Below are positions 1 to 64,000 of a DNA stretch of 64,000 nucleotides, piece after piece. The stretch lies in NCBI GenBank assembly GCA_943787575.1, contig CALSMY010000004.1, positions 1 to 64,000 on the forward strand, in the 5' to 3' direction. Both the position numbers and the translations under genes were made by a program. The stretch's first letter is position 1. Every line of letters begins with the position of its first letter. Origin of the DNA: an uncultured Opitutales bacterium. Lineage in GTDB: Bacteria; Verrucomicrobiota; Verrucomicrobiia; Opitutales; Seribacteraceae. The notes below the pieces were generated by a model. It did no database searches. It was not told the DNA's origin and saw only the letters and a list, made by a program, of their open reading frames with translations.

Positions 1-7
1 CTGCTTC

Positions 8-652
8 ATGAACGAATTTGAAAAATTAGAAGCGGAATTAAAGGAGCTTCGCCCCCTCCCGCCAAGCGATGCTTTTACTGCTCGTCTGGAAGAAGCCTTG
101 GGAGATGCCGGAAATGTGGCGATGCGTTGCTTGCCTGATCAAGAGGATGATACCTCGCCGAACGACTCTATTAAAAATATTAAAAAAAAGGTTTTTTCTT
201 CCCGCCTGCTCGTATTTGCCGGATTGGGAAGCCTTGGATTAGCCGCAGTATGGGCGGCAATCTTCTACCTGTCTTCCTCGTTGGTGCCCAATGGTTCTTC
301 CGAACAGAATGATCCCGCAAACCTTTTGATTGCAGAGTCCGGTCCTGTTCCTGAAGTGCCGGGTGCAGGATTGCGGGAAGATCCAGACAGTCCTCTGCAT
401 GGTATCTCTCTCAAGGAATTACAGGATGTATCCGTCATGCCCGTGAGTGGATGGATTGATCCGCAAATCAATCAACGTTTTTTAAGAAGGGTGGACGAGG
501 GCGTGTTTGACCGACCAGGCGGATTGCCCGCCCGTCGGGTACGCCACTATTTTATGGACGAGACCCTCTGGAGCCATCCGGCATCTGATCTGCGCATCCT
601 CTCGACCACACCCCGGGAAGAAGTGATTTTCATCGAACTGGAAACTTATTAA
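8..652 (+). CDS. anti-sigma-like single-pass membrane protein
   Basis: A 214-residue protein with an acidic, helix-prone cytoplasmic N-terminus, one strong transmembrane segment at about residues 62-84 (LLVFAGLGSLGLAAVWAAIF) and a C-terminal extracytoplasmic part of about 120 residues. This layout is that of anti-sigma factors and related regulators, but I see no diagnostic zinc-binding motif, so the family is inferred from architecture and context. The start codon sits in an ATGA (8-11), so an upstream gene outside the window may end at the overlapping TGA. That coupling is common for ECF sigma/anti-sigma pairs. The next gene, a secreted PDZ protein, begins 4 nt after the stop, so the two are almost certainly co-transcribed. 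It could instead be a generic membrane protein of unknown function. Confidence 0.6.
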   Translation: MNEFEKLEAELKELRPLPPSDAFTARLEEALGDAGNVAMRCLPDQEDDTSPNDSIKNIKKKVFSSRLLVFAGLGSLGLAAVWAAIFYLSSSLVPNGSSEQNDPANLLIAESGPVPEVPGAGLREDPDSPLHGISLKELQDVSVMPVSGWIDPQINQRFLRRVDEGVFDRPGGLPARRVRHYFMDETLWSHPASDLRILSTTPREEVIFIELETY

Positions 653-656
653 TTCC

Positions 657-1496
657 ATGAAACGGATTTTCCAACTAAGTTTGTTTCTTATCTGTCCCCT
701 GCTTTGGGTTTACGCAGATATCGACCATGCCTACCTCGGGGTTCATACCACCCGGTTGGATCGCGGGACCAGTTATCAGTTGGGACTACCCCCAGGGGTA
801 CATCTACAAGTTGAAAGGGTTGCCCCGGGCAGTCCCGCGGAAGGGGCGGGGGTTAAGCTCTATGATGTTCTGCTCAAACTGGACGATCAATTATTGATCA
901 ATCCAGAACAATTAAAAACTCTGGTCCGGTTGCGCAACCCAGGCGAACGGATATCTCTTTCCATCTTGCGCCAGGCAAAACCACTCAGCCTGTCGGTTGA
1001 ATTATTGGAGATCCCCGAAAATCATCGGGATTCTTACGGGCGTGAAAGGATGAATCATCCCGATCCTTTCGATATCAATTCTTTATTTGGCCCCGGGGAT
1101 CGTATGAGGGACTTCTTTCGTCGGCATTCTTTTGATTTTCCTGACATTTCTAATTTTCAGGAGCAACACCTGTTTTCCGATCCACGCCAGCAGGGATCCT
1201 CTGTCCCCCCTTCCACCAGTCCGAAAATTCAGGATGATCCATTGCACGGGAATGGTTCTAATACTCAGAGTTATTCCTACTCTTCTTCCACCCAACAAAT
1301 TACCCTAAGTGATGGAGAGGGCAGTTTGCAATGGACGGAAAAAGACGGCTTGCGCTTTTTACGGGCTACCGATTTGGAAGGGCGGGTATTGTTTGAGGGT
1401 TCAATTTCTTCGGATGAGGATAGGAAAATGCTTCCCCCTCGGGTCAGGGATCGTTTACAAGCTATGCAAAAGTCCGGACAGATCCCCCGCGATTGA
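657..1496 (+). CDS. secreted PDZ-domain protein
   Basis: This 279-residue protein has an N-terminal signal peptide (KRIFQLSLFLICPLLWVYA, cleavage near residue 20). One PDZ domain follows at about residues 25-120: LGVHTTRLD at the start, then VAPGSPAEGAGVKLYDVLLK as the carboxylate-loop and helix core. There is no HtrA-type trypsin domain upstream of the PDZ, so it is not a protease by itself. The remaining 160 residues are Ser/Gln/Asp-rich and low-complexity, with no recognisable domain. It is probably a periplasmic peptide- or C-terminus-binding adaptor. It lies directly behind the anti-sigma-like gene, which suggests a role in sensing envelope stress. That role is inferred from position only. 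Confidence 0.7.
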   Translation: MKRIFQLSLFLICPLLWVYADIDHAYLGVHTTRLDRGTSYQLGLPPGVHLQVERVAPGSPAEGAGVKLYDVLLKLDDQLLINPEQLKTLVRLRNPGERISLSILRQAKPLSLSVELLEIPENHRDSYGRERMNHPDPFDINSLFGPGDRMRDFFRRHSFDFPDISNFQEQHLFSDPRQQGSSVPPSTSPKIQDDPLHGNGSNTQSYSYSSSTQQITLSDGEGSLQWTEKDGLRFLRATDLEGRVLFEGSISSDEDRKMLPPRVRDRLQAMQKSGQIPRD

Positions 1497-1619
1497 TCTG
1501 TCCAAACTAGGATTGCGTCCCTACTTGCTTTCAAAAATTAGTCCTTTGGGATACTGCTGAGTGAGTTTTTCGGCGGATGGGAGAGGGTATTTTCAGACCC
1601 TCCAGAATATTTTTCAGCC

Positions 1620-1648
1620 TTGACGAAATCTGACTATTATAAATCATA
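1620..1648 (+). promoter_or_regulatory. candidate promoter of the beta-barrel gene
   Basis: A TTGACG hexamer at 1620-1625 lies about 60 nt upstream of the porin-like start codon, followed 17 nt later by ATCATA (1643-1648). An AT-rich TATTATAAAT lies between them. The -35-like box is good and the -10 match is weak. The downstream gene ends in a strong terminator, so this would be a monocistronic unit. Confidence 0.25.
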
Positions 1649-1681
1649 GATCATACAAACTGCCCCAATTACAAACTGATT

Positions 1682-2670
1682 ATGAAAAAATTCGTTAGTT
1701 TCTTCCTCAGCCTAGCTTTTGCAGGCTCTACATTCGCGCAAATGTCTGGATACAGCACCAGCCAGTCCGACGGCACCACACTCGGAGCCAACGAGACCCT
1801 TACTGCAGACGGGATCGCCCTTGGTAATGCGGTTAAATTGCGTGGGTATGTGGATTTTGTTTCACGTATGAGATTCAGATGCAGCTAACAGAATGAACAA
1901 TTCACACTACTGACGATATCGATCTTTTATCGATCTTTCTCCTGTTACTGCTGAAGTCACCTTAATGCTGTCAGAAGCAATGCTGCCGATATTCTCGAAC
2001 AAGCTTTTGGTCGCTACAGTTTCAATCAAGACTTTCATCTTACATTTGGTCGTCAAGTCACCGTTCTTAGGTTTTGATGCAGATGAAGCACCTGATTGAT
2101 ATGCTGTAACACGAGCCTTACAGTGGAGATTCTGCTCAACTAAACTCGGAAACTTATGTCGATGGATTCGTTTAAATTACAACAATGGAATGTTTGGTTT
2201 ATTTTGGTTTGCATGACTGTATGGTTACATGACCGGATTCTGATGATGATAGACGGATTGCTATTGATATTGCTGCATCCGTTATGTTTTTTCCTGGCTT
2301 GAAGCTCGCTTGGATTTGCTAATGAAAATGGTGGCTCAAATCGATGATGCTCAGCAAATTAACGGCTTGGATTGCTTGGAATCCCAGACGCCTTAACTTT
2401 AGCTATGAGTTTGACTACATTTGATTTCGCAGATGATACCGATGCTTGGGATATGATGCTTCTTGCTAACTATCAGTTCTCTGATTTCTTTGGTGCAACC
2501 TTCGTTACTCTCACTGATGGATGTTGAGTCATCTGGAAGTCTGATCGTATTACCTTTGCCTTCTTTTCAGCATCACCGAAAATTTCGATATCAATGTTGA
2601 GTACAGCCACTACGATAATGACGGTGCTGACGATGATGAGTTCTATTTGCAAGCACTTCTCTCTTACTAA
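1682..2670 (+). pseudogene. indel-shredded outer-membrane beta-barrel (porin-like) gene
   Basis: The first 60 codons are clean: signal peptide FVSFFLSLAFAGSTFAQ, then a mature start. After about 1850 the reading frame changes more than ten times, yet each frame segment still reads as good protein. Examples are IDLSPVTAEVTL, NAADILEQAFGRYSFNQD, FHLTFGRQVTVL, SGDSAQLNSETYVDGF, DAWDMMLLANYQFSDFFG and finally SITENFDINVEYSHYDNDGA through to LQALLSY and a TAA at 2668-2670. Alternating aromatic/polar strands and a C-terminal aromatic residue are typical of outer-membrane beta-barrels. The intact product would be about 330 residues. The damage is almost all small indels with few obvious substitutions. 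It is therefore either a very recent hyper-indel pseudogene or a locally bad consensus, for example from strain-variable porins collapsed in assembly. Confidence 0.7.
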
Positions 2671-2688
2671 ATAACTTTAATCTTTTTA

Positions 2689-2723
2689 AAAGCCCCGTTG
2701 GTATATACCAACGGGGCTTTTTT
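2689..2723 (+). terminator. strong rho-independent terminator
   Basis: A perfect 15-bp inverted repeat (2689-2703 and 2706-2720, core GCCCCGTTGGTA) with a 2-nt apparent loop runs into a T run at 2718-2723. It lies 18 nt after the final stop of the damaged beta-barrel gene. Such a strong terminator fits a highly expressed monocistronic porin. Confidence 0.9.
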
Positions 2724-2845
2724 CTTTTGCGGGCTTGCCTCCCTCATATATCTGAGGCATTGGATAGATCTTTAGCTTTTAAAATCAATGGATGGTAGAC
2801 TAAGCACACACACTTTTACCAGGAAAAGATTTCTTTCTTAGGCCA

Positions 2846-4325
2846 ATGAAGAACGCACCTAAACCAAGCAAGGCATTGCTCAAACAGATTGAGGAGCAGG
2901 GTGATGAACTTGCTTACCTTCAACGAAAGTGCAAGGAGCATGGTATACCCATCCTCATTCTAGTCGAAGGACTGAGCGCGGCAGGGAAGGGAACCCTGAT
3001 CAATCGAATTATCCAACCGCTTGACCCTCGTGGATTCAAGGTTTCCTGCATTGCCTCGCCCAGCCGGGACGAACAACTTCGCCCTTTTCTCTGGCGCTTT
3101 TGGAGCCGTACGCCAAGCACTGGTCGGATTGCCATCTTTGACCGGAGTTGGTATCGAAACCTGCTCGATGCCGATATTGATAAGCGAATGAGCGAAACGG
3201 GACTTGCCCGTGCCTATGAGGATGTACGTGCCTTCGAGCGTCAATTACGGGACGGGGGTACAATCATTCTTAAATTCTTCCTCGAAATTTCCAAGGAGGA
3301 ACAAACCACCCGTTTAGCTGCCTTGCAGGCAAACCCGGCAACCGCCTGGCGGGTGGACGATGCGGTGCTCCAACGCTTGGACCGCTATAAGGAATACAAC
3401 GATGCTGTTACCCGGATGTATCGGGAATCGGATACAGATGCACCCATACCTTGGATTAAGCTTCAGGCAAAGGACAGTTATCAGGCAACTGCCAATGCCC
3501 AGAGGGTCATGATCGAGGTGCTGGGAAAAAGAGTAAAACTTGCCAAGAAGGATGGGTTTTCCACTCCTAAGCCAAATAAGCCTGTTCCTTTGCCTCACTT
3601 TTCCAATGCTCCCAAGCTCAGGGATGTTGATCTTTCTTCCAGTCTTTCCAAAAAAGAATACCTTAAACTAATCGAAGAGAAGCAGGCAAAGATACATGAC
3701 CTGCACTACGAGATGTACCGCCGGCGCGTTCCCATGGTCATCGTTTATGAGGGCTGGGATGCTGCAGGGAAGGGGGGGAATATTCGCCGCTTAACCGCCC
3801 GGATGGATCCACGTGGCTATGAGGTCATCCCGGTGTCGGCCCCCAATGATATTGAAAAGTCCCATCACTACCTTTGGCGTTTCTGGTCGGAATTTCCCAA
3901 GGCTGGACACCTTGCGATCTATGATCGTTCCTGGTACGGTCGGGTACTGGTCGAACGGGTGGAGGGATTTTGTAAGGAATGGGAATGGAAGCAGGCCTAT
4001 CGGGAGATTAATGAGATGGAAGAAAATTTCGTTAATGCCGGTACTATTCTGGTTAAATTTTGGATGCACATTGATCAGAAGGAACAACTCAAACGCTTCA
4101 AGGCACGGGAAGTAAGTCCTAATAAACGATGGAAACTTGGAGATGAGGATTGGAGGAACCGTGAAAAGTGGAAACCTTACGAAGAAGCGACCAACGAGAT
4201 GTTCATGCGTACCCATTCCTGCTCATGCCCCCTGGACCATTATTGAAGGGAATTGTAAACGGTTCGCACGTATCCGTGCCTTGGACACTGTGATCGAGGC
4301 AATTGAACAGCGCTTTTCCGAGTAA
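2846..4325 (+). CDS. polyphosphate:AMP phosphotransferase-like double PPK2 (frameshifted near 4215)
   Basis: Two tandem PPK2 domains transfer phosphate between polyphosphate and nucleotides; the two-domain form is known in the family as polyphosphate:AMP phosphotransferase. Domain 1 (about residues 10-230) has Walker A EGLSAAGKGT, then LDPRGFKV, LWRFWSRTP and FDRSWYRN. Domain 2 (about 275-490) has EGWDAAGKGGNIRRL, MDPRGYEV, LWRFWSEFP and YDRSWYGRVLVERVEG. Each domain keeps the Walker B-like DRSWY. The frame breaks between about 4210 and 4220: one frame ends at 4246, while a neighbouring frame continues as HAPWTIIEGNCKRFARIRALDTVIEAIEQRF to a stop at 4323-4325, which is the expected C-terminus. 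The reconstructed product is about 492 residues, normal for this family. The break is probably a one-base sequence error. It stands alone between a terminator and the polyol operon. Confidence 0.85.
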
Positions 4326-4483
4326 TTATTCACTGAGTAAATTATCTGCCTCCTGGGCAAAGGGGCATCCATGCTGACATCAATCTTGCCAATCTGGTTG
4401 TTGGAATTTAATAAATTTAATATCTCAGATTAAACCTGAGTTCATCTCACACGCTTCATAAATTAACCCAAGATTGATTACCC

Positions 4484-5800
4484 ATGGCTTCTGCGACATC
4501 TATTTTACCCGAAAAACTTCACGAATATCCTCAACAAGATGTGATCGACGGTTCTACCGGATCATCTGCTTCGATTCTTGATGACTGCCTTAACCAGAAC
4601 GATGGAGTGTTGCAACTTATGCACCGTTATGCGGGCAGAACTTTTTGTAGCCCAGGTAAACGATTGCGCCTGGATGAAGAATCCTACCATCCCGATTATA
4701 TGGGAGGTACAGGTCTGGATGAGATCTGGATGGGTTGTACGGTTCCCATCGTTACCGGTGTGATCGATACACGTACTGGCAAAGCTCCGTATCGTGAAGG
4801 AGAGTCCCATGTTCTCACCCCGGGTGGACAGGTTATTTCCCTGCAGGATTTAATTGCAGCCAATCCGGAGACGGTGATGGGAGAGAAAGTCACCGCCTTT
4901 TCGAAAGCGTTGTACGGGGATCCAACCTGGCCGATTGTGTCCAAGAAATTCGACAATTTAAATCCGATTCCTCATCACCTCCACTGGTCCAAGTGGGAAG
5001 TTTACGATATCAATTCTTTTGATAATCCAGGCGTTTGCCCGTCGCATTATCATACCACTGCCATGGGGCTGTACCCCTTTGTGTCGAAGGATGATTTTCT
5101 TGCCTGTATGAAAAGTTTTGGACAGGGCGAGTATAATGGAGTTCGGCATTTATCCCCGCATGTAATGATGCATTTGGACAATGGTTTTGTTATGCCCAAC
5201 GGTGTATTGCATTCGCCCACCGACCTTTGTACCCATGAGGTGCATGTTACCATGGATGAACACTTCCTTGCTGAAGACCTGACACTTGATGGCCAAATCG
5301 GAGCAGCTGATGCCTTTTATGCATGCCGCGAAGAGGACTACCCGAAGGACAAGCATGAGAACTGGGAATACCTCGTAGAAAAGTTCGATTTCGAAGCCAA
5401 TCAGGATCCAAATTTCGTCCAGAAGAATTCCCGCCCGGCAATCACCGCAGAAGAATTTGCTGGAGATGGAGTGGATGCCAAGTGGATTGTATACGGTAAT
5501 TTCCTCGGTGATCAAAAGGTATCCATTCTTCGCCTCACCCTGGCACCTGGTGCCAAGACCAACTTTAGCCCGGAGTGCCCCACACTTTTCCACACCAATG
5601 GCGGAAGTGGCCGGGTAGGAAAGTTAGCGGTCAATTACCATCAAAATATGGTTCTCGGCCAACTCTATCCAGAAATCGGATTTGTTACCCAGGCTGCCCT
5701 GAATAATGGTGGTGTGGAAATTGAGAATACGGGTTCGGAACCACTTGTTCTGACCTTTGACTTTCCACAGAGTGCACATTCCCAAACCCCTGGTGCTTAA
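4484..5800 (+). CDS. cupin-fold protein, possible sugar(-phosphate) isomerase
   Basis: A 438-residue soluble protein with no signal peptide. It looks like a bicupin: a His cluster CPSHYHTTAMG at about residues 185-195 and further His-rich strands (SPHVMMHLDNG, MPNGVLHSPTDLCTHEVHV) at about 225-260 could bind a metal. A second jelly-roll-like half (residues 330-435) contains VSILRLTLAPGAKTN. I do not recognise a named family. A sugar or sugar-phosphate isomerase role is inferred from the fold and from its place at the head of a polyol-type gene run (PfkB kinase, polyol-phosphate dehydrogenases, aldolase). It is followed by a 214-nt gap, so the kinase behind it may have its own promoter. Confidence 0.55.
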   Translation: MASATSILPEKLHEYPQQDVIDGSTGSSASILDDCLNQNDGVLQLMHRYAGRTFCSPGKRLRLDEESYHPDYMGGTGLDEIWMGCTVPIVTGVIDTRTGKAPYREGESHVLTPGGQVISLQDLIAANPETVMGEKVTAFSKALYGDPTWPIVSKKFDNLNPIPHHLHWSKWEVYDINSFDNPGVCPSHYHTTAMGLYPFVSKDDFLACMKSFGQGEYNGVRHLSPHVMMHLDNGFVMPNGVLHSPTDLCTHEVHVTMDEHFLAEDLTLDGQIGAADAFYACREEDYPKDKHENWEYLVEKFDFEANQDPNFVQKNSRPAITAEEFAGDGVDAKWIVYGNFLGDQKVSILRLTLAPGAKTNFSPECPTLFHTNGGSGRVGKLAVNYHQNMVLGQLYPEIGFVTQAALNNGGVEIENTGSEPLVLTFDFPQSAHSQTPGA

Positions 5801-6014
5801 TTGGTAATTAGAGTGGTTCCTGTTAAGCATCACATCCTCCGACTTTAGTTTGAAGGCTGTAAGGCATTTCCAACAAAAGCGTAGGGACTTTATCCACCAG
5901 TTTAAGTTGTGTTTTGTATAGATTGTTAACCAGGCCAACCAATTGGTTTTCCTTGCCATGTAGGGAAAAACCCCATTCTTTCCATCTTTTGGCCCCCCAT
6001 ATTCAAAGAAGTAA

Positions 6015-7055
6015 ATGAGCGATACTACCCAGCCCGCAGAACGCTCCGGATTGTTGTCCGGAGGAAATTGGATCATCGACCAGGTGAAAATCATCGATGT
6101 CTATCCCAAGCACGAACAACTGGCCAATATTTACAGCCAGTCCCAGGGAACCGGTGGTTCTCCTTACAATGTTTTACTCGACCTTGCCAAGATGGGGGCA
6201 AAGTTCCCGCTCGAAGGAGCCGGTCTTGTTGGGCAGGACAGCCTCGGGCAATACATTGTGGATGATTGTAAGAATCATGGGATCGCCACCGATATGCTCA
6301 CTGTGTCACCCGGGACCAGTACATCCTACACGGATGTGATGACCGAGCGGGATGGTGGCCGTCGTACTTTCTTTCATAACCGTGGGGCCAATGCCACTTG
6401 GGATGGATCGGAGATCGATTTCAATGCCAGTTCGGCCAAAATCTTTCATTTGGGCTACCTTCTTCTCCTTGATGAACTCGATAAGGAAGACCCGGAGTAT
6501 GGAACCAAGGCAGCCGCCTTGCTTGCCAAGGCAAGAGCAGCTGGGATGAAAACAAGTATCGATGTGGTCAGTGAGGATAGTGACCGGTTTTATAAAATTA
6601 TCGCACCCGCCCTCAAGCAGGTGGACTACTGTATTTTAAACGAGGTGGAAGCAAGCAAGGTCACCGGTGTTCAGGTTCGCGAGGATGGAAAACTTCTTGA
6701 GGATGGAATTGCCCAGGCCTGTGAAAAATTGTTCGAACTTGGGGTGTCCGAACTTGTGGCCATTCATTTCCCCGAGGGCTCCTACGCTTTGCGTGCTGAT
6801 GGTGAAAAACTTTTACAGGGTTCTTTGGCCTTGCCTAAAGGATATATCAAGGGAGCTGCAGGGGCAGGGGATGCGTTTTGTTCCGGTGTGCTCTTTGGAG
6901 TGCACGAGGGCTGGTCTCTTGAGAAATGCCTGATGACAGGAACTTGTGCTGCCACTGCCTGTATGTCCGATCCCACCTGTACGGATGGTTTGCGCTCCTT
7001 GGAGGATTGTCATGCTCTGGCCGATCAGTTCGGATTTGGAGAGGACGAAAATTAA
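6015..7055 (+). CDS. PfkB-family (ribokinase-like) sugar kinase
   Basis: A 346-residue PfkB kinase. The N-terminal sugar-binding GTGGSPYNVLLDLAKMGA and VGQDSLGQYI segments are typical of the family. The C-terminal signature GAAGAGDAFCSGVLFG (about residues 279-294) holds the GAGD anion hole and the catalytic Asp. The family phosphorylates furanose sugars, deoxysugars or sugar phosphates, and the substrate cannot be read from sequence. It sits in the polyol operon, 78 nt upstream of the PHP gene. With no PTS component in the window, this kinase is the obvious candidate for making the phosphorylated intermediate cleaved by the class II aldolase downstream. Confidence 0.85.
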   Translation: MSDTTQPAERSGLLSGGNWIIDQVKIIDVYPKHEQLANIYSQSQGTGGSPYNVLLDLAKMGAKFPLEGAGLVGQDSLGQYIVDDCKNHGIATDMLTVSPGTSTSYTDVMTERDGGRRTFFHNRGANATWDGSEIDFNASSAKIFHLGYLLLLDELDKEDPEYGTKAAALLAKARAAGMKTSIDVVSEDSDRFYKIIAPALKQVDYCILNEVEASKVTGVQVREDGKLLEDGIAQACEKLFELGVSELVAIHFPEGSYALRADGEKLLQGSLALPKGYIKGAAGAGDAFCSGVLFGVHEGWSLEKCLMTGTCAATACMSDPTCTDGLRSLEDCHALADQFGFGEDEN

Positions 7056-7133
7056 AGCCTTTTTGTAAAACTTTCATCTTTGCGGAAATTCTTCCGCCCC
7101 CTTTTTTCTCCTCCCTAACCAATCCTGTACAAT

Positions 7134-8453
7134 ATGTCTGAAAACAGTAATGATTTTAATCCCTCCATTCGGGAAAAGATTTTAAACGAGGCTGCGGCCA
7201 ACGAAACCTTCCCAGCGGCCAAGCCTATTCTTAATGCCCATGCCCACACCTTTTATTCTTTTAATTACAAAGGATATTCACCGACCACTTTTGCCCTGGA
7301 GGCCAAACGGGCGGGCTTGGAAATTGGGGGGATTGTGGACTTTGATGTGCTTGACGGCCTTGAGGAATTTTGGACGGCCAGTCGCCGGCTCGATCTTAAG
7401 GGTTGTATAGGTTTGGAATCCCGTGTCTTTGTTCCCGAGTTTTCTGAGCGGGTGATTAATTCGCCGGGCGAGCCGGGCATCAGTTATCATATGGGCATTG
7501 GATTTACCACCACTGCCATACCTGAGGAAGCCCAGAAATTTTTGGACAGTATGCGCCATACTTCGGAGACCCGTAACCGGGCGATGGCAGACCGCGTAAA
7601 CGCGTACCTCGATCCGCTGGTCCTTGATTATGAAAAAGATGTTGCACCCTTAGCCCCTAAGGGGAACGCCACCGAACGTCACCTCTGCCTGGCATATGCC
7701 CTGAAGGCAGCAGCTCAATACCCCGAGGAGTCTGCCTTGCGCAATTTTTGGGGAGAAAAGCTTGGGGTGGCTCCTGAAGATTTAAAGGAATTGCCAGATG
7801 GTCGTGCGATTACCGATTTGATCCGGGCTAAAACCATGAAGAAGGGTGGGGTAGGTTATGTACAGCCAGACTCTGGTTCCTTTCCCCAAATGGCAGATAT
7901 GAACAAATTTGTCCTTCTTTGTGAAGCCCTGCCTACCATTACCTGGCTGGACGGTACCTCCGATGGAGAATCAGCTATTGAAGAACTGGTCGAAGTTTCC
8001 CGGTCCACGGGTGCAGTTGCTTTTAATATTATACCCGATCGAAACTATACTCCCGGTTCGCCCGATCAAAAACTTGCCAACCTTAAACAGGTCATTCAAT
8101 TGACCGAAGATTTGGGTCTCCCCTTGATTGGTGGTACAGAAATGAACAGTCCCGGTCAAAAGTTTGTGGATGATTTTGATTCCGCAGAGCTTAACCCGCA
8201 CCGTGAATCTTTTCTTCGCGGAGGTCGTATTCTCCATGCACATTCCACCCTGCAAAAAGCCGCTGGTCTGGGATATTTGAGCGATTGGGCAAAGGGAAAT
8301 TTCTCCGATGTTCACAAAAAGAATGATTTCTTTGCCGAATTTGGAAAAGTATTTTCTCCAAAGGGTGAACAGGTACTGCTTGATCGTTTGAATGGGGAGA
8401 TGCTTCCCGAACAAGTGATTGCCCTTGCCGGTGAGGCAATGGGTACCTCTTAA
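7134..8453 (+). CDS. PHP-domain metal-dependent hydrolase
   Basis: A 439-residue protein with a PHP motif at residues 34-41 (NAHAHTFYS, the family's HxH). It also has GGIVDFDVLDG (about 62-72), LESRVFVPEF (about 92-101) and ISYHMGIGF (about 115-123), the expected positions of further metal ligands. GTEMNSPGQKF supplies late conserved acids. PHP proteins are phosphoesterases, such as histidinol phosphatase and nucleases, or related metallohydrolases. At 439 residues it is longer than small PHP phosphatases. It ends 10 nt before the polyol-phosphate dehydrogenase gene, so translational coupling is likely. A role as a sugar-phosphate phosphatase or lactonase-like step is inference from context. 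Confidence 0.7.
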   Translation: MSENSNDFNPSIREKILNEAAANETFPAAKPILNAHAHTFYSFNYKGYSPTTFALEAKRAGLEIGGIVDFDVLDGLEEFWTASRRLDLKGCIGLESRVFVPEFSERVINSPGEPGISYHMGIGFTTTAIPEEAQKFLDSMRHTSETRNRAMADRVNAYLDPLVLDYEKDVAPLAPKGNATERHLCLAYALKAAAQYPEESALRNFWGEKLGVAPEDLKELPDGRAITDLIRAKTMKKGGVGYVQPDSGSFPQMADMNKFVLLCEALPTITWLDGTSDGESAIEELVEVSRSTGAVAFNIIPDRNYTPGSPDQKLANLKQVIQLTEDLGLPLIGGTEMNSPGQKFVDDFDSAELNPHRESFLRGGRILHAHSTLQKAAGLGYLSDWAKGNFSDVHKKNDFFAEFGKVFSPKGEQVLLDRLNGEMLPEQVIALAGEAMGTS

Positions 8454-8463
8454 TTTTTCTTAG

Positions 8464-9663
8464 ATGGCTGGCTCCTACGTCGGGTTTGGATTTGGAGCAA
8501 TTCAGGGAGGACTGTTTCTCCCCGCAGCTCAGGCGTCTAAAAACTTTGACCGTTTGGTAGTCGCCGAGATTGAGCCAGACATCGTTCGGGGTGTGCGTGC
8601 GAATGATGGATCCTACAGCTGTAATGTCGCCCATGCCGACCGGGTTGAGTTTGTTACTGTTTCAGGCGTTCAAGCCCTCAACCCCACAGATTCGGATGAT
8701 CGTGAGGAATTAGTCGGGGCAATTGCCGGGGCGAGCGAGTTGGGCACAGCCCTGCCAAGTTTTCATCTTTATGATTCTCCACCCGCTCCGGTTGCCCGAC
8801 TGCTGGCTGAAGGTTTGACCCGTAAGAGCAAACGGCCCGAACTTCCACCTGCTGTGGTTTATGCCGCCGAGAATGATTCCCGGGCGGCCACCCGATTGGA
8901 GGCTCTTTGCTGGGATCATGCACCCGCCGGATTTGGGGATAAAACAATCTTTTCCGAAACGGTCATTCCCAAAATGTGCACCGTGGTTCAGGATACCGCC
9001 CGGATCGAGGCGGAAGGCCTGATTCCAATGTTCCCGGGTGCCAACCGTGCATTGCTCGTGGAAGCTTATGATCGTATATTAATTGAGGATCATGCACCGG
9101 CTGGGTTTGAACGTGGGTTTTCCAATTTTGTGACCAAGCGACAATTAGATGCTTTTGCTCAGACTAAATTTCTCGGACATAATGCAGTACACGCCTGGTT
9201 GGGTTACCTGGCAGAGAGTGAAGGCTTGATCTTGATGAGCGAGGTGGGCAAACGGGACGATCTAATGCGACGGGCATTGGAGGTTTTTCAACGGGAAGTC
9301 GGGCCCGGGTTGATCCATGCTCATGCCCGCGGCGGAGATCCGCTCTTTAGTCCCCAAGGAATTTTGGAATATGCCAAGGATGCATTGCAAAGGATGGTAA
9401 ATCCCTTTCTCAATGATCCCATCGAGCGAGTAACCCGTGATCCCGTAAGGAAATTAGGATGGGAAGACCGATTGATTGGTGCGATGCGATTGGCTATAGA
9501 TGCCGGTGTTGAACCACTCCTCCTAAGCGAAGGGGCGAAGATTGCTTTAGCCCGGGCATCCAAGGAGTCCGATCTGTCTCCCGAGAAAGTTTTGACTAAG
9601 ATCTGGTCTGCTGAGGCTCCTAAGGAAGAAACCCAAGCGGTTCTCTCCTTACTCCTTGCTTGA
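8464..9663 (+). CDS. mannitol-1-phosphate 5-dehydrogenase-like polyol-phosphate dehydrogenase
   Basis: A 399-residue member of the long-chain polyol dehydrogenase family. The N-terminal Rossmann glycine loop is YVGFGFGAIQGGLFL (residues 5-19). The C-terminal helical domain contains NPFLNDPIERVTRDPVRKLG (about 312-331), which matches the NPFL-D-P-RV-RDP-RKL block characteristic of MtlD-type enzymes. These interconvert hexitol phosphates and ketose phosphates with NAD. The gene starts 10 nt after the PHP gene. Classical mtlD acts on a PTS-imported polyol phosphate, but no PTS gene is visible here, so the substrate must be made by another route or differ from mannitol-1-phosphate. Family call confident, substrate not. 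Confidence 0.75.
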   Translation: MAGSYVGFGFGAIQGGLFLPAAQASKNFDRLVVAEIEPDIVRGVRANDGSYSCNVAHADRVEFVTVSGVQALNPTDSDDREELVGAIAGASELGTALPSFHLYDSPPAPVARLLAEGLTRKSKRPELPPAVVYAAENDSRAATRLEALCWDHAPAGFGDKTIFSETVIPKMCTVVQDTARIEAEGLIPMFPGANRALLVEAYDRILIEDHAPAGFERGFSNFVTKRQLDAFAQTKFLGHNAVHAWLGYLAESEGLILMSEVGKRDDLMRRALEVFQREVGPGLIHAHARGGDPLFSPQGILEYAKDALQRMVNPFLNDPIERVTRDPVRKLGWEDRLIGAMRLAIDAGVEPLLLSEGAKIALARASKESDLSPEKVLTKIWSAEAPKEETQAVLSLLLA

Positions 9664-9712
9664 ATTTGCTGTTTTTCAACTTACCAACCGTCGTCCGATT
9701 CGTTGATCGAAA

Positions 9713-9756
9713 TTGAATGATTTTTGTCATTCAATGATTGCTTTTCGTTCAAAAGC
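9713..9756. promoter_or_regulatory. cluster of inverted repeats, candidate DeoR operator
   Basis: A perfect palindrome TTGAATGA-N6-TCATTCAA occupies 9713-9734. A second inverted repeat GCTTTT-N5-AAAAGC lies at 9740-9756. The surrounding bases repeat the same words (TTGATCG at 9703-9709, CGATCAA at 9756-9762, TTCAATCATTCA at 9764-9775). The block lies just upstream of the DeoR-type repressor start at 9781. It is a good candidate for autoregulatory binding and for control of the downstream dehydrogenase genes. This is inference, as no binding data can be read from sequence. Confidence 0.55.
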
Positions 9757-9780
9757 GATCAAATTCAATCATTCAGCCTT

Positions 9781-10560
9781 ATGATTCAAGAAAACTCTCC
9801 AGCCCTTGCTCCCCAGCGTCGCGAACATTTGCGACAGATGTTGCGGGAAGGTGGAGTTGCCCGGGTGGAAGATTTGCGCCGTAAACTAGATGTATCCGTA
9901 GCAACCATTCGCCGGGATTTGGAAATTCTTGAGGAGGATGGAAAAGTCCGTCGGGTGCATGGCGGTGCCGTATCGATGGAGAGTCGTTTGGAGGAACCAG
10001 TCTTTGAAAACAAAACCAGCTTGGCAGCGAAGGAAAAACAACGCATTGCCGAGGAAGCTTACTCCCTGATCGAATCGGACGAAGCAATCTATTTGAACGG
10101 GGGAAGCACCACTCTCTTTCTAGCCCGTTTGCTTCGCGAACGATCTGATTTGACTGTGGTTACCAATTCCTTGCAGGCAGCCATTGAATTGGCGGACTCT
10201 GGACCCAGAGTGATTTTGATTGGAGGAGAGCTCCGCAGAATTAGTCAGACTATGGTAGGGCCATTAACCTCGGCTGTCCTAGCTCAGGTTCATGTGGACA
10301 AGGCTTTCATGGGCACCATGGGTTTTTGCCTGAAGAACGGACTGACCACCACCGATCCAAACGAAGCTTATTCCAACGAGATTGTGGCGGAACAAGCGGG
10401 TCAGGTCATCCTGCTTGCCGATTCGAATAAGGCAGAAAAAGTTTGTTTTGCCCGCTTTTCTGATTTCGACAAGATCGATCTTTTGATCACCGATCGAAAC
10501 CTTTCCGCTGAGTATACCAAATCTTTACCCAAGATCGGGGTGAAGGTACGAACTGTATAA
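9781..10560 (+). CDS. DeoR-family transcriptional repressor
   Basis: A 259-residue regulator. The N-terminal winged helix-turn-helix (about residues 12-68) includes RREHLRQMLREGGVARVEDL and VSVATIRRDLEILEEDGKVR, followed by RVHGGAV, the signature of the family. The C-terminal DeoR sensor domain has LNGGSTTLFLARLL, VVTNSLQAA, LIGGELR and KAFMGTMGF, and in this family binds phosphorylated sugars. ATG at 9781 is chosen over the in-frame TTG at 9724 because the extra codons would run through the palindromic operator-like block. No Shine-Dalgarno is evident. It sits mid-operon between the polyol dehydrogenase and the oxoacid dehydrogenase genes and probably represses this cluster until a sugar phosphate accumulates. 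Confidence 0.85.
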   Translation: MIQENSPALAPQRREHLRQMLREGGVARVEDLRRKLDVSVATIRRDLEILEEDGKVRRVHGGAVSMESRLEEPVFENKTSLAAKEKQRIAEEAYSLIESDEAIYLNGGSTTLFLARLLRERSDLTVVTNSLQAAIELADSGPRVILIGGELRRISQTMVGPLTSAVLAQVHVDKAFMGTMGFCLKNGLTTTDPNEAYSNEIVAEQAGQVILLADSNKAEKVCFARFSDFDKIDLLITDRNLSAEYTKSLPKIGVKVRTV

Positions 10561-10613
10561 TTTTACACCCCTTATTTAAAACAACCCCTAAAAGGAGAAG
10601 AAGAAAACAAGAC

Positions 10614-11945
10614 ATGGCCACACCCGTTATTATGCCCCGCCAAGGACAATCGGTGGAGAGTTGCATCCTGACCGAATGGAAAGTGAATGTAGGAGACCAA
10701 GTCGCCGAAGGCGATGTGCTCGCAGTTATTGAGACAGACAAAGCAAGCTTTGACCTCGAGTCGACTGCCTCTGGATCGGTGCTCGCTCTCTTTTGGGAAG
10801 CCGACGACGATGTACCTGTACTTGCCAATGTTGCTGCCATTGGAAATGAGGGAGAAGATGTTGAAGAATTTCGTCCGGAAGGACAGGGTGGAGCCTCGGC
10901 TCCTGTTGCGGAGGCACCCACTCCTGCAGCGGCTGATTCCACAGCTCCGAGTGCCGCGGCCCGACTGCCGCGGCTCCAGTTGCTGCTGTTGTACCCGCGG
11001 GTGGGTCTCTAGTTGCAAGTGCCGGAGTTAGCCCACGGGCTCGACGCCTGGCTCATAAACATGGGATCGATCCAGAGTCTCTGCCTGGCAGTGGCCCCGA
11101 AGGCCGGGTGATCGAACGCGATATCGAGGCCGCAATTAGTGGACGCCCGCGGCTTTCCGCCACTGCTCGTGCACGCTCCCTTTCTGAAGACTTAGAGCGT
11201 CCTGCCCGGGGAACCGGACTTGCAGGCATGGTGCGTTCCCAGGACCTTAAGGTTCCCGGCTCGGTGGAGGGTGCAGAAATCTCAGCGGTCAAGGGTATAC
11301 GCAAGGTCATTGCCGAGCGGATGATTGAGTCCTTACAGACCACCGCCCAACTTACTTTGCAGGCATCCTTCGAACTGACCAAGGCACAGGCGTACCGCAA
11401 GGAACGTTTGGATGCAGGACAGTCCAAGGTTTCATTGAACGATGTTATCGCCCATGGAATTATCAAGACCTTGGCTGAACATCCAGAAATGAATGCCCAT
11501 TTCCTCGGTGACCGGATTGCCACTTTTGAAAAAGTTCATCTCGGCGTGGCAGTGGATACACCCCGCGGATTGCTTGTGCCGGTAATCAGTAATGCATCTG
11601 ATCTTTCCATTGAACAGGTCTCTGCCGAGGTTAAGAAATTGGCTGGAGCTTGCCGCGAAGGCACGATCTCTCCGGATAATTTAACTGGGGGTTCCTTTCA
11701 CCCTGACCAATTTGGGAATGCTCGGTGTGGAAACCTTTACTCCCGTGCTTAATGCTCCTGAAGTTGCCATCCTGGGTGTTGGCGGAATTGTCCTTAAGCC
11801 CAAGCGTACCGAGAGTGGGGAGGTCGAACATGTCGACACTTTGCCCTTGAGCCTGACTATTGACCACCAGGCGGTGGACGGTGCACCAGCTGCCCGTTTC
11901 CTTCAATCTTTAGTTGAGCGCCTGGAAAACACTCCAGGTGCCTGA
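10614..11945 (+). CDS. 2-oxoacid dehydrogenase E2 (dihydrolipoamide acyltransferase), two apparent frameshifts
   Basis: Domains in order: lipoyl domain (residues 1-80, lipoylation site ETDKASF, Lys about 43), an Ala/Pro-rich linker, a peripheral subunit-binding domain ([20 protein letters not shown], then [11 protein letters not shown]), and the catalytic acyltransferase domain ending in DHQAVDG (usual consensus DHRxxDG). The frame is lost near 10960, where one base appears missing in a CCC run in the linker. It is regained near 11700, where an extra C turns the expected [14 protein letters not shown] into a shifted frame. The two changes compensate. The rest of the protein is well conserved, so sequence error is likelier than inactivation. 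An AAGGAGA Shine-Dalgarno lies about 18 nt upstream. E3 and E1 follow, so the operon encodes a whole complex. The acyl substrate is not determinable. Confidence 0.85.
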
Positions 11946-11994
11946 TCCAATCCATTCTATCTCAAACCAAATAAGAAAAATTCCTTAAGAAGAA

Positions 11995-13338
11995 ATGAAA
12001 TACGATTTTGCCGTAATTGGAGCCGGACCCGCAGGGTACGTCGCCGCCAAAAAAGCCGCCGGTGCGGGTCTCAAGACCCTACTTGTGGAAAAGAAAAAGC
12101 TTGGAGGTGTATGCCTCAATGAAGGATGTGTTCCTTCAAAAACTTTGTTACAAGCTGCCAAGACCTATCACCATGCCAAGCACGGTTCTGTTTTTGGAGT
12201 GAATGTCGATGGATTAAGCTTTGATTTCCCCAAGGCCCATTCCCACAAGAATGGAGTGATGGACAAGATGCGCGACGGTATTGCCGGGTTAATGAAAAAG
12301 TACAAAGTCGATGTAGTCGAGGGAGAGGCCGTCCTTCAACCTAACCGTAAAATTGTGGTTAATGGCGAGGAGCATGAAGCTGACAATATTTTAATCTGTA
12401 CCGGTTCTTCTCCGGCAGTTCCCCCAATCCCTGGAATCGATCAGGAACATGTGGTTGATTCCACGGGTATTCTTAACCGCGAATCCTTGCCTAAACGATT
12501 AATCGTGGTTGGTGGAGGAGTGATCGGTTGTGAATTTGCCTGCATGTATGCTTCCGTTGATGTACCGGTTACCGTGCTCGAGGCTATGCCGGAAATCTGT
12601 CCTAATCTTGATGCGGAAATTTCTGCCACCTTACGCAAGGAACTCGAAAAGAAGGGTGTGGAATTCAAACTCGAATCCAAAGTTGAGGAGATTGGAAAGT
12701 CCACCGTAACTTATAACGACGGCTCCAAGAGCCAGGAAATTGAAGGCGATCTTGTCTTGGTGGCTACTGGTCGCCGGCCCAATGTTTCCGGACTTGGCTT
12801 TGAGGAAATCGGATTAGAATTTTCTCCGCGTGGTATCAAGTCTGACGATCGTGGAGCGACCAATCTTCCAGGCGTGTGGGTCGCAGGCGATGTCACCGGC
12901 CAGGCCTGGCTTGCTCATGCAGCCAGCCGGATGGGCGAAGTGGTGGTTAACAATATTACTGGTCGTACCGATCGTATGCGTTTCGATGCCATGCCCGCAG
13001 TGGTCTACACCAGCCCGGAAGTCGCGGTGGTTGGGTTGACCAAGGAGGAAGCCGAGGAGCGTGGAATCAAGACGCGTTCCGGTCGTATTCCTATGGCCAT
13101 TAATGCTCGGTACATTGCGGAAAATCCAGATGAAAGTGGTCTGTGCAAAGTCGTTTTGGAAAAAGATACCAATCGATTGCTCGGTGTACATATGGTCGGT
13201 GGTGCCTGTTCTGAAATGATCTTTGGTGCAACTGCCATGCTCGAGACCGAACTTCGCGAGGAGGAAATTGAAGAGATTGTATTTCCGCACCCGACCACTT
13301 CCGAAATCATCAAGGACGTATTTATGGCGGTTCGTTAA
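11995..13338 (+). CDS. lpdA: dihydrolipoyl dehydrogenase (E3)
   Basis: A 447-residue FAD-dependent disulfide oxidoreductase that reoxidises dihydrolipoamide on E2 with NAD. The N-terminal FAD loop is AVIGAGPAGYVAA. The redox disulfide motif GGVCLNEGCVPSKTLL lies at about residues 36-51 with both cysteines. The NAD loop is VVGGGVIGCEFACMY (about 168-182), the second FAD contact is VWVAGDVTG, and the C-terminal catalytic FPHPTTSE supplies the His-Glu pair. Length is slightly below the usual 460-475. It sits between E2 (49 nt upstream) and E1 (51 nt downstream), so it is dedicated to this complex or shared with the central pyruvate or oxoglutarate complexes. Confidence 0.92.
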   Translation: MKYDFAVIGAGPAGYVAAKKAAGAGLKTLLVEKKKLGGVCLNEGCVPSKTLLQAAKTYHHAKHGSVFGVNVDGLSFDFPKAHSHKNGVMDKMRDGIAGLMKKYKVDVVEGEAVLQPNRKIVVNGEEHEADNILICTGSSPAVPPIPGIDQEHVVDSTGILNRESLPKRLIVVGGGVIGCEFACMYASVDVPVTVLEAMPEICPNLDAEISATLRKELEKKGVEFKLESKVEEIGKSTVTYNDGSKSQEIEGDLVLVATGRRPNVSGLGFEEIGLEFSPRGIKSDDRGATNLPGVWVAGDVTGQAWLAHAASRMGEVVVNNITGRTDRMRFDAMPAVVYTSPEVAVVGLTKEEAEERGIKTRSGRIPMAINARYIAENPDESGLCKVVLEKDTNRLLGVHMVGGACSEMIFGATAMLETELREEEIEEIVFPHPTTSEIIKDVFMAVR

Positions 13339-13389
13339 GGCCTCCTCGTCTATCATTTAAACAAGAAAACTCTCTAACACCCATTCTCC

Positions 13390-15843
13390 ATGCCAAAGTC
13401 ACAAATTGTCGAACCTGCAGAGGAACGCAAAGCGGGAACTATTCCTTTCAAGGAAGTTCCCCTCAATCAATACAAAGATGATTTAAAAAAGGAAGTCGAG
13501 ACCCACGGGGCCGAAGCCCTTATCGGAATCTACGAGGACATGCTGCTCATTCGCGAGTTCGAGAGCATGCTCCAAAGTATTAAGACCCAGGGATCCTATG
13601 AAGGAATCGAATACGATCACAAGGGCCCCGCTCACTTGTCCATCGGGCAGGAAGCATCCGCGGTTGGCCAGGCCTTTCTTTTGGGAGTGGACGATCATAT
13701 CCTGGGCTCCCACCGGTCTCACGGCGAAATTCTCGCCAAAGGAATGTCATCCATTCGTAAACTTGATGACGACCGTTTGATGGAAATCATGAAAGGCTTT
13801 CTTGATGGAGATTGTTTTGGAGTGGTTGAAAAAGAGGGGGCGGAAAATGTTAAGGCACTCGCACGCAACTTCCTTCTCTACGGTGCATTGGCCGAAGTCT
13901 TCGGTCGGGCAAATGGATTTAATCGTGGATTGGGTGGTTCGATGCACGCCTTCTTTACCCCTTTTGGTATTCTTCCCAATAATGCAATTGTTGGTGGCTC
14001 CGCCGATATTGCCATGGGTGCTTCTCTCTTTAAAAAGTGCAACCGCAAACCAGGAATCGTGATTTCCAATGTGGGGGATGCATCTATGGGATGTGGACCG
14101 ACCTGGGAAGCAATGAACTTTGCATCGATGCGTCAATTCCATGAATTGTGGGAAGATTCAATGAAGGGCGGATTGCCCATCATTTTTAATTTCATGAATA
14201 ATTTCTACGGCATGGGCGGACAGACAGCTGGTGAAACCATGGCCTTTGATTTTCTTGCCCGTGTTGGTGCCGGAGTTAATCCCGATTCCATGCATGCCGA
14301 GCGGGTAGATGGATATAACCCGTTGGCCGTGGCCGATGCCATCCGCCGGAAAAAGACATTGCTCGAACAGGGAGATGGACCCGTGCTTTTGGAAACGATT
14401 ACTTATCGATATTCCGGACACTCGCCTTCCGATGCTTCCTCTTACCGCCTGAAAGAAGAGATCGAAGCCTGGCAGGCAATTGATCCTTTGGAGGCTTACG
14501 CTAAGGAAATTATCGATGGTGGTTTAATCACCGCGGAACAAATCGAAGAGCGTAAGACGGAAACCACCAAGGCGATGACTCAAGCATGCAGGCTTGCATC
14601 CAGCTTGGAGATTTCCCCCCGTTTGCCTTCGGAAAAAATTGCCGGGTTGATGTTTTCCAAACGCAAGGTCGAAAATTACGATCCTTCCCGTACCCCTGAA
14701 CTGATTCTGCCGGCAGCAGAAAATCCACGGGTTCAAGCATTGGCTAAGAAATCAAGAGCCGGAATTATCGATGGCAAACCAGTTTCAAAAAACAAAGTTT
14801 ATCAATATCGAGACGCCATTTTTGAGGCTGCCTTTCATCGTTTCCAAACTGATTCCACTTTAGTTGCATACGGGGAAGAAAACCGGGACTGGGGAGGTGC
14901 TTTTGCCTGCTACCGCGGATTAACCGAGTCTTTGCCTTATCATCGTTTATTCAATTCTCCTATATCTGAAGCTGCGATTGTAGGTTCGGCTGTTGGGTAT
15001 GCCTTGCAGGGAGGACGTGCTTTGGTTGAGTTGATGTATTGTGATTTCATGGGCCGTGCAGGAGATGAGATCTTTAACCAGTTGGCCAAGTGGCAGAGTA
15101 TGTCTGCATGCGTGCTGGAAATGCCAGTAGTTTTACGGGTGTCTGTGGGATCAAAATACGGTGCTCAACATTCTCAGGACTGGTGTGCGATTTGTAACCA
15201 TATTCCTGGCTTACAGGTGGTATTTCCTTCCACTCCTTACGATGCCAAAGGGATGCTTAATACCGCATTGGCAGGCAGTGACCCAGTTGTCTTCTTTGAA
15301 AGCCAACGCCTCTATGATATTGGCGAGCTTTTTGAAAAGGAAGTGCCTGAGGGATATTATGAAGTCCCATTTGGACCTCCTGCTCAACGCAGAGTTGGAA
15401 ATGATGTGACCATTATCACTGTGGGTGCAACCATGTACCGGGCTTTAGAAGCTGCAGATATTCTTGAACAAAAATATGGAGTAACCGCGGATGTTTTTGA
15501 TTGCCGCTCGATCACGCCATTGGATTACGAACCACTCGTTGAATCGGTTCGCAAGACCGGGAAGGTATTGCTTTCATCCGATGCTTGTGAGCGTGGATCC
15601 GTGATGCAGGATATTGCATCCAACTTAAGCCAGTTGGCCTTTGACGAATTGGACGCTCCCCCCGTAGTGGTTGGATCGCGCAACTGGATAACCCCTTGTG
15701 CTGAAGTGGAAGAGGATTTCTTTCCTCAACCCTCCTGGATGATTGATGCAATTCATCAAAATATCTTACCTTTGCCCGGTCATGTAATGTCGACCAATCC
15801 GACGACCGGGGAAATGATTAAGCGTTACCGAGAAGGGGTATAA
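13390..15843 (+). CDS. single-chain E1 alpha-beta of a 2-oxoacid dehydrogenase complex
   Basis: An 817-residue thiamine-diphosphate enzyme in which the alpha and beta chains, normally separate in this type, are fused. The alpha half (about residues 35-440) has [36 protein letters not shown], and the ThDP-binding GDASMG (about 228) paired with [11 protein letters not shown] (about 266). About 35 extra residues ([20 protein letters not shown] and following) separate the HRSHG and FGRANGF blocks. The beta half (about 470-817) has [48 protein letters not shown] and [12 protein letters not shown]1 decarboxylates a 2-oxoacid and acylates the lipoyl group of E2. Acetoin-, pyruvate- and branched-chain-type E1 cannot be told apart by eye. 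Confidence 0.88.
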
Positions 15844-15893
15844 AGTAATCTTTTCTAATATTTTGAGTTTCTTAGAAAAACATTCTGACAAAG

Positions 15894-16598
15894 TTGATAC
15901 CTTTATCGGGGTATGCCATCACCTTGGCTGCCCACCAGTATGTGACTGGGCATGGGGGAAACCTAGCTTGGAAACTTGAGGATGATGTCATCCTTATCAC
16001 TCCGACCAAGCACAACAAAGGGGATGTGAACCGCGATAATGTGGTCTTTATCAACCTGGCCGGGGAGACGATCGAGGGCACCGTCAAGCCAACGGGTGAG
16101 ACACCGATGTATGTGAATTTCTTTCGCGAACGTCCGGATGTACAAGCTGTGCTGCATTGCCATCCTCCGCACCTTAATGCTTTTGCAATTTCCGATTCCA
16201 AGAACTACCACATGCGTCCGCTCTTTCCCGAGACCATCACGGAGGTGGGGCCGGTACCGGTAGTTCCCTATGGCGAACCGCTCACCCAAAAATTGGCCGA
16301 TAATTTTCTTCCTTACCTGCAAAAGTATAATGGTTTCCTCATGGAGAATCATGGCTATGTTTTTCTTACTCCCTGGGATATTAAATGGGCCCAGATGTGT
16401 ACGGACTTGTTGGAAATGACCGCCCTGCATATTATTCATGCCCGCAGCCTCGGTGGGAATATTAAGGAAATCGGATACGAAGATTTGAGGGATATGGGAA
16501 ATATTATGAAGACCCGTGGTCTTCCTCTTCCTGGGGCCCCTGGTGAATGGTCCAGCCTGGAAGAAATGTACTACCCGGACGGTCCGCCAGCTTCGTAA
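15894..16598 (+). CDS. class II aldolase/adducin-family protein
   Basis: About 234 residues of the zinc-dependent class II aldolase (fuculose/rhamnulose-phosphate aldolase) family. GHGGNLAWKLEDDVILITPT is the N-terminal phosphate-binding core. HCHPPHLNAF and the late MENHGYVFLTPWD carry the metal-binding histidines. These enzymes cleave ketose-1-phosphates or related sugar phosphates to a triose phosphate and an aldehyde, and some members are epimerases or decarboxylases. The start is uncertain: there is no ATG, the first usable codon in frame after an upstream stop is TTG at 15894 (or ATT/CTG at 15885-15888), and no clear ribosome binding site is seen. It lies 50 nt after E1 and 16 nt before the MDR gene, in the middle of the polyol operon. 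Confidence 0.78.
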   Translation: MIPLSGYAITLAAHQYVTGHGGNLAWKLEDDVILITPTKHNKGDVNRDNVVFINLAGETIEGTVKPTGETPMYVNFFRERPDVQAVLHCHPPHLNAFAISDSKNYHMRPLFPETITEVGPVPVVPYGEPLTQKLADNFLPYLQKYNGFLMENHGYVFLTPWDIKWAQMCTDLLEMTALHIIHARSLGGNIKEIGYEDLRDMGNIMKTRGLPLPGAPGEWSSLEEMYYPDGPPAS

Positions 16599-16614
16599 TT
16601 ACACCACCAAAATT

Positions 16615-18434
16615 ATGTCTACTACTAAGATCGAACGTGCTCGGGAGCTAGCTAAACGTGCCCGTATATCTCATCATGGGGTTTATTTAACCGGACCAAA
16701 TCAGGTCCAGGTATTGGAGGATGAATTGCCATCCGAATCACTCAATGGGCAAAACTTTCTCCTCGCTAGTTTTGGAAATTGCCGCTGCGCATCCGATGCC
16801 AAGGCAATCCGTCAGTTTGATACCCATGCACGGGTGCCCTCGGGTACCGATCGTATCGCTCTGGGTCATGAGACTTTGCAAATTGTCTTGGAGGCACCCG
16901 ATGGAGCTAATGTAAAACCGGGAGATGTGGTAGTGGTCACGCCGGGTCATGCCACCGAACCGATTGATCCCCTGACTTTTCAGCCCAGCGAAAGCGGAGT
17001 GCTTTCCGCGTTGGGCTATTCATATCGATACTTGGGAGGGTTGCGTCAATTTAATTTTGTCCCAGCCGGAGCACCCGCCTATGTCAAAGCCCAGGGGTTC
17101 GGGAACTTTTTCAACCCGGTCAATGCCGATGAAAAGACCAGCTTAATCACCCTGGCCCACGCTGAGCCTTTTGCCTGCAATTACGGCACCAATAAGCATA
17201 TTTTTACCCTCGGAGAAAATGGTGAATTTAAGTATGGCGTACCTCCCCGTGCCATTGTTGCTTACCTGTCCGGCACCGCACGGATGGCGATGATCAACCT
17301 GACCATCGTGGCGAGTGTGCCCGATGAGGACCTGCCCCCGGTGGTTTATGTCACCGGATCTCAGGCTAAGTTGGATGAGATGGAAGAGTACGCGTTGATT
17401 AAGGATTTGCGTGCCCGTGGCACCCGGGTGGTCCTGATTGATCGAAAAGATCCAGACATCATTTCCAAGCTCACAGAATTTGGAAAACCGGTGGTGGTAT
17501 GGACCAACTACGCATCTGCGGATACCTATGAGCAAGCCAGTGCCATCATGGCAGATGGTGGGAACCTCAATAGCTATGCCGGGGCAGTCGATCCTGAGCT
17601 TACCTTTGATATGAGCATCGGACAAGCACCCAGCTTTTCCTCGACGGAAGAGGAGGCACAGGCACAGGTCAGGGAGATGCACCACAATCTATCCCCCAAT
17701 GACTTTGAACCGTTTCCGTGGGTCTGGCCAAGGAATCGAGGGTCGCACTTCTTGGGTTTGAGCCTGGTTCAGAGAGGGAAGGGGCATACCTTAATCAATT
17801 GCCTGAGGGAACGCCTGTCTTACTCTCCTTGGACGGACAAGCCCGCGAAGGTTATACCACCTGTTTATTAGAAGAGGGTGGATTCACCGATGTTTTCATT
17901 GCGGGTACCGGAGAAGAGGCATCGATAATTTATTCTACAATTGAAACCCAACTTGCCCGTTCCGCCGCCGTTAATTTGGTGGATGGAGATACGGTGTTAA
18001 AGATTCGTTCCAAAAATGCTCACTATGTGACTCGTCATCAAATCTGCGGAAAGAATGTTCCCTGGCATATGACCAATACTTCCGAGCCACATGCCGATGA
18101 TATGTTGGTCCAGGCTGCCAAACCGGTTTCCTTCGATTGGATGGTTAAGGGTGTTTGCGGATTGCGCCATGTGCCAGATATGATGAACGAGGTGGAAGCA
18201 ACTCAACCTTTTGGTTCCTTTTTTGCTTTTTCTGAATTGGAGGATTTACCTTGGGTGGAGACCACCGCATCCGCATTTCATTCGGCCGCACAAGAACAGG
18301 CTGAGGGTCCGGTGAAACAAGCTTTATTGGAAGGGGCAGTTGCCTTGGAGGCTACCCAAAATGTATGGTCAAGAAGTGTGGAAGAAGCCCTTTACCGGGG
18401 CTATGGATTACCTTATCCGCTAAGCCTTACCTGA
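16615..18434 (+). CDS. enlarged medium-chain dehydrogenase, possibly sorbose-1-phosphate-reductase-like (frameshifted near 17715)
   Basis: The N-terminal part shows the MDR catalytic core: FGNCRCASDAKAIRQF in the position of the catalytic zinc cysteine, GTDRIALGHETLQIV with the GHE motif, and KPGDVVVVTPGH. A nucleotide-binding half follows (PPVVYVTGSQAKLDEME, GTRVVLIDRKDPD). AEPFACNYG and GGNLNSYAGAVD resemble blocks of L-sorbose-1-phosphate reductases, but that resemblance is from memory, not a search. The frame shifts between about 17710 and 17720, and the continuation GLAKESRVALLGFEPGSERE runs to a stop at 18434. The reconstructed length of about 606 residues is far above the 340-420 usual for MDRs, so the C-terminal 230 residues are an extension. 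The next gene is an SDR of the sorbitol-6-phosphate dehydrogenase type, the same pair found in sor operons. Confidence 0.65.
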
Positions 18435-18482
18435 GCCTGGCCGGTAACAAATTTAACAAATAATAAAAGGGAAAGAACGAGT

Positions 18483-19304
18483 ATGAGCTGGACGGATTTA
18501 GAAGGAAAAGTTGTCATTGTAACGGGAGGAGCTGCGGGTATCGGACTTGCTGTGACTCAGGGATTTGTTGAAGTCGGTGCCAAGGTGATGATTGCAGATT
18601 TTGCGGAGGAAACAGGGCAAAAAGCAGCCGATGAAGTTTCGCAAAAAGGATCGGGTGAAGCAGCCTTTGCCCGTTGTGATGTTTCCAGCAAAGCAGATGT
18701 CGACTCGGTCATTGCTAAGACCCTCGAAAAGTGGGGGACTGTGGATGCAGTAGTCAACAACGCAGGAATTAATATTCCCCGCCTTCTGGTTGATCCAGCA
18801 GGCAAAGAAGAATTAACCGAGGATGTATGGGACAAGGTATTTGCGGTCAATGTGAAGGGGCAATTTCTTTTCGCTCAGGCAGTAGCCCGGGTATTTTTTC
18901 AACAATCCAAGCCCGGAGTATTGATCAATATGTCATCTGAGTCCGGACTGGAAGGAAGTGAAGGACAAAGTGTTTACGCAGCTACCAAAGCAGCCAACCA
19001 CAACCTCACCCGTTCCTGGGCCAAGGAATTGGGAAAATCCAATATCCGGGTGGTTGGGGTAGCTCCAGGAATTATGGAAACTACTGGTATGCGTAGCCCC
19101 GTCTATGAGGAATCTCTCGCCTATACCCGCGGGATTTCTGTGGATGAATTGCGAAGCAAGTATGGCAGTGTTTCTTCCATCCCCTTAGGGCGTAGTGGTA
19201 AGTTGTCTGAAGTTGCCGATCTGGTGGTCTACCTTGCCTCCGATCGGGCATCCTATTTACATGGCACCACGGTCAATTTGTCTGGCGGTAAGTCCCGGGG
19301 TTAA
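18483..19304 (+). CDS. SDR oxidoreductase, sorbitol-6-phosphate 2-dehydrogenase-like
   Basis: A 273-residue classical short-chain dehydrogenase. It has the cofactor loop VTGGAAGIGLAV (residues 14-25), NNAGIN, an active-site Ser in INMSSESGLEG and the catalytic Tyr-Lys in VYAATKAANHN. The C-terminal GTTVNLSGGKSRG is close to the ending typical of sorbitol-6-phosphate 2-dehydrogenases (SrlD/SorD type), which oxidise sorbitol-6-phosphate to fructose-6-phosphate with NAD. A Shine-Dalgarno-like AAGGGAAAG precedes the ATG. It is the last gene of the polyol-type run, 48 nt after the MDR gene. The exact polyol phosphate is not determinable, and many SDRs share these motifs. Confidence 0.72.
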   Translation: MSWTDLEGKVVIVTGGAAGIGLAVTQGFVEVGAKVMIADFAEETGQKAADEVSQKGSGEAAFARCDVSSKADVDSVIAKTLEKWGTVDAVVNNAGINIPRLLVDPAGKEELTEDVWDKVFAVNVKGQFLFAQAVARVFFQQSKPGVLINMSSESGLEGSEGQSVYAATKAANHNLTRSWAKELGKSNIRVVGVAPGIMETTGMRSPVYEESLAYTRGISVDELRSKYGSVSSIPLGRSGKLSEVADLVVYLASDRASYLHGTTVNLSGGKSRG

Positions 19305-19477
19305 GACCCGAAATCCCTTATATGATTCTTCGGTTATTAAGCCGGAGGAAAGCAAGTTTGAATCGAGCTATTGTCGGATTCGTTCTTTTATTTATTTATC
19401 CATTTTGCAGGTATTTTATTTGCCCTTGGAATGGTCTTGGTGTGGGCTCGGAATAAATCACTAACCCGTTTTGCCTT

Positions 19478-20800
19478 ATGACCAACCGACGTAGTTTTCT
19501 TCAACTTACTGGGAGTTCCCTCGTCTTTCCTTTTGTTGCCCGTACTTCCTGGGCCCAATCCTCTCCCAACGGACGGGTCCAGCATGCCAGTTTTGGTGGA
19601 GGGGGTATGGCGATGAAAGATTTACGAAATATCGCCAAACATAAAAATGCCGATGTCCGGGCGATCGCAGAAATTGATCCGCAACGCAGGGAAAAGGCAG
19701 GAAACCAGTTTAAGGAGGCGAGGGTATATGCGGACTGGCGGGAGATGTTAGAGAAAGAAGGAGACGAACTGGACACAGTGAATGTATCCACCCCCGATCA
19801 TATGCACGCATCCATGGCGATGAAATCGATGCAACGCGGAATCCATGTTTATGGACAAAAACCACTCACTCATGGCGTGGCGGAGTCCCGAGCCCTGACC
19901 GAATATGCTCGCAAGAAAAAATTGGTTACTCAAATGGGCATTCAGTGTCACTCGATGAAGGAGTATCGTACCGCCGTCCGCTTGGTGCATGACGGAGCGA
20001 TTGGTAAATTGGTGGAAGCTCATTCCTTTAGCGATAAAACTTGGGGGGATTCTAATCCCAAGCCAAATCGAAAAGACCCTGTACCCGAGGGATTGGACTG
20101 GGACCAGTGGGTGGGTCCCGCACCATACCACGATTATATAAGAGGGTACTATCATCCGGGTAATTGGCGGAAGCGTCTGGATTATGGTGGGGGTACCTTT
20201 GGAGATATGGGCTGTCATATTTACGACCCGACCTTTAAGGCACTCGGCTTGACCTATCCCATATCTTTGAAATCCATAGGCTCTTCCCCAAATGGTCACA
20301 ATTGGGGAGTCGATGCGGTGGTTGAATATCAATTCCCTCAGACACCTTATTCGGAGGGTGAAGTCCTTCCGGTTACCTGGTACGATGGATCGGCCCGTCC
20401 GCCTGCACGAGTCCTATCTTTGCTCGAAGGCAAACCATTGCCCAAGCAGGGATCGATAATCATAGGGACTGAAGGTGTGATGCTTCTGCCTCACTTGGGT
20501 ATGCCCAGTTTGTATCCGCAAAAGAAGTTCGAGAAATTCACCATTCGTCCTGAGCCGGGAACCAATCACTGGCACGACTTCATCGATGCGGTTCGTGGAG
20601 TAAAGAAATGCCCTCGGCCAATTTTGATTACTCGGGCCCCCTGACCGAAACGATCCTGCTCGGTGGGATTGCCTCTCACTTTCCCGGAGAAAGCTTACAA
20701 TGGAATGCAGAGAAATTGCAGTTTACGGGTCACGCAGATGCGACTGCCCTTGTAAAAAGAGAGTACCGCGAAGGCTGGTCAGTGCCAGGGCTTGGGCTAA
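19478..20800 (+). CDS. Gfo/Idh/MocA-family oxidoreductase with Tat-type signal (frameshifted near 20610)
   Basis: The N-terminus (TNRRSFLQLTGSSLVFPFVA) is a twin-arginine-type signal, so the protein is probably exported folded with its cofactor. It then reads as a Gfo/Idh/MocA member: FGGGGMAMKDL nucleotide loop, NVSTPDHMHASMAMKSM, then HVYGQKPLTHGVAESR containing the conserved Lys-Pro. GKLVEAHSFSDKTWG and DMGCHIYDPTFKALGL follow. The frame breaks at about 20610, where one C seems missing. The next frame continues CPSANFDYSGPLTETILLG to REYREGW, the expected C-terminal region. That frame has no stop until 20919 and would run through a terminator hairpin. A second one-base slip would give the TAA at 20798-20800, which I take as the likely end. 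Such proteins in this lineage accompany glycan degradation genes, here two sulfatases. Confidence 0.72.
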
Positions 20801-20802
20801 GC

Positions 20803-20831
20803 CAAAAAAAAGCACCGATATCTCGGTGCTT
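20803..20831 (-). terminator. rho-independent terminator for the minus-strand sulfatase
   Basis: Read on the minus strand, an 8-9 bp hairpin (AGCACCGA at 20811-20818 with TCGGTGCT at 20823-20830, loop 4 nt) is followed by eight T (20810-20803). It lies about 150 nt beyond the sulfatase stop at 20983. On the plus strand no T run follows, so it serves the minus strand. Confidence 0.8.
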
Positions 20832-20982
20832 AAAAAAGATTATCCGCCTTGAGCCTGTCGACCTTCCTTTTCGAGTAGTAGCTTTAGCGTATTTGACGAA
20901 GGAGCAGAACTTGTACTGAATATCTTTTGTATCATACATTACGCCCGTTTTTTTCAGAAATCCAATTTTTCTTAAATTTTTT

Positions 20983-22503
20983 TCAGGAGGGTTTGTATCC
21001 GTTTGGCAGAAAGGAAACCTTTCGGTCATTGGGGACGGATTCCCCGGGGGTGCAACGGCCCGATGAAACTTCTTTTTCCAGCAGGTCGAGCAGTTCATTC
21101 ACTTTGCCTTTTTTCTGATTAAAGAGGTTATTCTGTTCTGCCTTGTCTGCCTTGAGGTTGTAAAGCTGCATGGGGGGGAGGCCTTGCTTTTTGGCATCCG
21201 GTTCCTTGGGGGCACTCCATCCGGCACTTCCGGCAGAGAGGCAGAGTTTCCAGTGTCCCTGGCGAATGGCAAAGGATCCATCGATGGAATGACTGATTAG
21301 GGTGGTTCGCTCGGTGGAAGTTTTCCCGGCAAAGGCAGGAAGTAAACTGAAGGAGTCTTCACCGCCATCCGGTTTTTTTTCCTGAGAGGTAATTTCCTGT
21401 AGAGTAGAGTAAAGATCGGTCAGGCATACCACGGCATTTGTGTTTTGCCCTGCTTCGATAGCCTTTGGCCAGCGGACAATCAAGGGTACCCGGTGACCAC
21501 CCTCGTAAATATCTGCTTTATGCCCACGGAAACCGGCACTTGGATCGTGACCAAACTCGGCCAATTTTTCGAAGTTGGCCTGATTGGAGCATCCATTATC
21601 GCTGGTAAAGAAAACCAGGGTATTTTCATCGACTCCGGCTTCTTTGATTGCAGCGAATAGTTCCCCCATGTGTCCATCGACTTGCATCATGAAATCAGCA
21701 TAAGGATTCATTTTACTCGCATCTTTGTAAGGAGGCACGGGAACGATTGGAGTATGCGGGGCTGGCAAGGGAAGATAGAGGAAGAAAGGTTTTTTCTTTT
21801 TGGCCCGTTTTTTTACATAGGCCACACTTTTTTCGAATAAATGGGGAAGTACCTCATCAATTTTAAAATCGGGCCCGATCGGGCCTTCCCGGTACCAGCC
21901 ATATGGATCTTCCTTTCTGCCAACTCCTTCTACCCGATTGGGCAAAGCCGTTACCTTCCCGGTATCGACCCATACATAGGGCGGCATGTCCAATGATCCA
22001 CAATGTCCGTAGTAATTAATAAAGCCATTGATATCGGGCCCGTTTTTCACCGGTTTTTCATAATTGATTTTATTCCACCCTTTTCCCGAACGGTCCCAGT
22101 CCCAACCGAGGTGCCATTTTCCAATCATTTGGGTGTGATACCCGGCACGCTTCAGAAGATGACCAACCGTTGCCCGGTTTGCAGGGATTAAATGATCACT
22201 GTTGCCACTAAGTACTCCCCGGGCAAGCCGGGATCGCCAGTTATACCTACCGGTGAGCACACCGTATCGGGTGGGTGTACAGACCGAACTGGAGGTGTGG
22301 GCATCGTGAAAGGTTATTCCTTCATCTGCCATTTTTTGTAAGTGCGGAGTTTTAATTTTACACTCGGGATTAGTCGGGGAGATATCCCCAATGCCCAAAT
22401 CATCGGCCAGTACAAAAATAACATTTGGATGGGCATGCTGCTTGGCTGCACCCCATAGGAAACTGGCGAGTAAAAGAGGAAGAATAAACAAAACAAATTT
22501 CAT
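20983..22503 (-). CDS. secreted sulfatase (formylglycine-dependent)
   Basis: A 506-residue alkaline-phosphatase-superfamily sulfatase with a signal peptide (FVLFILPLLLASFLWGAA). The metal-binding block is NVIFVLADDLGIGDIS. The formylglycine motif SVCTPTRYGVLTGRY (about residues 72-86) is the C-x-P-x-R maturation signature of S1 family sulfatases. VGHLLKRAGYHTQMIGKWHLGW and FFTSDNGCS supply further active-site and metal residues. It hydrolyses sulfate esters, probably on exported or imported sulfated glycans. The specific substrate is not readable. It is transcribed towards the Gfo/Idh gene and divergently from the second sulfatase (144 nt between starts), so the pair may share a control region at 22504-22647. 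Confidence 0.9.
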   Translation of the reverse strand: MKFVLFILPLLLASFLWGAAKQHAHPNVIFVLADDLGIGDISPTNPECKIKTPHLQKMADEGITFHDAHTSSSVCTPTRYGVLTGRYNWRSRLARGVLSGNSDHLIPANRATVGHLLKRAGYHTQMIGKWHLGWDWDRSGKGWNKINYEKPVKNGPDINGFINYYGHCGSLDMPPYVWVDTGKVTALPNRVEGVGRKEDPYGWYREGPIGPDFKIDEVLPHLFEKSVAYVKKRAKKKKPFFLYLPLPAPHTPIVPVPPYKDASKMNPYADFMMQVDGHMGELFAAIKEAGVDENTLVFFTSDNGCSNQANFEKLAEFGHDPSAGFRGHKADIYEGGHRVPLIVRWPKAIEAGQNTNAVVCLTDLYSTLQEITSQEKKPDGGEDSFSLLPAFAGKTSTERTTLISHSIDGSFAIRQGHWKLCLSAGSAGWSAPKEPDAKKQGLPPMQLYNLKADKAEQNNLFNQKKGKVNELLDLLEKEVSSGRCTPGESVPNDRKVSFLPNGYKPS

Positions 22504-22647
22504 GATTTTTTGATAAGATGATTCCCTTTCACATTTATGGAAGCTTTCCTATTTGTCCATCTAAGACCTAGGTGGTTACCTGAAATAATAGAACAGGGCA
22601 GGTCGATTTAACTCGAAATGAGTTAACTTTTTTTCACTATAAAATCT

Positions 22648-24045
22648 ATGAGATACAACCGATTATCATTTGAGATAGGTTCATTCCTGTCCGCTTTACT
22701 ATTTCTTTCTCTTTCGTCTTATCTAATTGGAAAGCCAGCGGAGAAGTTGAATGTAATTATTGTATTTACGGATGATCAGGGATACCAGGATCTTGGCTGT
22801 TTCGGATCACCCGATATCCGCACGCCCAGGATTGATCGGATGGCGAAGGAGGGTATGCGTTTGACCAGTTTTTATTCGGCAAATCCGGTGTGCTCGGCTT
22901 CACGGGCAGCCTTACTCACGGGGTGTTATCCCAAGCGGGTCTTGGCTGGAAAAACTGTCTTATTTCCCCGCGATAATGTGGGCCTTAACCCAAAGGAAAC
23001 CACGATCGCCGATCTTTTTCAAGAAGAGGGGTATGCCACTGCCTGTGTGGGTAAATGGCACCTGGGGCACCAGCCGGAATTTTTGCCCACCCGCCAGGGG
23101 TTTGATTCTTACTTTGGGATTCCATACTCCAATGACATGAGCCATCCAGTGGGGGCCAAGCGTCCGGGCTACGGGCTTTGGGATAAATACTGGAAGGATC
23201 CTAACAGCAATGATCTTTGGCAGACCCCCCTTATTCGGGATGAGGAAATCATCGAACATCCAGTGGATCAGCATACCATTACCCGTCGCTACACCGACGA
23301 AGCCATTTCTTTTATCCAAAAGTCAAAGGAGGCAAAGAAACCATTCTTCCTTTACCTGGCTCATAGTATGCCACATGTGCCCCTTTATCTGCCCCGGGCT
23401 ACCCACAATGTGGATTCAAAGTACCCTTACAAGGATGTGATTGAGCATATCGATGAGCAGGTGGGCCGGATCTATGATACCTTGCATCAGTTGAACCTCC
23501 AGAACGATACCCTTGTTGTATACACCTCAGATAATGGGCCGTGGTTACGGTTCGACCATCACGCTGGGCAAGCACTCCCCCTAAGAGAAGGAAAGGGAAC
23601 CACCTATGAGGGTGGAATGCGGGTGCCCTGTGTGGTTTGGGGACCCGGGCGGATTCAGGCGGGCACCCAATCCGATGAAATTATTTCAACGATTGATCTG
23701 TTGCCCACTCTCTCCGCATTGGGGGGAGTAAAGGTCAAGACCCATGGGCCCATTGACGGGTTGGACCAGTCGGCATTGCTGCTCGGCAAGGGAGCCTCCG
23801 TTCGGAAGGAATTTCTCTATTACACCAAACATGTCCAGGCTCTTAGGCAGGGTAAGTATAAACTACGTAAAGCAAACAAAGGCTTGGAGCTTTATGATTT
23901 GGAGGCTGATATTGGAGAGCAAAATAATTTGGCGAAAAAGGAACCACAGAAAACCAAAGAACTATTTGCCCGTATGATGGAACTGGATGCCGGGGTGACG
24001 GCAGGGATGCGCCCGATTGGTACTCTTGAAGCAGTAGTAGCCTAG
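22648..24045 (+). CDS. secreted sulfatase (formylglycine-dependent)
   Basis: A 465-residue sulfatase with an N-terminal signal peptide (FLSALLFLSLSSYLIGKP). FTDDQGYQDLGCFGSPDIRT carries the metal-binding aspartates. NPVCSASRAALLTGCYPKR carries the C-x-A-x-R formylglycine motif, a permitted variant of C-x-P-x-R. CVGKWHLGHQPEFLPT and VVYTSDNGPWLRFDHH complete the active site. The sequence differs clearly from its divergent neighbour, so the two are not a recent duplication and probably act on different linkages. The stop codon lies in CTAG at 24042-24045, which also forms the stop of the convergent deacetylase gene. Confidence 0.9.
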   Translation: MRYNRLSFEIGSFLSALLFLSLSSYLIGKPAEKLNVIIVFTDDQGYQDLGCFGSPDIRTPRIDRMAKEGMRLTSFYSANPVCSASRAALLTGCYPKRVLAGKTVLFPRDNVGLNPKETTIADLFQEEGYATACVGKWHLGHQPEFLPTRQGFDSYFGIPYSNDMSHPVGAKRPGYGLWDKYWKDPNSNDLWQTPLIRDEEIIEHPVDQHTITRRYTDEAISFIQKSKEAKKPFFLYLAHSMPHVPLYLPRATHNVDSKYPYKDVIEHIDEQVGRIYDTLHQLNLQNDTLVVYTSDNGPWLRFDHHAGQALPLREGKGTTYEGGMRVPCVVWGPGRIQAGTQSDEIISTIDLLPTLSALGGVKVKTHGPIDGLDQSALLLGKGASVRKEFLYYTKHVQALRQGKYKLRKANKGLELYDLEADIGEQNNLAKKEPQKTKELFARMMELDAGVTAGMRPIGTLEAVVA

Positions 24046-24983
24046 ATCAATGCTCCCAAGTGGGCAACGCAGGCTTGGCTTAGGCCGTCCAAATGATACC
24101 CACCCTCAAGGATGGATAGCACCCGGCTTTCAGCATATTCCTTTGCGATGGAGCGGATCACATGGGTGAGTTCGGAAAAATCATCGTCCGTAAGTTGGAA
24201 CTGACCAAGGGGATCCCCGAGCTTGGAGTCAAACCCTGCAGAGATGATTACCAATTCCGGGCGGTACCGGTTCATCCGGTGAACCAAATCATCGGCAAAT
24301 GCATTCTCCACTATTTCCGCGTTGCCTGAACCAGAAGGAAGGGGATGGTTTCGGGTAAACCCCAGTCCATTTCCAGATCCTGTTTCTTCCCGACTGCCGG
24401 TACCCGGATACCAGGGGGCTTGATGAGTGCTAAAAAAGTAAACCGATTCATCCTCGTAAAAAATGTCCTGAGTGCCATTGCCGTGGTGCACATCCCAATC
24501 GACAATCAATACCTTGCCAACCCCATGAACGGACTGGGCATGGCGGGCGGCGACAGCAGCATGATTAAAGATACAAAATCCCATTCCCCGAGTAGGGGTG
24601 GCATGGTGGCCCGGTGGACGGGTCAGGCAGAAAGCACGGTCGATTGAACCGGACATAATTTGATCCAGTGCTCCTACGATTCCTCCGGTTGCCTGTTGGG
24701 CAACCTCCCAGGAATCTTTGCTGATGGAAGTATCACCTGTACTTAGTTGGGAAGCTCCCTGCTTAATATCTTTTTCCGCTTGAGAAAGATAACTCTTGGA
24801 ATGTACGCGTTCTAGTGCTTCTGCCTGGCAGGTTTGAGGCTTGAGAAAAACTGATTTTTCAACGAGACCGGCTTTTTCGATGCCTGGATAGGCGACGGCT
24901 ACCCGGTCTGGGCATTCTGGATGCCCGCGCCCAGTATGGTGATCAAGAAAGACGGGATCGTAAAGCAATCCACATCTACTCAT
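24042..24983 (-). CDS. histone deacetylase family protein (AcuC/acetylpolyamine amidohydrolase-like)
   Basis: A 313-residue class II HDAC-fold zinc amidohydrolase. RPPGHHATPTRGMGFCIFNH holds the catalytic His pair, DWDVHHGNGTQDIFY the zinc Asp/His ligands, AGFDSKLGDPLG the third ligand, and LEGGYHLDG the catalytic Tyr. Bacterial members deacetylate acetylated lysines (for example acetyl-CoA synthetase, as AcuC) or polyamines. Substrate assignment needs more than sequence. The gene starts 3 nt downstream of the carA stop on the same strand, so it is probably read from the carA transcript. Its end shares a CTAG with the convergent sulfatase. Confidence 0.88.
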   Translation of the reverse strand: MSRCGLLYDPVFLDHHTGRGHPECPDRVAVAYPGIEKAGLVEKSVFLKPQTCQAEALERVHSKSYLSQAEKDIKQGASQLSTGDTSISKDSWEVAQQATGGIVGALDQIMSGSIDRAFCLTRPPGHHATPTRGMGFCIFNHAAVAARHAQSVHGVGKVLIVDWDVHHGNGTQDIFYEDESVYFFSTHQAPWYPGTGSREETGSGNGLGFTRNHPLPSGSGNAEIVENAFADDLVHRMNRYRPELVIISAGFDSKLGDPLGQFQLTDDDFSELTHVIRSIAKEYAESRVLSILEGGYHLDGLSQACVAHLGALI

Positions 24984-24986
24984 GAA

Positions 24987-26171
24987 TCAAGCAGATATAG
25001 TTGTATTTTTATGCTCGCTAACCAATCGATGAAACGAGGAAAAAAGAAAGTGAGCATCGTTGGGACCAGGTGCAGCCTCCGGGTGGTATTGTACGGAAAA
25101 GACCGGTTTTCCTTTGATACGCATGCCCGATACAGTGTCGTCATTCAAATTGTACTCTGTGACCACAGCACCATGAGATTCCAAATCTTCTTTGCTCGAG
25201 GCAAAGCCATGATTTTGAGAAGTGATGGACACTTTTTCGGTCTCAACATTTTTTACGGGTTGGTTACCTCCACGATGACCAAACTTCAACTTATAGGTGC
25301 TTGCCCCAATGGCATGGGTTAAAACCTGATGCCCCAAACAGATTCCAAAAATTGGGTATTCATCTATTAATTCGCGAATGGCAGCGTGTGCGTAATCAAG
25401 GGCGGAGGGATCTCCTGGGCCGTTTGATAAAAAGATAGCGTCTGGGTTGTGGGATCGGGCATCCTCAGCAGATGCATCGGCAGGGAGGACCGTGACTTCA
25501 AAACCACTGTTTCTCAAGTTCTTATAAATGGCTCGTTTGGCACCGTAATCAAAGGCAACCAGTCGATGAACCTGACCATCGCTTGATGAGCCGGCGGAAA
25601 GGGAAGTACCTGGTACAGAAAAGGGTTGGCTGAGTTCGCCTGAAGCATCCCAAATGAACGACTCCTTGCAGGTTACTTCCTTGACGAAGTCCCGACCCAC
25701 TAGGCCTTCCCAATTTTTGGCTTTTTGAAGAGCTTCTTCATCAGATATTCCTTCGGTGCTCAAACATGCTTTTAGGGCTCCATGAACCCGTAAACTTTTG
25801 GTCACTTTGCGGGTGTCAATTCCTTCGATACCAGGAATTCCATGTTTGGATAAATAATCAGAAAGATTGCCCGTTGCGCGCCAGTTGCTGACCACTGGGC
25901 TTAAATCGCGCACCACAAAGCCGGCCACTTTCGGCCCGTCTGACTCTTCGTCTTCGAGGTTAATTCCATAATTTCCAATTTGCGGAGTGGTCATGGTGAC
26001 GATCTGTCCGAAATAAGAAGGGTCAGTCAGGGTTTCCTGATATCCGGTCATCCCGGTGTTAAATACCGCTTCCCCGGAAACAGTAGTTTTCGCCCCAAAG
26101 GCGAATCCGCGAAATATGCTGCCATCCTCTAAAGCGAGAACAGCGTTTCTTGTCTTGGCTTGCCAACTCAT
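24987..26171 (-). CDS. carA: carbamoyl-phosphate synthase small subunit
   Basis: A 394-residue glutaminase subunit that releases ammonia from glutamine for carbamoyl phosphate synthesis (arginine and pyrimidine pathways). The N-terminal domain has ALEDGSIFRGFAFG and NTGMTGYQETLTDPSYFGQI. The C-terminal class I glutamine amidotransferase domain has LSNGPGDPSALDY, the nucleophile in FGICLGHQVL, FGHRGGNQPVKN and the His-Glu in QYHPEAAPGP. Full length. The large subunit carB is not in the window. The HDAC-like gene follows after 3 nt, and pckG lies divergently upstream. Confidence 0.95.
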   Translation of the reverse strand: MSWQAKTRNAVLALEDGSIFRGFAFGAKTTVSGEAVFNTGMTGYQETLTDPSYFGQIVTMTTPQIGNYGINLEDEESDGPKVAGFVVRDLSPVVSNWRATGNLSDYLSKHGIPGIEGIDTRKVTKSLRVHGALKACLSTEGISDEEALQKAKNWEGLVGRDFVKEVTCKESFIWDASGELSQPFSVPGTSLSAGSSSDGQVHRLVAFDYGAKRAIYKNLRNSGFEVTVLPADASAEDARSHNPDAIFLSNGPGDPSALDYAHAAIRELIDEYPIFGICLGHQVLTHAIGASTYKLKFGHRGGNQPVKNVETEKVSITSQNHGFASSKEDLESHGAVVTEYNLNDDTVSGMRIKGKPVFSVQYHPEAAPGPNDAHFLFSSFHRLVSEHKNTTISA

Positions 26172-26252
26172 GAGATTGGAACAAGAGGGTAAAGCTCAAG
26201 GGATTCAAGGCAAACTTGATTTATTCCCAATTCATAAAAAAAGCAAAATTTA

Positions 26253-26300
26253 CTAGGTTCCGATCGATCGGGGTTTGACTATCCCAGAGAGGAACCCTAG
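26253..26300. promoter_or_regulatory. inverted repeat in the carA-pckG divergent region
   Basis: CTAGGTTCC at 26253-26261 pairs with GGAACCCTAG at 26291-26300 (one bulged C). The pair encloses a GATCGATC palindrome (26262-26269). The element ends 11 nt before the pckG ATG, within transcript reach, so it may be an RNA hairpin in the pckG leader or an operator for either divergent gene. Function is unassigned. Confidence 0.4.
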
Positions 26301-26311
26301 CGAATGAAAAG

Positions 26312-28126
26312 ATGGGAAATAATAAAGAACTTTATGATCGGTCAAGAACCTGCAACATCGCATTGCTCAAATGGTTGGATAAAATGGTGGATATGTGCCA
26401 ACCGGCAAGCGTTCGTTGGTGTGACGGATCAGATGCAGAATGGAATGAATTGTGCGGCTTGATGGAGCAGAACGGATCGATGATTCGATTGGACGAAAAA
26501 AAGCGCCCAAATAGTTATCTCGTCCGATCCGATCCCCGAGATGTAGCCCGGGTGGAAAGCAGGACCTTTATATGCAGTTACGGCAAGGAAGATGCGGGTC
26601 CTACAAACAACTGGGAGGAACCGCGTAAAATGCGTGCAAAACTTAAACGTTTATTTAAGGGATGTATGGAAGGTCGGGTAATGTACCTCGTTCCCTTTTG
26701 CATGGGTCCTTTGGGGTCTCCCATTTCCCAGTATGGAGTACAGGTTACCGATTCTCCGTATGCGGTTCTCAATATGCGTATCATGACTAGAATGGGTCAG
26801 TCCGTATTAGATTCCATGGGTGAGAAAGATTTTTTTATTCCCTGCTTACATTCGGTTGGAATGCCACTGGGGGAAGGGGTTGATGATGTTCCTTGGCCTT
26901 GTGATCCCGATAATACCTACATCGTTCATTTTCCAGAACAACGGACCATTGTTTCTTACGGAAGTGGTTATGGGGGAAATGCCTTGCTTGGTAAAAAGTG
27001 CCTGGCCCTGCGCATTGCATCCTGCATGGCCCGGGACAACCAATGGATGGCTGAACACATGTTAATCCTGGGTGTGGAAAGTCCGGATGGTGAAAAGACC
27101 TATGTTGCCGGTGCATTTCCAAGTGCCTGTGGAAAAACGAATATGGCTATGCTCGTACCACCTGACAGTATGGAAGGCTGGAAGGTGACTACAGTAGGAG
27201 ATGATATTGCCTGGCTAAAGCCCGACGAAGAGGGTGGCCTTCGGGCAATCAATCCGGAAGCCGGATTTTTTGGGGTCGCTCCCGGTACTTCATGGGAAAC
27301 CAATCCCAATGCGATGGAATCGATGAAGGAGAATACAATTTTTACTAATGTTGCATTAACGGCAGATGGTGATGTGTGGTGGGAAGGATTAACTAAGGAA
27401 GCTCCCGAAGGTATCATTGATTGGCGTGGGAATCCATGGAGTCCCAGTTCGGAAACTCCAGCCGCTCATCCAAACGCCAGGTTTACCGCTCCTGCCTCCC
27501 AATGTCCGACAATTGATAAGGACTGGGAAAATCCAATGGGTGTGCCTATTTCAGCTTTTGTTTTCGGAGGTCGGAGGATGTCAGATATTCCTTTGGTCTA
27601 CCAATCATTCAATTGGAATCATGGCGTTTACCTGGGAGCTACTTTAGCTTCCGAAACCACCGCAGCTGCAGAAGGGAAACTCGGTAATTTACGCCGGGAC
27701 CCTATGGCTATGCTTCCTTTTTGCGGATATAATATGGGAGATTATTTCCGTCACTGGATAAGGATGGGAAAAAGGTTGGAAAACAAACCCCGTATCTTTC
27801 ATGTCAATTGGTTCCGCAAAGATGAGGAAGGAAATTTTCTTTGGCCTGGCTTTCGCGAAAATATGCGGGTTTTACGATGGATGGTGGAGCGTACTTCTGG
27901 AAAAGCAAGGGCAGTTGAAGGTCCTCTTGGTTGGGCACCCCGTAAAAAGGATTTGGATTGGTCCGGTATGGAGTTTGAAGAAGATAAATGGAACGAACTT
28001 ATGAGTATTGATCCCGAAAGTTTGCGCATGCAAACCTTGAGGCATGAAGAGTTGTTCCTGCAAATATCTGAATACCTACCAAAGGAGATGCTCTTTGAGC
28101 GGGAGCTACTGGTTTCCCGTCTTTAA
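26312..28126 (+). CDS. pckG: phosphoenolpyruvate carboxykinase (GTP)
   Basis: A 604-residue GTP-type PEPCK converting oxaloacetate to phosphoenolpyruvate for gluconeogenesis. Landmarks: [19 protein letters not shown] near the N-terminus; [20 protein letters not shown]; the nucleotide P-loop [12 protein letters not shown] (about residues 268-279) with the hyper-reactive Cys; VGDDIAWL metal site; [14 protein letters not shown]; and FVFGGRR. Full family length. It stands alone on the plus strand and ends 6 nt before the stop of the convergent ctaG. Its start faces carA, with an inverted repeat just upstream. Confidence 0.96.
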
Positions 28127-28132
28127 AAAGAT

Positions 28133-28939
28133 TTAAGAGATTTGGCCGTTGGCCGGTTGGTTCTTTGTCCAACGGTAAAATATTGATGCAAGTACCCCAA
28201 CAGAAACCGCCATGTTCGCGACTTTCATCAAGACACCTCCAGCTTTTTGGTCTTCTAGTGGAGTAAGTTCCATGACTCGCTCGGCATAAAAGTAGGTGTC
28301 GTAGAGAACATCCTTAGAAAATGTAAGGATGGCAAAGATGGGAGTTTGGCCGAGCATCAGGGCTAGAATGTAGAGCATTTGTGGGCCAAATGCCATGCTC
28401 GGAATCCGTTTGGAGGGAGCACAAATAGGCCACCACATAAGCAGGGATACAAAAAACATCGAGAGGTGTTCAGCCATGTGCAGGGTTTTGTCGCGAATAG
28501 CGGCCTCATAAAAAGCACCCACATGCCAAAAAGAAAATACTAGAGTAAACAGAAGACCGGCAATAATCGGGTGAGCCAGAAAGCGGAGAGTCGATTCCAA
28601 TGCCGGCCGATGCCGAAGAAATTCATCAACCAAAGGTTGAGGTAGTCCCAACAGTATAAATAACGGACAGATGTACATTAAAATGTTGTGCTGGATCATG
28701 TGGGCAGAAAAAAGAAAATTTTCACCTAGCGGATCGAGTGGAGATCCAACAGCGAGATAAAAGGTAATCAGGCCTGCAGCAAACCAAAGAGAGTGTTTGG
28801 TCGAGTGAGGAAGCTCCGGGCATGCACGGATGCGAAAAGGCCCATTAAATAAGGCATAAGCCCAACCAACAAAGAGGACACCACCAATAAGAGCGGGTTC
28901 AGTATGCCAATGAAGTAAGGTGATGGGTGAGTTTTCCAT
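28133..28939 (-). CDS. ctaG: cytochrome c oxidase assembly factor (CtaG family)
   Basis: A 268-residue multi-pass membrane protein of the caa3-oxidase CtaG family (not the copper chaperone of the same name). LLHWHTEPALIGGVLFVGWAYA opens the first helix. FSAHMIQHNILMYICPLFILLGLP and HMAEHLSMFFVSLLMWWPIC are typical His-containing helices. The PLEDQKAGGVLMKVANM loop near the C-terminus is also characteristic. It is the distal gene of the oxidase operon (ctaB-C-D-E-F-G order in transcription). ATG at 28939 is chosen over an upstream in-frame TTG. It is needed for assembly of the oxidase, and the exact step is unclear in the family. Confidence 0.88.
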   Translation of the reverse strand: MENSPITLLHWHTEPALIGGVLFVGWAYALFNGPFRIRACPELPHSTKHSLWFAAGLITFYLAVGSPLDPLGENFLFSAHMIQHNILMYICPLFILLGLPQPLVDEFLRHRPALESTLRFLAHPIIAGLLFTLVFSFWHVGAFYEAAIRDKTLHMAEHLSMFFVSLLMWWPICAPSKRIPSMAFGPQMLYILALMLGQTPIFAILTFSKDVLYDTYFYAERVMELTPLEDQKAGGVLMKVANMAVSVGVLASIFYRWTKNQPANGQIS

Positions 28940-29006
28940 AGACAAGAAAACAAACTACTGGCAATCCCGCATCAAGCAACTAGCGGGCAGGAAAAAAAAG
29001 AGGTAA

Positions 29007-29690
29007 TTACTGAGCTTCAGTCCAAAAATGTTCGGAACGTACTTTCAACCTAAAGTCAGCGGAGGTAGCATTCTCTGTTAAGAGAGCAATAGTTGACTCG
29101 TCTATTTCTTCGGAACCGTCGGGATGTGAAAGCAAAAAGAATGGATTGCCTGGGTTTTTTGAATTGATCTCAATCATATCAGCTCCGCCAGTGATTCGGT
29201 ATGAAATTAAATGGGGCACAGTATTTACTTTCTTCCAATTTTTGTTTTCAAACTGTTTGGAAGATTGATGGTCTTTTTTGGCTTGAAAGTAAGTATTGTC
29301 CTGAAAGACAAAATCACCTTCCTTGTACGCTGTGTCAGACTTCCAGGATTCTTCCAGTTTGGAGACTTCAAATTTTTCGACGACAGGATGAACATCTGAC
29401 ATATAGATAACGGCAAAGTAAGTACCTAGGGCGATGACAAGACCCATTAAAAAAAGAATGGTGTTTAGTGATTTGTCCCATCTCAAATGCATGAACCACC
29501 AGACCACGCCAAAGAACTTAATAATCGAAGTAGCAAAAAGAACCCCGATTATGGACATACTCTCAAAAGTCTGCACATAAATGATGACGACTTCTATGCC
29601 AGTAATGGCGACAAGAATCATCGAGAGGTTGAAGAAGGTAAAGAAGCGCTTGCTTTCTTCGGCGACTGGGTCTTCGGAATGTCCGCTCAT
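29007..29690 (-). CDS. ctaF: cytochrome c oxidase subunit IV-like protein with periplasmic CBM5/12-like extension
   Basis: A 227-residue protein. Residues 1-105 have three transmembrane helices in the pattern of prokaryotic oxidase subunit IV (FFNLSMILVAITGIEVVIIY; FFGVVWWFMHLRWD; ILFLMGLVIALGTYFAVIYM). After the third helix comes a periplasmic tail of about 120 residues not normal for this subunit. Its first part, SWKSDTAYKEGDFVFQDNTY then FQAKKDHQSSKQFENKNWKK, has the W...Y..GD.V.....Y.AK.DH.S....W spacing of CBM5/12 (chitin-binding-like) modules. ATG 29690 (MSGHSEDP) is preferred over an upstream in-frame start at 29792 that would overlap ctaE. The module call is from pattern only. Confidence 0.72.
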   Translation of the reverse strand: MSGHSEDPVAEESKRFFTFFNLSMILVAITGIEVVIIYVQTFESMSIIGVLFATSIIKFFGVVWWFMHLRWDKSLNTILFLMGLVIALGTYFAVIYMSDVHPVVEKFEVSKLEESWKSDTAYKEGDFVFQDNTYFQAKKDHQSSKQFENKNWKKVNTVPHLISYRITGGADMIEINSKNPGNPFFLLSHPDGSEEIDESTIALLTENATSADFRLKVRSEHFWTEAQ

Positions 29691-29743
29691 GATAAGAAAA
29701 TTAAGTAAATGAAAGGGGTGTGAAGTGCGGTAATAAAAAAGGA

Positions 29744-30391
29744 CTAAAGGGCGTATTCCATCAAATATATAACGGGGAAAATGATAATCCATACAATATC
29801 AACGAAGTGCCAATATAATCCACAGATTTCAATGTCGAGGGCATGAGCCACACTCATTTTCCCAGTGAAGGAATAGGCCAACCAGCCGATAAGCCAAAAT
29901 ACACCTATGGCCACGTGGGTGCCATGTGTTCCGGTTAACACATAAAAGGTAGATCCAAAAACATGAGGTTCTCCTCGGTAGGTGGATAGCGTGAGTTCGT
30001 TGCCGGGGGCATGGATAAAGTGGGTGAATTCATATACCTGGCAGGCGAGAAAAATAGCCCCAAAAATAATGGTGCCAAAAAGCATCCAGCGCATACTTTT
30101 CAAATTCCCTTTGTGGATCGCCGATACTCCAAGTGCCATGAATAAAGAACTTGCGAGCAAAATGAAGGTACTGAAAGAAGTAAGTTCGATATCAAAGACA
30201 TCCCTGATGTCCAAAAAGTTACCTCCAACTGTGGCCGAAATCTTACGATATATAAGATGGGTGGAAATCAAAGTGCCGAAAAACATACAGTCGGAACCGA
30301 GAAATGCCCACATGAGCACTTTCTTGTTTGGAATACCCGTACTGGTGACAGGTTCGTGATGCTCGAGGGCGTGGGCGCTTGCGTCGCTCAT
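29744..30391 (-). CDS. ctaE: cytochrome c oxidase subunit III
   Basis: A 215-residue membrane protein with five predicted helices. KVLMWAFLGSDCMFFGTLIS opens the first. MALGVSAIHKGNLKSMRWML and ACQVYEFTHF follow. The family-typical FYVLTGTHGTHVAIGVFWLI and GLYWHFVDIVWIIIFPVIYL hold the conserved His and Glu/Trp. The short form (about 200 residues, five helices) goes with a subunit I that carries two extra C-terminal helices, as in caa3 oxidases, and that is seen in the neighbouring ctaD. It sits between ctaD and ctaF. Confidence 0.93.
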   Translation of the reverse strand: MSDASAHALEHHEPVTSTGIPNKKVLMWAFLGSDCMFFGTLISTHLIYRKISATVGGNFLDIRDVFDIELTSFSTFILLASSLFMALGVSAIHKGNLKSMRWMLFGTIIFGAIFLACQVYEFTHFIHAPGNELTLSTYRGEPHVFGSTFYVLTGTHGTHVAIGVFWLIGWLAYSFTGKMSVAHALDIEICGLYWHFVDIVWIIIFPVIYLMEYAL

Positions 30392-30427
30392 AAAATATAA
30401 AAATTTAAGGATGTAAAAATGATTAAA

Positions 30428-32371
30428 TTATTCGTCGTTTTCCTTGGGGAATAAATGATAACCGCCAGGTCCTTCCAGTGCCCACATAATCATTCCGATA
30501 ATTGCAACAGAACCAGCAAGGATTGGAACCGTGTAATCCCGGACTAATTCGCCACTAGGATCTATGGTGCGGTGAAAAAGCATACCCATGGCCAACCCAA
30601 ATAATCCAAGCGCAGTTACCAATGGCCACCATGATCGATCTGGCATGTGTACACCATGGTCGTCCAGCGGTTCTTTTTCAGCATGGTTTTCCCGGGGTCC
30701 ATAGTTGTTCTCCCACGCTTGGTCTCTTGCTTTGATGATAGGGGTGCGGGCAAAGTTGTATTCCTTGACTGGGGAGGAAAGTGCCCACTCAAGGGTACGT
30801 GCATCCCAGGGGTTTTTACCAGCAGGCTTTAATTTTTTGTTAAAGAAGGCAGTAACGAACTGGTAAATACCAATGACAATTCCCACACCAAGAATAAAAG
30901 CACCTATGGTGGCTATTTGATTCCAAGTTTCAAAACCGTGCCCTTCATTGTAGGTATGGGTGCGTCTTGGTTGGCCGATCATTCCAAGGTAGTGCATGGG
31001 AAAGAAAGTCAGGTTGAATCCGAGAAACATTAGAGTAAATACGAATTTGCCCAGCTTTTCATTCAACATACGTCCTGTCATTTTGGGCAACCAGAAGTAA
31101 AATCCACAAAACAATCCAAACAACGCTCCACCGATGAGTACATAATGGAAGTGGGCGACCACAAAGTAAGAGTCTTGATGTTGAGCATCAATCGGTACCG
31201 AAGAGTGCATAATACCGGTAAATCCACCGATCATAAACATGGTAATAAACCCAAGGGCAAATAGCATAGGTGTATCAAAGCGGATGCGTCCTCCCCACAT
31301 GGTTCCAATCCAGTTAAAAATTTTAACCCCAGTAGGGATTGCGATTAACATGGTAAGCATGGCAAAAGCAGAGGTCGCAACCACTCCCATACCAGTGGTG
31401 AACATGTGGTGGCTCCATACGGCAAAGCCCATGAATCCAATAATGGCACCAGAAAAAATGACTAAGCCATAACCGAATAGGGGTTTACGGGAAAATACAG
31501 GGATTACTTCAGAAACAATACCCATGGCTGGAAGGATAAGAATATAAACTTCCGGATGTCCGAAAATCCAAAATAAGTGCTGCCAAAGATGGGGCTTTCC
31601 ACCTTCTAAAAAGTCATAAAAATTGGTTCCATAAGTACGATCAAACATCAATTCAACCAAGGCAATGGTGATGGCTGGGAAAGCGAGGATGATTAAAAAA
31701 CTGACGATTAATGTCATCCAGGTAAATACGGGTAAACGCATCATCGTCATGCCTGGGGCACGCATGTTTATAATGGTCGTTATGAAATTAAAAGATGCGA
31801 GCAAAGAAGCAACTCCAAGGATTTGAAGGGAAAAGATCCAAAAGTCTGGACCCATATCTCCAATAACTTCTGCAAAGCGGGTGTCGGTAAGCGGTGCATA
31901 ACCAAACCATCCGATAGCTGGGGATCCACCAGTGAAAAACCAACTAAGATTAAGAATGAGCCCGCCTCCCACAAAGCACCATAGACTGAGTGCATTCATT
32001 CGGGGGAAGGCAACATCTCTGGCTCCAATCTGTAGGGGCATAATGAAATTAAAAAAGGCAGCACTCAAAGGCATGATGACCAAGAACACCATGGTCGTTC
32101 CATGCATAGTAAACATTTGATTGTATTGGCGGTTGGTCAATACATCCATGTTGTGATCCCATAATTGAGAGCGTATAAGAAGGGCTTCGAGCCCACCAAC
32201 AATTAGAAAGAACAGGGCGGTCATACCATACATCAAGCCGATCTTTTTGTGATCGATGGTTGTCAGCCAGTCAACAAGACCAGTTGTGTGTTGACCAGGT
32301 CTTGGAAAGACTTGTGTCTTGGCCTTGTTTTCAGAGTCAGGAGCGAGGTATTTGATCGATTCAGTAGCCAT
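30428..32371 (-). CDS. ctaD: cytochrome c oxidase subunit I (caa3 type)
   Basis: A 647-residue haem-copper oxidase catalytic subunit, proton-pumping terminal oxidase of the inner membrane. Conserved histidine blocks: FTMHGTTMVFLVIMPL (low-spin haem a ligand), IFGHPEVYILILPAMG (CuB His with the cross-linked Tyr and the helix VI Glu of A1-type enzymes), VWSHHMFTTG (CuB His pair), and VAHFHYVLIGG (haem ligands). The C-terminal 90 residues add helices WWPLVTALGLFGLAMGMLF and YTVPILAGSVAIIGMIMW, the caa3-type extension that complements the short subunit III. Full length. Confidence 0.96.
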   Translation of the reverse strand: MATESIKYLAPDSENKAKTQVFPRPGQHTTGLVDWLTTIDHKKIGLMYGMTALFFLIVGGLEALLIRSQLWDHNMDVLTNRQYNQMFTMHGTTMVFLVIMPLSAAFFNFIMPLQIGARDVAFPRMNALSLWCFVGGGLILNLSWFFTGGSPAIGWFGYAPLTDTRFAEVIGDMGPDFWIFSLQILGVASLLASFNFITTIINMRAPGMTMMRLPVFTWMTLIVSFLIILAFPAITIALVELMFDRTYGTNFYDFLEGGKPHLWQHLFWIFGHPEVYILILPAMGIVSEVIPVFSRKPLFGYGLVIFSGAIIGFMGFAVWSHHMFTTGMGVVATSAFAMLTMLIAIPTGVKIFNWIGTMWGGRIRFDTPMLFALGFITMFMIGGFTGIMHSSVPIDAQHQDSYFVVAHFHYVLIGGALFGLFCGFYFWLPKMTGRMLNEKLGKFVFTLMFLGFNLTFFPMHYLGMIGQPRRTHTYNEGHGFETWNQIATIGAFILGVGIVIGIYQFVTAFFNKKLKPAGKNPWDARTLEWALSSPVKEYNFARTPIIKARDQAWENNYGPRENHAEKEPLDDHGVHMPDRSWWPLVTALGLFGLAMGMLFHRTIDPSGELVRDYTVPILAGSVAIIGMIMWALEGPGGYHLFPKENDE

Positions 32372-32406
32372 GGCGATTCGTATGTTTGGTCGGTGCTAGA
32401 AAGGTT

Positions 32407-33798
32407 TTAGGATTGCCCAAGAAGATAGGCAATTAATTGGTTCACTTTTTCATCATCGTCTTGAAGATTGCGGAGGGGGTGGCGATCATCTACGCCTTCT
32501 CCATTCCACATCAGGTTTCCAAATTTGATCTCATTTGAATTTTTCAGCCATTTTGAAAGGCTTTCTTCATCATTACGCATCCAACCTGCAGCGAGTGAAG
32601 TCCTAAGCCCATAAAGGGTAAGGTTTGGACCCTTTGCTCCAAGTCCAGTTCGGTTAACGGCATGACATTGCACGCATTGTAACGAGGAGAAGAGTTGTTT
32701 GCCCTTCTCATAATCGTCAGAATGGGCTTTTTCCCAGGCACCAGGAGCAACTTGAGGGGATTGACCGGGCGAGGTTTTCCGTACGGATCGGTATTCGCGA
32801 TTTGCACCGGCTCCTAATTTATTGTCAGCAAAAGAGACAAAGGAGTTCTTGTTATAAGAGGTTTTAGGATCGTAAGATTTGGTCTGGAGGTTGGGGTTTT
32901 GTGCGTTTTGAAAACGCTTAACCCATGTATCAAAATCCTCGTCGGTTTGAGCAAGAGCACGGAAAGACATATACGCATGCGAGTTCCCACAAAATTCAGC
33001 ACACTGTCCGTAGAATAAACCGCCAACAGGTTCGAATTCATCGGTGAATTTTTGTTTGGCAAATACCTTGGAGCGCATGGTGCCATCGTGGACCGCAGGC
33101 ATTGCAGTGGCGGCATCTGAATCACCCATTATTTTTTTCTGGTCTGCAATAAACCACATGAAATTTTCCTGCCCGGGCATGAGGTCCATTTTACCGGCAA
33201 GCTTGGGTACCCAAAAGCTATGGATCACATCCTCAGTGCGTAAATTAATACGCACTGCTTTGGTGGCCGGAAAAACAAGTTCATTGGCTGTGACGATACC
33301 AAATTGAGGATATTCAAATATCCAAAAGAATCTCTTGCCAGTAACATTAACCGTGATAGCTCCGTCAATTTGACTGCGGTCTAAGCCTAACTTTTCAAGG
33401 GATTCTGTATCATTGGCGTCTGGTACACGGTTGAGCAAGACAACGCCTTGAAGGGTGGGCACGGCTAAGATCACAAGAATGATAGAAGAGGCGATGATTA
33501 ATCCTGTTTCCACCATAGAATTTCCGTGGGATTGAGGGGGAATTTCCTTAGCTTCTTCGGCGGTTTTTGCTCGGTATCTCCAAAGAACATAGAGCAGGCA
33601 GCCACCGACTGTACAAAATAGAAAAATGGTGATCCAAACCGAAAGCATGAATACATCATATTGGTTTTGGGATACGAGGCCTTTGGGGTCTAGGGCAGAC
33701 TGTTTGTGATCGATACGGGAACAGCTTCCGGCGAGAAAGAGAAATAATCCGGAGAAAAGATTCCGGAGTACTGGATGTTTTGCAAGGAGTGAGATCAT
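32407..33798 (-). CDS. ctaC: cytochrome c oxidase subunit II with fused cytochrome c domain
   Basis: A 463-residue caa3-type subunit II. The N-terminus ends in a lipobox-like LFLAGSCSR, so a lipidated Cys is likely. Two transmembrane helices follow (FMLSVWITIFLFCTVGGCLLY; TGLIIASSIILVILAVP). The CuA cupredoxin domain has VIHSFWVPKLAGKMD and the ligand cluster GQCAEFCGNSHAYM (about residues 270-283). The C-terminal cytochrome c domain carries the haem motif CVQCH (LQCVQCHAVNRTG) and a Met ligand near NLMWNGEG. It receives electrons from a soluble or membrane cytochrome c. ATG 33798 is preferred over TTG 33822, which would run into ctaB. ctaB ends 7 nt upstream. Confidence 0.94.
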   Translation of the reverse strand: MISLLAKHPVLRNLFSGLFLFLAGSCSRIDHKQSALDPKGLVSQNQYDVFMLSVWITIFLFCTVGGCLLYVLWRYRAKTAEEAKEIPPQSHGNSMVETGLIIASSIILVILAVPTLQGVVLLNRVPDANDTESLEKLGLDRSQIDGAITVNVTGKRFFWIFEYPQFGIVTANELVFPATKAVRINLRTEDVIHSFWVPKLAGKMDLMPGQENFMWFIADQKKIMGDSDAATAMPAVHDGTMRSKVFAKQKFTDEFEPVGGLFYGQCAEFCGNSHAYMSFRALAQTDEDFDTWVKRFQNAQNPNLQTKSYDPKTSYNKNSFVSFADNKLGAGANREYRSVRKTSPGQSPQVAPGAWEKAHSDDYEKGKQLFSSLQCVQCHAVNRTGLGAKGPNLTLYGLRTSLAAGWMRNDEESLSKWLKNSNEIKFGNLMWNGEGVDDRHPLRNLQDDDEKVNQLIAYLLGQS

Positions 33799-33805
33799 TT
33801 TAAAA

Positions 33806-34738
33806 TCAAAGATAGCGGTCAATTACTAAGGCGGCAAAAAGGAGGGGCAGATAGATGATAGTTACGAAGAAAAGTTTCTTGGCAGAATGATCCCGGTTGT
33901 TCGATGTAAGGAATCGAATTGCTGGGAACAATAAATAAAGAGACAGAATAACAGATGAGGCAAGATAGAAGAGCCCAGGTTGGGGTTGTTGAAGTTTTAA
34001 GAAATAAGGAGAAAAAACAAAGATGGTTAATAAGATAGTGTAAACCAAACTTTTTCGAGCAATCGCCCGCCCATCAGAATCTCCAAGTTCATGAAGCTTG
34101 AACCCTCCTTTGGAATAGTCCGAGCGGAAATTCCAGGCGATGGCCATAAAATGGGGGAGCTGCCAGGTAAAAAGTATCCCAAATAATATCCAGCCATAGG
34201 TGGTCGGGGCACCTTCGGCAGCGACCCAACCAATTAAAGGAGGAAGAGCTCCCGATACGGCACCAATCTCGATGGCATATGGGCTTATTTTTTTGAAGGG
34301 TGTATAAATGAGTAAATATACAATAAGGGTAGCGAGGGTGAGAATAGCCGCCCACGGGTTTGTGCCGACCCATAGAATGTAAAGTCCCAGAGAAGATAGA
34401 GTAATTCCAAAAACCAGGGCAAATTCGGGACTGATCAGACCAGAAGGCAAGGGACGGCTGGCAGTTCGAGCCATCAAGGAATCTTCCTTTCGTTCCATCC
34501 ATTGGTTCAATGCAGCTGCACCACCTGCTGACAATGCTGTGCCAATGGTGAGGGAAATAAAAATCGCTAAATCTGCCTGAAGTGGTTCACGGACTAAATA
34601 CCCAAGGGATGCAGTGAATACAGAAAGTAAAGAAAGCCTGGGTTTTGTGAGTTCATACATGCCATGCACAGAGAAACCCGGCGAACTTGAAAGCGAGCCG
34701 GGGTGGGGCTTGGCTGGTATTGGTTTTCCTAGACTCAC
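33806..34738 (-). CDS. ctaB: protohaem IX farnesyltransferase (haem O synthase)
   Basis: A 310-residue UbiA-superfamily membrane prenyltransferase that makes haem O for the oxidase. The N-terminal LTKPRLSLLSVFTASLGYL is typical. The first Asp-rich substrate motif appears as NQWMERKEDSLMARTASRPL, and the second region as FTWQLPHFMAIAWNFRSDYS, which includes the conserved DY(S/A)xGGF. About eight helices. The start is probably GTG 34738, with ATG 34660 (MYELTKPRLS) an alternative. It is first in the oxidase operon. The haem A synthase gene ctaA is not in the window. Confidence 0.93.
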   Translation of the reverse strand: MSLGKPIPAKPHPGSLSSSPGFSVHGMYELTKPRLSLLSVFTASLGYLVREPLQADLAIFISLTIGTALSAGGAAALNQWMERKEDSLMARTASRPLPSGLISPEFALVFGITLSSLGLYILWVGTNPWAAILTLATLIVYLLIYTPFKKISPYAIEIGAVSGALPPLIGWVAAEGAPTTYGWILFGILFTWQLPHFMAIAWNFRSDYSKGGFKLHELGDSDGRAIARKSLVYTILLTIFVFSPYFLKLQQPQPGLFYLASSVILSLYLLFPAIRFLTSNNRDHSAKKLFFVTIIYLPLLFAALVIDRYL

Positions 34739-34971
34739 GTCAGTAGAATTTCTAATAGAAAATTATGATTTAGCAAACAAAAGCAAGCAAGGTGATAGAT
34801 TGCATGTTGGACATTGAAAGCTGAGCTAATAATTGAGTGCAGTTGGATTAACTATTTTTGGTTAGTAAAATTCAGAAATGAAAAGAAATTAACCTCAATT
34901 ATATAACTCAAGTGGAACTCTTTGGAGTAATTGAAATTGCCTGCCGCGTGGTTGCTGAATAGTACGGAAAT

Positions 34972-35901
34972 GTGAATATTTGCCAGGCAGTTGTTTTTAT
35001 GGTCTTTGCGTTAGCTTTGTGCTGCTGCGAAGGTCCCCCGAGCCAATTTTCAGCCAAATCGACACTCGCAGTAAATGAAGTGCGTGGAAGAGTCTTAGCT
35101 GTCGATACAAATACGAGTATGGTGAAAGTTGAAATTCTTGCCTGTGGAAAAGATCTTGAGAAGGAATGGGGCGGGGTATCTGGTTTCGAGCAGTTTTTTG
35201 CGGTTCAGCCCGGAGACTTAAATCTTTTGAATTCAAAATCAATTTTTCGAGCCTCAACTCGCAAGACCTTTACCCCGGCAAGGGGGCCGGGTTTTTTACT
35301 TAGTTGTGTCTGGCCGGATGATCGATCGGAACGTATCCGGGTTAATAATGTAAATAGATTGTTACGCAGAGACACTTTGAGTTTGGGAGATAGTATGATT
35401 CGTTCCGTTGGTGATACGCTTCCCCCTTTCGCCCTTTACGATCAAGATGGTGAAGTTTTAACGACCGATTATTTTGACGGCTCCGTGACTGTTTTAAATT
35501 TTATATTCACTCGGTGTTCGATCGCGGAGATGTGCCCTGCATCCACCATGCGTATGAAAAAACTTCAAACACTGGCCAGCCAGACCAAAGTTCCTCATGT
35601 AAAGTTTCTCTCTATAACCTTAGACCCAGAGTTTGATACCCCGGGAGTCCTCAAATCCTATGCCCGTGCCTATGATTTAAACGAACAAAACTTTCGTTTG
35701 GGCACAGCGACCAAGGCAGCCATTGACGATTTGAACCGTCAATTTGGAATTTTTCGCAAGAATATTGAGAATTTGCCACTAGACCACACGATGCGAACCA
35801 TGATTATTAATTCGAAAAGGCAAATTATATATCAATTTCCTGGGAGTCATTGGTCAGCAGAAGATTTTCTCGCTCGTTTGCCCGAAGGTTTTGAAGGTTG
35901 A
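34972..35901 (+). CDS. SCO1/SenC-type copper protein
   Basis: A 309-residue lipoprotein-like protein (FMVFALALCCCEGPP, cysteines at the end of the hydrophobic segment). The C-terminal thioredoxin-fold SCO domain is at about residues 140-305. It has VLNFIFTRCSIAEMCPAS with a C-x5-C copper site, SITLDPEFDTPGVLKSYA, and the distal His in PLDHTMRTMIINSK. SCO proteins deliver copper to the CuA site of subunit II. The N-terminal 130 residues (VRGRVLAVDTNTSMVKVEI and following) are an extra domain resembling a small copper-tolerance-type barrel. It diverges from ctaB across 233 nt, so it likely serves the neighbouring oxidase. GTG start at 34972. Confidence 0.85.
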   Translation: MNICQAVVFMVFALALCCCEGPPSQFSAKSTLAVNEVRGRVLAVDTNTSMVKVEILACGKDLEKEWGGVSGFEQFFAVQPGDLNLLNSKSIFRASTRKTFTPARGPGFLLSCVWPDDRSERIRVNNVNRLLRRDTLSLGDSMIRSVGDTLPPFALYDQDGEVLTTDYFDGSVTVLNFIFTRCSIAEMCPASTMRMKKLQTLASQTKVPHVKFLSITLDPEFDTPGVLKSYARAYDLNEQNFRLGTATKAAIDDLNRQFGIFRKNIENLPLDHTMRTMIINSKRQIIYQFPGSHWSAEDFLARLPEGFEG

Positions 35902-35911
35902 TTTCTTGATT

Positions 35912-36820
35912 ATGAAAACGATATTTTCGTCTAAATTTCTACCGTTCTTTCTGGCAATCCCATTTGTTGGGTTATTCTTTGTTATACGTTCCCTGCCGGT
36001 GGAGCCATGTGATTTCTTGCACGAAGAAACTTACAACCTTGAAGGTGAGCTCGATTATTGTGGCCCTGGAGATGCGGGTTTTGTTGATTTATCTATCCGT
36101 AGATGGCCCATGAGCTTGGATTTCCGGGCTCTTGATCCCTTGGAAGTTGGAAAGCCATGTCGGTTCGAAATGAATATCAAGCAAGCGGATGGGTCTCCCC
36201 TGGCTGCTGCTGATGTTGCTTTAAGCCATACCCGTAAGATTCACCTTCTCGCAATCGACCCCAGCCTGCAGGATTACCAACATCTTCATCCAGAAGCGGA
36301 TCCATTGTTTAAGGGAATATGGCGCTTTACGCTTACACCCCAAAAAGCAGGAATTTATCAAGTTTTTCTCGACCTTATCCCTATACGGAGTCCCCGCCGA
36401 GTGTTACTAGGAACCAGTTTCAAGGTGTCAGGGAAACCCGAAGATCCATACCTTGAAGAGGGTAACACTTTGGTTTCCCAAAAAAACCGGACTTTCAAAA
36501 TTAAACGATTAGAAAATGAAGGGCCTGGCTCGGAAATAATGATCCAATTTACTGCAGTCAATGAACAGGGAGATGATCTTCCGCTTCGACCTGTTATGGG
36601 AGCCTTTGCTCACATGGTTGCCTTTGAAACAAACCTCAAAGGTTTTGCTCACCTTCACCCCTTAGAATATGAACCTCCTAAATCGGGCGATGATGCCCGG
36701 TCTGGTCCCTTGACTTTTAGTTTTAAATCTCCCGACTCCGGAATTTATCGTTTATGGGCTCAGGTAAAAGTGGGAGATGATAAGGAAGAATGTTTTCTCC
36801 CTTTTGATTTAAAGATTTAA
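35912..36820 (+). CDS. periplasmic protein with two His-x-His repeats, possible copper handling
   Basis: A 302-residue protein anchored or exported by an N-terminal hydrophobic segment (FLPFFLAIPFVGLFFVI). Two similar beta-rich repeats follow. The first has ALSHTRKIHLLAIDPSLQDY, YQHLHPEAD and FTLTPQKAGIYQVFLDL. The second has FAHMVAFETNLKGFAHLHPL, FSFKSPDSGIYRLWAQV and a Cys near the end. Both carry an (H/Y)xHLHP motif that could bind copper. I do not recognise a named family. It begins 10 nt after the SCO gene (ATG 35912, preferred over TTG 35891, which overlaps it), so the two are co-transcribed and a metal-delivery or oxidase-assembly role is plausible. Confidence 0.6.
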   Translation: MKTIFSSKFLPFFLAIPFVGLFFVIRSLPVEPCDFLHEETYNLEGELDYCGPGDAGFVDLSIRRWPMSLDFRALDPLEVGKPCRFEMNIKQADGSPLAAADVALSHTRKIHLLAIDPSLQDYQHLHPEADPLFKGIWRFTLTPQKAGIYQVFLDLIPIRSPRRVLLGTSFKVSGKPEDPYLEEGNTLVSQKNRTFKIKRLENEGPGSEIMIQFTAVNEQGDDLPLRPVMGAFAHMVAFETNLKGFAHLHPLEYEPPKSGDDARSGPLTFSFKSPDSGIYRLWAQVKVGDDKEECFLPFDLKI

Positions 36821-37142
36821 TTATTTTGCAATCCTCTTACCGGGTGGATTGGACCTCGATTTGATCTGTCTATTGGGTTCCCATAGGACAATAATGTGTC
36901 CTTACTGGTCCTGATTGTTTGTTCACTCCCCCTGTAAGCGTCCCTGAATATCAAAAGGAACTTACTTAAATGGTAACTTAAAAGGTTGGATGATCCTTAC
37001 GAAAGATCCGATATTGGAAGTGTTTAACAAGCGAGAAGCTTGAGGTTTTTTTATTTCTTATGTTTGAAAATTAGAAGAGGAACCGGACTGGTGGAGAAAG
37101 AATCAAAAAAGGAAAAAGTACACCGATTATAAATTATCAATA
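36821..37142. other. 322-nt intergenic region with a weak terminator-like hairpin
   Basis: No convincing gene is seen. CAAGC-GAGAA-GCTTG (37028-37042) is followed by AGG and seven T, a weak plus-strand terminator for the SCO-downstream gene. The rest shows no tRNA, repeat or conserved motif. folA ends at 37143 on the minus strand. Confidence 0.4.
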
Positions 37143-37622
37143 TTAATTGGATCGTATCCATCTGCGGAGTAAAAAATCGTCGTTGTCGTCCAAGGTTTCA
37201 ACGGGATTAAAACTTTTTTTAAATTCCGGAAAAAAAGCATCTCCATCTGGAACTTTTTGATGAACTTCCGTGAGGTAAAGTTCGTGACAAAGAGGCAGGG
37301 CAAGCGAGTAGATTTCTCCACCACCTATGATAAAAATAGTCTGATCCGGTTGCTTATTTTCGAGAATATCTTCTATGGATCTGAATATTCTCATCCCATC
37401 TTCTTGGGACGCGGTACGACTGAGCACCCAATTTTGCCTGCCGGGAAGAGCACCTGGTAAAGATTCCCAAGTTTTTCTCCCCATCACGAGGGTGTGCCCG
37501 AGGGTAATTTTTTTGAACCATTTTAGGTCGCCAGGTAACCGCCAGGGTAAGTCACCCGCTCGGCCAATAACTCCGTCTTCGGAGACTGCGACAATCGCTT
37601 TGCAGGGGCAAGAATTGTTCAC
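37143..37622 (-). CDS. folA: dihydrofolate reductase
   Basis: A 159-residue enzyme that reduces dihydrofolate to tetrahydrofolate with [25 protein letters not shown] holds the substrate-binding acid/Trp region ([13 protein letters not shown]). The cofactor-binding [20 protein letters not shown] and [14 protein letters not shown] are standard. Length is typical. GTG start at 37622. The start overlaps the stop of thyA by 4 nt (GTGA), so it is translationally coupled to the enzyme that produces dihydrofolate. Confidence 0.95.
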
Positions 37623-38416
37623 ACTGCTATAGGTGCCTTGATGGCAGGGTGGGGGTCATAATCAACAAGCTCAAAATCTTCGAAACGAAAGTCAGTAATT
37701 TCTTTTTGATTCCCATGAATGAGCATTGTGGGCTTTGCTCGCGGTTCCCTGGAGAGTTGAAGTTCTGCTTGTTCGCGGTGGTTTGAATAAAGGTGGAGAT
37801 CTCCGAATGTATGCACAAATTCATGAGCCTGCAAATTGCAGATCTTGGCGATCATCATGGTCAACAAGGCATAGGATGCGATATTGAATGGAACCCCTAG
37901 GAAAAGATCGGCACTTCGTTGATAAAGTTGACAACTTAATTTTCCCTCAGCGACATAAAATTGAAAAAGAGCATGACAGGGTGGGAGAGCCATTAAGTGA
38001 AGCTCTCCCGGGTTCCAAGCACAAACGAGGTGTCTGCGACTGTCAGGATTTGTTCGGATGGCATGGATAACTTCCTGGATTTGATTAACAGAGCCGTTGC
38101 CATCGGATTTTTTCCAGTCAGTCCACTGGGCACCATAAACCCGTCCAAGATCCCCATTTTCATCAGCCCATTCATTCCAAATGGATACCTTGTTGTCTTG
38201 TAAGTATTTTACATTGGTATCCCCATTTAAAAACCATAGCAGTTCATGGATAATGGATCGCAAATGAAGTTTTTTGGTGGTTAGCAGGGGAAAGCCATCG
38301 TGTAGAGAAAACCTGGCTTGTTCCCCAAATACCGACCATGTGCCAGTGCCCGTGCGATCATCTCGGTAGGTGCCTTGATCGATTAATCGTTGGAGCATGG
38401 AAAGGTAAGTCTTCAT
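37619..38416 (-). CDS. thyA: thymidylate synthase
   Basis: A 265-residue ThyA, normal length, converting dUMP to dTMP with methylenetetrahydrofolate. It has [20 protein letters not shown] with the phosphate-binding Arg, [19 protein letters not shown], the nucleophile in [34 protein letters not shown] and [10 protein letters not shown]. It is followed directly by folA, forming a thyA-folA unit. The start is ATG 38416. A divergent unknown gene begins 57 nt away. Confidence 0.97.
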
Positions 38417-38473
38417 TGGTGGGTAGGGAACATTCTTGATTGTGAAGGGAGGGACACGTATATTTTTATATTC

Positions 38474-39301
38474 ATGAGCGTTTGTGGAATGTCGAGTTTA
38501 TCTGTTTTAATCGGCTTTTTGATGATCTTTGGAAGTGTCAAAATGCACGGCCAACAGAAAGCAAATGACTTCACGAAACGTGTCGGAGGTTTTGATGGCA
38601 AAATGAGCACCCTGAATGGACGATCATCAAAATTCAACCGTATGAATCCGCACTCAAGCAGGCGCATATCGATTGAAGAATGGCCTGCTCACTTTTCTCC
38701 CTTTGGAGGCAAGCGTTTTCCAATGGGCAATGCTAACCTATGGGGGAGTGAACGAGTGCCAACTACTCGCATTGAAATTAAAACTCCTTTGAATGATCAA
38801 ATTGCTGATGAAAGTTCTGAGCGAGCAAGCAATCAAAACTTAAGCAAAAAAGCTCCCGCTGCTAACGCAGTGGAATTTCGAGATGCTTATTATGCTCGTT
38901 TAAATGATCGCGTGGATGACTGGATGGAAAAAGTGAATAATATGTCATTGCAGGATATTAACCGTTATCAGTTTAGGCGGGACCGTCCGAGTAAGCCCGG
39001 CTTTCCCGTTCAAAGAGCAGGAGGAGGAACTTCTGAAGATTCTAACCGAGAAGCACTCTTTCAAGGAAGTGGGTTGCCTGAGAATAACCAAATTAGTTTA
39101 CCTCAAGGAAATAAAGAGTATTGGATGGGACCAAGAAAAGTTAAATCTTCGTCTGCCTCAAGTACATCGAATGTGGGCAGTCAAAAGAAAACCTTTTCGA
39201 ACCCAATGAAGTCCAACAAGCCTGTAAAAAACTTCAAGACAAACTCAAAGCCTATCCTCGGTCCCAAAACTATTCGAGTGCAAGTGGGCAAGCCCGAGTG
39301 A
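38474..39301 (+). CDS. basic secreted or anchored protein of unknown function
   Basis: A 275-residue protein. The N-terminus ([21 protein letters not shown]) is signal-peptide-like, with cleavage possible after GQQ. The rest is rich in Lys, Arg, Ser, Asn and Pro, with little predicted hydrophobic core. [20 protein letters not shown] may be a short helix. The C-terminal third ([19 protein letters not shown] and on) looks disordered. No family recognised. ATG 38474 is chosen because longer starts overlap the divergent thyA. tRNA-Val lies 57 nt downstream. Confidence 0.55.
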
Positions 39302-39358
39302 TTCACGCTTGCCACTATTGGTGGGATTATTACTATTCCACCTTTAAATTTATTTCAT

Positions 39359-39435
39359 GGACGGCTAGCTCAGTTGGTTAGAGCGACTGGTTTACACCCA
39401 GTAGGTCACAGGTTCGAATCCTGTGCCGTCCACCA
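39359..39435 (+). tRNA. tRNA-Val (UAC)
   Basis: A full cloverleaf: acceptor GGACGGC with GCCGTCC, D-arm GCTC/GAGC, anticodon stem ACTGG/CCAGT around loop TTTACAC (anticodon TAC, valine GUA codons), T-arm ACAGG-TTCGAAT-CCTGT, discriminator A and encoded CCA. It ends 24 nt before ilvN, with no terminator between them, so co-transcription with the valine biosynthesis genes is likely. Confidence 0.97.
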
Positions 39436-39459
39436 TTCACCTATTTGTAAACTACTCCC

Positions 39460-39945
39460 ATGCACCACATCATTTCCGTTTTAGTCGAAAATAAATTTGG
39501 TGTCCTCGCTCGAATAGCCGGACTTTTTAGTGGGCGTGGATTTAACATTGATACTTTAAATGTAGCACCCACTCATCTTGATGGACGTTCACGGATTACC
39601 GCCACACTTAACGGAGACGAGAAAGCTCTGGATCAATGCATCAAACAGTTAGACAAACTTGTAGATGTAATTGCTGTGGAAAACTACCATGGCGAAGAAG
39701 CAGTTGGTCGTGAACTGGTTTTACTCAAAGTCGATGCTGATTCTAAAACTCGCTCTGAAATTACCCAAATTTGTGATGTATTCCGGGGTAAAATTATAGA
39801 TGTATCCCCAACTAACCTCATCATAGAGGTCACCGGTAACAAAAATAAAATAAAAGCTTTTCTCGATTTACTCGAATCCTTTGGCGTATCCGAACTTGCC
39901 CGCACGGGTGTGGTTTCCTTGCGCCGTGGAGCGAGTGTAAACTAA
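39460..39945 (+). CDS. ilvN: acetolactate synthase small (regulatory) subunit
   Basis: A 161-residue regulatory subunit that confers valine feedback inhibition on acetolactate synthase. It has an N-terminal ACT domain (IISVLVENKFGVLARIAGLF, GRGFNIDTLNVAPT) and a C-terminal domain with LVLLKVDADSKTRSEITQI and FLDLLESFGVSELARTGVVS. Length is typical. The catalytic subunit gene ilvB is not adjacent, which is unusual, as the two are often paired. It lies 24 nt after tRNA-Val and 44 nt before ilvC. Confidence 0.95.
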   Translation: MHHIISVLVENKFGVLARIAGLFSGRGFNIDTLNVAPTHLDGRSRITATLNGDEKALDQCIKQLDKLVDVIAVENYHGEEAVGRELVLLKVDADSKTRSEITQICDVFRGKIIDVSPTNLIIEVTGNKNKIKAFLDLLESFGVSELARTGVVSLRRGASVN

Positions 39946-39989
39946 TCCATTTTATCTGGAAATCAACTAATCAAGTAACCCACTAGCAA

Positions 39990-41018
39990 ATGCCAGCGAA
40001 AGTATACACGCACAAAGAAGCGAAAATTACTCCCCTTAAAAAGAAAACGCTCGCCGTCATCGGGTACGGCTCACAAGGACATGCCCATGCCCTCAATCTA
40101 AAGGACAGTGGATTGAATGTCATCATTGGATTATACAAAGGAAGTAAATCCATCCGTGTGGCCAAACGTCATGGCTTTGAAGTGTTTCAAGTTGCTGAGG
40201 CTGTACAAAAGGCAGATGTCATTATGATAGGTGTGCCTGATATGAAGCAGGCTGAGGTCTACGAGTCCGAAATTAAACCTAACCTTTCCAAGGGTAAGAC
40301 ACTTCTATTCACTCACGGCTTTGCCGTTCATTTTGGTTTAATTAAACCTCCCCGCGGAGTCAGTGTGATCATGGTCGCCCCCAAAGGACCTGGTCATTTA
40401 GTACGCTCGCAATTTAAGGAAGGCAAGGGCGTACCCGCTCTAATTGCCGTACTTAAAGGTTCATCCAAAGATTCCAAGAAAGTTGCTCTTTCTTGGGCAG
40501 CTGGTGTTGGAGGTGCGAGAGCAGGCATTTTAGAAACTACCTTTAAGGAAGAAACTGAAACTGATTTATTTGGCGAACAAGCGGTTCTTTGTGGTGGGGC
40601 ATCTGCCCTGGTTCAAGCCGGCTTTGAAACCTTAGTTGAAGCAGGTTATGCACCTGAAATGGCTTATTTCGAATGTTTGCACGAGTTAAAATTGATTGTT
40701 GATTTAATGATTGAATCGGGAATTGCCGGCATGAGGTTTTCGGTATCTGAAACCGCAAAGTATGGTGATATTACCCGCGGACCTCGGGTCATTAATGCAA
40801 ATGTCAAGCGCTCGATGAAGACAATTCTCAAAGAAATTCAAAGCGGTAAATTTGCCAAAGATTGGATTAAGGAACACCAAGCAGGGTTGCCAAATTACAA
40901 CAAGCTTTTGGAAGATGGTGAAAAGCATCCTATCGAAGTTACTGGTAGAAGCTTAAGAGCTGTTATGCCTTGGATACCTAAGAAAAACATCAAGGGTGCA
41001 CAAGCATCCTATTCCTAA
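39990..41018 (+). CDS. ilvC: ketol-acid reductoisomerase
   Basis: A 342-residue class I KARI of the valine/isoleucine pathway. The nucleotide loop is [19 protein letters not shown], and GLYKGSKS follows as the cofactor-specificity loop. [19 protein letters not shown] and [12 protein letters not shown] carry metal-binding residues. [20 protein letters not shown] and EYGD-like [13 protein letters not shown] are C-terminal landmarks. Length is typical of class I. It follows ilvN and precedes hemC by 78 nt. Confidence 0.96.
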
Positions 41019-41096
41019 TTCCAGCAAGTCATTCGTCGGGTTGAAGAAATATATCCGGCCGAGGGTATTGCGTTTGGCTCTCCTCAGCTGTAATCG

Positions 41097-41951
41097 GTGA
41101 GCAAACCTTTGGTATTGGCAACCCGCCGAAGTCCCTTGGCGTTGTGCCAAGCTAAACAGGTTGCGACTTGTCTATCCGAATCTCTCTCGCGGGAGGTTGA
41201 ACTTTTACCAATGGTAACCACGGGAGACAAACAAACTGATTGGTCCTTGGAAAAATCCGGCGGGAAGGGCTTGTTTACAAAAGAGCTTGAACTTGCTTTG
41301 CTCGATGGCCGAGCCGATCTTGCAGTCCATAGTGCTAAGGATATGCCCACGGAAATGCCGCAAGGTTTGGAATTGGCTGCTTTTCTTAAGCGGGAAGATC
41401 CGAGCGATGTTTTGGTATTTAAAGAGGATTGTCCTGAGCCAAGATCCATAGCCTCGGGAAGTCCGAGAAGAAGAGCTCAGGGAACTCTTATGTTTCCAAA
41501 AGCGAAGTGGATGGAATTAAGAGGGAATGTAGAAACGCGTCTGCAGAAAATTTCTCATGGTCGTGATGCAGATGCGAGTCTTCTGGCAGCGGCGGGATTG
41601 AATCGTTTGGGCATTCGTGAGTTCCCTGGTTTGTCCTTTAGAAGTTTAAAATTAGAAGAGATGGTTCCGGCTCCGGGTCAAGGAGCGATTGCTCTACAAA
41701 CTCGTTCTGAAGATGCTCAGTATTTTAATCAAGTTAGCGATGAATTAACTGAAAGAGCGGTCAAAATTGAGAGAGCCGTATTGGTAGCTCTAGGCGGTGG
41801 TTGCCAAGTTGCATTGGGAGCTCATTACTCTGCAACGAGCGACCAACTTGCCTTTTTTCATGAGAATTGTGGGATCAAAAGTTTGAAGATTGCCGGAAGG
41901 GAAGAATCGGATTGGATGAAACAAGTCATAGAATGGACAAAAATCAACTAA
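41097..41951 (+). CDS. hemC: porphobilinogen deaminase (hydroxymethylbilane synthase)
   Basis: A 284-residue enzyme that polymerises four porphobilinogens. LATRRSPLALCQAKQVA opens domain 1. VTTGDKQTD and GKGLFTKELELALLDGRADL follow, then the hallmark AVHSAKDMPTEMPQGL. SPRRRAQ and LRGNVETRLQKI carry conserved arginines. VALGGGCQVALGAH holds the Cys that binds the dipyrromethane cofactor. It is slightly short at the C-terminus compared with about 310. GTG start at 41097. Its last 19 nt overlap the start of cobA-hemD, so the two are coupled. Confidence 0.94.
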   Translation: MSKPLVLATRRSPLALCQAKQVATCLSESLSREVELLPMVTTGDKQTDWSLEKSGGKGLFTKELELALLDGRADLAVHSAKDMPTEMPQGLELAAFLKREDPSDVLVFKEDCPEPRSIASGSPRRRAQGTLMFPKAKWMELRGNVETRLQKISHGRDADASLLAAAGLNRLGIREFPGLSFRSLKLEEMVPAPGQGAIALQTRSEDAQYFNQVSDELTERAVKIERAVLVALGGGCQVALGAHYSATSDQLAFFHENCGIKSLKIAGREESDWMKQVIEWTKIN

Positions 41952-43480
41952 GCGAAGGCATTGTTTACCTAGTGGGAGCAGGTCCTGGAGACCCCGGCTT
42001 ACTTACATTACGGGCTCGTTCCCTAATCGAGGGATGTGATGTCTTGGTATATGATCATTTGGCAAATCGGAAACTTCACAACTGGGCATCGGCAGAATGT
42101 GAACGAATCGATGTGGGGAAAAGTCCGGGGCGTCACACCATGGAGCAATCTGAGATTGGGAAAATACTTGTGGCCAAGGCACAAAATGGATTGAAGGTTG
42201 TGCGTTTAAAGGGAGGAGATCCTTTTGTCTTTGGTCGATGTGCGGAGGAGATGCTTGCCTTGGATGAAGCCGATGTGTCTTATGAGGTAGTACCCGGTGT
42301 TACGGCTGCTTTGGCTTGTGCTGCATATGCGGGCATTCCTTTATCTCACCGGGATTTTGGTTCCTCCATTTCTTTTCTAACTGGTCATGAGGATGTGGCT
42401 AAGGAATCCTTGCGTGTTGATTTTGCAAAGTTTGCTGAAGTCGGGGGTACGCTTTGTATTTACATGGGGATGAGCAAGCTTGAAGAGATCGTAGAAAAAT
42501 TGCTCGTTGGTGGATTATCCAAAGATCGGCCGGCCGCAGTGGTCTCCCAAGGCACCTTGCCTGGCCAAAGAAAAATCCTTGCTCCCCTCGGGGAACTGGT
42601 TGAGCAAGCTAGGGAGGGCGACCTAGGCGCTCCTGCTATTATATTTGTGGGGAATTCAATCGGCCTGGCTCGTTCTTCAACTTGGTTTGAACGGGCACCT
42701 TTATTTGGGCGTCGATTCGCACTTACGAGGGCGAGCGGTCAGAAAAGCAAAATGCGATCCCGACTGGAAGCACTCGGAGCAGAAGTGATTGATTTACCTT
42801 TAATCAAAATCGAACCAGCAGAGGATCGAAAGCTTGTCGCCGAGGTGTTTGCCGGTATTGCCACTTATGAATGGGTAGTTTTTACAAGTGCCAATGGGGC
42901 CAAGGCCTTTATGGAAATTTTCTTTCGTGCCTATTCAGATATTCGAAGTTTTGGACCCATGCGAATTGCCTGTGTCGGAGAATCTACAGCCGAGGTTTTA
43001 CAAGCCTATCAACTTAATGTTGAACTTATTGCCCAGGATTCTACTGCTGAAGGATTGGCCAAAGAATTGATTGACACCGATAGTTTAGATAGTGCCAATG
43101 TATTGGTCATCACCGGTAATCGGAATCGGGAAATTTTGGTGGATGTTCTGGAGGGAGTTGGTCGGGCAATTGTCGATACCTTGCCTGTATACCAGACCGA
43201 TTTTGCAGATGTTCTTGAAGCTGCTGATCTTGGTACATTTCTTAAAGACGGTGCAGACGCCATTATTTTCACCAGTTCTTCTACCGCTCTTTCCTATGTT
43301 GAACAATCGGATGACTTAATTTTTCAGGAAGGTGCTCGAAAGCCCATTCTTTGCAGCTTTGGACCGCAAACCTCGAAGACATTACAGGAAAACGATTTAA
43401 AGATAGATTTGGAAGCATCTCATCCGAGCACCGATGGTTTGATTGATGCTTTAGTAGAGCATTTTTCTGCGTCTGGATGA
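41933..43480 (+). CDS. cobA-hemD: uroporphyrinogen-III methyltransferase / uroporphyrinogen-III synthase fusion
   Basis: A 515-residue bifunctional protein. The N-terminal half (about 1-245) is an SAM-dependent uroporphyrinogen-III methyltransferase: VYLVGAGPGDPGLLTLRA, DVGKSPGRH, VRLKGGDPFVFGR, YEVVPGVTAALACAAYAGIP, YMGMSKL. The C-terminal half (about 260-515) is a HemD-type synthase: ALTRASGQKSKMRSRLEALG, VVFTSANGAKAF, CVGESTAEVL, VLVITGNRNREILVDVL, IIFTSSSTALSYVE. Together with HemC it links porphobilinogen to uroporphyrinogen-III and on to precorrin-2 or sirohaem. Start ATG 41933 (MDKNQLSEG). It overlaps hemC by 19 nt and trpF by 4 nt. Confidence 0.93.
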   Translation: MDKNQLSEGIVYLVGAGPGDPGLLTLRARSLIEGCDVLVYDHLANRKLHNWASAECERIDVGKSPGRHTMEQSEIGKILVAKAQNGLKVVRLKGGDPFVFGRCAEEMLALDEADVSYEVVPGVTAALACAAYAGIPLSHRDFGSSISFLTGHEDVAKESLRVDFAKFAEVGGTLCIYMGMSKLEEIVEKLLVGGLSKDRPAAVVSQGTLPGQRKILAPLGELVEQAREGDLGAPAIIFVGNSIGLARSSTWFERAPLFGRRFALTRASGQKSKMRSRLEALGAEVIDLPLIKIEPAEDRKLVAEVFAGIATYEWVVFTSANGAKAFMEIFFRAYSDIRSFGPMRIACVGESTAEVLQAYQLNVELIAQDSTAEGLAKELIDTDSLDSANVLVITGNRNREILVDVLEGVGRAIVDTLPVYQTDFADVLEAADLGTFLKDGADAIIFTSSSTALSYVEQSDDLIFQEGARKPILCSFGPQTSKTLQENDLKIDLEASHPSTDGLIDALVEHFSASG

Positions 43481-44127
43481 GACCAAAAATAGTTAAGGTC
43501 TGCGGGATTACCCGATCTGAAGATATTCGGATATGTCAGGATGCCGGAACGGACGCCCTTGGCTTTATTTTTCACCCGGCATCTCCAAGGAACCTTTCTA
43601 TCGAACAGTACGAACGGTTGATTGCCGAAATAAATTTTGAGAATACTTGTAAAGTCGCAGTCGCGGTAACCCCGGATATGTCCCGGGTTCGCCAATTTAT
43701 GGAAGCCGGTTTTAATAAGTTTCAGTTCCATTTTCCCAGTGGGTTTTCTCTAGATAAGATTGCTGAGTGGTCCGGATTGGTCGGGCCTGCCAACCTATGG
43801 CTTGCTCCACGCCTGAGTGCGGTCGATAAATTTTGCCTGGAATACTTAAGCTTTGCCCAGTCCATCCTTGTGGACGCTTATGCAATTGATGCTTATGGAG
43901 GAACCGGGAAGCAAGCCGATTGGGGAAGATTTAAAAGCTTAAGGGTTGAACATCCCGGACATCAGTGGATTTTGGCCGGGGGACTTGGACCGGATACTTT
44001 GAAGGAAGCGATCCGCCAGGCCGAGCCAGATGGAATTGATTTGAACAGTGGTTTGGAGAGCAGTCCGGGAATTAAGGATGCAGCAAAAATAAAGGCTGTA
44101 TTTAATCTGCTTTCCGAAAAAGCTTAA
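43477..44127 (+). CDS. trpF: phosphoribosylanthranilate isomerase
   Basis: A 216-residue TIM-barrel enzyme of tryptophan synthesis. KVCGITRSEDIRICQDAGTD holds the catalytic Cys. LGFIFHPASPRNLS follows, FQFHFP replaces the usual QLHG-type strand, VDAYAIDAYGGTGKQADW holds the catalytic Asp region, and WILAGGLGPDTLKEAI with GIDLNSGLESSPGIKD forms the phosphate site. The start ATG overlaps the cobA-hemD stop (ATGA). No other trp genes are near. It ends 12 nt before the stop of convergent ffh. Confidence 0.92.
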   Translation: MRPKIVKVCGITRSEDIRICQDAGTDALGFIFHPASPRNLSIEQYERLIAEINFENTCKVAVAVTPDMSRVRQFMEAGFNKFQFHFPSGFSLDKIAEWSGLVGPANLWLAPRLSAVDKFCLEYLSFAQSILVDAYAIDAYGGTGKQADWGRFKSLRVEHPGHQWILAGGLGPDTLKEAIRQAEPDGIDLNSGLESSPGIKDAAKIKAVFNLLSEKA

Positions 44128-44139
44128 CTCACATAGGTC

Positions 44140-45528
44140 CTATTTAAATTGCTTGGCGAGTTTGGCTAATTGTTTTGGGTCCATCCCATCAAGGTCGGGC
44201 AAGCCACCACCACCTCCACCACCAAAGGCATTCATTAATTGTTTCATCTTTCCGCCTTTCATTTTTCTCATCATTTTTTGCATCTGGGAAAATTGTTTAA
44301 TTAATAAATTAACATCACGGATTTGAACACCCGCTCCATCGGCGATTCTTTTTCTCCGGGATCCGCCAATGATTCTTGGAAATCGCCGTTCTTGTTTGGT
44401 CATCGATAGAATAATGGCTTCGTGCCGACCGAGTGCTGCTTCTTCTTTGTCGCCTACTTGGACATTACCCATACCTGGAAGCATCTGTGCAATCGAACCC
44501 ATAGATCCGAGTTTTTTCATTTGCCTCATTTGGGTAAGGAAATCCTCAAAGTCGAATTCGGCTTTGAGCATTTTCTCTGCCATGCGGGCAGATTCTTCTT
44601 CGTCGAAATGTTCCTGTGCTTTTTCAACCAAAGATACAACATCTCCCATTCCTAGAATCCGGGAGGCCAACCGGTCTGGATGAAAAGCTTCAAATTCATC
44701 AATTTTCTCGCCTGTCCCCATGAATTTGATTGGAGCCCCAGTGACCTTCTTCATCGAGAGTGCGGCACCTCCCCGGGCATCTCCATCTATTTTGGTCAAA
44801 ATAATACCGCTCAATCCCAGGCGCTCGTGAAAAGTTTTGGCGACATTTACGGCTTCTTGTCCTAGGGCAGCGTCAGCAACTAAGAGAATTTCATGCGGAT
44901 CAATTTCTTTTTTCAGACGATCCAATTCGTCGACCAAATTATCGTCAATTTGCAAACGCCCAGCAGTATCAAAAATGACGAGGTCCGAACCATTGGATTT
45001 GGATTTTTCCCAGCCCGCTCGTGCAATGGCAGAAACATCCTTATTTTCCCTGTCTAGGTAACATGAAAAATTCTCTTGGTTGGCAAGAAACTCCAATTGA
45101 TCGATGGCAGCAGGTCGGTAAACATCACAAGCAACCAACATTGGTGTCCTGCCATCCTTGGCGAGATGTTTGGCTAGTTTTGCTGAGGTGGTAGTTTTTC
45201 CCGCTCCATGCAAGCCAACCATAAGCACGCGTAAAGGACGATCAGTAAGCAGGGCAGAATTCCCCTCTCCGAGCAATTTTACCAATTCATCGTTGATAAT
45301 TTTTACAACTTGTTGACCAGGTTCGACGGACTTTAAAACTTCCTGGCCTAAACAAGCACTCTTTACTTGATCCACAAATTCACGGGCTACCTTGAAGTGA
45401 ACATCAGCTGATAGAAGTGCTTTGCGTACTTCTGTTAGGGCATCGGAAATATTATCCTCTGACAGTTTACTTTTTCCACCAAGGGTTTTGAGGACCCCAC
45501 TTAATTTATCGGATAAGTTTTGAAACAT
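44140..45528 (-). CDS. ffh: signal recognition particle protein
   Basis: A 462-residue SRP GTPase that targets nascent membrane proteins. N domain [18 protein letters not shown], then the G domain with [19 protein letters not shown] (P-loop), [38 protein letters not shown] and [19 protein letters not shown]. The Met-rich M domain contains the RNA-binding helix-turn-helix and ends in a Gly run and [20 protein letters not shown] 45528 is chosen because it gives the canonical MFQNLSDKL start. Longer starts are atypical. It is divergent from serA. Confidence 0.97.
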
Positions 45529-45654
45529 ATCAAAATACAATGTCATTGAGGGCTGGATGGGGAAAGCCAGAAATCTTCTGGGTGGCTTTACTCGTTGCCA
45601 AAAGCAGGATTTAAAGTAAGGTATATCTTTCTCTCCCAATACCTTTCAGCACCT

Positions 45655-47250
45655 ATGAAGATTCTAGTAGCGGATCGCATCTCTCCACTCGGAGTAGAGT
45701 TTTTGCAAAAGCAAGATGGCTTTGAAGTTGTCGAGGCTTATGGCTTATCACCTGATGAGGTGGTTGAGCAAGCCCGCGAGGCTTATGCCATTATCGTTCG
45801 AAGTGATACCCGGGTAACCCGGGAAGTTATGGAAGCCGCTCCGATGCTCAAAGCAGTCGGTCGTGCAGGCGTAGGAGTCGACAATATTGATATCGATGCT
45901 GCTACCGAGCGGGGAGTAATCGTAATGAACACGCCAGGTGGGAATACCATTGCCACTGCAGAACTTACTTTTACCCATATGCTTTGCGGTACTCGGCCCG
46001 TTGTTCGTGGTGTCTCCGGCATGCGCGATGGAAAATGGGAACGTAAACAACTTAAGGGTGCGGAGTTAAGAAATAAGACCTTATCTGTTCTTGGCCTTGG
46101 GCGAATCGGTGCAGAAGTGGCTAAGCGTGCCCGGGCATTTGAGATGACGGTGATTGCTTATGACCCTTACTTGACCGAGGAACGGGCTAAGGAATTGGAA
46201 ATTGAAAAGGTCGACTTGGACGACGCCTTCGCTCGTGCAGATTACCTTACCGTACACATGCCAATGACGGCTCAGACCAAAGGAATTGTCGATGAGGCTG
46301 CTTTTGCCAAGATGAAGGACGGTGTTCGTGTATTTAATTGTGCCCGTGGAGGTATAATCAAGGAATCTGCTCTAGTTGAAGCCTTGAAAAGCGGAAAAGT
46401 TGCAGCTGCCGGACTAGATGTTTACGAGCAGGAACCCCTGCCGGAAGACCATGAATTTCGTAGCCTCGAAAATTTAAACCTTACTCCCCACTTGGGTGCT
46501 TCGACCGAGGAGGCCCAGGAAAGTGTAGGTGTAGAAATTGCTGAAGCTATTGCTGAGGTGTTACAGGGCGGCCGCATTCGTAATGCTATTAACATGCCCT
46601 CGCTCGACCCGAAGGATTTGCAAACCCTTAGTCCCTACTTGGAGCTTTGCATGCGCCTGGGTGCATTTGCCCGGCAAGCTGCTCAAGAAACTGTTCAGTC
46701 CTTACACATCACTTACTGGGGGGGGATGATTGATTTTGATACCATCCCCTTAACCCGTGCCGTTCAAAAAGGATGGCTCAAGGGAATTGCTGGGGATGAA
46801 GGCGTCAACGATGTCAATGCCCCATACAAAATAAAGGCGTTGGGCATAAAAGTGGAAACCACCAAGTCATCTTCCTCTGCGGATTACAATGAATTGATCG
46901 AGGTACGAACTATTGATTCCAATGGGAAGGAACAATCGGTTCGGGGTACGATTATTGGAAAGAATGCTGATCCGAGAATTGTCGAGGTGGACGGAGAGGC
47001 CATCGAGGCCCGCCCTGTGGATACCTTACTTGTGGTGAGAAACTTGGATAAGCCTGGGATTGTAGGTAAAGTTGGGTCGATACTTGGCCAGTTCGGAGTG
47101 AATATAGCCAACATGTCTCTCAGTCGATCAGAGGGTTCTGAGTCAGCACTAACTATTTTGGAATTAGACGAGGAGCCCGCACCTGAAGCTATAGAACAAT
47201 TGGTCGCCGATGCGGATATCCAGGAAGCCCGGGTATCTCGCCAGAAATAG
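45655..47250 (+). CDS. serA: D-3-phosphoglycerate dehydrogenase
   Basis: A 531-residue long-form SerA catalysing the first step of serine synthesis. KILVADRISPLGVEFLQKQ opens it. The NAD site is LSVLGLGRIGAEVAKRA. The catalytic Arg, Glu and His lie in CARGGIIKESALVEALKSGK, EQEPLPEDH and LTPHLGASTEEAQ. The C-terminus has the ASB domain and an ACT domain (LLVVRNLDKPGIVGKVGSIL, VNIANMSLSRSEGSESALTI) for feedback control. ATG 45655 matches the family start. plsY follows 35 nt later. Confidence 0.96.
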   Translation: MKILVADRISPLGVEFLQKQDGFEVVEAYGLSPDEVVEQAREAYAIIVRSDTRVTREVMEAAPMLKAVGRAGVGVDNIDIDAATERGVIVMNTPGGNTIATAELTFTHMLCGTRPVVRGVSGMRDGKWERKQLKGAELRNKTLSVLGLGRIGAEVAKRARAFEMTVIAYDPYLTEERAKELEIEKVDLDDAFARADYLTVHMPMTAQTKGIVDEAAFAKMKDGVRVFNCARGGIIKESALVEALKSGKVAAAGLDVYEQEPLPEDHEFRSLENLNLTPHLGASTEEAQESVGVEIAEAIAEVLQGGRIRNAINMPSLDPKDLQTLSPYLELCMRLGAFARQAAQETVQSLHITYWGGMIDFDTIPLTRAVQKGWLKGIAGDEGVNDVNAPYKIKALGIKVETTKSSSSADYNELIEVRTIDSNGKEQSVRGTIIGKNADPRIVEVDGEAIEARPVDTLLVVRNLDKPGIVGKVGSILGQFGVNIANMSLSRSEGSESALTILELDEEPAPEAIEQLVADADIQEARVSRQK

Positions 47251-47285
47251 GCTCTCAGGAAATTCTTTTTTAAGTACCTAAAAGT

Positions 47286-47936
47286 ATGCTAAGCGTAGAG
47301 ACAATATCCGTTCTAATCATCGGTTATTTGATCGGATCGGTTCCATGGGCGGTGATTGTGGCCAAGCGCTCGGGTGTTGATATTTTTTCTGTTGGTAGTG
47401 GGAATCCTGGGGCTACCAATGTTTTGCGGACTCTTGGTAAACCTTCGGGTTATTTAGTTTTCTTCCTCGATTTCCTTAAGGGCGTATTGGCAGTTTGTTG
47501 GTTTCAAATACCTTTATTTTCTTTTTCGGGTGACTCTTCATTGGCTTTGTGGGGTTTGCCCGCAGCGGTGCTCGGTCATACCTATCCGTTGTTTACTAAG
47601 TTCCGTGGAGGTAAGGGAGTTGCCACTGCGATGGGCGGATTATTGGCCTTAATGCCTGCTTGTTTACTAATTGGATTATTTGTATGGGGTCTTACCTTTT
47701 ATCTCACTCGATATGTGGCTGTTGCTTCTATTGCCTTTGGTTTAAGTTTACCGGTATGTGCAATTATAGGCATATCTGCTGATGAGTCTGCAGGCGCGGG
47801 CAAAACTTTTTTGGCCTTTATCGTGATGGGATGGATTGTCTGGAGGCACCGGGCCAATCTCGTTCGTTTGCGCCAAGGAACTGAAAATCGATTTGAGCGT
47901 AAAGATAAAACCAAACGACAACCATTTGGCAGATGA
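47286..47936 (+). CDS. plsY: glycerol-3-phosphate acyltransferase
   Basis: A 216-residue multi-pass membrane acyltransferase that uses acyl-phosphate to acylate glycerol-3-phosphate. Landmarks: LIGYLIGSVPWAVIVAKRSG, VGSGNPGATNVLRTLGKPSG, LGHTYPLFTKFRGGKGVATA and the C-terminal WRHRANLVRLRQGTENRF, all conserved active-site loops. Length is typical. Its stop overlaps the hom start by 4 nt (ATGA). Confidence 0.95.
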   Translation: MLSVETISVLIIGYLIGSVPWAVIVAKRSGVDIFSVGSGNPGATNVLRTLGKPSGYLVFFLDFLKGVLAVCWFQIPLFSFSGDSSLALWGLPAAVLGHTYPLFTKFRGGKGVATAMGGLLALMPACLLIGLFVWGLTFYLTRYVAVASIAFGLSLPVCAIIGISADESAGAGKTFLAFIVMGWIVWRHRANLVRLRQGTENRFERKDKTKRQPFGR

Positions 47937-49267
47937 ATATTCAAACACAGGATACCCCAAAAGTATTAAAAGTGGGCATATTGGGTTTTGGCACTGTTGG
48001 CCAGGGGACATGGAAACATTTATTGGAAAACGGTAAATTCTGGCCCAAAATATTGGGTTCACAATTGGTTCCCACACGGGCATCTGTACGCTCACTTGAA
48101 AAAGAACGCAGCGTAGAAATACCGTCCGACTGTTTGACCACTGATTCCGCTTCAATCGTAAATGATCCAGAAATCGATTTAATTTGTGAACTCATTGGTG
48201 GGGTTGAGGAAGCCAAGGAATTGACCATACAGGCATTTGCTCAAGGTAAATCTGTGATTACGGCAAATAAGGCTTTAATTTGCGAACACGGTGAGGAGCT
48301 TTTTCGCTTAGCTGAACAAGCTGGTGTAGGCTATGGCTTTGAGGCAAGTGTTGCAGGAGGTATTCCCATTATCAAAGTACTGCGTGAAAGTTTAGTCGCC
48401 AATGACTTTCCCCTTATCTATGGAATTCTGAACGGAACTTCTAATTACATTCTTACCCGGATGGAGAAAGAAGGCGCAAGCTTTGAAGAAGTCCTGGGAG
48501 ATGCCCGTGAACTCGGCTATGTGGAGGCTGACGAAGCTCTTGACCTGGATGGAGTGGACGCTGCCCACAAGGCGGTTATTCTTGCATACTTGGCTCATGG
48601 AATATGGGTCGATTTAAATGAGGTAACGGTTGAGGGAGTCCGGCGGATATCTAATGAAGACTTAGCAGCTGCTGAAAACCTCGGCTGTCGTATAAAATTG
48701 ATCGGAGTAATCCGAAGGAATTTTGAGAATAATCATGTATCGGTAGCAGTTCACCCGGCATTAATTCCTGTTGAAGAGACCATTGCTCGTACGGATGGAG
48801 TGCACAACGGAATATGTCTGAATGGATCGGTGGTGGGCACAGTTGTCCTGACAGGCCGTGGGGCAGGGCAGGACCCTACTGCAAGCTCAGTAATTTCTGA
48901 TTTGGTCGATGTGGTCAAAGGTATGCAAGGCCTTTCATCGATGCCCAAATTATTACATGTGTCCCCTGAAGAGTGTTCCCTGGCATCACCTCAGGAAATT
49001 GCGGGCAGATTTTATTTACGACTCTCGGTGGATGATCGTCCTGGGCAGTTGGCCAAAGTCGCAGAATGCCTTGCCGAGCGTGGTATCAGTTTAGCCACGG
49101 TCTCTCAAACCCCCCACGAGAATAATCAGCCAGCAAGCTTGATATTAACGACTCATCAAACCAACGAGCATTCCATTGCTCAAGCGTTGGATCAATTGGA
49201 GCAATTACCCGGGGTTATGGATAAGCCCGTACTCTTTCGAATGTTTGATCCTAAGGGAATTTTTTAA
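47933..49267 (+). CDS. hom: homoserine dehydrogenase
   Basis: A 444-residue enzyme reducing aspartate semialdehyde to homoserine. VGILGFGTVGQGTWKHLLEN is the nucleotide loop. VITANKALICEHGEELF and YGFEASVAGGIPIIKVLRES follow. GILNGTSNYILTRMEKEG and ELGYVEADEALDLDGVDAAH form the catalytic core. A C-terminal ACT domain is present (LRLSVDDRPGQLAKVAECLA), consistent with threonine feedback. It overlaps plsY by 4 nt and is followed 1 nt later by lysC, so hom-lysC-thrC form a coupled threonine unit. Confidence 0.96.
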   Translation: MNIQTQDTPKVLKVGILGFGTVGQGTWKHLLENGKFWPKILGSQLVPTRASVRSLEKERSVEIPSDCLTTDSASIVNDPEIDLICELIGGVEEAKELTIQAFAQGKSVITANKALICEHGEELFRLAEQAGVGYGFEASVAGGIPIIKVLRESLVANDFPLIYGILNGTSNYILTRMEKEGASFEEVLGDARELGYVEADEALDLDGVDAAHKAVILAYLAHGIWVDLNEVTVEGVRRISNEDLAAAENLGCRIKLIGVIRRNFENNHVSVAVHPALIPVEETIARTDGVHNGICLNGSVVGTVVLTGRGAGQDPTASSVISDLVDVVKGMQGLSSMPKLLHVSPEECSLASPQEIAGRFYLRLSVDDRPGQLAKVAECLAERGISLATVSQTPHENNQPASLILTTHQTNEHSIAQALDQLEQLPGVMDKPVLFRMFDPKGIF

Positions 49268-49268
49268 G

Positions 49269-50483
49269 ATGAATGTGGTGGTACAGAAATACGGAGGTAC
49301 TTCCGTGGCGGATGTTGACCGCATTAAAAAAGTAGCTCGTCGAGTTAAGTCAGCGGTTGATTCTGGCTATGGGGTACTGGTGGTCGTTTCGGCACGGGCC
49401 GGAGTCACAAATCAACTGATCGAAAGAGCCAAGGCTATTCAGAAAAATCCATCCGAGCGTGAACTTGATATGCTTATGACCTGCGGAGAGCAGGAGACGA
49501 TCGCTCTACTTTGTATGGCTTTACATACAATCAAGGTCTCTGCAATTTCGAGAACCGGCTGGCAAGCGGGAATCCTGACCGAAGGTCTACACGCCAAATC
49601 GCGCATACGTGAAGTGACTGGCGGGGATTTGCGCAAGCAATTGCGTGCTGGAAATGTGGTGGTTGTTGCCGGCTTTCAGGGTGTGAATGAAAAAGGGGAT
49701 GTTACTACTTTTGGTCGGGGAGGATCAGATCTTAGTGCGATTGCTCTGGCGGGTACTTTAAAAGCAAAGGGTTGTCAGATTTTTACAGATGTTGAGGGCG
49801 TATACACTGCAGATCCGCGCATCGTTCCTGATGCACGCAAAATTCCCGAAATTAGTTACGAAGAAATGCTCGAACTTGCAAGCAGTGGATCAAAAGTGAT
49901 GCAGACACGAGCCGTGGAATTTGCCCAGAAACACAATATTCCATTTGAGGTTCGATCAAGTTTCTCAAAAAAATCCGGAACCATGGTAAAAAAGAAAGTA
50001 AAATCGTTAGAGGATATGCTCGTAAGCGGCGTAGCCACAGATAAAAATCAAGTGCGTATTAGCGTGACCGAACTGCCTGACCGCCCAGGTGCTGCCGCCG
50101 CCGTATTTAAGGTAATGGCTGAAGCAGGAGTGGTCGTGGATATGATCATTCAAAATGTTGGTCGCCAAGGACTGGCCAACCTTTCTTTTACTGTTCCTTC
50201 AGAAGATGCATTCCGGGCAGAAAAAGCACTTAAGGAACATTTTGCTGATGGCAACGGGGGGAAGCTCGGACGGAGTACCAATATTGTAAAGGTATCAGTG
50301 GTCGGCGTAGGTATGCGTTCTCACTCTGGAGTTGCAGCCACCTTTTTTGATGCTCTTGCTAATTCAGGAATTAATATGTTGATGATCAGTACTTCTGAAA
50401 TCAAAATTTCAGTTGCAGTTGAACCGAAAAGCGGGGATGAAGCAACTCGAGTGGCTCATCAAGCCTTCGGGTTGGGCAAATAA
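49269..50483 (+). CDS. lysC: aspartate kinase
   Basis: A 404-residue aspartokinase, first step of lysine, threonine and methionine synthesis. VVVQKYGGTSVADVDRIKKV is the N-terminal signature. GEQETIALLCMAL, GFQGVNEKGDVTTFGRGGSD and FTDVEGVYTADPRIVPDARK form the kinase core. Two ACT domains follow (VRISVTELPDRPGAAAAVFK; VSVVGVGMRSHSGVAATFFD). ATG 49269 gives the canonical start. Upstream in-frame starts lie inside hom. thrC begins 17 nt later. Confidence 0.96.
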   Translation: MNVVVQKYGGTSVADVDRIKKVARRVKSAVDSGYGVLVVVSARAGVTNQLIERAKAIQKNPSERELDMLMTCGEQETIALLCMALHTIKVSAISRTGWQAGILTEGLHAKSRIREVTGGDLRKQLRAGNVVVVAGFQGVNEKGDVTTFGRGGSDLSAIALAGTLKAKGCQIFTDVEGVYTADPRIVPDARKIPEISYEEMLELASSGSKVMQTRAVEFAQKHNIPFEVRSSFSKKSGTMVKKKVKSLEDMLVSGVATDKNQVRISVTELPDRPGAAAAVFKVMAEAGVVVDMIIQNVGRQGLANLSFTVPSEDAFRAEKALKEHFADGNGGKLGRSTNIVKVSVVGVGMRSHSGVAATFFDALANSGINMLMISTSEIKISVAVEPKSGDEATRVAHQAFGLGK

Positions 50484-50500
50484 TCCAGTTTAGATCGAGC

Positions 50501-51857
50501 ATGCGCTACCTCAGCACACGTGGAGGAGTCGAGCCGGTTAGCTTTAGTGAGGCGGTTGCCCAAGGGCTCGCTCCCGATGGAGGGTTATACTTGCCCGAAA
50601 ATTTTCCGGACTTAGGAAGTGAATTGAATGATTGGGCAAGCTTGTCATATCCCAGATTTATGTCATGCTTTCTTCAGGAAATTTGCCACCGACCTAGATG
50701 ATGAAGATTTGCGAAAAGCAATCCATTCGGCCTACAAAAACTTTTCAGACCCAGGTATCGCTCCGCTTGTTCGCTTAAATGAAAGTTGGCAGGTCTTGGA
50801 ACTGTTTCATGGTCCAACCCTTGCATTCAAGGACTTTGCTCTGCAACTCCTCGGCAACCTTTACGAGTTACAGATTAAAAGGACAGGAAAAAAACTTTGT
50901 GTGCTTGGTGCGACTTCTGGAGATACTGGTGCGGCTGCCATATCTGGTTTGTTAGGGAAATCTGGGGTAAAGGTTTTTATCCTGTATCCTGATGGAAAGG
51001 TTTCACCCTTACAAGAGCGTCAAATGACCTGTACTGGAGCTGAAAATGTATTTCCTTTGGCAATCGAAGGAACCTTTGATGATGCCCAACGAACAGTGAA
51101 AGAACTTTTTGGTGATCTTGCTTTTCGTGAATCGATTGGTTTATCGGCCGTAAATTCAATCAATTTAGCCCGGATACTTGCTCAGTCGGTATATTATTTG
51201 TACGCCTGGCTGCGATTGGACCCTGCTATCCGAAACCAGACTACTTTTGTCGTACCAACGGGAAACTTTGGTAATGTATTTGCCGGCTGGTTACTCACGC
51301 AAATGAATGTGCCCATAGGTGGATTTCGTGTGGCAACTAATCAGAACGATGTCCTGCACCGCTTGTTTGATTCAGGGGAGTATGAATTGGGCTCAGTTTC
51401 CCCAAGTCTGGCTCCTTCTATGGATATTCAGGTGGCATCGAATTTTGAACGCCTGCTCTTTTATTTTTTAGAAGGTAATTCACAGCGGGTACGCGAGGTG
51501 ATGAATTGTTTTCGCTCCGAGGGCAGATATGCTTTCGAAAACTTTTCCATTCCCGGATTTTCCAGTTCCTGTACAACGGATGAGGAGATTCCCAAAATTA
51601 TTAACAATGTTTGGAATGAGTACAAGTACTTGGTTGATCCGCACACAGCATGTGCCTTTAAAGATCTGCCGAAGGATCAGCATTCGGTGATTTTAGCCAC
51701 GGCACATCCGGCAAAGTTCCCACAGGTTTTTGAGGATGCTGGCCTAGGAACCCCCACCTCTCCAGTTCTTGAAGCATTGTTGGATCAACAACCAGTCAAG
51801 CATCGGGTGGATGTTAATCCTTCAAGTGTACGCTCGTTTATCGAGAATAAATTTTAA
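50501..51857 (+). CDS. thrC: threonine synthase (one apparent frameshift near 50658)
   Basis: A PLP enzyme converting O-phosphohomoserine to threonine. The N-terminus reads YLSTRGGVEPVSFSEAVAQG and APDGGLYLPENFPDL, then the frame is lost at about 50658, where an extra A follows CCC. The next frame resumes PDLCHAFFRKFATDLDDEDL. The PLP lysine region is GPTLAFKDFALQLLGN, and ATSGDTGAAAISGL and PTGNFGNVFAGW bind the cofactor phosphate. The reconstructed length is about 452 residues, normal. Conservation on both sides of the break points to a sequence error. It is the third gene of the hom-lysC-thrC unit. Confidence 0.9.
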
Positions 51858-51887
51858 GAAAAGGGTATTACAAAATTCCCCAGTCCT

Positions 51888-52727
51888 TTGGTCGGATATG
51901 AGAACTCAGTGAGGAAGGACATCGTATTTTTAAGAGGGGGGGGCTTGGGTGATTTTATCCTTACTCTTCCCTTGTTGAAAGCAGCTTACCAACAAGGTTT
52001 CTCGGTGAGTTTGTACGCTAATGAAAATTACCTTTCTCTATTAAATAAGGAATGGAATTGGCTGCTGAAAAAAGACCTCGATGAATTGTGCGGTAAAGCT
52101 CCATCCATTTTAAAAGGGTCTCAAGTGGTTAGTTTTTGGGATGACTCGGATTGGAAAAACGAAATGATAAATGCAGGTGCGTCCTTTACCACATCTCTCA
52201 ACCCAAGACCGGGAGATGGGCAATTATTCATCCTGCAAGCTCTCGAAGAAATCGGTTGGTCAATTCCTGGAAGAGTTTTGAGAGAGCCCATTTTGGGCAA
52301 TCATTGGAAAGGTGGAGATCAGGTCCTTTGGATTCATCCTGGAAGTGGGGGGATTGATAAGAATCTTCCAATTTCCTATTTCTTATCCCGAGCTAATCAA
52401 TGGTTGTTATCTCGTGAAGACAGACAAGTGGTCATTTCTTTTGGAGAAGCAGATGAAAAATTATTTAGTAAATTTCAAATGAACAACTTAGTTCACAATT
52501 CAAAAGTTCAGTTATTTCGTCCTTCTTCGATTCTTGATTTCCGGGACCGAATGGCCTCGCTTGCAGATAAATTCATCGGCAACGACTCTGGGCCTGGGCA
52601 TTTGGCTGCAAACTTGGGAATTCCTGTTGAGATCGGATTTCGTTCAACTCCCTCTTCAGTATGGAGTCCTTTGGGCCCGCGAGTAGAAGTCTACGACTGG
52701 GATTCTGTTTCGAGTAAAATTTTGTAA
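51888..52727 (+). CDS. family 9 glycosyltransferase-like protein (heptosyltransferase type)
   Basis: A 279-residue GT-B fold protein. DIVFLRGGGLGDFILTLPLL is the N-terminal G-loop, VLWIHPGSGGIDKNLP the start of the sugar-nucleotide domain, and ADKFIGNDSGPGHLAANLGI the GNDSG-HLAA motif of family 9. These enzymes add heptose or related sugars to lipopolysaccharide core. It is shorter than the usual 330-350 residues. The start is uncertain: TTG 51888 or GTG 51909, with no ATG at a suitable place. Its last 37 nt overlap the convergent cimA. Confidence 0.78.
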   Translation: MVGYENSVRKDIVFLRGGGLGDFILTLPLLKAAYQQGFSVSLYANENYLSLLNKEWNWLLKKDLDELCGKAPSILKGSQVVSFWDDSDWKNEMINAGASFTTSLNPRPGDGQLFILQALEEIGWSIPGRVLREPILGNHWKGGDQVLWIHPGSGGIDKNLPISYFLSRANQWLLSREDRQVVISFGEADEKLFSKFQMNNLVHNSKVQLFRPSSILDFRDRMASLADKFIGNDSGPGHLAANLGIPVEIGFRSTPSSVWSPLGPRVEVYDWDSVSSKIL

Positions 52728-54277
52728 TTTACCGAGTCAACCAAAGCTTCCCAGCTTGCAGTAATCACATTATCACTGACCCCAACTGTGCCCCAAGTTA
52801 AATGGCCGTCAGTAGATTCGATATGCACCCGAGTGATCGCATTCGTGCCCTGGTTGCTTTCAAGAATACGTACCTTGAAATCGACTAGGCTGATTTGTGA
52901 GATATAGGGAAAATCTTTCTCCAAGGCTTTACGCAGGGCTTGATCGAGGGCTGATACTGGACCGTTGCCCTCTGCCACTACATGTCGGGTTTCTTCTTTC
53001 ACGCGCAATTTGACCGTAGCTTCGGAGGTGGTTGCATCTTCCTGGCTTAATCCTTCGACTCCGACATGAAATCTTAAAACCTCAAAGACTGGATTTTCGC
53101 CACGAAGAAAACGCCTGAGTAAAAGATCAAAAGATGCATCTGCGGATTCAAATTCGTACCCCTTGAACTCCAAACTTTTTAATTCTTCTAAAAAGGACTT
53201 CATCTCAGGAGACCTTCCATCGACATCCATGCCCATCTCTTTTGCTTTAAGCATAATACTGCTCCTGCCGGACATATCAGATACAAGAACTCTTGTTCGG
53301 TTGCCAACGGTTGCCGGGTCGATGTGCTCGTAACTGCGAGTTGATTTGGAAGCGGCATCTGCATGCACACCTCCTTTGTGAGCGAAAGATGCAGCACCCA
53401 CATAGGGGGCTCGAATGTCAGGCCGCAAGTTGGTGGAGTCGTCAATAAAGAGAGAAAGATCGCGTAGCTTGGAAAGATTCTTCGAGCAATTGGTCGATCT
53501 ATCCATTTTGAGTTCTAAATTGGGAATAATGGTAGTAAGATTGGCATTTCCATTACGCTCGCCATAGCCGTTCATTGTTCCTTGGACCATGATGGCACCA
53601 GCTTCCACCCCTGCCAGACTTACCGCAACTCCGACCCCCGCATCGTTGTGACAATGCACGCCAATTTTTGACTTTGGAAAGTGTTCAACTACAACTCGTG
53701 TGCTTTCTTCAAAAGGGGTGACCAACTTTCCACCATTAGTTTCGCACAAAGTAAGAAAGTCAGCACCTCCACGATCAGCGGCTTCCAAGGTGGATAGGGC
53801 ATAATCTTTGTTATCGTGAAAACCGTCGAAAAAATGTTCAGCGTCATAGATGACCTCTTTACCCTGTTCTTTTAAGTATCGAACAGTATCTTCGATCATT
53901 TGAAGGTTTTCTTCCGGAGTTGTGCGCAAAACATCAGTTACATGTAAAAGCCACGATTTTCCAAATATGGTAACCACAGGGGTGTTAGCATCCAAAAGTA
54001 GTTTAACTTGGGCATCTTGATCTACTTCGGTTTTTGCTCTGCGTGTCGATCCAAAAGCGGCGATTCGTGCATGCTGAAGATCAAGGCTTCCCACCTGTTC
54101 AAAAAATGCCATATCACGGGGATTACTTCCTGGCCAACCACCCTCGATGTAATCGACTCCAAATTGATCAAGCTTTTCAGCAACCCGAAGTTTGGAGGCA
54201 ACAGTGAATGATACACCCTCAGCTTGTGAACCATCTCGCAAGGTAGTATCGTAAATTAAAACGTTTTGTTTGCTCAT
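52691..54277 (-). CDS. cimA: (R)-citramalate synthase
   Basis: A 528-residue DRE-TIM metallolyase condensing pyruvate and acetyl-CoA to citramalate, a threonine-independent route to isoleucine. NVLIYDTTLRDGSQAEGVSF is the signature. YIEGGWPGSNPRDMAFF and LCETNGGKLVTPFEE follow. The metal histidines lie in IGVHCHNDAGVGVAVS, and VQGTMNGYGERNGNANL is typical of the LeuA/CimA group. The C-terminal regulatory domain includes RFHVGVEGLSQEDATTSEAT. The EGGWPGSNP and GSTRRAK blocks favour CimA over LeuA. Adjacent thrC gives this cell a possible second isoleucine route. It overlaps the convergent glycosyltransferase by 37 nt. Confidence 0.9.
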   Translation of the reverse strand: MSKQNVLIYDTTLRDGSQAEGVSFTVASKLRVAEKLDQFGVDYIEGGWPGSNPRDMAFFEQVGSLDLQHARIAAFGSTRRAKTEVDQDAQVKLLLDANTPVVTIFGKSWLLHVTDVLRTTPEENLQMIEDTVRYLKEQGKEVIYDAEHFFDGFHDNKDYALSTLEAADRGGADFLTLCETNGGKLVTPFEESTRVVVEHFPKSKIGVHCHNDAGVGVAVSLAGVEAGAIMVQGTMNGYGERNGNANLTTIIPNLELKMDRSTNCSKNLSKLRDLSLFIDDSTNLRPDIRAPYVGAASFAHKGGVHADAASKSTRSYEHIDPATVGNRTRVLVSDMSGRSSIMLKAKEMGMDVDGRSPEMKSFLEELKSLEFKGYEFESADASFDLLLRRFLRGENPVFEVLRFHVGVEGLSQEDATTSEATVKLRVKEETRHVVAEGNGPVSALDQALRKALEKDFPYISQISLVDFKVRILESNQGTNAITRVHIESTDGHLTWGTVGVSDNVITASWEALVDSVNYKILLETESQS

Positions 54278-54409
54278 GGGGTGATAAAAAAATCGGGAAA
54301 AGAGAACGGATCAATTAATGCACAAAAAAGGAACATCTTTATTGCTTAAGAGACATATAATGCTCACCTCTCCTAGGTTGGCAACGGCAAACAAATATGT
54401 GTATTCTTT

Positions 54410-55993
54410 ATGAATATGAGATTTGATTTATCGAGTCATTTGGGAAAAGAGATTTTTAATTCGTTAAGGTCTGCCCCTTTTCAGCCCTATTTATTGGACT
54501 ATGGATTACCAAAAGTGAAAAGCTTTCGCCGGGGTTTTGTTCTCGCACTTTCGCTTCTTTTTTCGAAGAATTTTAAGGTTTTCCCCTTAGGTTCTAGGGT
54601 AGGAGTTATTTTACCTCCTGGTATAGCTGGATTTATTACGAACTTTGCATTGCTTCTTAGCGGTCGGGTTCCTGTAAATCTTAACTTTACGATGGGCAAA
54701 GAATTAAATCTCGAAGTATTACAAGGTGCCGGAGTTACCACGGTGGTGACAGCTTCAAAAATGATGAAAAAGTTTAGCGAATTTCCATGGCCGGAAAATT
54801 GTATATTGGTGGATGATTTTTTTAACAGGATGGCAAACAATCCGTTTTTGATATTAAGAACTTTTATAAAGGCATGGATATTTCCCTCGTCGACTATTAA
54901 AGAATTTGAGATTCCTCAGCACGGAGGCACGGACTTGGCGGTCTTGATTTTTACTAGTGGGAGTTCAGGAAAACCTAAGGGAGTACGCTTAACCCATGCG
55001 AATCTGCTGGCTAATTGCGGACAACTATATGACTTGGAACTATTCGAGGATCAATCGAAGGTATTGGTTAACCTTCCACTTTTTCATAGCTTTGGTTTTA
55101 CCGTGGGTATGCTCTTTTCGACCTTGCGTGGTTTGTGTCCGGTTACATCACCCTCTCCCTTAGACCATAAATTGAACCTCAAAATTATAACTGAGCAAAA
55201 AGTAAAAATTCTTTTAGGTACGCCCACTTTCCTGAGAGGCTATTTAAAAAAAGCAAAGAAAGGAGAACTCAAATCTATTCAGTTTGTTGTGGCTGGGGCG
55301 GAAAAAAGTCCGCAAACTTTTCGTGATCGTTGGGAGCGGGAAGCCCATTGCCAATACTTGGAAGGGTATGGACTCACGGAAACCTCTCCAGCCATTTCTT
55401 TTAATCTGCCAGGTGCTGGTAAGAAGAACGGTTCGGTTGGAAGGCTGTTACCAGATGTGGAGTGCCAAACGATTGATCCGGAAAGCGGTTGTATTACTCC
55501 TTTGGAAGAGGGGGGTATACTATGTTTTCGTGGACCAAATATATTTGCTGGATATTGGCAGGATGCTGAGCATTCGAATAAGGTGCTTGATGAGAATGGT
55601 TGGTTCAAAACTGGCGATTTGGGAAGGCTCGATGGTGACGGGTTTCTTTGGATCGAAGGGAGGAGTTCCCGTTTTTCCAAAATTGGGGGAGAAATGGTGC
55701 CTCATGGACGGGTGGAGGAAGAAATAATAGAGCTTTTGGAAATTTGCCAAACAGAAGACCCAATGGTGGTTGTATGTTCTCTAGAGAATGATCAAAAGGG
55801 TGAAACTTTAATCGTTTTGTCTTCTTTTAATTGTGATCTTAACCAAATAAAAAAAGGTCTTAAAGATAAGGGTTTACCAAACCTTTGGATACCCAAAGAA
55901 TTATTGATTGTTAAAGAAATCCCTATCTTGCCTACAGGCAAATTTAATTGGTTAAAAATCAGATCAATCGTTGCTTCACGAAGTAAGGCTTAA
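54410..55993 (+). CDS. AMP-dependent acyl synthetase (acyl-ACP synthetase-like)
   Basis: A 527-residue adenylate-forming enzyme. The P-loop LIFTSGSSGKPKGVRLTHAN lies at about residues 182-201. VNLPLFHSFGFTVGM, YLEGYGLTETSPAISFN, GWFKTGDLGRLDGDGFLWIE and GRSSRFSKIGGEMVPHGRVE complete the ANL core motifs. The LPLFHSFGFTVGML and KIGGEMVPHGRVEE blocks recall the C-terminal acyl-ACP synthetase domain of Aas, without its lysophospholipid acyltransferase domain. It probably recycles free fatty acids into acyl-ACP or acyl-CoA. It stands alone, divergent from cimA. Confidence 0.82.
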   Translation: MNMRFDLSSHLGKEIFNSLRSAPFQPYLLDYGLPKVKSFRRGFVLALSLLFSKNFKVFPLGSRVGVILPPGIAGFITNFALLLSGRVPVNLNFTMGKELNLEVLQGAGVTTVVTASKMMKKFSEFPWPENCILVDDFFNRMANNPFLILRTFIKAWIFPSSTIKEFEIPQHGGTDLAVLIFTSGSSGKPKGVRLTHANLLANCGQLYDLELFEDQSKVLVNLPLFHSFGFTVGMLFSTLRGLCPVTSPSPLDHKLNLKIITEQKVKILLGTPTFLRGYLKKAKKGELKSIQFVVAGAEKSPQTFRDRWEREAHCQYLEGYGLTETSPAISFNLPGAGKKNGSVGRLLPDVECQTIDPESGCITPLEEGGILCFRGPNIFAGYWQDAEHSNKVLDENGWFKTGDLGRLDGDGFLWIEGRSSRFSKIGGEMVPHGRVEEEIIELLEICQTEDPMVVVCSLENDQKGETLIVLSSFNCDLNQIKKGLKDKGLPNLWIPKELLIVKEIPILPTGKFNWLKIRSIVASRSKA

Positions 55994-56037
55994 ATCGAAT
56001 AAACTACATTCATGGGTGAGGTTTAATTAAACCTTTT

Positions 56038-56113
56038 TGGTAGGCCGGCCGGGACTCGAACCCGGAACCAATGGCTTAAAAGGCCACTGCTCTACCGATT
56101 GAGCTACCGACCC
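56038..56113 (-). tRNA. tRNA-Lys (UUU)
   Basis: On the minus strand: acceptor GGGTCGG with CCGGCCT (two G-U pairs), D-arm GCTC/GAGC, anticodon stem GTGGC/GCCAT around loop CTTTTAA (anticodon TTT, lysine), T-arm CCGGG-TTCGAGT-CCCGG, discriminator A and encoded CCA. Confidence 0.96.
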
Positions 56114-56131
56114 GAATGTAAGCCTTAATAA

Positions 56132-56158
56132 AGTATAGATTAGGTATGTTGCCGTCAA
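56132..56158 (-). promoter_or_regulatory. candidate promoter of tRNA-Lys
   Basis: Read on the minus strand: TTGACG (56158-56153), a 15-nt spacer, then TATACT (56137-56132), about 19 nt before the mature tRNA 5' end. Both boxes are close to the sigma-70 consensus, but the spacer is 2 nt short of ideal. Confidence 0.45.
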
Positions 56159-56285
56159 TAAACAACGATTGAGAAGTAAATCCCCCGATAAAGCACTGTT
56201 GTTTAATGAATTTTAGTTTACAAAATATATATTGAAACAAATTACAGACTGTCGACCAATTCGTATGCTGAGCAACTTATCGATT

Positions 56286-56752
56286 TCAGGCCCCTTCTTG
56301 TTCTTCTTTTATTTCTTCCAAGGGTAAGCGTAATGGATACCACCGATTAGCCCATCGATTAAATTCTTCAAACTTGATAATTTCTAACCGCTGTTCCATT
56401 TCATCAACGACCCCCTTTATTTTATCAGTTGAATCCTTACTTTTAGTAACAGGCTTGCCCGAAGTGGCTTTGTATGAAGGAGAAGGGGAGGACCATCAAA
56501 TTCAAATTTTGGAGATCTTACTGCGCTGTCATGAATGTTTACAAACTCTTTGGCTATTATAAATTCTTGGTTTTGATAAACTTTTCGATCAAATAAACTT
56601 TTAAGAATCGCATAAGCGAACATACCCAAAGCGTCACGAGCATTGTGTGCAAGGTAATGTCTCTGCCCCAATGTGTTTCGCTCATCGATTTTAAATGAAA
56701 ATCGGTACTCATAAAGCTCAGGGTTTTTTTGCTTTGTTTTTTGAGGGGGCAT
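56286..56752 (-). CDS. small protein of unknown function (one apparent frameshift near 56488)
   Basis: From the start at 56752 the protein reads ELYEYRFSFKIDERNTLGQR and HYLAHNARDALGMFAYAILK, then IIAKEFVNIHDSAVRSPKFE. The frame shifts at about 56488, where one C seems missing in CCTCCCC. The next frame continues SPSYKATSGKPVTKSKDSTD and ends EEFNRWANRWYPLRLPLEEI to a TGA at 56286. The two halves join naturally into about 155 residues. The sequence is charged and soluble. No family recognised. It sits between tRNA-Lys and another small unknown gene. Confidence 0.5.
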
Positions 56753-56873
56753 GAAGCGATTAGGTTTTCATTCTATCAATTTAAAATAGAATTACCTCAT
56801 AGGATATACTTCATTAAAATTTATCAAGTGTTATTAGTCAGCCAAGTAGTATTTTTTGTTGGCCCTTGGGAAG

Positions 56874-57164
56874 TTACCACCAATCCAGACGGTTTGCTAA
56901 AAATACAAAAACTAGGCAAAGAACGCCAATGGTTCCTAAAGTGTACAAAATGAGTAAAGGAATTAACATAGGCCATTTTTCATTTTGGTCCAAGTTTGAC
57001 TCTTTGTTTTCCAACTCAGCGATTCTTCGGTGAATATAAATATTACGGGCTCTTTCTTTGTTGTTAGAGGCATGTTTAAGGCATAACTCAAAAAGTTCCT
57101 TATCTAAGGAAGAGGTATCCAACTCTCGCTCTGCAACAGTTTTATAATCCAAACCGATAGACAT
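56874..57164 (-). CDS. small C-terminally anchored membrane protein of unknown function
   Basis: A 96-residue protein. The N-terminal 60 residues are charged and helix-prone (SLDKELFELCLKHASNNKER and ARNIYIHRRIAELENKES). A single transmembrane helix near the C-terminus (LIPLLILYTLGTIGVLCLVF) ends with a short NRLDWW tail. No family recognised. It is divergent from the 57226 gene across 61 nt. Confidence 0.5.
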   Translation of the reverse strand: MSIGLDYKTVAERELDTSSLDKELFELCLKHASNNKERARNIYIHRRIAELENKESNLDQNEKWPMLIPLLILYTLGTIGVLCLVFVFLANRLDWW

Positions 57165-57225
57165 AAAAATAGATTTAAAATTCTATTGCCTGACGGGCAA
57201 CAATTATGAAGATGGTTGAACCCCA

Positions 57226-57717
57226 ATGAATCGAGCAGTTGAAATCGTTAATTCCTTACGAACAGGTATGGAAAATATGTTGAAAGAAGATAAAACCCGT
57301 AGAGTTAACAGCCTGCGCCTTTTCAATTTCGACAAAAATAGAGTGTCTTTACGGATGGAATTAGTTGGTCAAGATAATGAAATTCTTCCCATGGGAATGA
57401 TTGATGTAGTCGAATTCCCGACCGGAGAAAAGCAGAAGGCGAGCTGTAACTGTCATATGACAGACCTATCCACCGGCAAATCTGAAAAGTTAATTTTACG
57501 ACTCCACAACCAAGATCAAAAAAAGATCGAATGTGCCAAAGTTTTTAATTTTTTCAGGAAAGTACTTAAGCTCCCGGAAGCAACCGATATGGGTCAACCG
57601 ATCCAATCCGAAAATTCTCTAAATCCAAGTTTAAATCAAAGTACGCAGGAAGAGGGTATTGCTTTTCCCCCAACTAACGGAAAGATCCCTGAGAGCCCTC
57701 GAGGTGCCCAATCGTAA
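57226..57717 (+). CDS. protein of unknown function
   Basis: A 163-residue soluble protein. The first 110 residues look folded and beta-rich (RRVNSLRLFNFDKNRVSLRM, EILPMGMIDVVEFPTGEKQ), with a CNCH cluster (about residues 82-85) that could bind metal. The last 45 residues are Ser/Asn/Gln/Pro-rich and probably disordered. No signal peptide and no recognised family. It ends 11 nt before the stop of the convergent M16 peptidase gene. Confidence 0.5.
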   Translation: MNRAVEIVNSLRTGMENMLKEDKTRRVNSLRLFNFDKNRVSLRMELVGQDNEILPMGMIDVVEFPTGEKQKASCNCHMTDLSTGKSEKLILRLHNQDQKKIECAKVFNFFRKVLKLPEATDMGQPIQSENSLNPSLNQSTQEEGIAFPPTNGKIPESPRGAQS

Positions 57718-57728
57718 AGCCTCAACTT

Positions 57729-60644
57729 TTACCTACGAAAAAGTTCTTTCGCAGTTACTTGAGTAAATGGGCCAAATTTTTCGAGAGCTTCCATATCTAT
57801 TCGGGTCGAATCTCCCACTACTGAAAACAAAATTGATTTAGCTTTGATTTTATCTTGGTAGAATTTTTCAAACCCATCAATCTTTGCTTTGCTCAGGTTT
57901 TTGAATCTGGATTCCCGAGGGTCGATCTTTAGTCCTAAAGTATCGACATCGTAAACAAACTTGGGAATCGCCCGAGAGGTAATTGGGTTGGTACGATAAG
58001 CACTTAGGAGAGAGGCATGTGCAGATGACCAGCGTGTATTGCTCACTGGCATCTCTTTAAGTAAACCAATGAAGGCCTCCATTGCGTCGATGGTTTTGTC
58101 CGCCTGGCAACCAATAGAACCGACCATAACATTTTCCTCGTCTGGCCGGGAAGGAGTGAAAAAACGAGCCCATGCTGAGTATGCCAATGCCCTTGCTTCG
58201 CGAAGTTCCTGAAAGACTAGACCAGCCATTCCGCCGCCAAAATATTCGTTAAAAATTTGAACAGACGGGGTGAGTGATTCGTCAAGTAGACCAGAGGAAA
58301 ATTCAAACCGCACTTGAGCTTGAGCCATTTCCTTGTGTAAAAAGTAAACTTGGTCTTTTTGTGTCTTTAACGAGCGATCCGGTTCGACTTTTGCTGCTTT
58401 GTGCTTGGGGGAAACTCCGAGAAATGAGTCCCGTATCCATTGTTCCACCACATCTGGGGATTGAGGGCCAAAATAAAGTATGGAGCGCGGCGACTCTACA
58501 GCCTGTTTGAGCAATTCGGATAAGCCTGAAGTAGTCGAGTTGTTTAAGTCCGTATCCGAAGATCGTTTAAGGTAGCGTGAATTTTCTCCATAACGATGAA
58601 AGTGAGCCAATGCATGGGTTAGGGCATTGGGGTCCTTTTGTTCATCATCTCGTTCGGATAGAATAATATCCTTAGTCTCGTTCCAGATTTCTTCAGATGA
58701 ATTTGGAAATAGCAGGTGTGACTCAGCTAATTGCAGGGAGGATAGGAAATTTTCATCCAATCCATTGATGAAGAAATTGCAAAAATGTTCCTGGACACCA
58801 AAACCGAAGTCAGTACCTAATTTATACCATTCAACTTTTAAATCCTCTGAGCTCATTTTTCTTGCACCTGCACGATCAAGCATGCGTTTGGCGGTAGAAA
58901 GCATGGGTTGATGGTCAAAGCCAAGATCCATTCGAACTTCCAAGTTAAAAAGATCATTGAGTGGATTGAATGTATGGATTAAGCGAATTCCGGGAGAGAT
59001 TTCTCGAACCGAAAAGTCTTTTTCAGGAACAAGGAATTTAGGCTGGAGTGGTTCATAAGCAAGTTGATCAACTTCTTCCATAAATGAAGATCCCTTGTCT
59101 GGGTCGATGCTTAGGGGATCAATGGCAGGTTTTTCGATGGAGGGTAGGTCATGCTGGGCATCGATTCGAAATCCGGCTACATAATCTTTCCCGTAATATT
59201 TATTAGCTACACGAATAATGTCGGCTTTGGTTACCCGTTCCATTTCGGAGATTTCGTTCAGGGTAACATTCCAATCAACAAAAGCTAAAAAGGTATCTCG
59301 GAGCAATTCGACTCTTTGGTCGTTTTTCTCATAATTTTCTTTTTGTCGTTTTTTGAAATCATTGATTACAGCTTGTAAGGCCCAATCCTCAAAGTCTCCT
59401 TTTTTGACCCGATCGATTTGTTGTAAAAGCAACTGTTCGACTGTTTCCAAGCTTTGTCCATCTTTGGGAGTACCATAGAGATAATGGGCACCGAAATCAT
59501 TAAGGTTTTGAGGGTAGCACCCAGCCGCCCGTACTTTTTGCTTTTCAACCAGGTCAAGATTGATCAAACCGGCCACTGAATTATCGAGGATCATATCAAC
59601 CAGGCGCAAAGCTGGGTAATCCTCGTGGTGCTTGGGGGCAGTACGAAAAGCAAGGACCACATGCTCTTCTCCCAAATACTCAACTTCTACAAATTCACGC
59701 CCTTCTAAAGGTTTTTCATTCCAAGATGGTTCGGGACGGAGTTCCTCGGGTCCACTCCATTTGCCAAAATACTTCTCAATGATCGCAAAAGTTGGTTCAG
59801 GATCGAGGTCTCCGGATAGGCAGATGGCCATATTTTGAGGGACATAATGTTTAGAATAAAATTCTTCGATCGCATATATCGACGGATTTTTTAGATGTTC
59901 GACGGTGCCAAGTGTAGACTGTTGTCCATAAGGGTGTACTTTAAAAAGTAGATTATTGACGGCCCGGTAAATTAGGCGGTGTTTGTTGTCGATGGCCCGA
60001 TTTTTTTCTTCATAGACCGTTTCCAGTTCTGTGTGAAATAAACGAAAGACTGGTTGAGCAAATCGTTCGCTTTCAATTTTTGCCCAGTGTTCAAGGCGGT
60101 TGGCAGGTAAGTCAATTTTGTAAACGGTTTCCTCGTGCCAAGTGTGGGCATTTAAACCCTTGGCGCCCATGTCGCTGTATACACGGTCCATTTCATTGGG
60201 AATTGCCAGTTTTGATGCTTCCGTGGATAGGGTATTAATTTGTCGGTAAATCTCATCTCGTTTTGTCTCGTTCTTCTCGGCGGCTCTTTGTTCGTATAAT
60301 TCACTGATTTGTCGGAGTAGGGGTTCCTCCTCGGCGAAATTTTCCGTACCAAATGACCGGGTACCTTTGAAAAGTAAATGTTCGAGGTAATGTGCAAGAC
60401 CCGTATTGGTTGAAGGATCGTGTTTACTTCCTGCCCGGGTAATGATTTCTGCATAAAAGCGAGGTTCTTCGGCATTTGGGCTGAGGTAAACGGTAAGGCC
60501 GTTATCTAGGGTTTTTTGCAAAACTTGCATGGAAGATTGGTTTGTTTGTGAAGAAGCAGTATCAGGTTTCCCGGTTGGTGAGCAGGAGGTTAATAAAGAA
60601 AGGGCTAGGAAGCGTCCCATTGTCCGGTGTAGAGTTGACTTCAT
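57729..60644 (-). CDS. M16-family (insulinase/pitrilysin-like) zinc peptidase, lipoprotein
   Basis: A 971-residue two-lobed peptidase, the length of the pitrilysin type. FLALSLLTSCSPTG is a lipoprotein signal, so it is probably anchored to a membrane facing the periplasm. The inverted zinc motif HYLEH lies in NTGLAHYLEHLLFKGTRSFG (about residues 78-97), with the third ligand in ELETVYEEKNRAIDN. The second lobe (about 520-960) has LGFDHQPMLSTAKRMLDR and NEYFGGGMAGLVFQELRE, the usual non-catalytic half. It degrades small proteins or peptides. It is monocistronic as far as seen. Confidence 0.92.
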   Translation of the reverse strand: MKSTLHRTMGRFLALSLLTSCSPTGKPDTASSQTNQSSMQVLQKTLDNGLTVYLSPNAEEPRFYAEIITRAGSKHDPSTNTGLAHYLEHLLFKGTRSFGTENFAEEEPLLRQISELYEQRAAEKNETKRDEIYRQINTLSTEASKLAIPNEMDRVYSDMGAKGLNAHTWHEETVYKIDLPANRLEHWAKIESERFAQPVFRLFHTELETVYEEKNRAIDNKHRLIYRAVNNLLFKVHPYGQQSTLGTVEHLKNPSIYAIEEFYSKHYVPQNMAICLSGDLDPEPTFAIIEKYFGKWSGPEELRPEPSWNEKPLEGREFVEVEYLGEEHVVLAFRTAPKHHEDYPALRLVDMILDNSVAGLINLDLVEKQKVRAAGCYPQNLNDFGAHYLYGTPKDGQSLETVEQLLLQQIDRVKKGDFEDWALQAVINDFKKRQKENYEKNDQRVELLRDTFLAFVDWNVTLNEISEMERVTKADIIRVANKYYGKDYVAGFRIDAQHDLPSIEKPAIDPLSIDPDKGSSFMEEVDQLAYEPLQPKFLVPEKDFSVREISPGIRLIHTFNPLNDLFNLEVRMDLGFDHQPMLSTAKRMLDRAGARKMSSEDLKVEWYKLGTDFGFGVQEHFCNFFINGLDENFLSSLQLAESHLLFPNSSEEIWNETKDIILSERDDEQKDPNALTHALAHFHRYGENSRYLKRSSDTDLNNSTTSGLSELLKQAVESPRSILYFGPQSPDVVEQWIRDSFLGVSPKHKAAKVEPDRSLKTQKDQVYFLHKEMAQAQVRFEFSSGLLDESLTPSVQIFNEYFGGGMAGLVFQELREARALAYSAWARFFTPSRPDEENVMVGSIGCQADKTIDAMEAFIGLLKEMPVSNTRWSSAHASLLSAYRTNPITSRAIPKFVYDVDTLGLKIDPRESRFKNLSKAKIDGFEKFYQDKIKAKSILFSVVGDSTRIDMEALEKFGPFTQVTAKELFRR

Positions 60645-60710
60645 AAAGAGGCTGGAAAAGGTAATGGGGTTAAAAAATATTAAATCTATAATTCTTATAG
60701 CCTTAAACCA

Positions 60711-61067
60711 ATGAAATTCAAATTTTACGAATACGAAAAATGTTCAACCTGTAAAAAAGCTCGTCTGTGGTTGGAGTCCCATGGGTTGGAATTTGAGCGT
60801 ATACCCATAAGGGACAACCCACCGAACAAAAAGGAATTGGCCAGGTTATTAAAAAGTCATGGCGGTGAATTAAAAAAACTTTTCAATACTTCAAGTAAGG
60901 ACTACCGCGATCCTTCGATCAAAGAAGTAATCCCTGAAATAACTGATGATAAAGCTTTTGAGCTCTTGATCGGACGGGGTAACTTGGTGAAAAGACCCGT
61001 GCTGGTTGGAGAGGAATTAGTGCTCCAAGGATTTAAACCTGAGCAGTGGGAGCAGTCTTTGGGCTAA
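60711..61067 (+). CDS. ArsC/Spx-family thioredoxin-fold protein
   Basis: A 118-residue protein of the arsenate-reductase-like group. FYEYEKCSTCKKARLWLESH carries a CxxC near the N-terminus. IRDNPPNKKELARLLKSHG follows, then the family's RPVLVGEELVLQGFKPEQWE. The group includes glutathione-type arsenate reductases, YffB-like reductases and the Spx regulators, and the exact role cannot be read. It diverges from the M16 gene and is followed after 75 nt by an NTF2-like gene. Confidence 0.8.
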   Translation: MKFKFYEYEKCSTCKKARLWLESHGLEFERIPIRDNPPNKKELARLLKSHGGELKKLFNTSSKDYRDPSIKEVIPEITDDKAFELLIGRGNLVKRPVLVGEELVLQGFKPEQWEQSLG

Positions 61068-61142
61068 TGAGTTAATTTTACCCCAAAGACCATATGATAT
61101 TGAGTGCATAGCCGTATTTCTTTAGAACGATAATTTGTAACG

Positions 61143-61514
61143 ATGAGAAACTTAACTGACTTATGGAATGATCGAGTGAACGCTGGTATGGTCGACGAGG
61201 TTTGTGCCCTTTATGCTAAAAGTGCCCGTTTACTGGCGACTTTTGCTTCCAAGCCAATTGATAACCCGGAGGGTATTCGTGCTTACTTCGATGGATTTAC
61301 CACCCGAGTGGGTGCGGGTGTTTCCTTTGACGAGAAAGGTACGCTTCGTCAAGACCTTGGGAATCAGCAATTTTTGTATACCGGAACCTACACCTTCTTT
61401 CATGGAGAAGGAGAAGCTCGCCAGGAATTTCCTGCCCGCTACACCTTTTTGGTTGATGAATCAAGCGATCCTAAGATTCTTCATCATCATTCTTCTGTAA
61501 TTCCCCAATCCTAA
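61143..61514 (+). CDS. NTF2/SnoaL-like fold protein
   Basis: A 123-residue cone-fold protein. VDEVCALYAKSARLLATFAS, then NPEGIRAYFDGFTTR, FLYTGTYTFF, FPARYTFLV and the C-terminal ILHHHSSVIP match the pattern of the calcium/calmodulin kinase II association-domain-like/SnoaL group. Bacterial members are usually of unknown function, some being small isomerases or hydrolases. It is the first of four closely spaced genes (12, 21 and 11 nt gaps) ending in cysS. Confidence 0.75.
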   Translation: MRNLTDLWNDRVNAGMVDEVCALYAKSARLLATFASKPIDNPEGIRAYFDGFTTRVGAGVSFDEKGTLRQDLGNQQFLYTGTYTFFHGEGEARQEFPARYTFLVDESSDPKILHHHSSVIPQS

Positions 61515-61526
61515 CTTACCTTTGTC

Positions 61527-61763
61527 ATGCTAAGTCCAAAGCAAACTTTAGATACTTACTTTTTGGAAGCCCGTCGCGACTTACTCGAAGTGGCGGCTCT
61601 GCTTGATCGTTACGACGAATCGGTCAGCCGGGAAGGTCATAAAGCTGAGGACGAGAGTAAACTTGAATCCTTGAGAGAAGCTATGCAATTATTGGCTAAG
61701 CCTGATCATTCTAAAGCAGATCGTGCAAAGCAATTGCTTGCCCATTTTGCCAAAATTGACTGA
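61527..61763 (+). CDS. small helical protein of unknown function
   Basis: A 78-residue, all-helical, charged protein (LDTYFLEARRDLLEVAALLD; LESLREAMQLLAKPDHSKAD). It has no signal peptide, cysteines or recognised family. The 12-nt spacing from the NTF2-like gene and 21 nt to the TatD-like gene make it a firm operon member. Its conserved position before an EboB-like hydrolase could be tested across relatives. Confidence 0.65.
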   Translation: MLSPKQTLDTYFLEARRDLLEVAALLDRYDESVSREGHKAEDESKLESLREAMQLLAKPDHSKADRAKQLLAHFAKID

Positions 61764-61784
61764 TTTTAACCCTGCCTTTTTATC

Positions 61785-62606
61785 ATGCAAATCATTCAGC
61801 CACATTATCATGCCATAGCCCGCACAGCTCAGGACTATGAGCGAATGTCAATGTCTGGAGTTGTAGCGGTGTGTGAACCCGCTTTTTGGGCGGGATTTGA
61901 CCGCAGGCACCCGGAAACCTTTATTGATTATTTTGCTCAGATTTCAGAATTTGAACCAACCCGGGCGGCTGAGTTTGGTATCCGTCATTTTTGCTGGGTT
62001 GCGGTGAACCCAAAAGAGGCCGAAAATGTGGAACTCACCAATGAAGTGCTCAAGCAAATGCCCGAGTTTTTGGATAAGCCAAATTGCCTGGGAGTGGGCG
62101 AGACTGGATTACACAAATCCACGGCAAATGAGATCGCCGCACTTGAAGCCCATGTTGAATTGGCCATGAAGCATGATCAATTAGTTCTTATCCACACTCC
62201 TCATTTGTCAGATAAAGCTCATGGTACGAAAACTGTACTGGAGGTATTATCAGGGATGAATGTGAACCCGGATAAAATTTGGATTGATCATGTTGAGGAA
62301 GAGACAATCGAGTGGGTCCTCGATGCAGGCTACTGGGCGGGCATGACTCTGTACCCTGTCACTAAATGCAGTCCTCGACGGGCGGTGGATATTTTGGAAA
62401 AATATTCAACGGAACGATTGTTGGTTAATTCCTCAGCGGACTGGGGTCCGAGTGATCCTTTTACTTTGCAGGAATGTATTGTTGAATATCGACGTCGTGG
62501 ACACCAGGTTCAAGAGGCAGTCGAGATTTTTCATAACAATCCTTGCCGATTCCTAGGGCAAAATCCCAAGTGGGACATTAAACCCATTCGGATTACCGAG
62601 GAATAG
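61785..62606 (+). CDS. TatD-family metal-dependent hydrolase, EboB-like
   Basis: A 273-residue TIM-barrel metallohydrolase. The N-terminal HYH (residues 7-9), GVGETGLHKSTANEIAALEA, LIHTPHLSDKAHGT, WIDHVEEETIEWVLDAGY and NSSADWGPSDPF place metal and catalytic residues. GVVAVCEPAFWAGFDRRHPE and AAEFGIRHFCWVAVNPKEAE are distinctive of the EboB-type branch found in ebo clusters of cyanobacteria and other bacteria rather than of the DNase TatD. That subfamily call is from memory of the motifs. None of the other ebo genes is adjacent. cysS starts 11 nt later. Confidence 0.75.
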   Translation: MQIIQPHYHAIARTAQDYERMSMSGVVAVCEPAFWAGFDRRHPETFIDYFAQISEFEPTRAAEFGIRHFCWVAVNPKEAENVELTNEVLKQMPEFLDKPNCLGVGETGLHKSTANEIAALEAHVELAMKHDQLVLIHTPHLSDKAHGTKTVLEVLSGMNVNPDKIWIDHVEEETIEWVLDAGYWAGMTLYPVTKCSPRRAVDILEKYSTERLLVNSSADWGPSDPFTLQECIVEYRRRGHQVQEAVEIFHNNPCRFLGQNPKWDIKPIRITEE

Positions 62607-62617
62607 ATCTCTATTCG

Positions 62618-64000
62618 ATGCCATTTCAGCTTTACGATACCTTAACCCGGGAGGTGCGGGATGTCTTTGCCATGGATGGTAACACGGTTCGTTTTTATTG
62701 CTGTGGTCCAACGGTTTACGGACCTGCCCATGTGGGCAACTTTCGAACCTTTGTGCTCCAAGACGTTTTTCGACGAGTCTTAGAAACCAATGGGCAGAAG
62801 ACCTATCACGCCCGTAATCTTACCGATGTGGATGATAAGACTATCCGTGAGTCTCAAGCAGAAGGTGTAAGCCTTGGAGAGTTTACCGATCGCTGGGCAA
62901 AAAGATTCAATAAGGATTGTTCTGCACTCAATCTTTTATCCCCGCATATTGAGCCATCTGCAGTTGGGCATGTTCCTGAACAGATTGCCCTGATCTCTAG
63001 ACTAGTCGATGCGGGTAAAGCCTACCAAGGCCCGGATGGATCGGTTTATTTCAAGGTTGAGGCTTTTAAAAAGTATGGGGCTTTGTCCAGGCTTGCTGAT
63101 CGGGAAATCACTACTTCCCGTACGGAACGGGAAACTTCGGATGAATACGATCGGGATTCAGCCGCAGATTTTGCCTTATGGAAGGCTCGCAGGTCAGAGG
63201 ATGGAGAAAATTACTGGGATTCTCCATGGGGTGAGGGTCGTCCGGGTTGGCACATTGAATGTAGTGCTATTTGCCTGAAGCATATGGGAGAAAGTTTTGA
63301 TTTGCACTCGGGCGGAGTGGACTTGGTCTTTCCTCACCATGAAAATGAAATCGCTCAGGTCGAAGCTGTAACCCATAAAACCTTTGCTCGCCATTGGTTT
63401 CATATTGCCCACTTGATGGTCGAGGGTACTAAGATGAGTAAGTCGCTGGGTAACTTGTATACATTGGATGATATAAAAGAGCGAGGCTATGGACCACAAG
63501 AAGTTCGATATCTTTTACTCTCCGGTAGTTATCGTCAGCCCTTGAATTTCACCTTTGATTCTCTAAATGCGGCAAGTAAGGCTTTGAAGAAATTAGCAGA
63601 TTTTGCGGAGAAAATTGATGGCTCTGCCACTCCTGCAGGTTCCCCGCTTGTTACCGAATTTGGGCCTTTTCTCCCAGTTCAACAAGCCATTCTTAAAGAT
63701 ATGAACACTGCAGATGCCCTCGGGAAATTGTTTGGTTTGGTACGCGAAATATCTGATGCCTTGCTCAAAGGAAATTATTCAAAAGATGAAACTGAATTGG
63801 TTCGTTTACGAACCGGATTCCGTGCCGTTCTTGATCTTTTTGGGTTCAGCTTTTCTTCATCAAAGACAGAAGAAGCCCCCGCGGAGGTTGTTCAATGGGC
63901 AGAAGAAAGATGGGTTGCTAAGCAATCCAAAGAATGGGCAGTAGCCGATCAATTTCGGGAAAAAATTCAACAAGCTGGATGGGTGGTCAAAGACAGCAAG
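62618..64000 (+). CDS. cysS: cysteinyl-tRNA synthetase (partial, runs off window end)
   Basis: The reading frame opens at ATG 62618 and stays open to the last base (461 codons visible). [20 protein letters not shown] carries the zinc Cys and the HIGH-type HVGN motif. WHIECSAI and [18 protein letters not shown] hold the zinc-binding Cys and histidines, and [10 protein letters not shown] is the KMSKS loop. Charges tRNA-Cys. The C-terminal portion continues as [15 protein letters not shown] at the edge, so only a few dozen residues are probably missing. It is the last gene of a four-gene run with the EboB-like hydrolase. Confidence 0.96.

Follow-up and report, generated by a model that had tools for sequence, protein, structure and literature searches.

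A porin gene in an uncultured Opitutales bacterium, deposited so broken that it cannot be read in one frame, probably does not correspond to a genuinely damaged gene. The damage was likely produced by a mixed-strain consensus of a hypervariable porin, the gene itself being ordinary and intact in the cells. The frame changes coincide with an allele-swapped core, as set out below.

The window analysed here comprises bases 1 to 64,000 of a contig of 107,990 bases, from a genome (G000; 2.1 Mb, 20 contigs, 85.7% complete). The porin was compared with 13 related loci from a porin-profile scan, one genome per species (11 full length, 2 cut by contig ends), in assemblies of Opitutales and other Verrucomicrobiota, mostly metagenome derived. 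The genus comparison covered four of the seven other genomes of the genus (G003, G005, G006, and G007); in G001, G002, and G004, neither porin DNA nor the polyphosphate kinase 2 (PPK2) gene was matched, and matches to the PDZ gene were weak only. In the genus genomes that carry it, the porin gene is located between the PDZ gene and PPK2 (Table 1). Downstream, a one-base insertion in PPK2 relative to G007 (window position 4223) alters the last residues and resembles a background assembly error, and a 438-residue open frame (4484-5800) had no Pfam match at an E value of 0.01.

Table 1. Features of the porin locus in window coordinates
Feature	Position	Strand	Remarks
PDZ-domain protein gene, intact, upstream neighbour	657..1496	+	90.5% DNA identity to G007
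Porin gene, frame broken	1682..2670	+	Single copy in genome; BBP2-like, with a 16-stranded general-porin fold predicted
Porin 5' part, undamaged	1682..1870	+	Signal-peptide-like start (by eye), conserved N-terminus
Porin core, hypervariable and damaged	1871..2564	+	Every detected frame change; divergent core counted from 1861
Terminator-like hairpin, intact, 15 pairs, then T-rich tail	2688..2721	+	Common to relatives
PPK2 gene, downstream neighbour	2846..4246	+	92.5% identical to G007 (DNA); a single shift of background type close to its 3' end

Frame damage and signs of retained selection

No long open frame spans 1682-2670. Frame-aware alignment to a profile of the 13 relatives (default penalty) needed 16 frame changes to read this stretch as one porin, and a five-sequence profile needed 18. 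Eight penalty settings were applied; the count was 15 to 21 at six of them, and the two harshest gave 8 to 9, with 4 in-frame stops left over. The changes all fall in 1871-2564, about one per 40 nt; over the first 190 nt the frame stays open and the sequence is conserved. An earlier sequence-only reading had described more than ten small indels over the whole of 1682-2670; their number is confirmed, and their extent holds for the core and not for the clean first 190 nt.

The porin scored 1,196 in this alignment, compared with 617 to 637 when 1871-2670 was shuffled (n = 5) and 1,452 to 1,646 for intact relatives (n = 11). Of the 83 residues that all 11 full-length relatives share, it keeps 76, changes 4, and has no codon for 3, in agreement with the earlier observation that each segment still reads as porin; the terminator, also reported there as intact, is present. 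To the nearest relative, 215 of 308 porin residues are identical (30% differ), a figure that is not a count of substitutions in this gene, for which a same-species intact copy would be needed; of the few substitutions put forward in the sequence-only reading, what stands is that the conserved residues survive. The comparison with intact homologues that the same reading had called for showed all 13 relatives to be free of internal stops and, by the method applied to the window, the 11 full-length ones to be free of frame changes.

These results bear on whether the gene is a true pseudogene with many accumulated indels. The deposited sequence is broken and is the sole copy in the genome, as such an account would have it, but we consider it improbable, given the 76 retained residues, the intact relatives, and the codon-position pattern. 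The ratio of third-position to first-plus-second-position differences was 0.9 to 1.26 for the porin (four relatives) and 0.9 to 1.09 for intact pairs of similar distance (n = 5), with one closer intact pair at 3.67; the porin thus patterns like the intact pairs and unlike a gene free of selection. Some 16 indels alongside selection-like substitutions are not the usual course of gene decay. From the retained residues and the codon-position pattern, relaxed selection was not found for the porin, and the argument first made from the letters alone, that this is not an old pseudogene, holds.

A divergent core between conserved neighbours

Identity to G007, also profiled along the locus in 60-nt steps, was 89.3% over the 5' part of the porin (56 codons, 1682-1860) and 60.3% in the core from 1861. 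The core is closer to G003, G005, and G006 (66.5 to 67.5%) than to G007. For the flanks, G007 is the nearest by far, at the identities given in Table 1 versus 66 to 70% (PDZ gene) and 77 to 80% (PPK2) in the other three; the flanking genes differ from G007 at about 8 to 10% of DNA positions, with hardly any indels. Core and flanks have different nearest relatives, so that the history of the core differs from that of its surroundings, as after allele exchange.

We tentatively propose, at a little under even confidence, that marine Opitutales carry a porin whose barrel core recombines as an allele cassette. The core would move between species while the flanks stay fixed and the 5' end and terminator stay conserved, several alleles would exist side by side in one population, and local clusters of indels in metagenome genomes would point to surface genes of this kind. 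A resemblance exists to the metagenomic islands of Salinibacter ruber, where passages of PMC2800850 likewise place a variable surface locus between conserved neighbours and attribute the surface variability to phage pressure. The present locus differs from the islands described there in that alleles are exchanged inside one gene, rather than an island holding different genes, and there is no phage evidence here.

The same swap of the core between lineages within conserved flanks could be taken to favour a real hypervariable locus that functions in its broken state, for instance as a store of fragments for recombination or as a silent copy. This is very improbable: no second, expressed copy occurs in the genome, the porin retains its own start and terminator, and the intact relatives at the same place have no such organisation.

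Assembly background and probable consensus damage

Background damage was measured against G007. Isolated, clean single-base shifts numbered 11 in 122,824 coding bp, and 7 of 113 whole G007 genes (a count that leaves out the porin itself) were broken in the sampled fifth of the genome, each by one or two shifts (two or three frames). The open-frame count was preferred to shift density by divergence, because noise in the alignment of diverged genes pushes the density up. The sequence-only estimate of about one frameshift per 8 kb is near this measured rate. One background break lies in the window, where a 441-residue G007 gene (10614-11942) is readable only in two frames, with a largest piece of 237 residues; three further genes (G000 contig C4, 75578-78622 and 95219-96492; L055 and L056) are likewise split, with two or three frames needed to read them against G007. 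On another contig, a gene of 731 amino acids (C6:76875-79055, in L117) is intact though only 60% identical to G007, and divergence between species alone therefore does not predict damage. The genes beside it (C6:75568-76865 and C6:79160-80357) are 90 to 91% identical to G007 (largest piece), and each is broken across two frames.

The residual single-base shifts elsewhere in the assembly would also fit a local sequencing or polishing failure, with few or poorly mapping reads, in a sample of a single allele. Few polishing reads could be drawn to a diverged locus, and parts of PMC9426551 report open reading frames fragmented by uncorrected indels at low short-read coverage. We nonetheless regard such a failure as unlikely, because no damage is seen in the two genes that lie closer to the end of the contig (8-1496) or over the first 190 nt of the porin, and because clustering within 700 nt, with edges matching those of the allele-swapped core, calls for a sequence-linked cause.

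A mixed-strain consensus, the account that we favour, would run as follows. The porin core (about 1861-2690) would be hypervariable, with lineages trading alleles of it while the flanks stay conserved. Strains that differ in their porin allele would have been present in the sample, and the metagenome assembly, in its consensus step, would have merged these alleles or been unable to correct them, so that some 16 spurious indels were left in the core. The variability might, at a guess, reflect selection for surface variation, by phages for example. The sequence-only reading had offered a collapsed consensus or a real hypervariable locus as alternatives; we favour both together and add the swap of the core inside conserved flanks, the collapse being the part that we infer.

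Merging of alleles suffices to give such damage in a toy test, in which a consensus was taken by majority over 12 noisy reads aligned with MAFFT (not an assembler). A single allele gave 0 to 2 frame changes (8 runs), two 60%-identical alleles gave 7 to 16 (4 runs), and three alleles gave 5 to 10 when noisy (8 runs) and 3 when noiseless (4 runs). The toy consensuses had 0 to 2 changes in the first 189 nt and the window has none there, which we count against collapse. Passages of PMC8302730 and PMC9426551 describe long-read assemblers that merge strains into consensus contigs, with leftover indels that break open reading frames. The porin resembles the strain-oblivious long-read assemblies treated there in that conspecific strains would have been merged and frames broken by indels; it is unlike them in that the damage is limited to one 700-nt core and is not genome-wide.

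A collapsed consensus would be expected to place indels at variable third codon positions. Single-base gaps in the porin fell at third codon positions in 6 of 7 cases, which is not significant because a random-indel null already gives 0.39 to 0.60; the notion of doubled SNPs, with both wobble alternatives written in succession, was abandoned, since alignment alone puts 39 to 60% of gaps at third positions. Among isolated background insertions, 5 of 8 were compatible with a doubled third base, which is the chance level (2/3).

No second porin allele or copy was found elsewhere in this genome's assembly. Of the four other genomes of the genus with this locus, two have contig breaks in or beside the porin: two ends fall within the porin in G006, and in G005 one falls within the porin and one within the PDZ gene. 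Over the 13 relatives, contig ends lay within 1.5 kb of the porin in 7 (expected, 3.75; P = 0.02), within 1 kb in 5 (P = 0.10), and inside it in 2 (P = 0.30), a weak test in which distances were entered by hand, with placeholders for far ends.

Porin family and implications

The nearest Pfam family of the porin relatives is BBP2 (PF07642; putative beta-barrel porin-2, OmpL-like), matched at an E value of ≤0.01 by 7 of the 13 (best, 2.3e-10) and not by the other 6. Scored on intact relatives and not on the whole broken gene, L078 reached 27.0 bits against the curated cut-off of 26.2 bits, and L076 and L080 had no BBP2 match. The structure modelled for L076, an intact relative, contains 16 strands at modest confidence (mean pLDDT, 55.8) and aligns with OmpF/PorB/OmpK36-type chains at Z scores of about 19 to 20 over 253 to 284 residues; in sequence it is unlike the general 16-stranded porins (OmpF, PorB, and Omp32), with 7 to 16% identity in the structural alignments. 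A 16-stranded general-porin fold is thus predicted for the family, from the model of this relative and not of the window gene. Searching PDB sequences with the porin profile yielded no informative match (3 rows; best E value, 0.037), and with NCBIfam, two of three proteins gave one match each, below the cut-off. The gene was named in no paper title found by literature search, and the abstract of PMC10542722 concerns a different outer-membrane protein of Verrucomicrobiota.

The porin itself is a further member of an already known type of protein. Its deposited state is a warning that fragmentation does not by itself make a gene of a metagenome genome a pseudogene; it can instead mark a variable gene beyond consensus representation. 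If the core is indeed an exchanged allele cassette, phages or grazers would be candidate sources of pressure on the porin in this marine group, of which few members are in culture.
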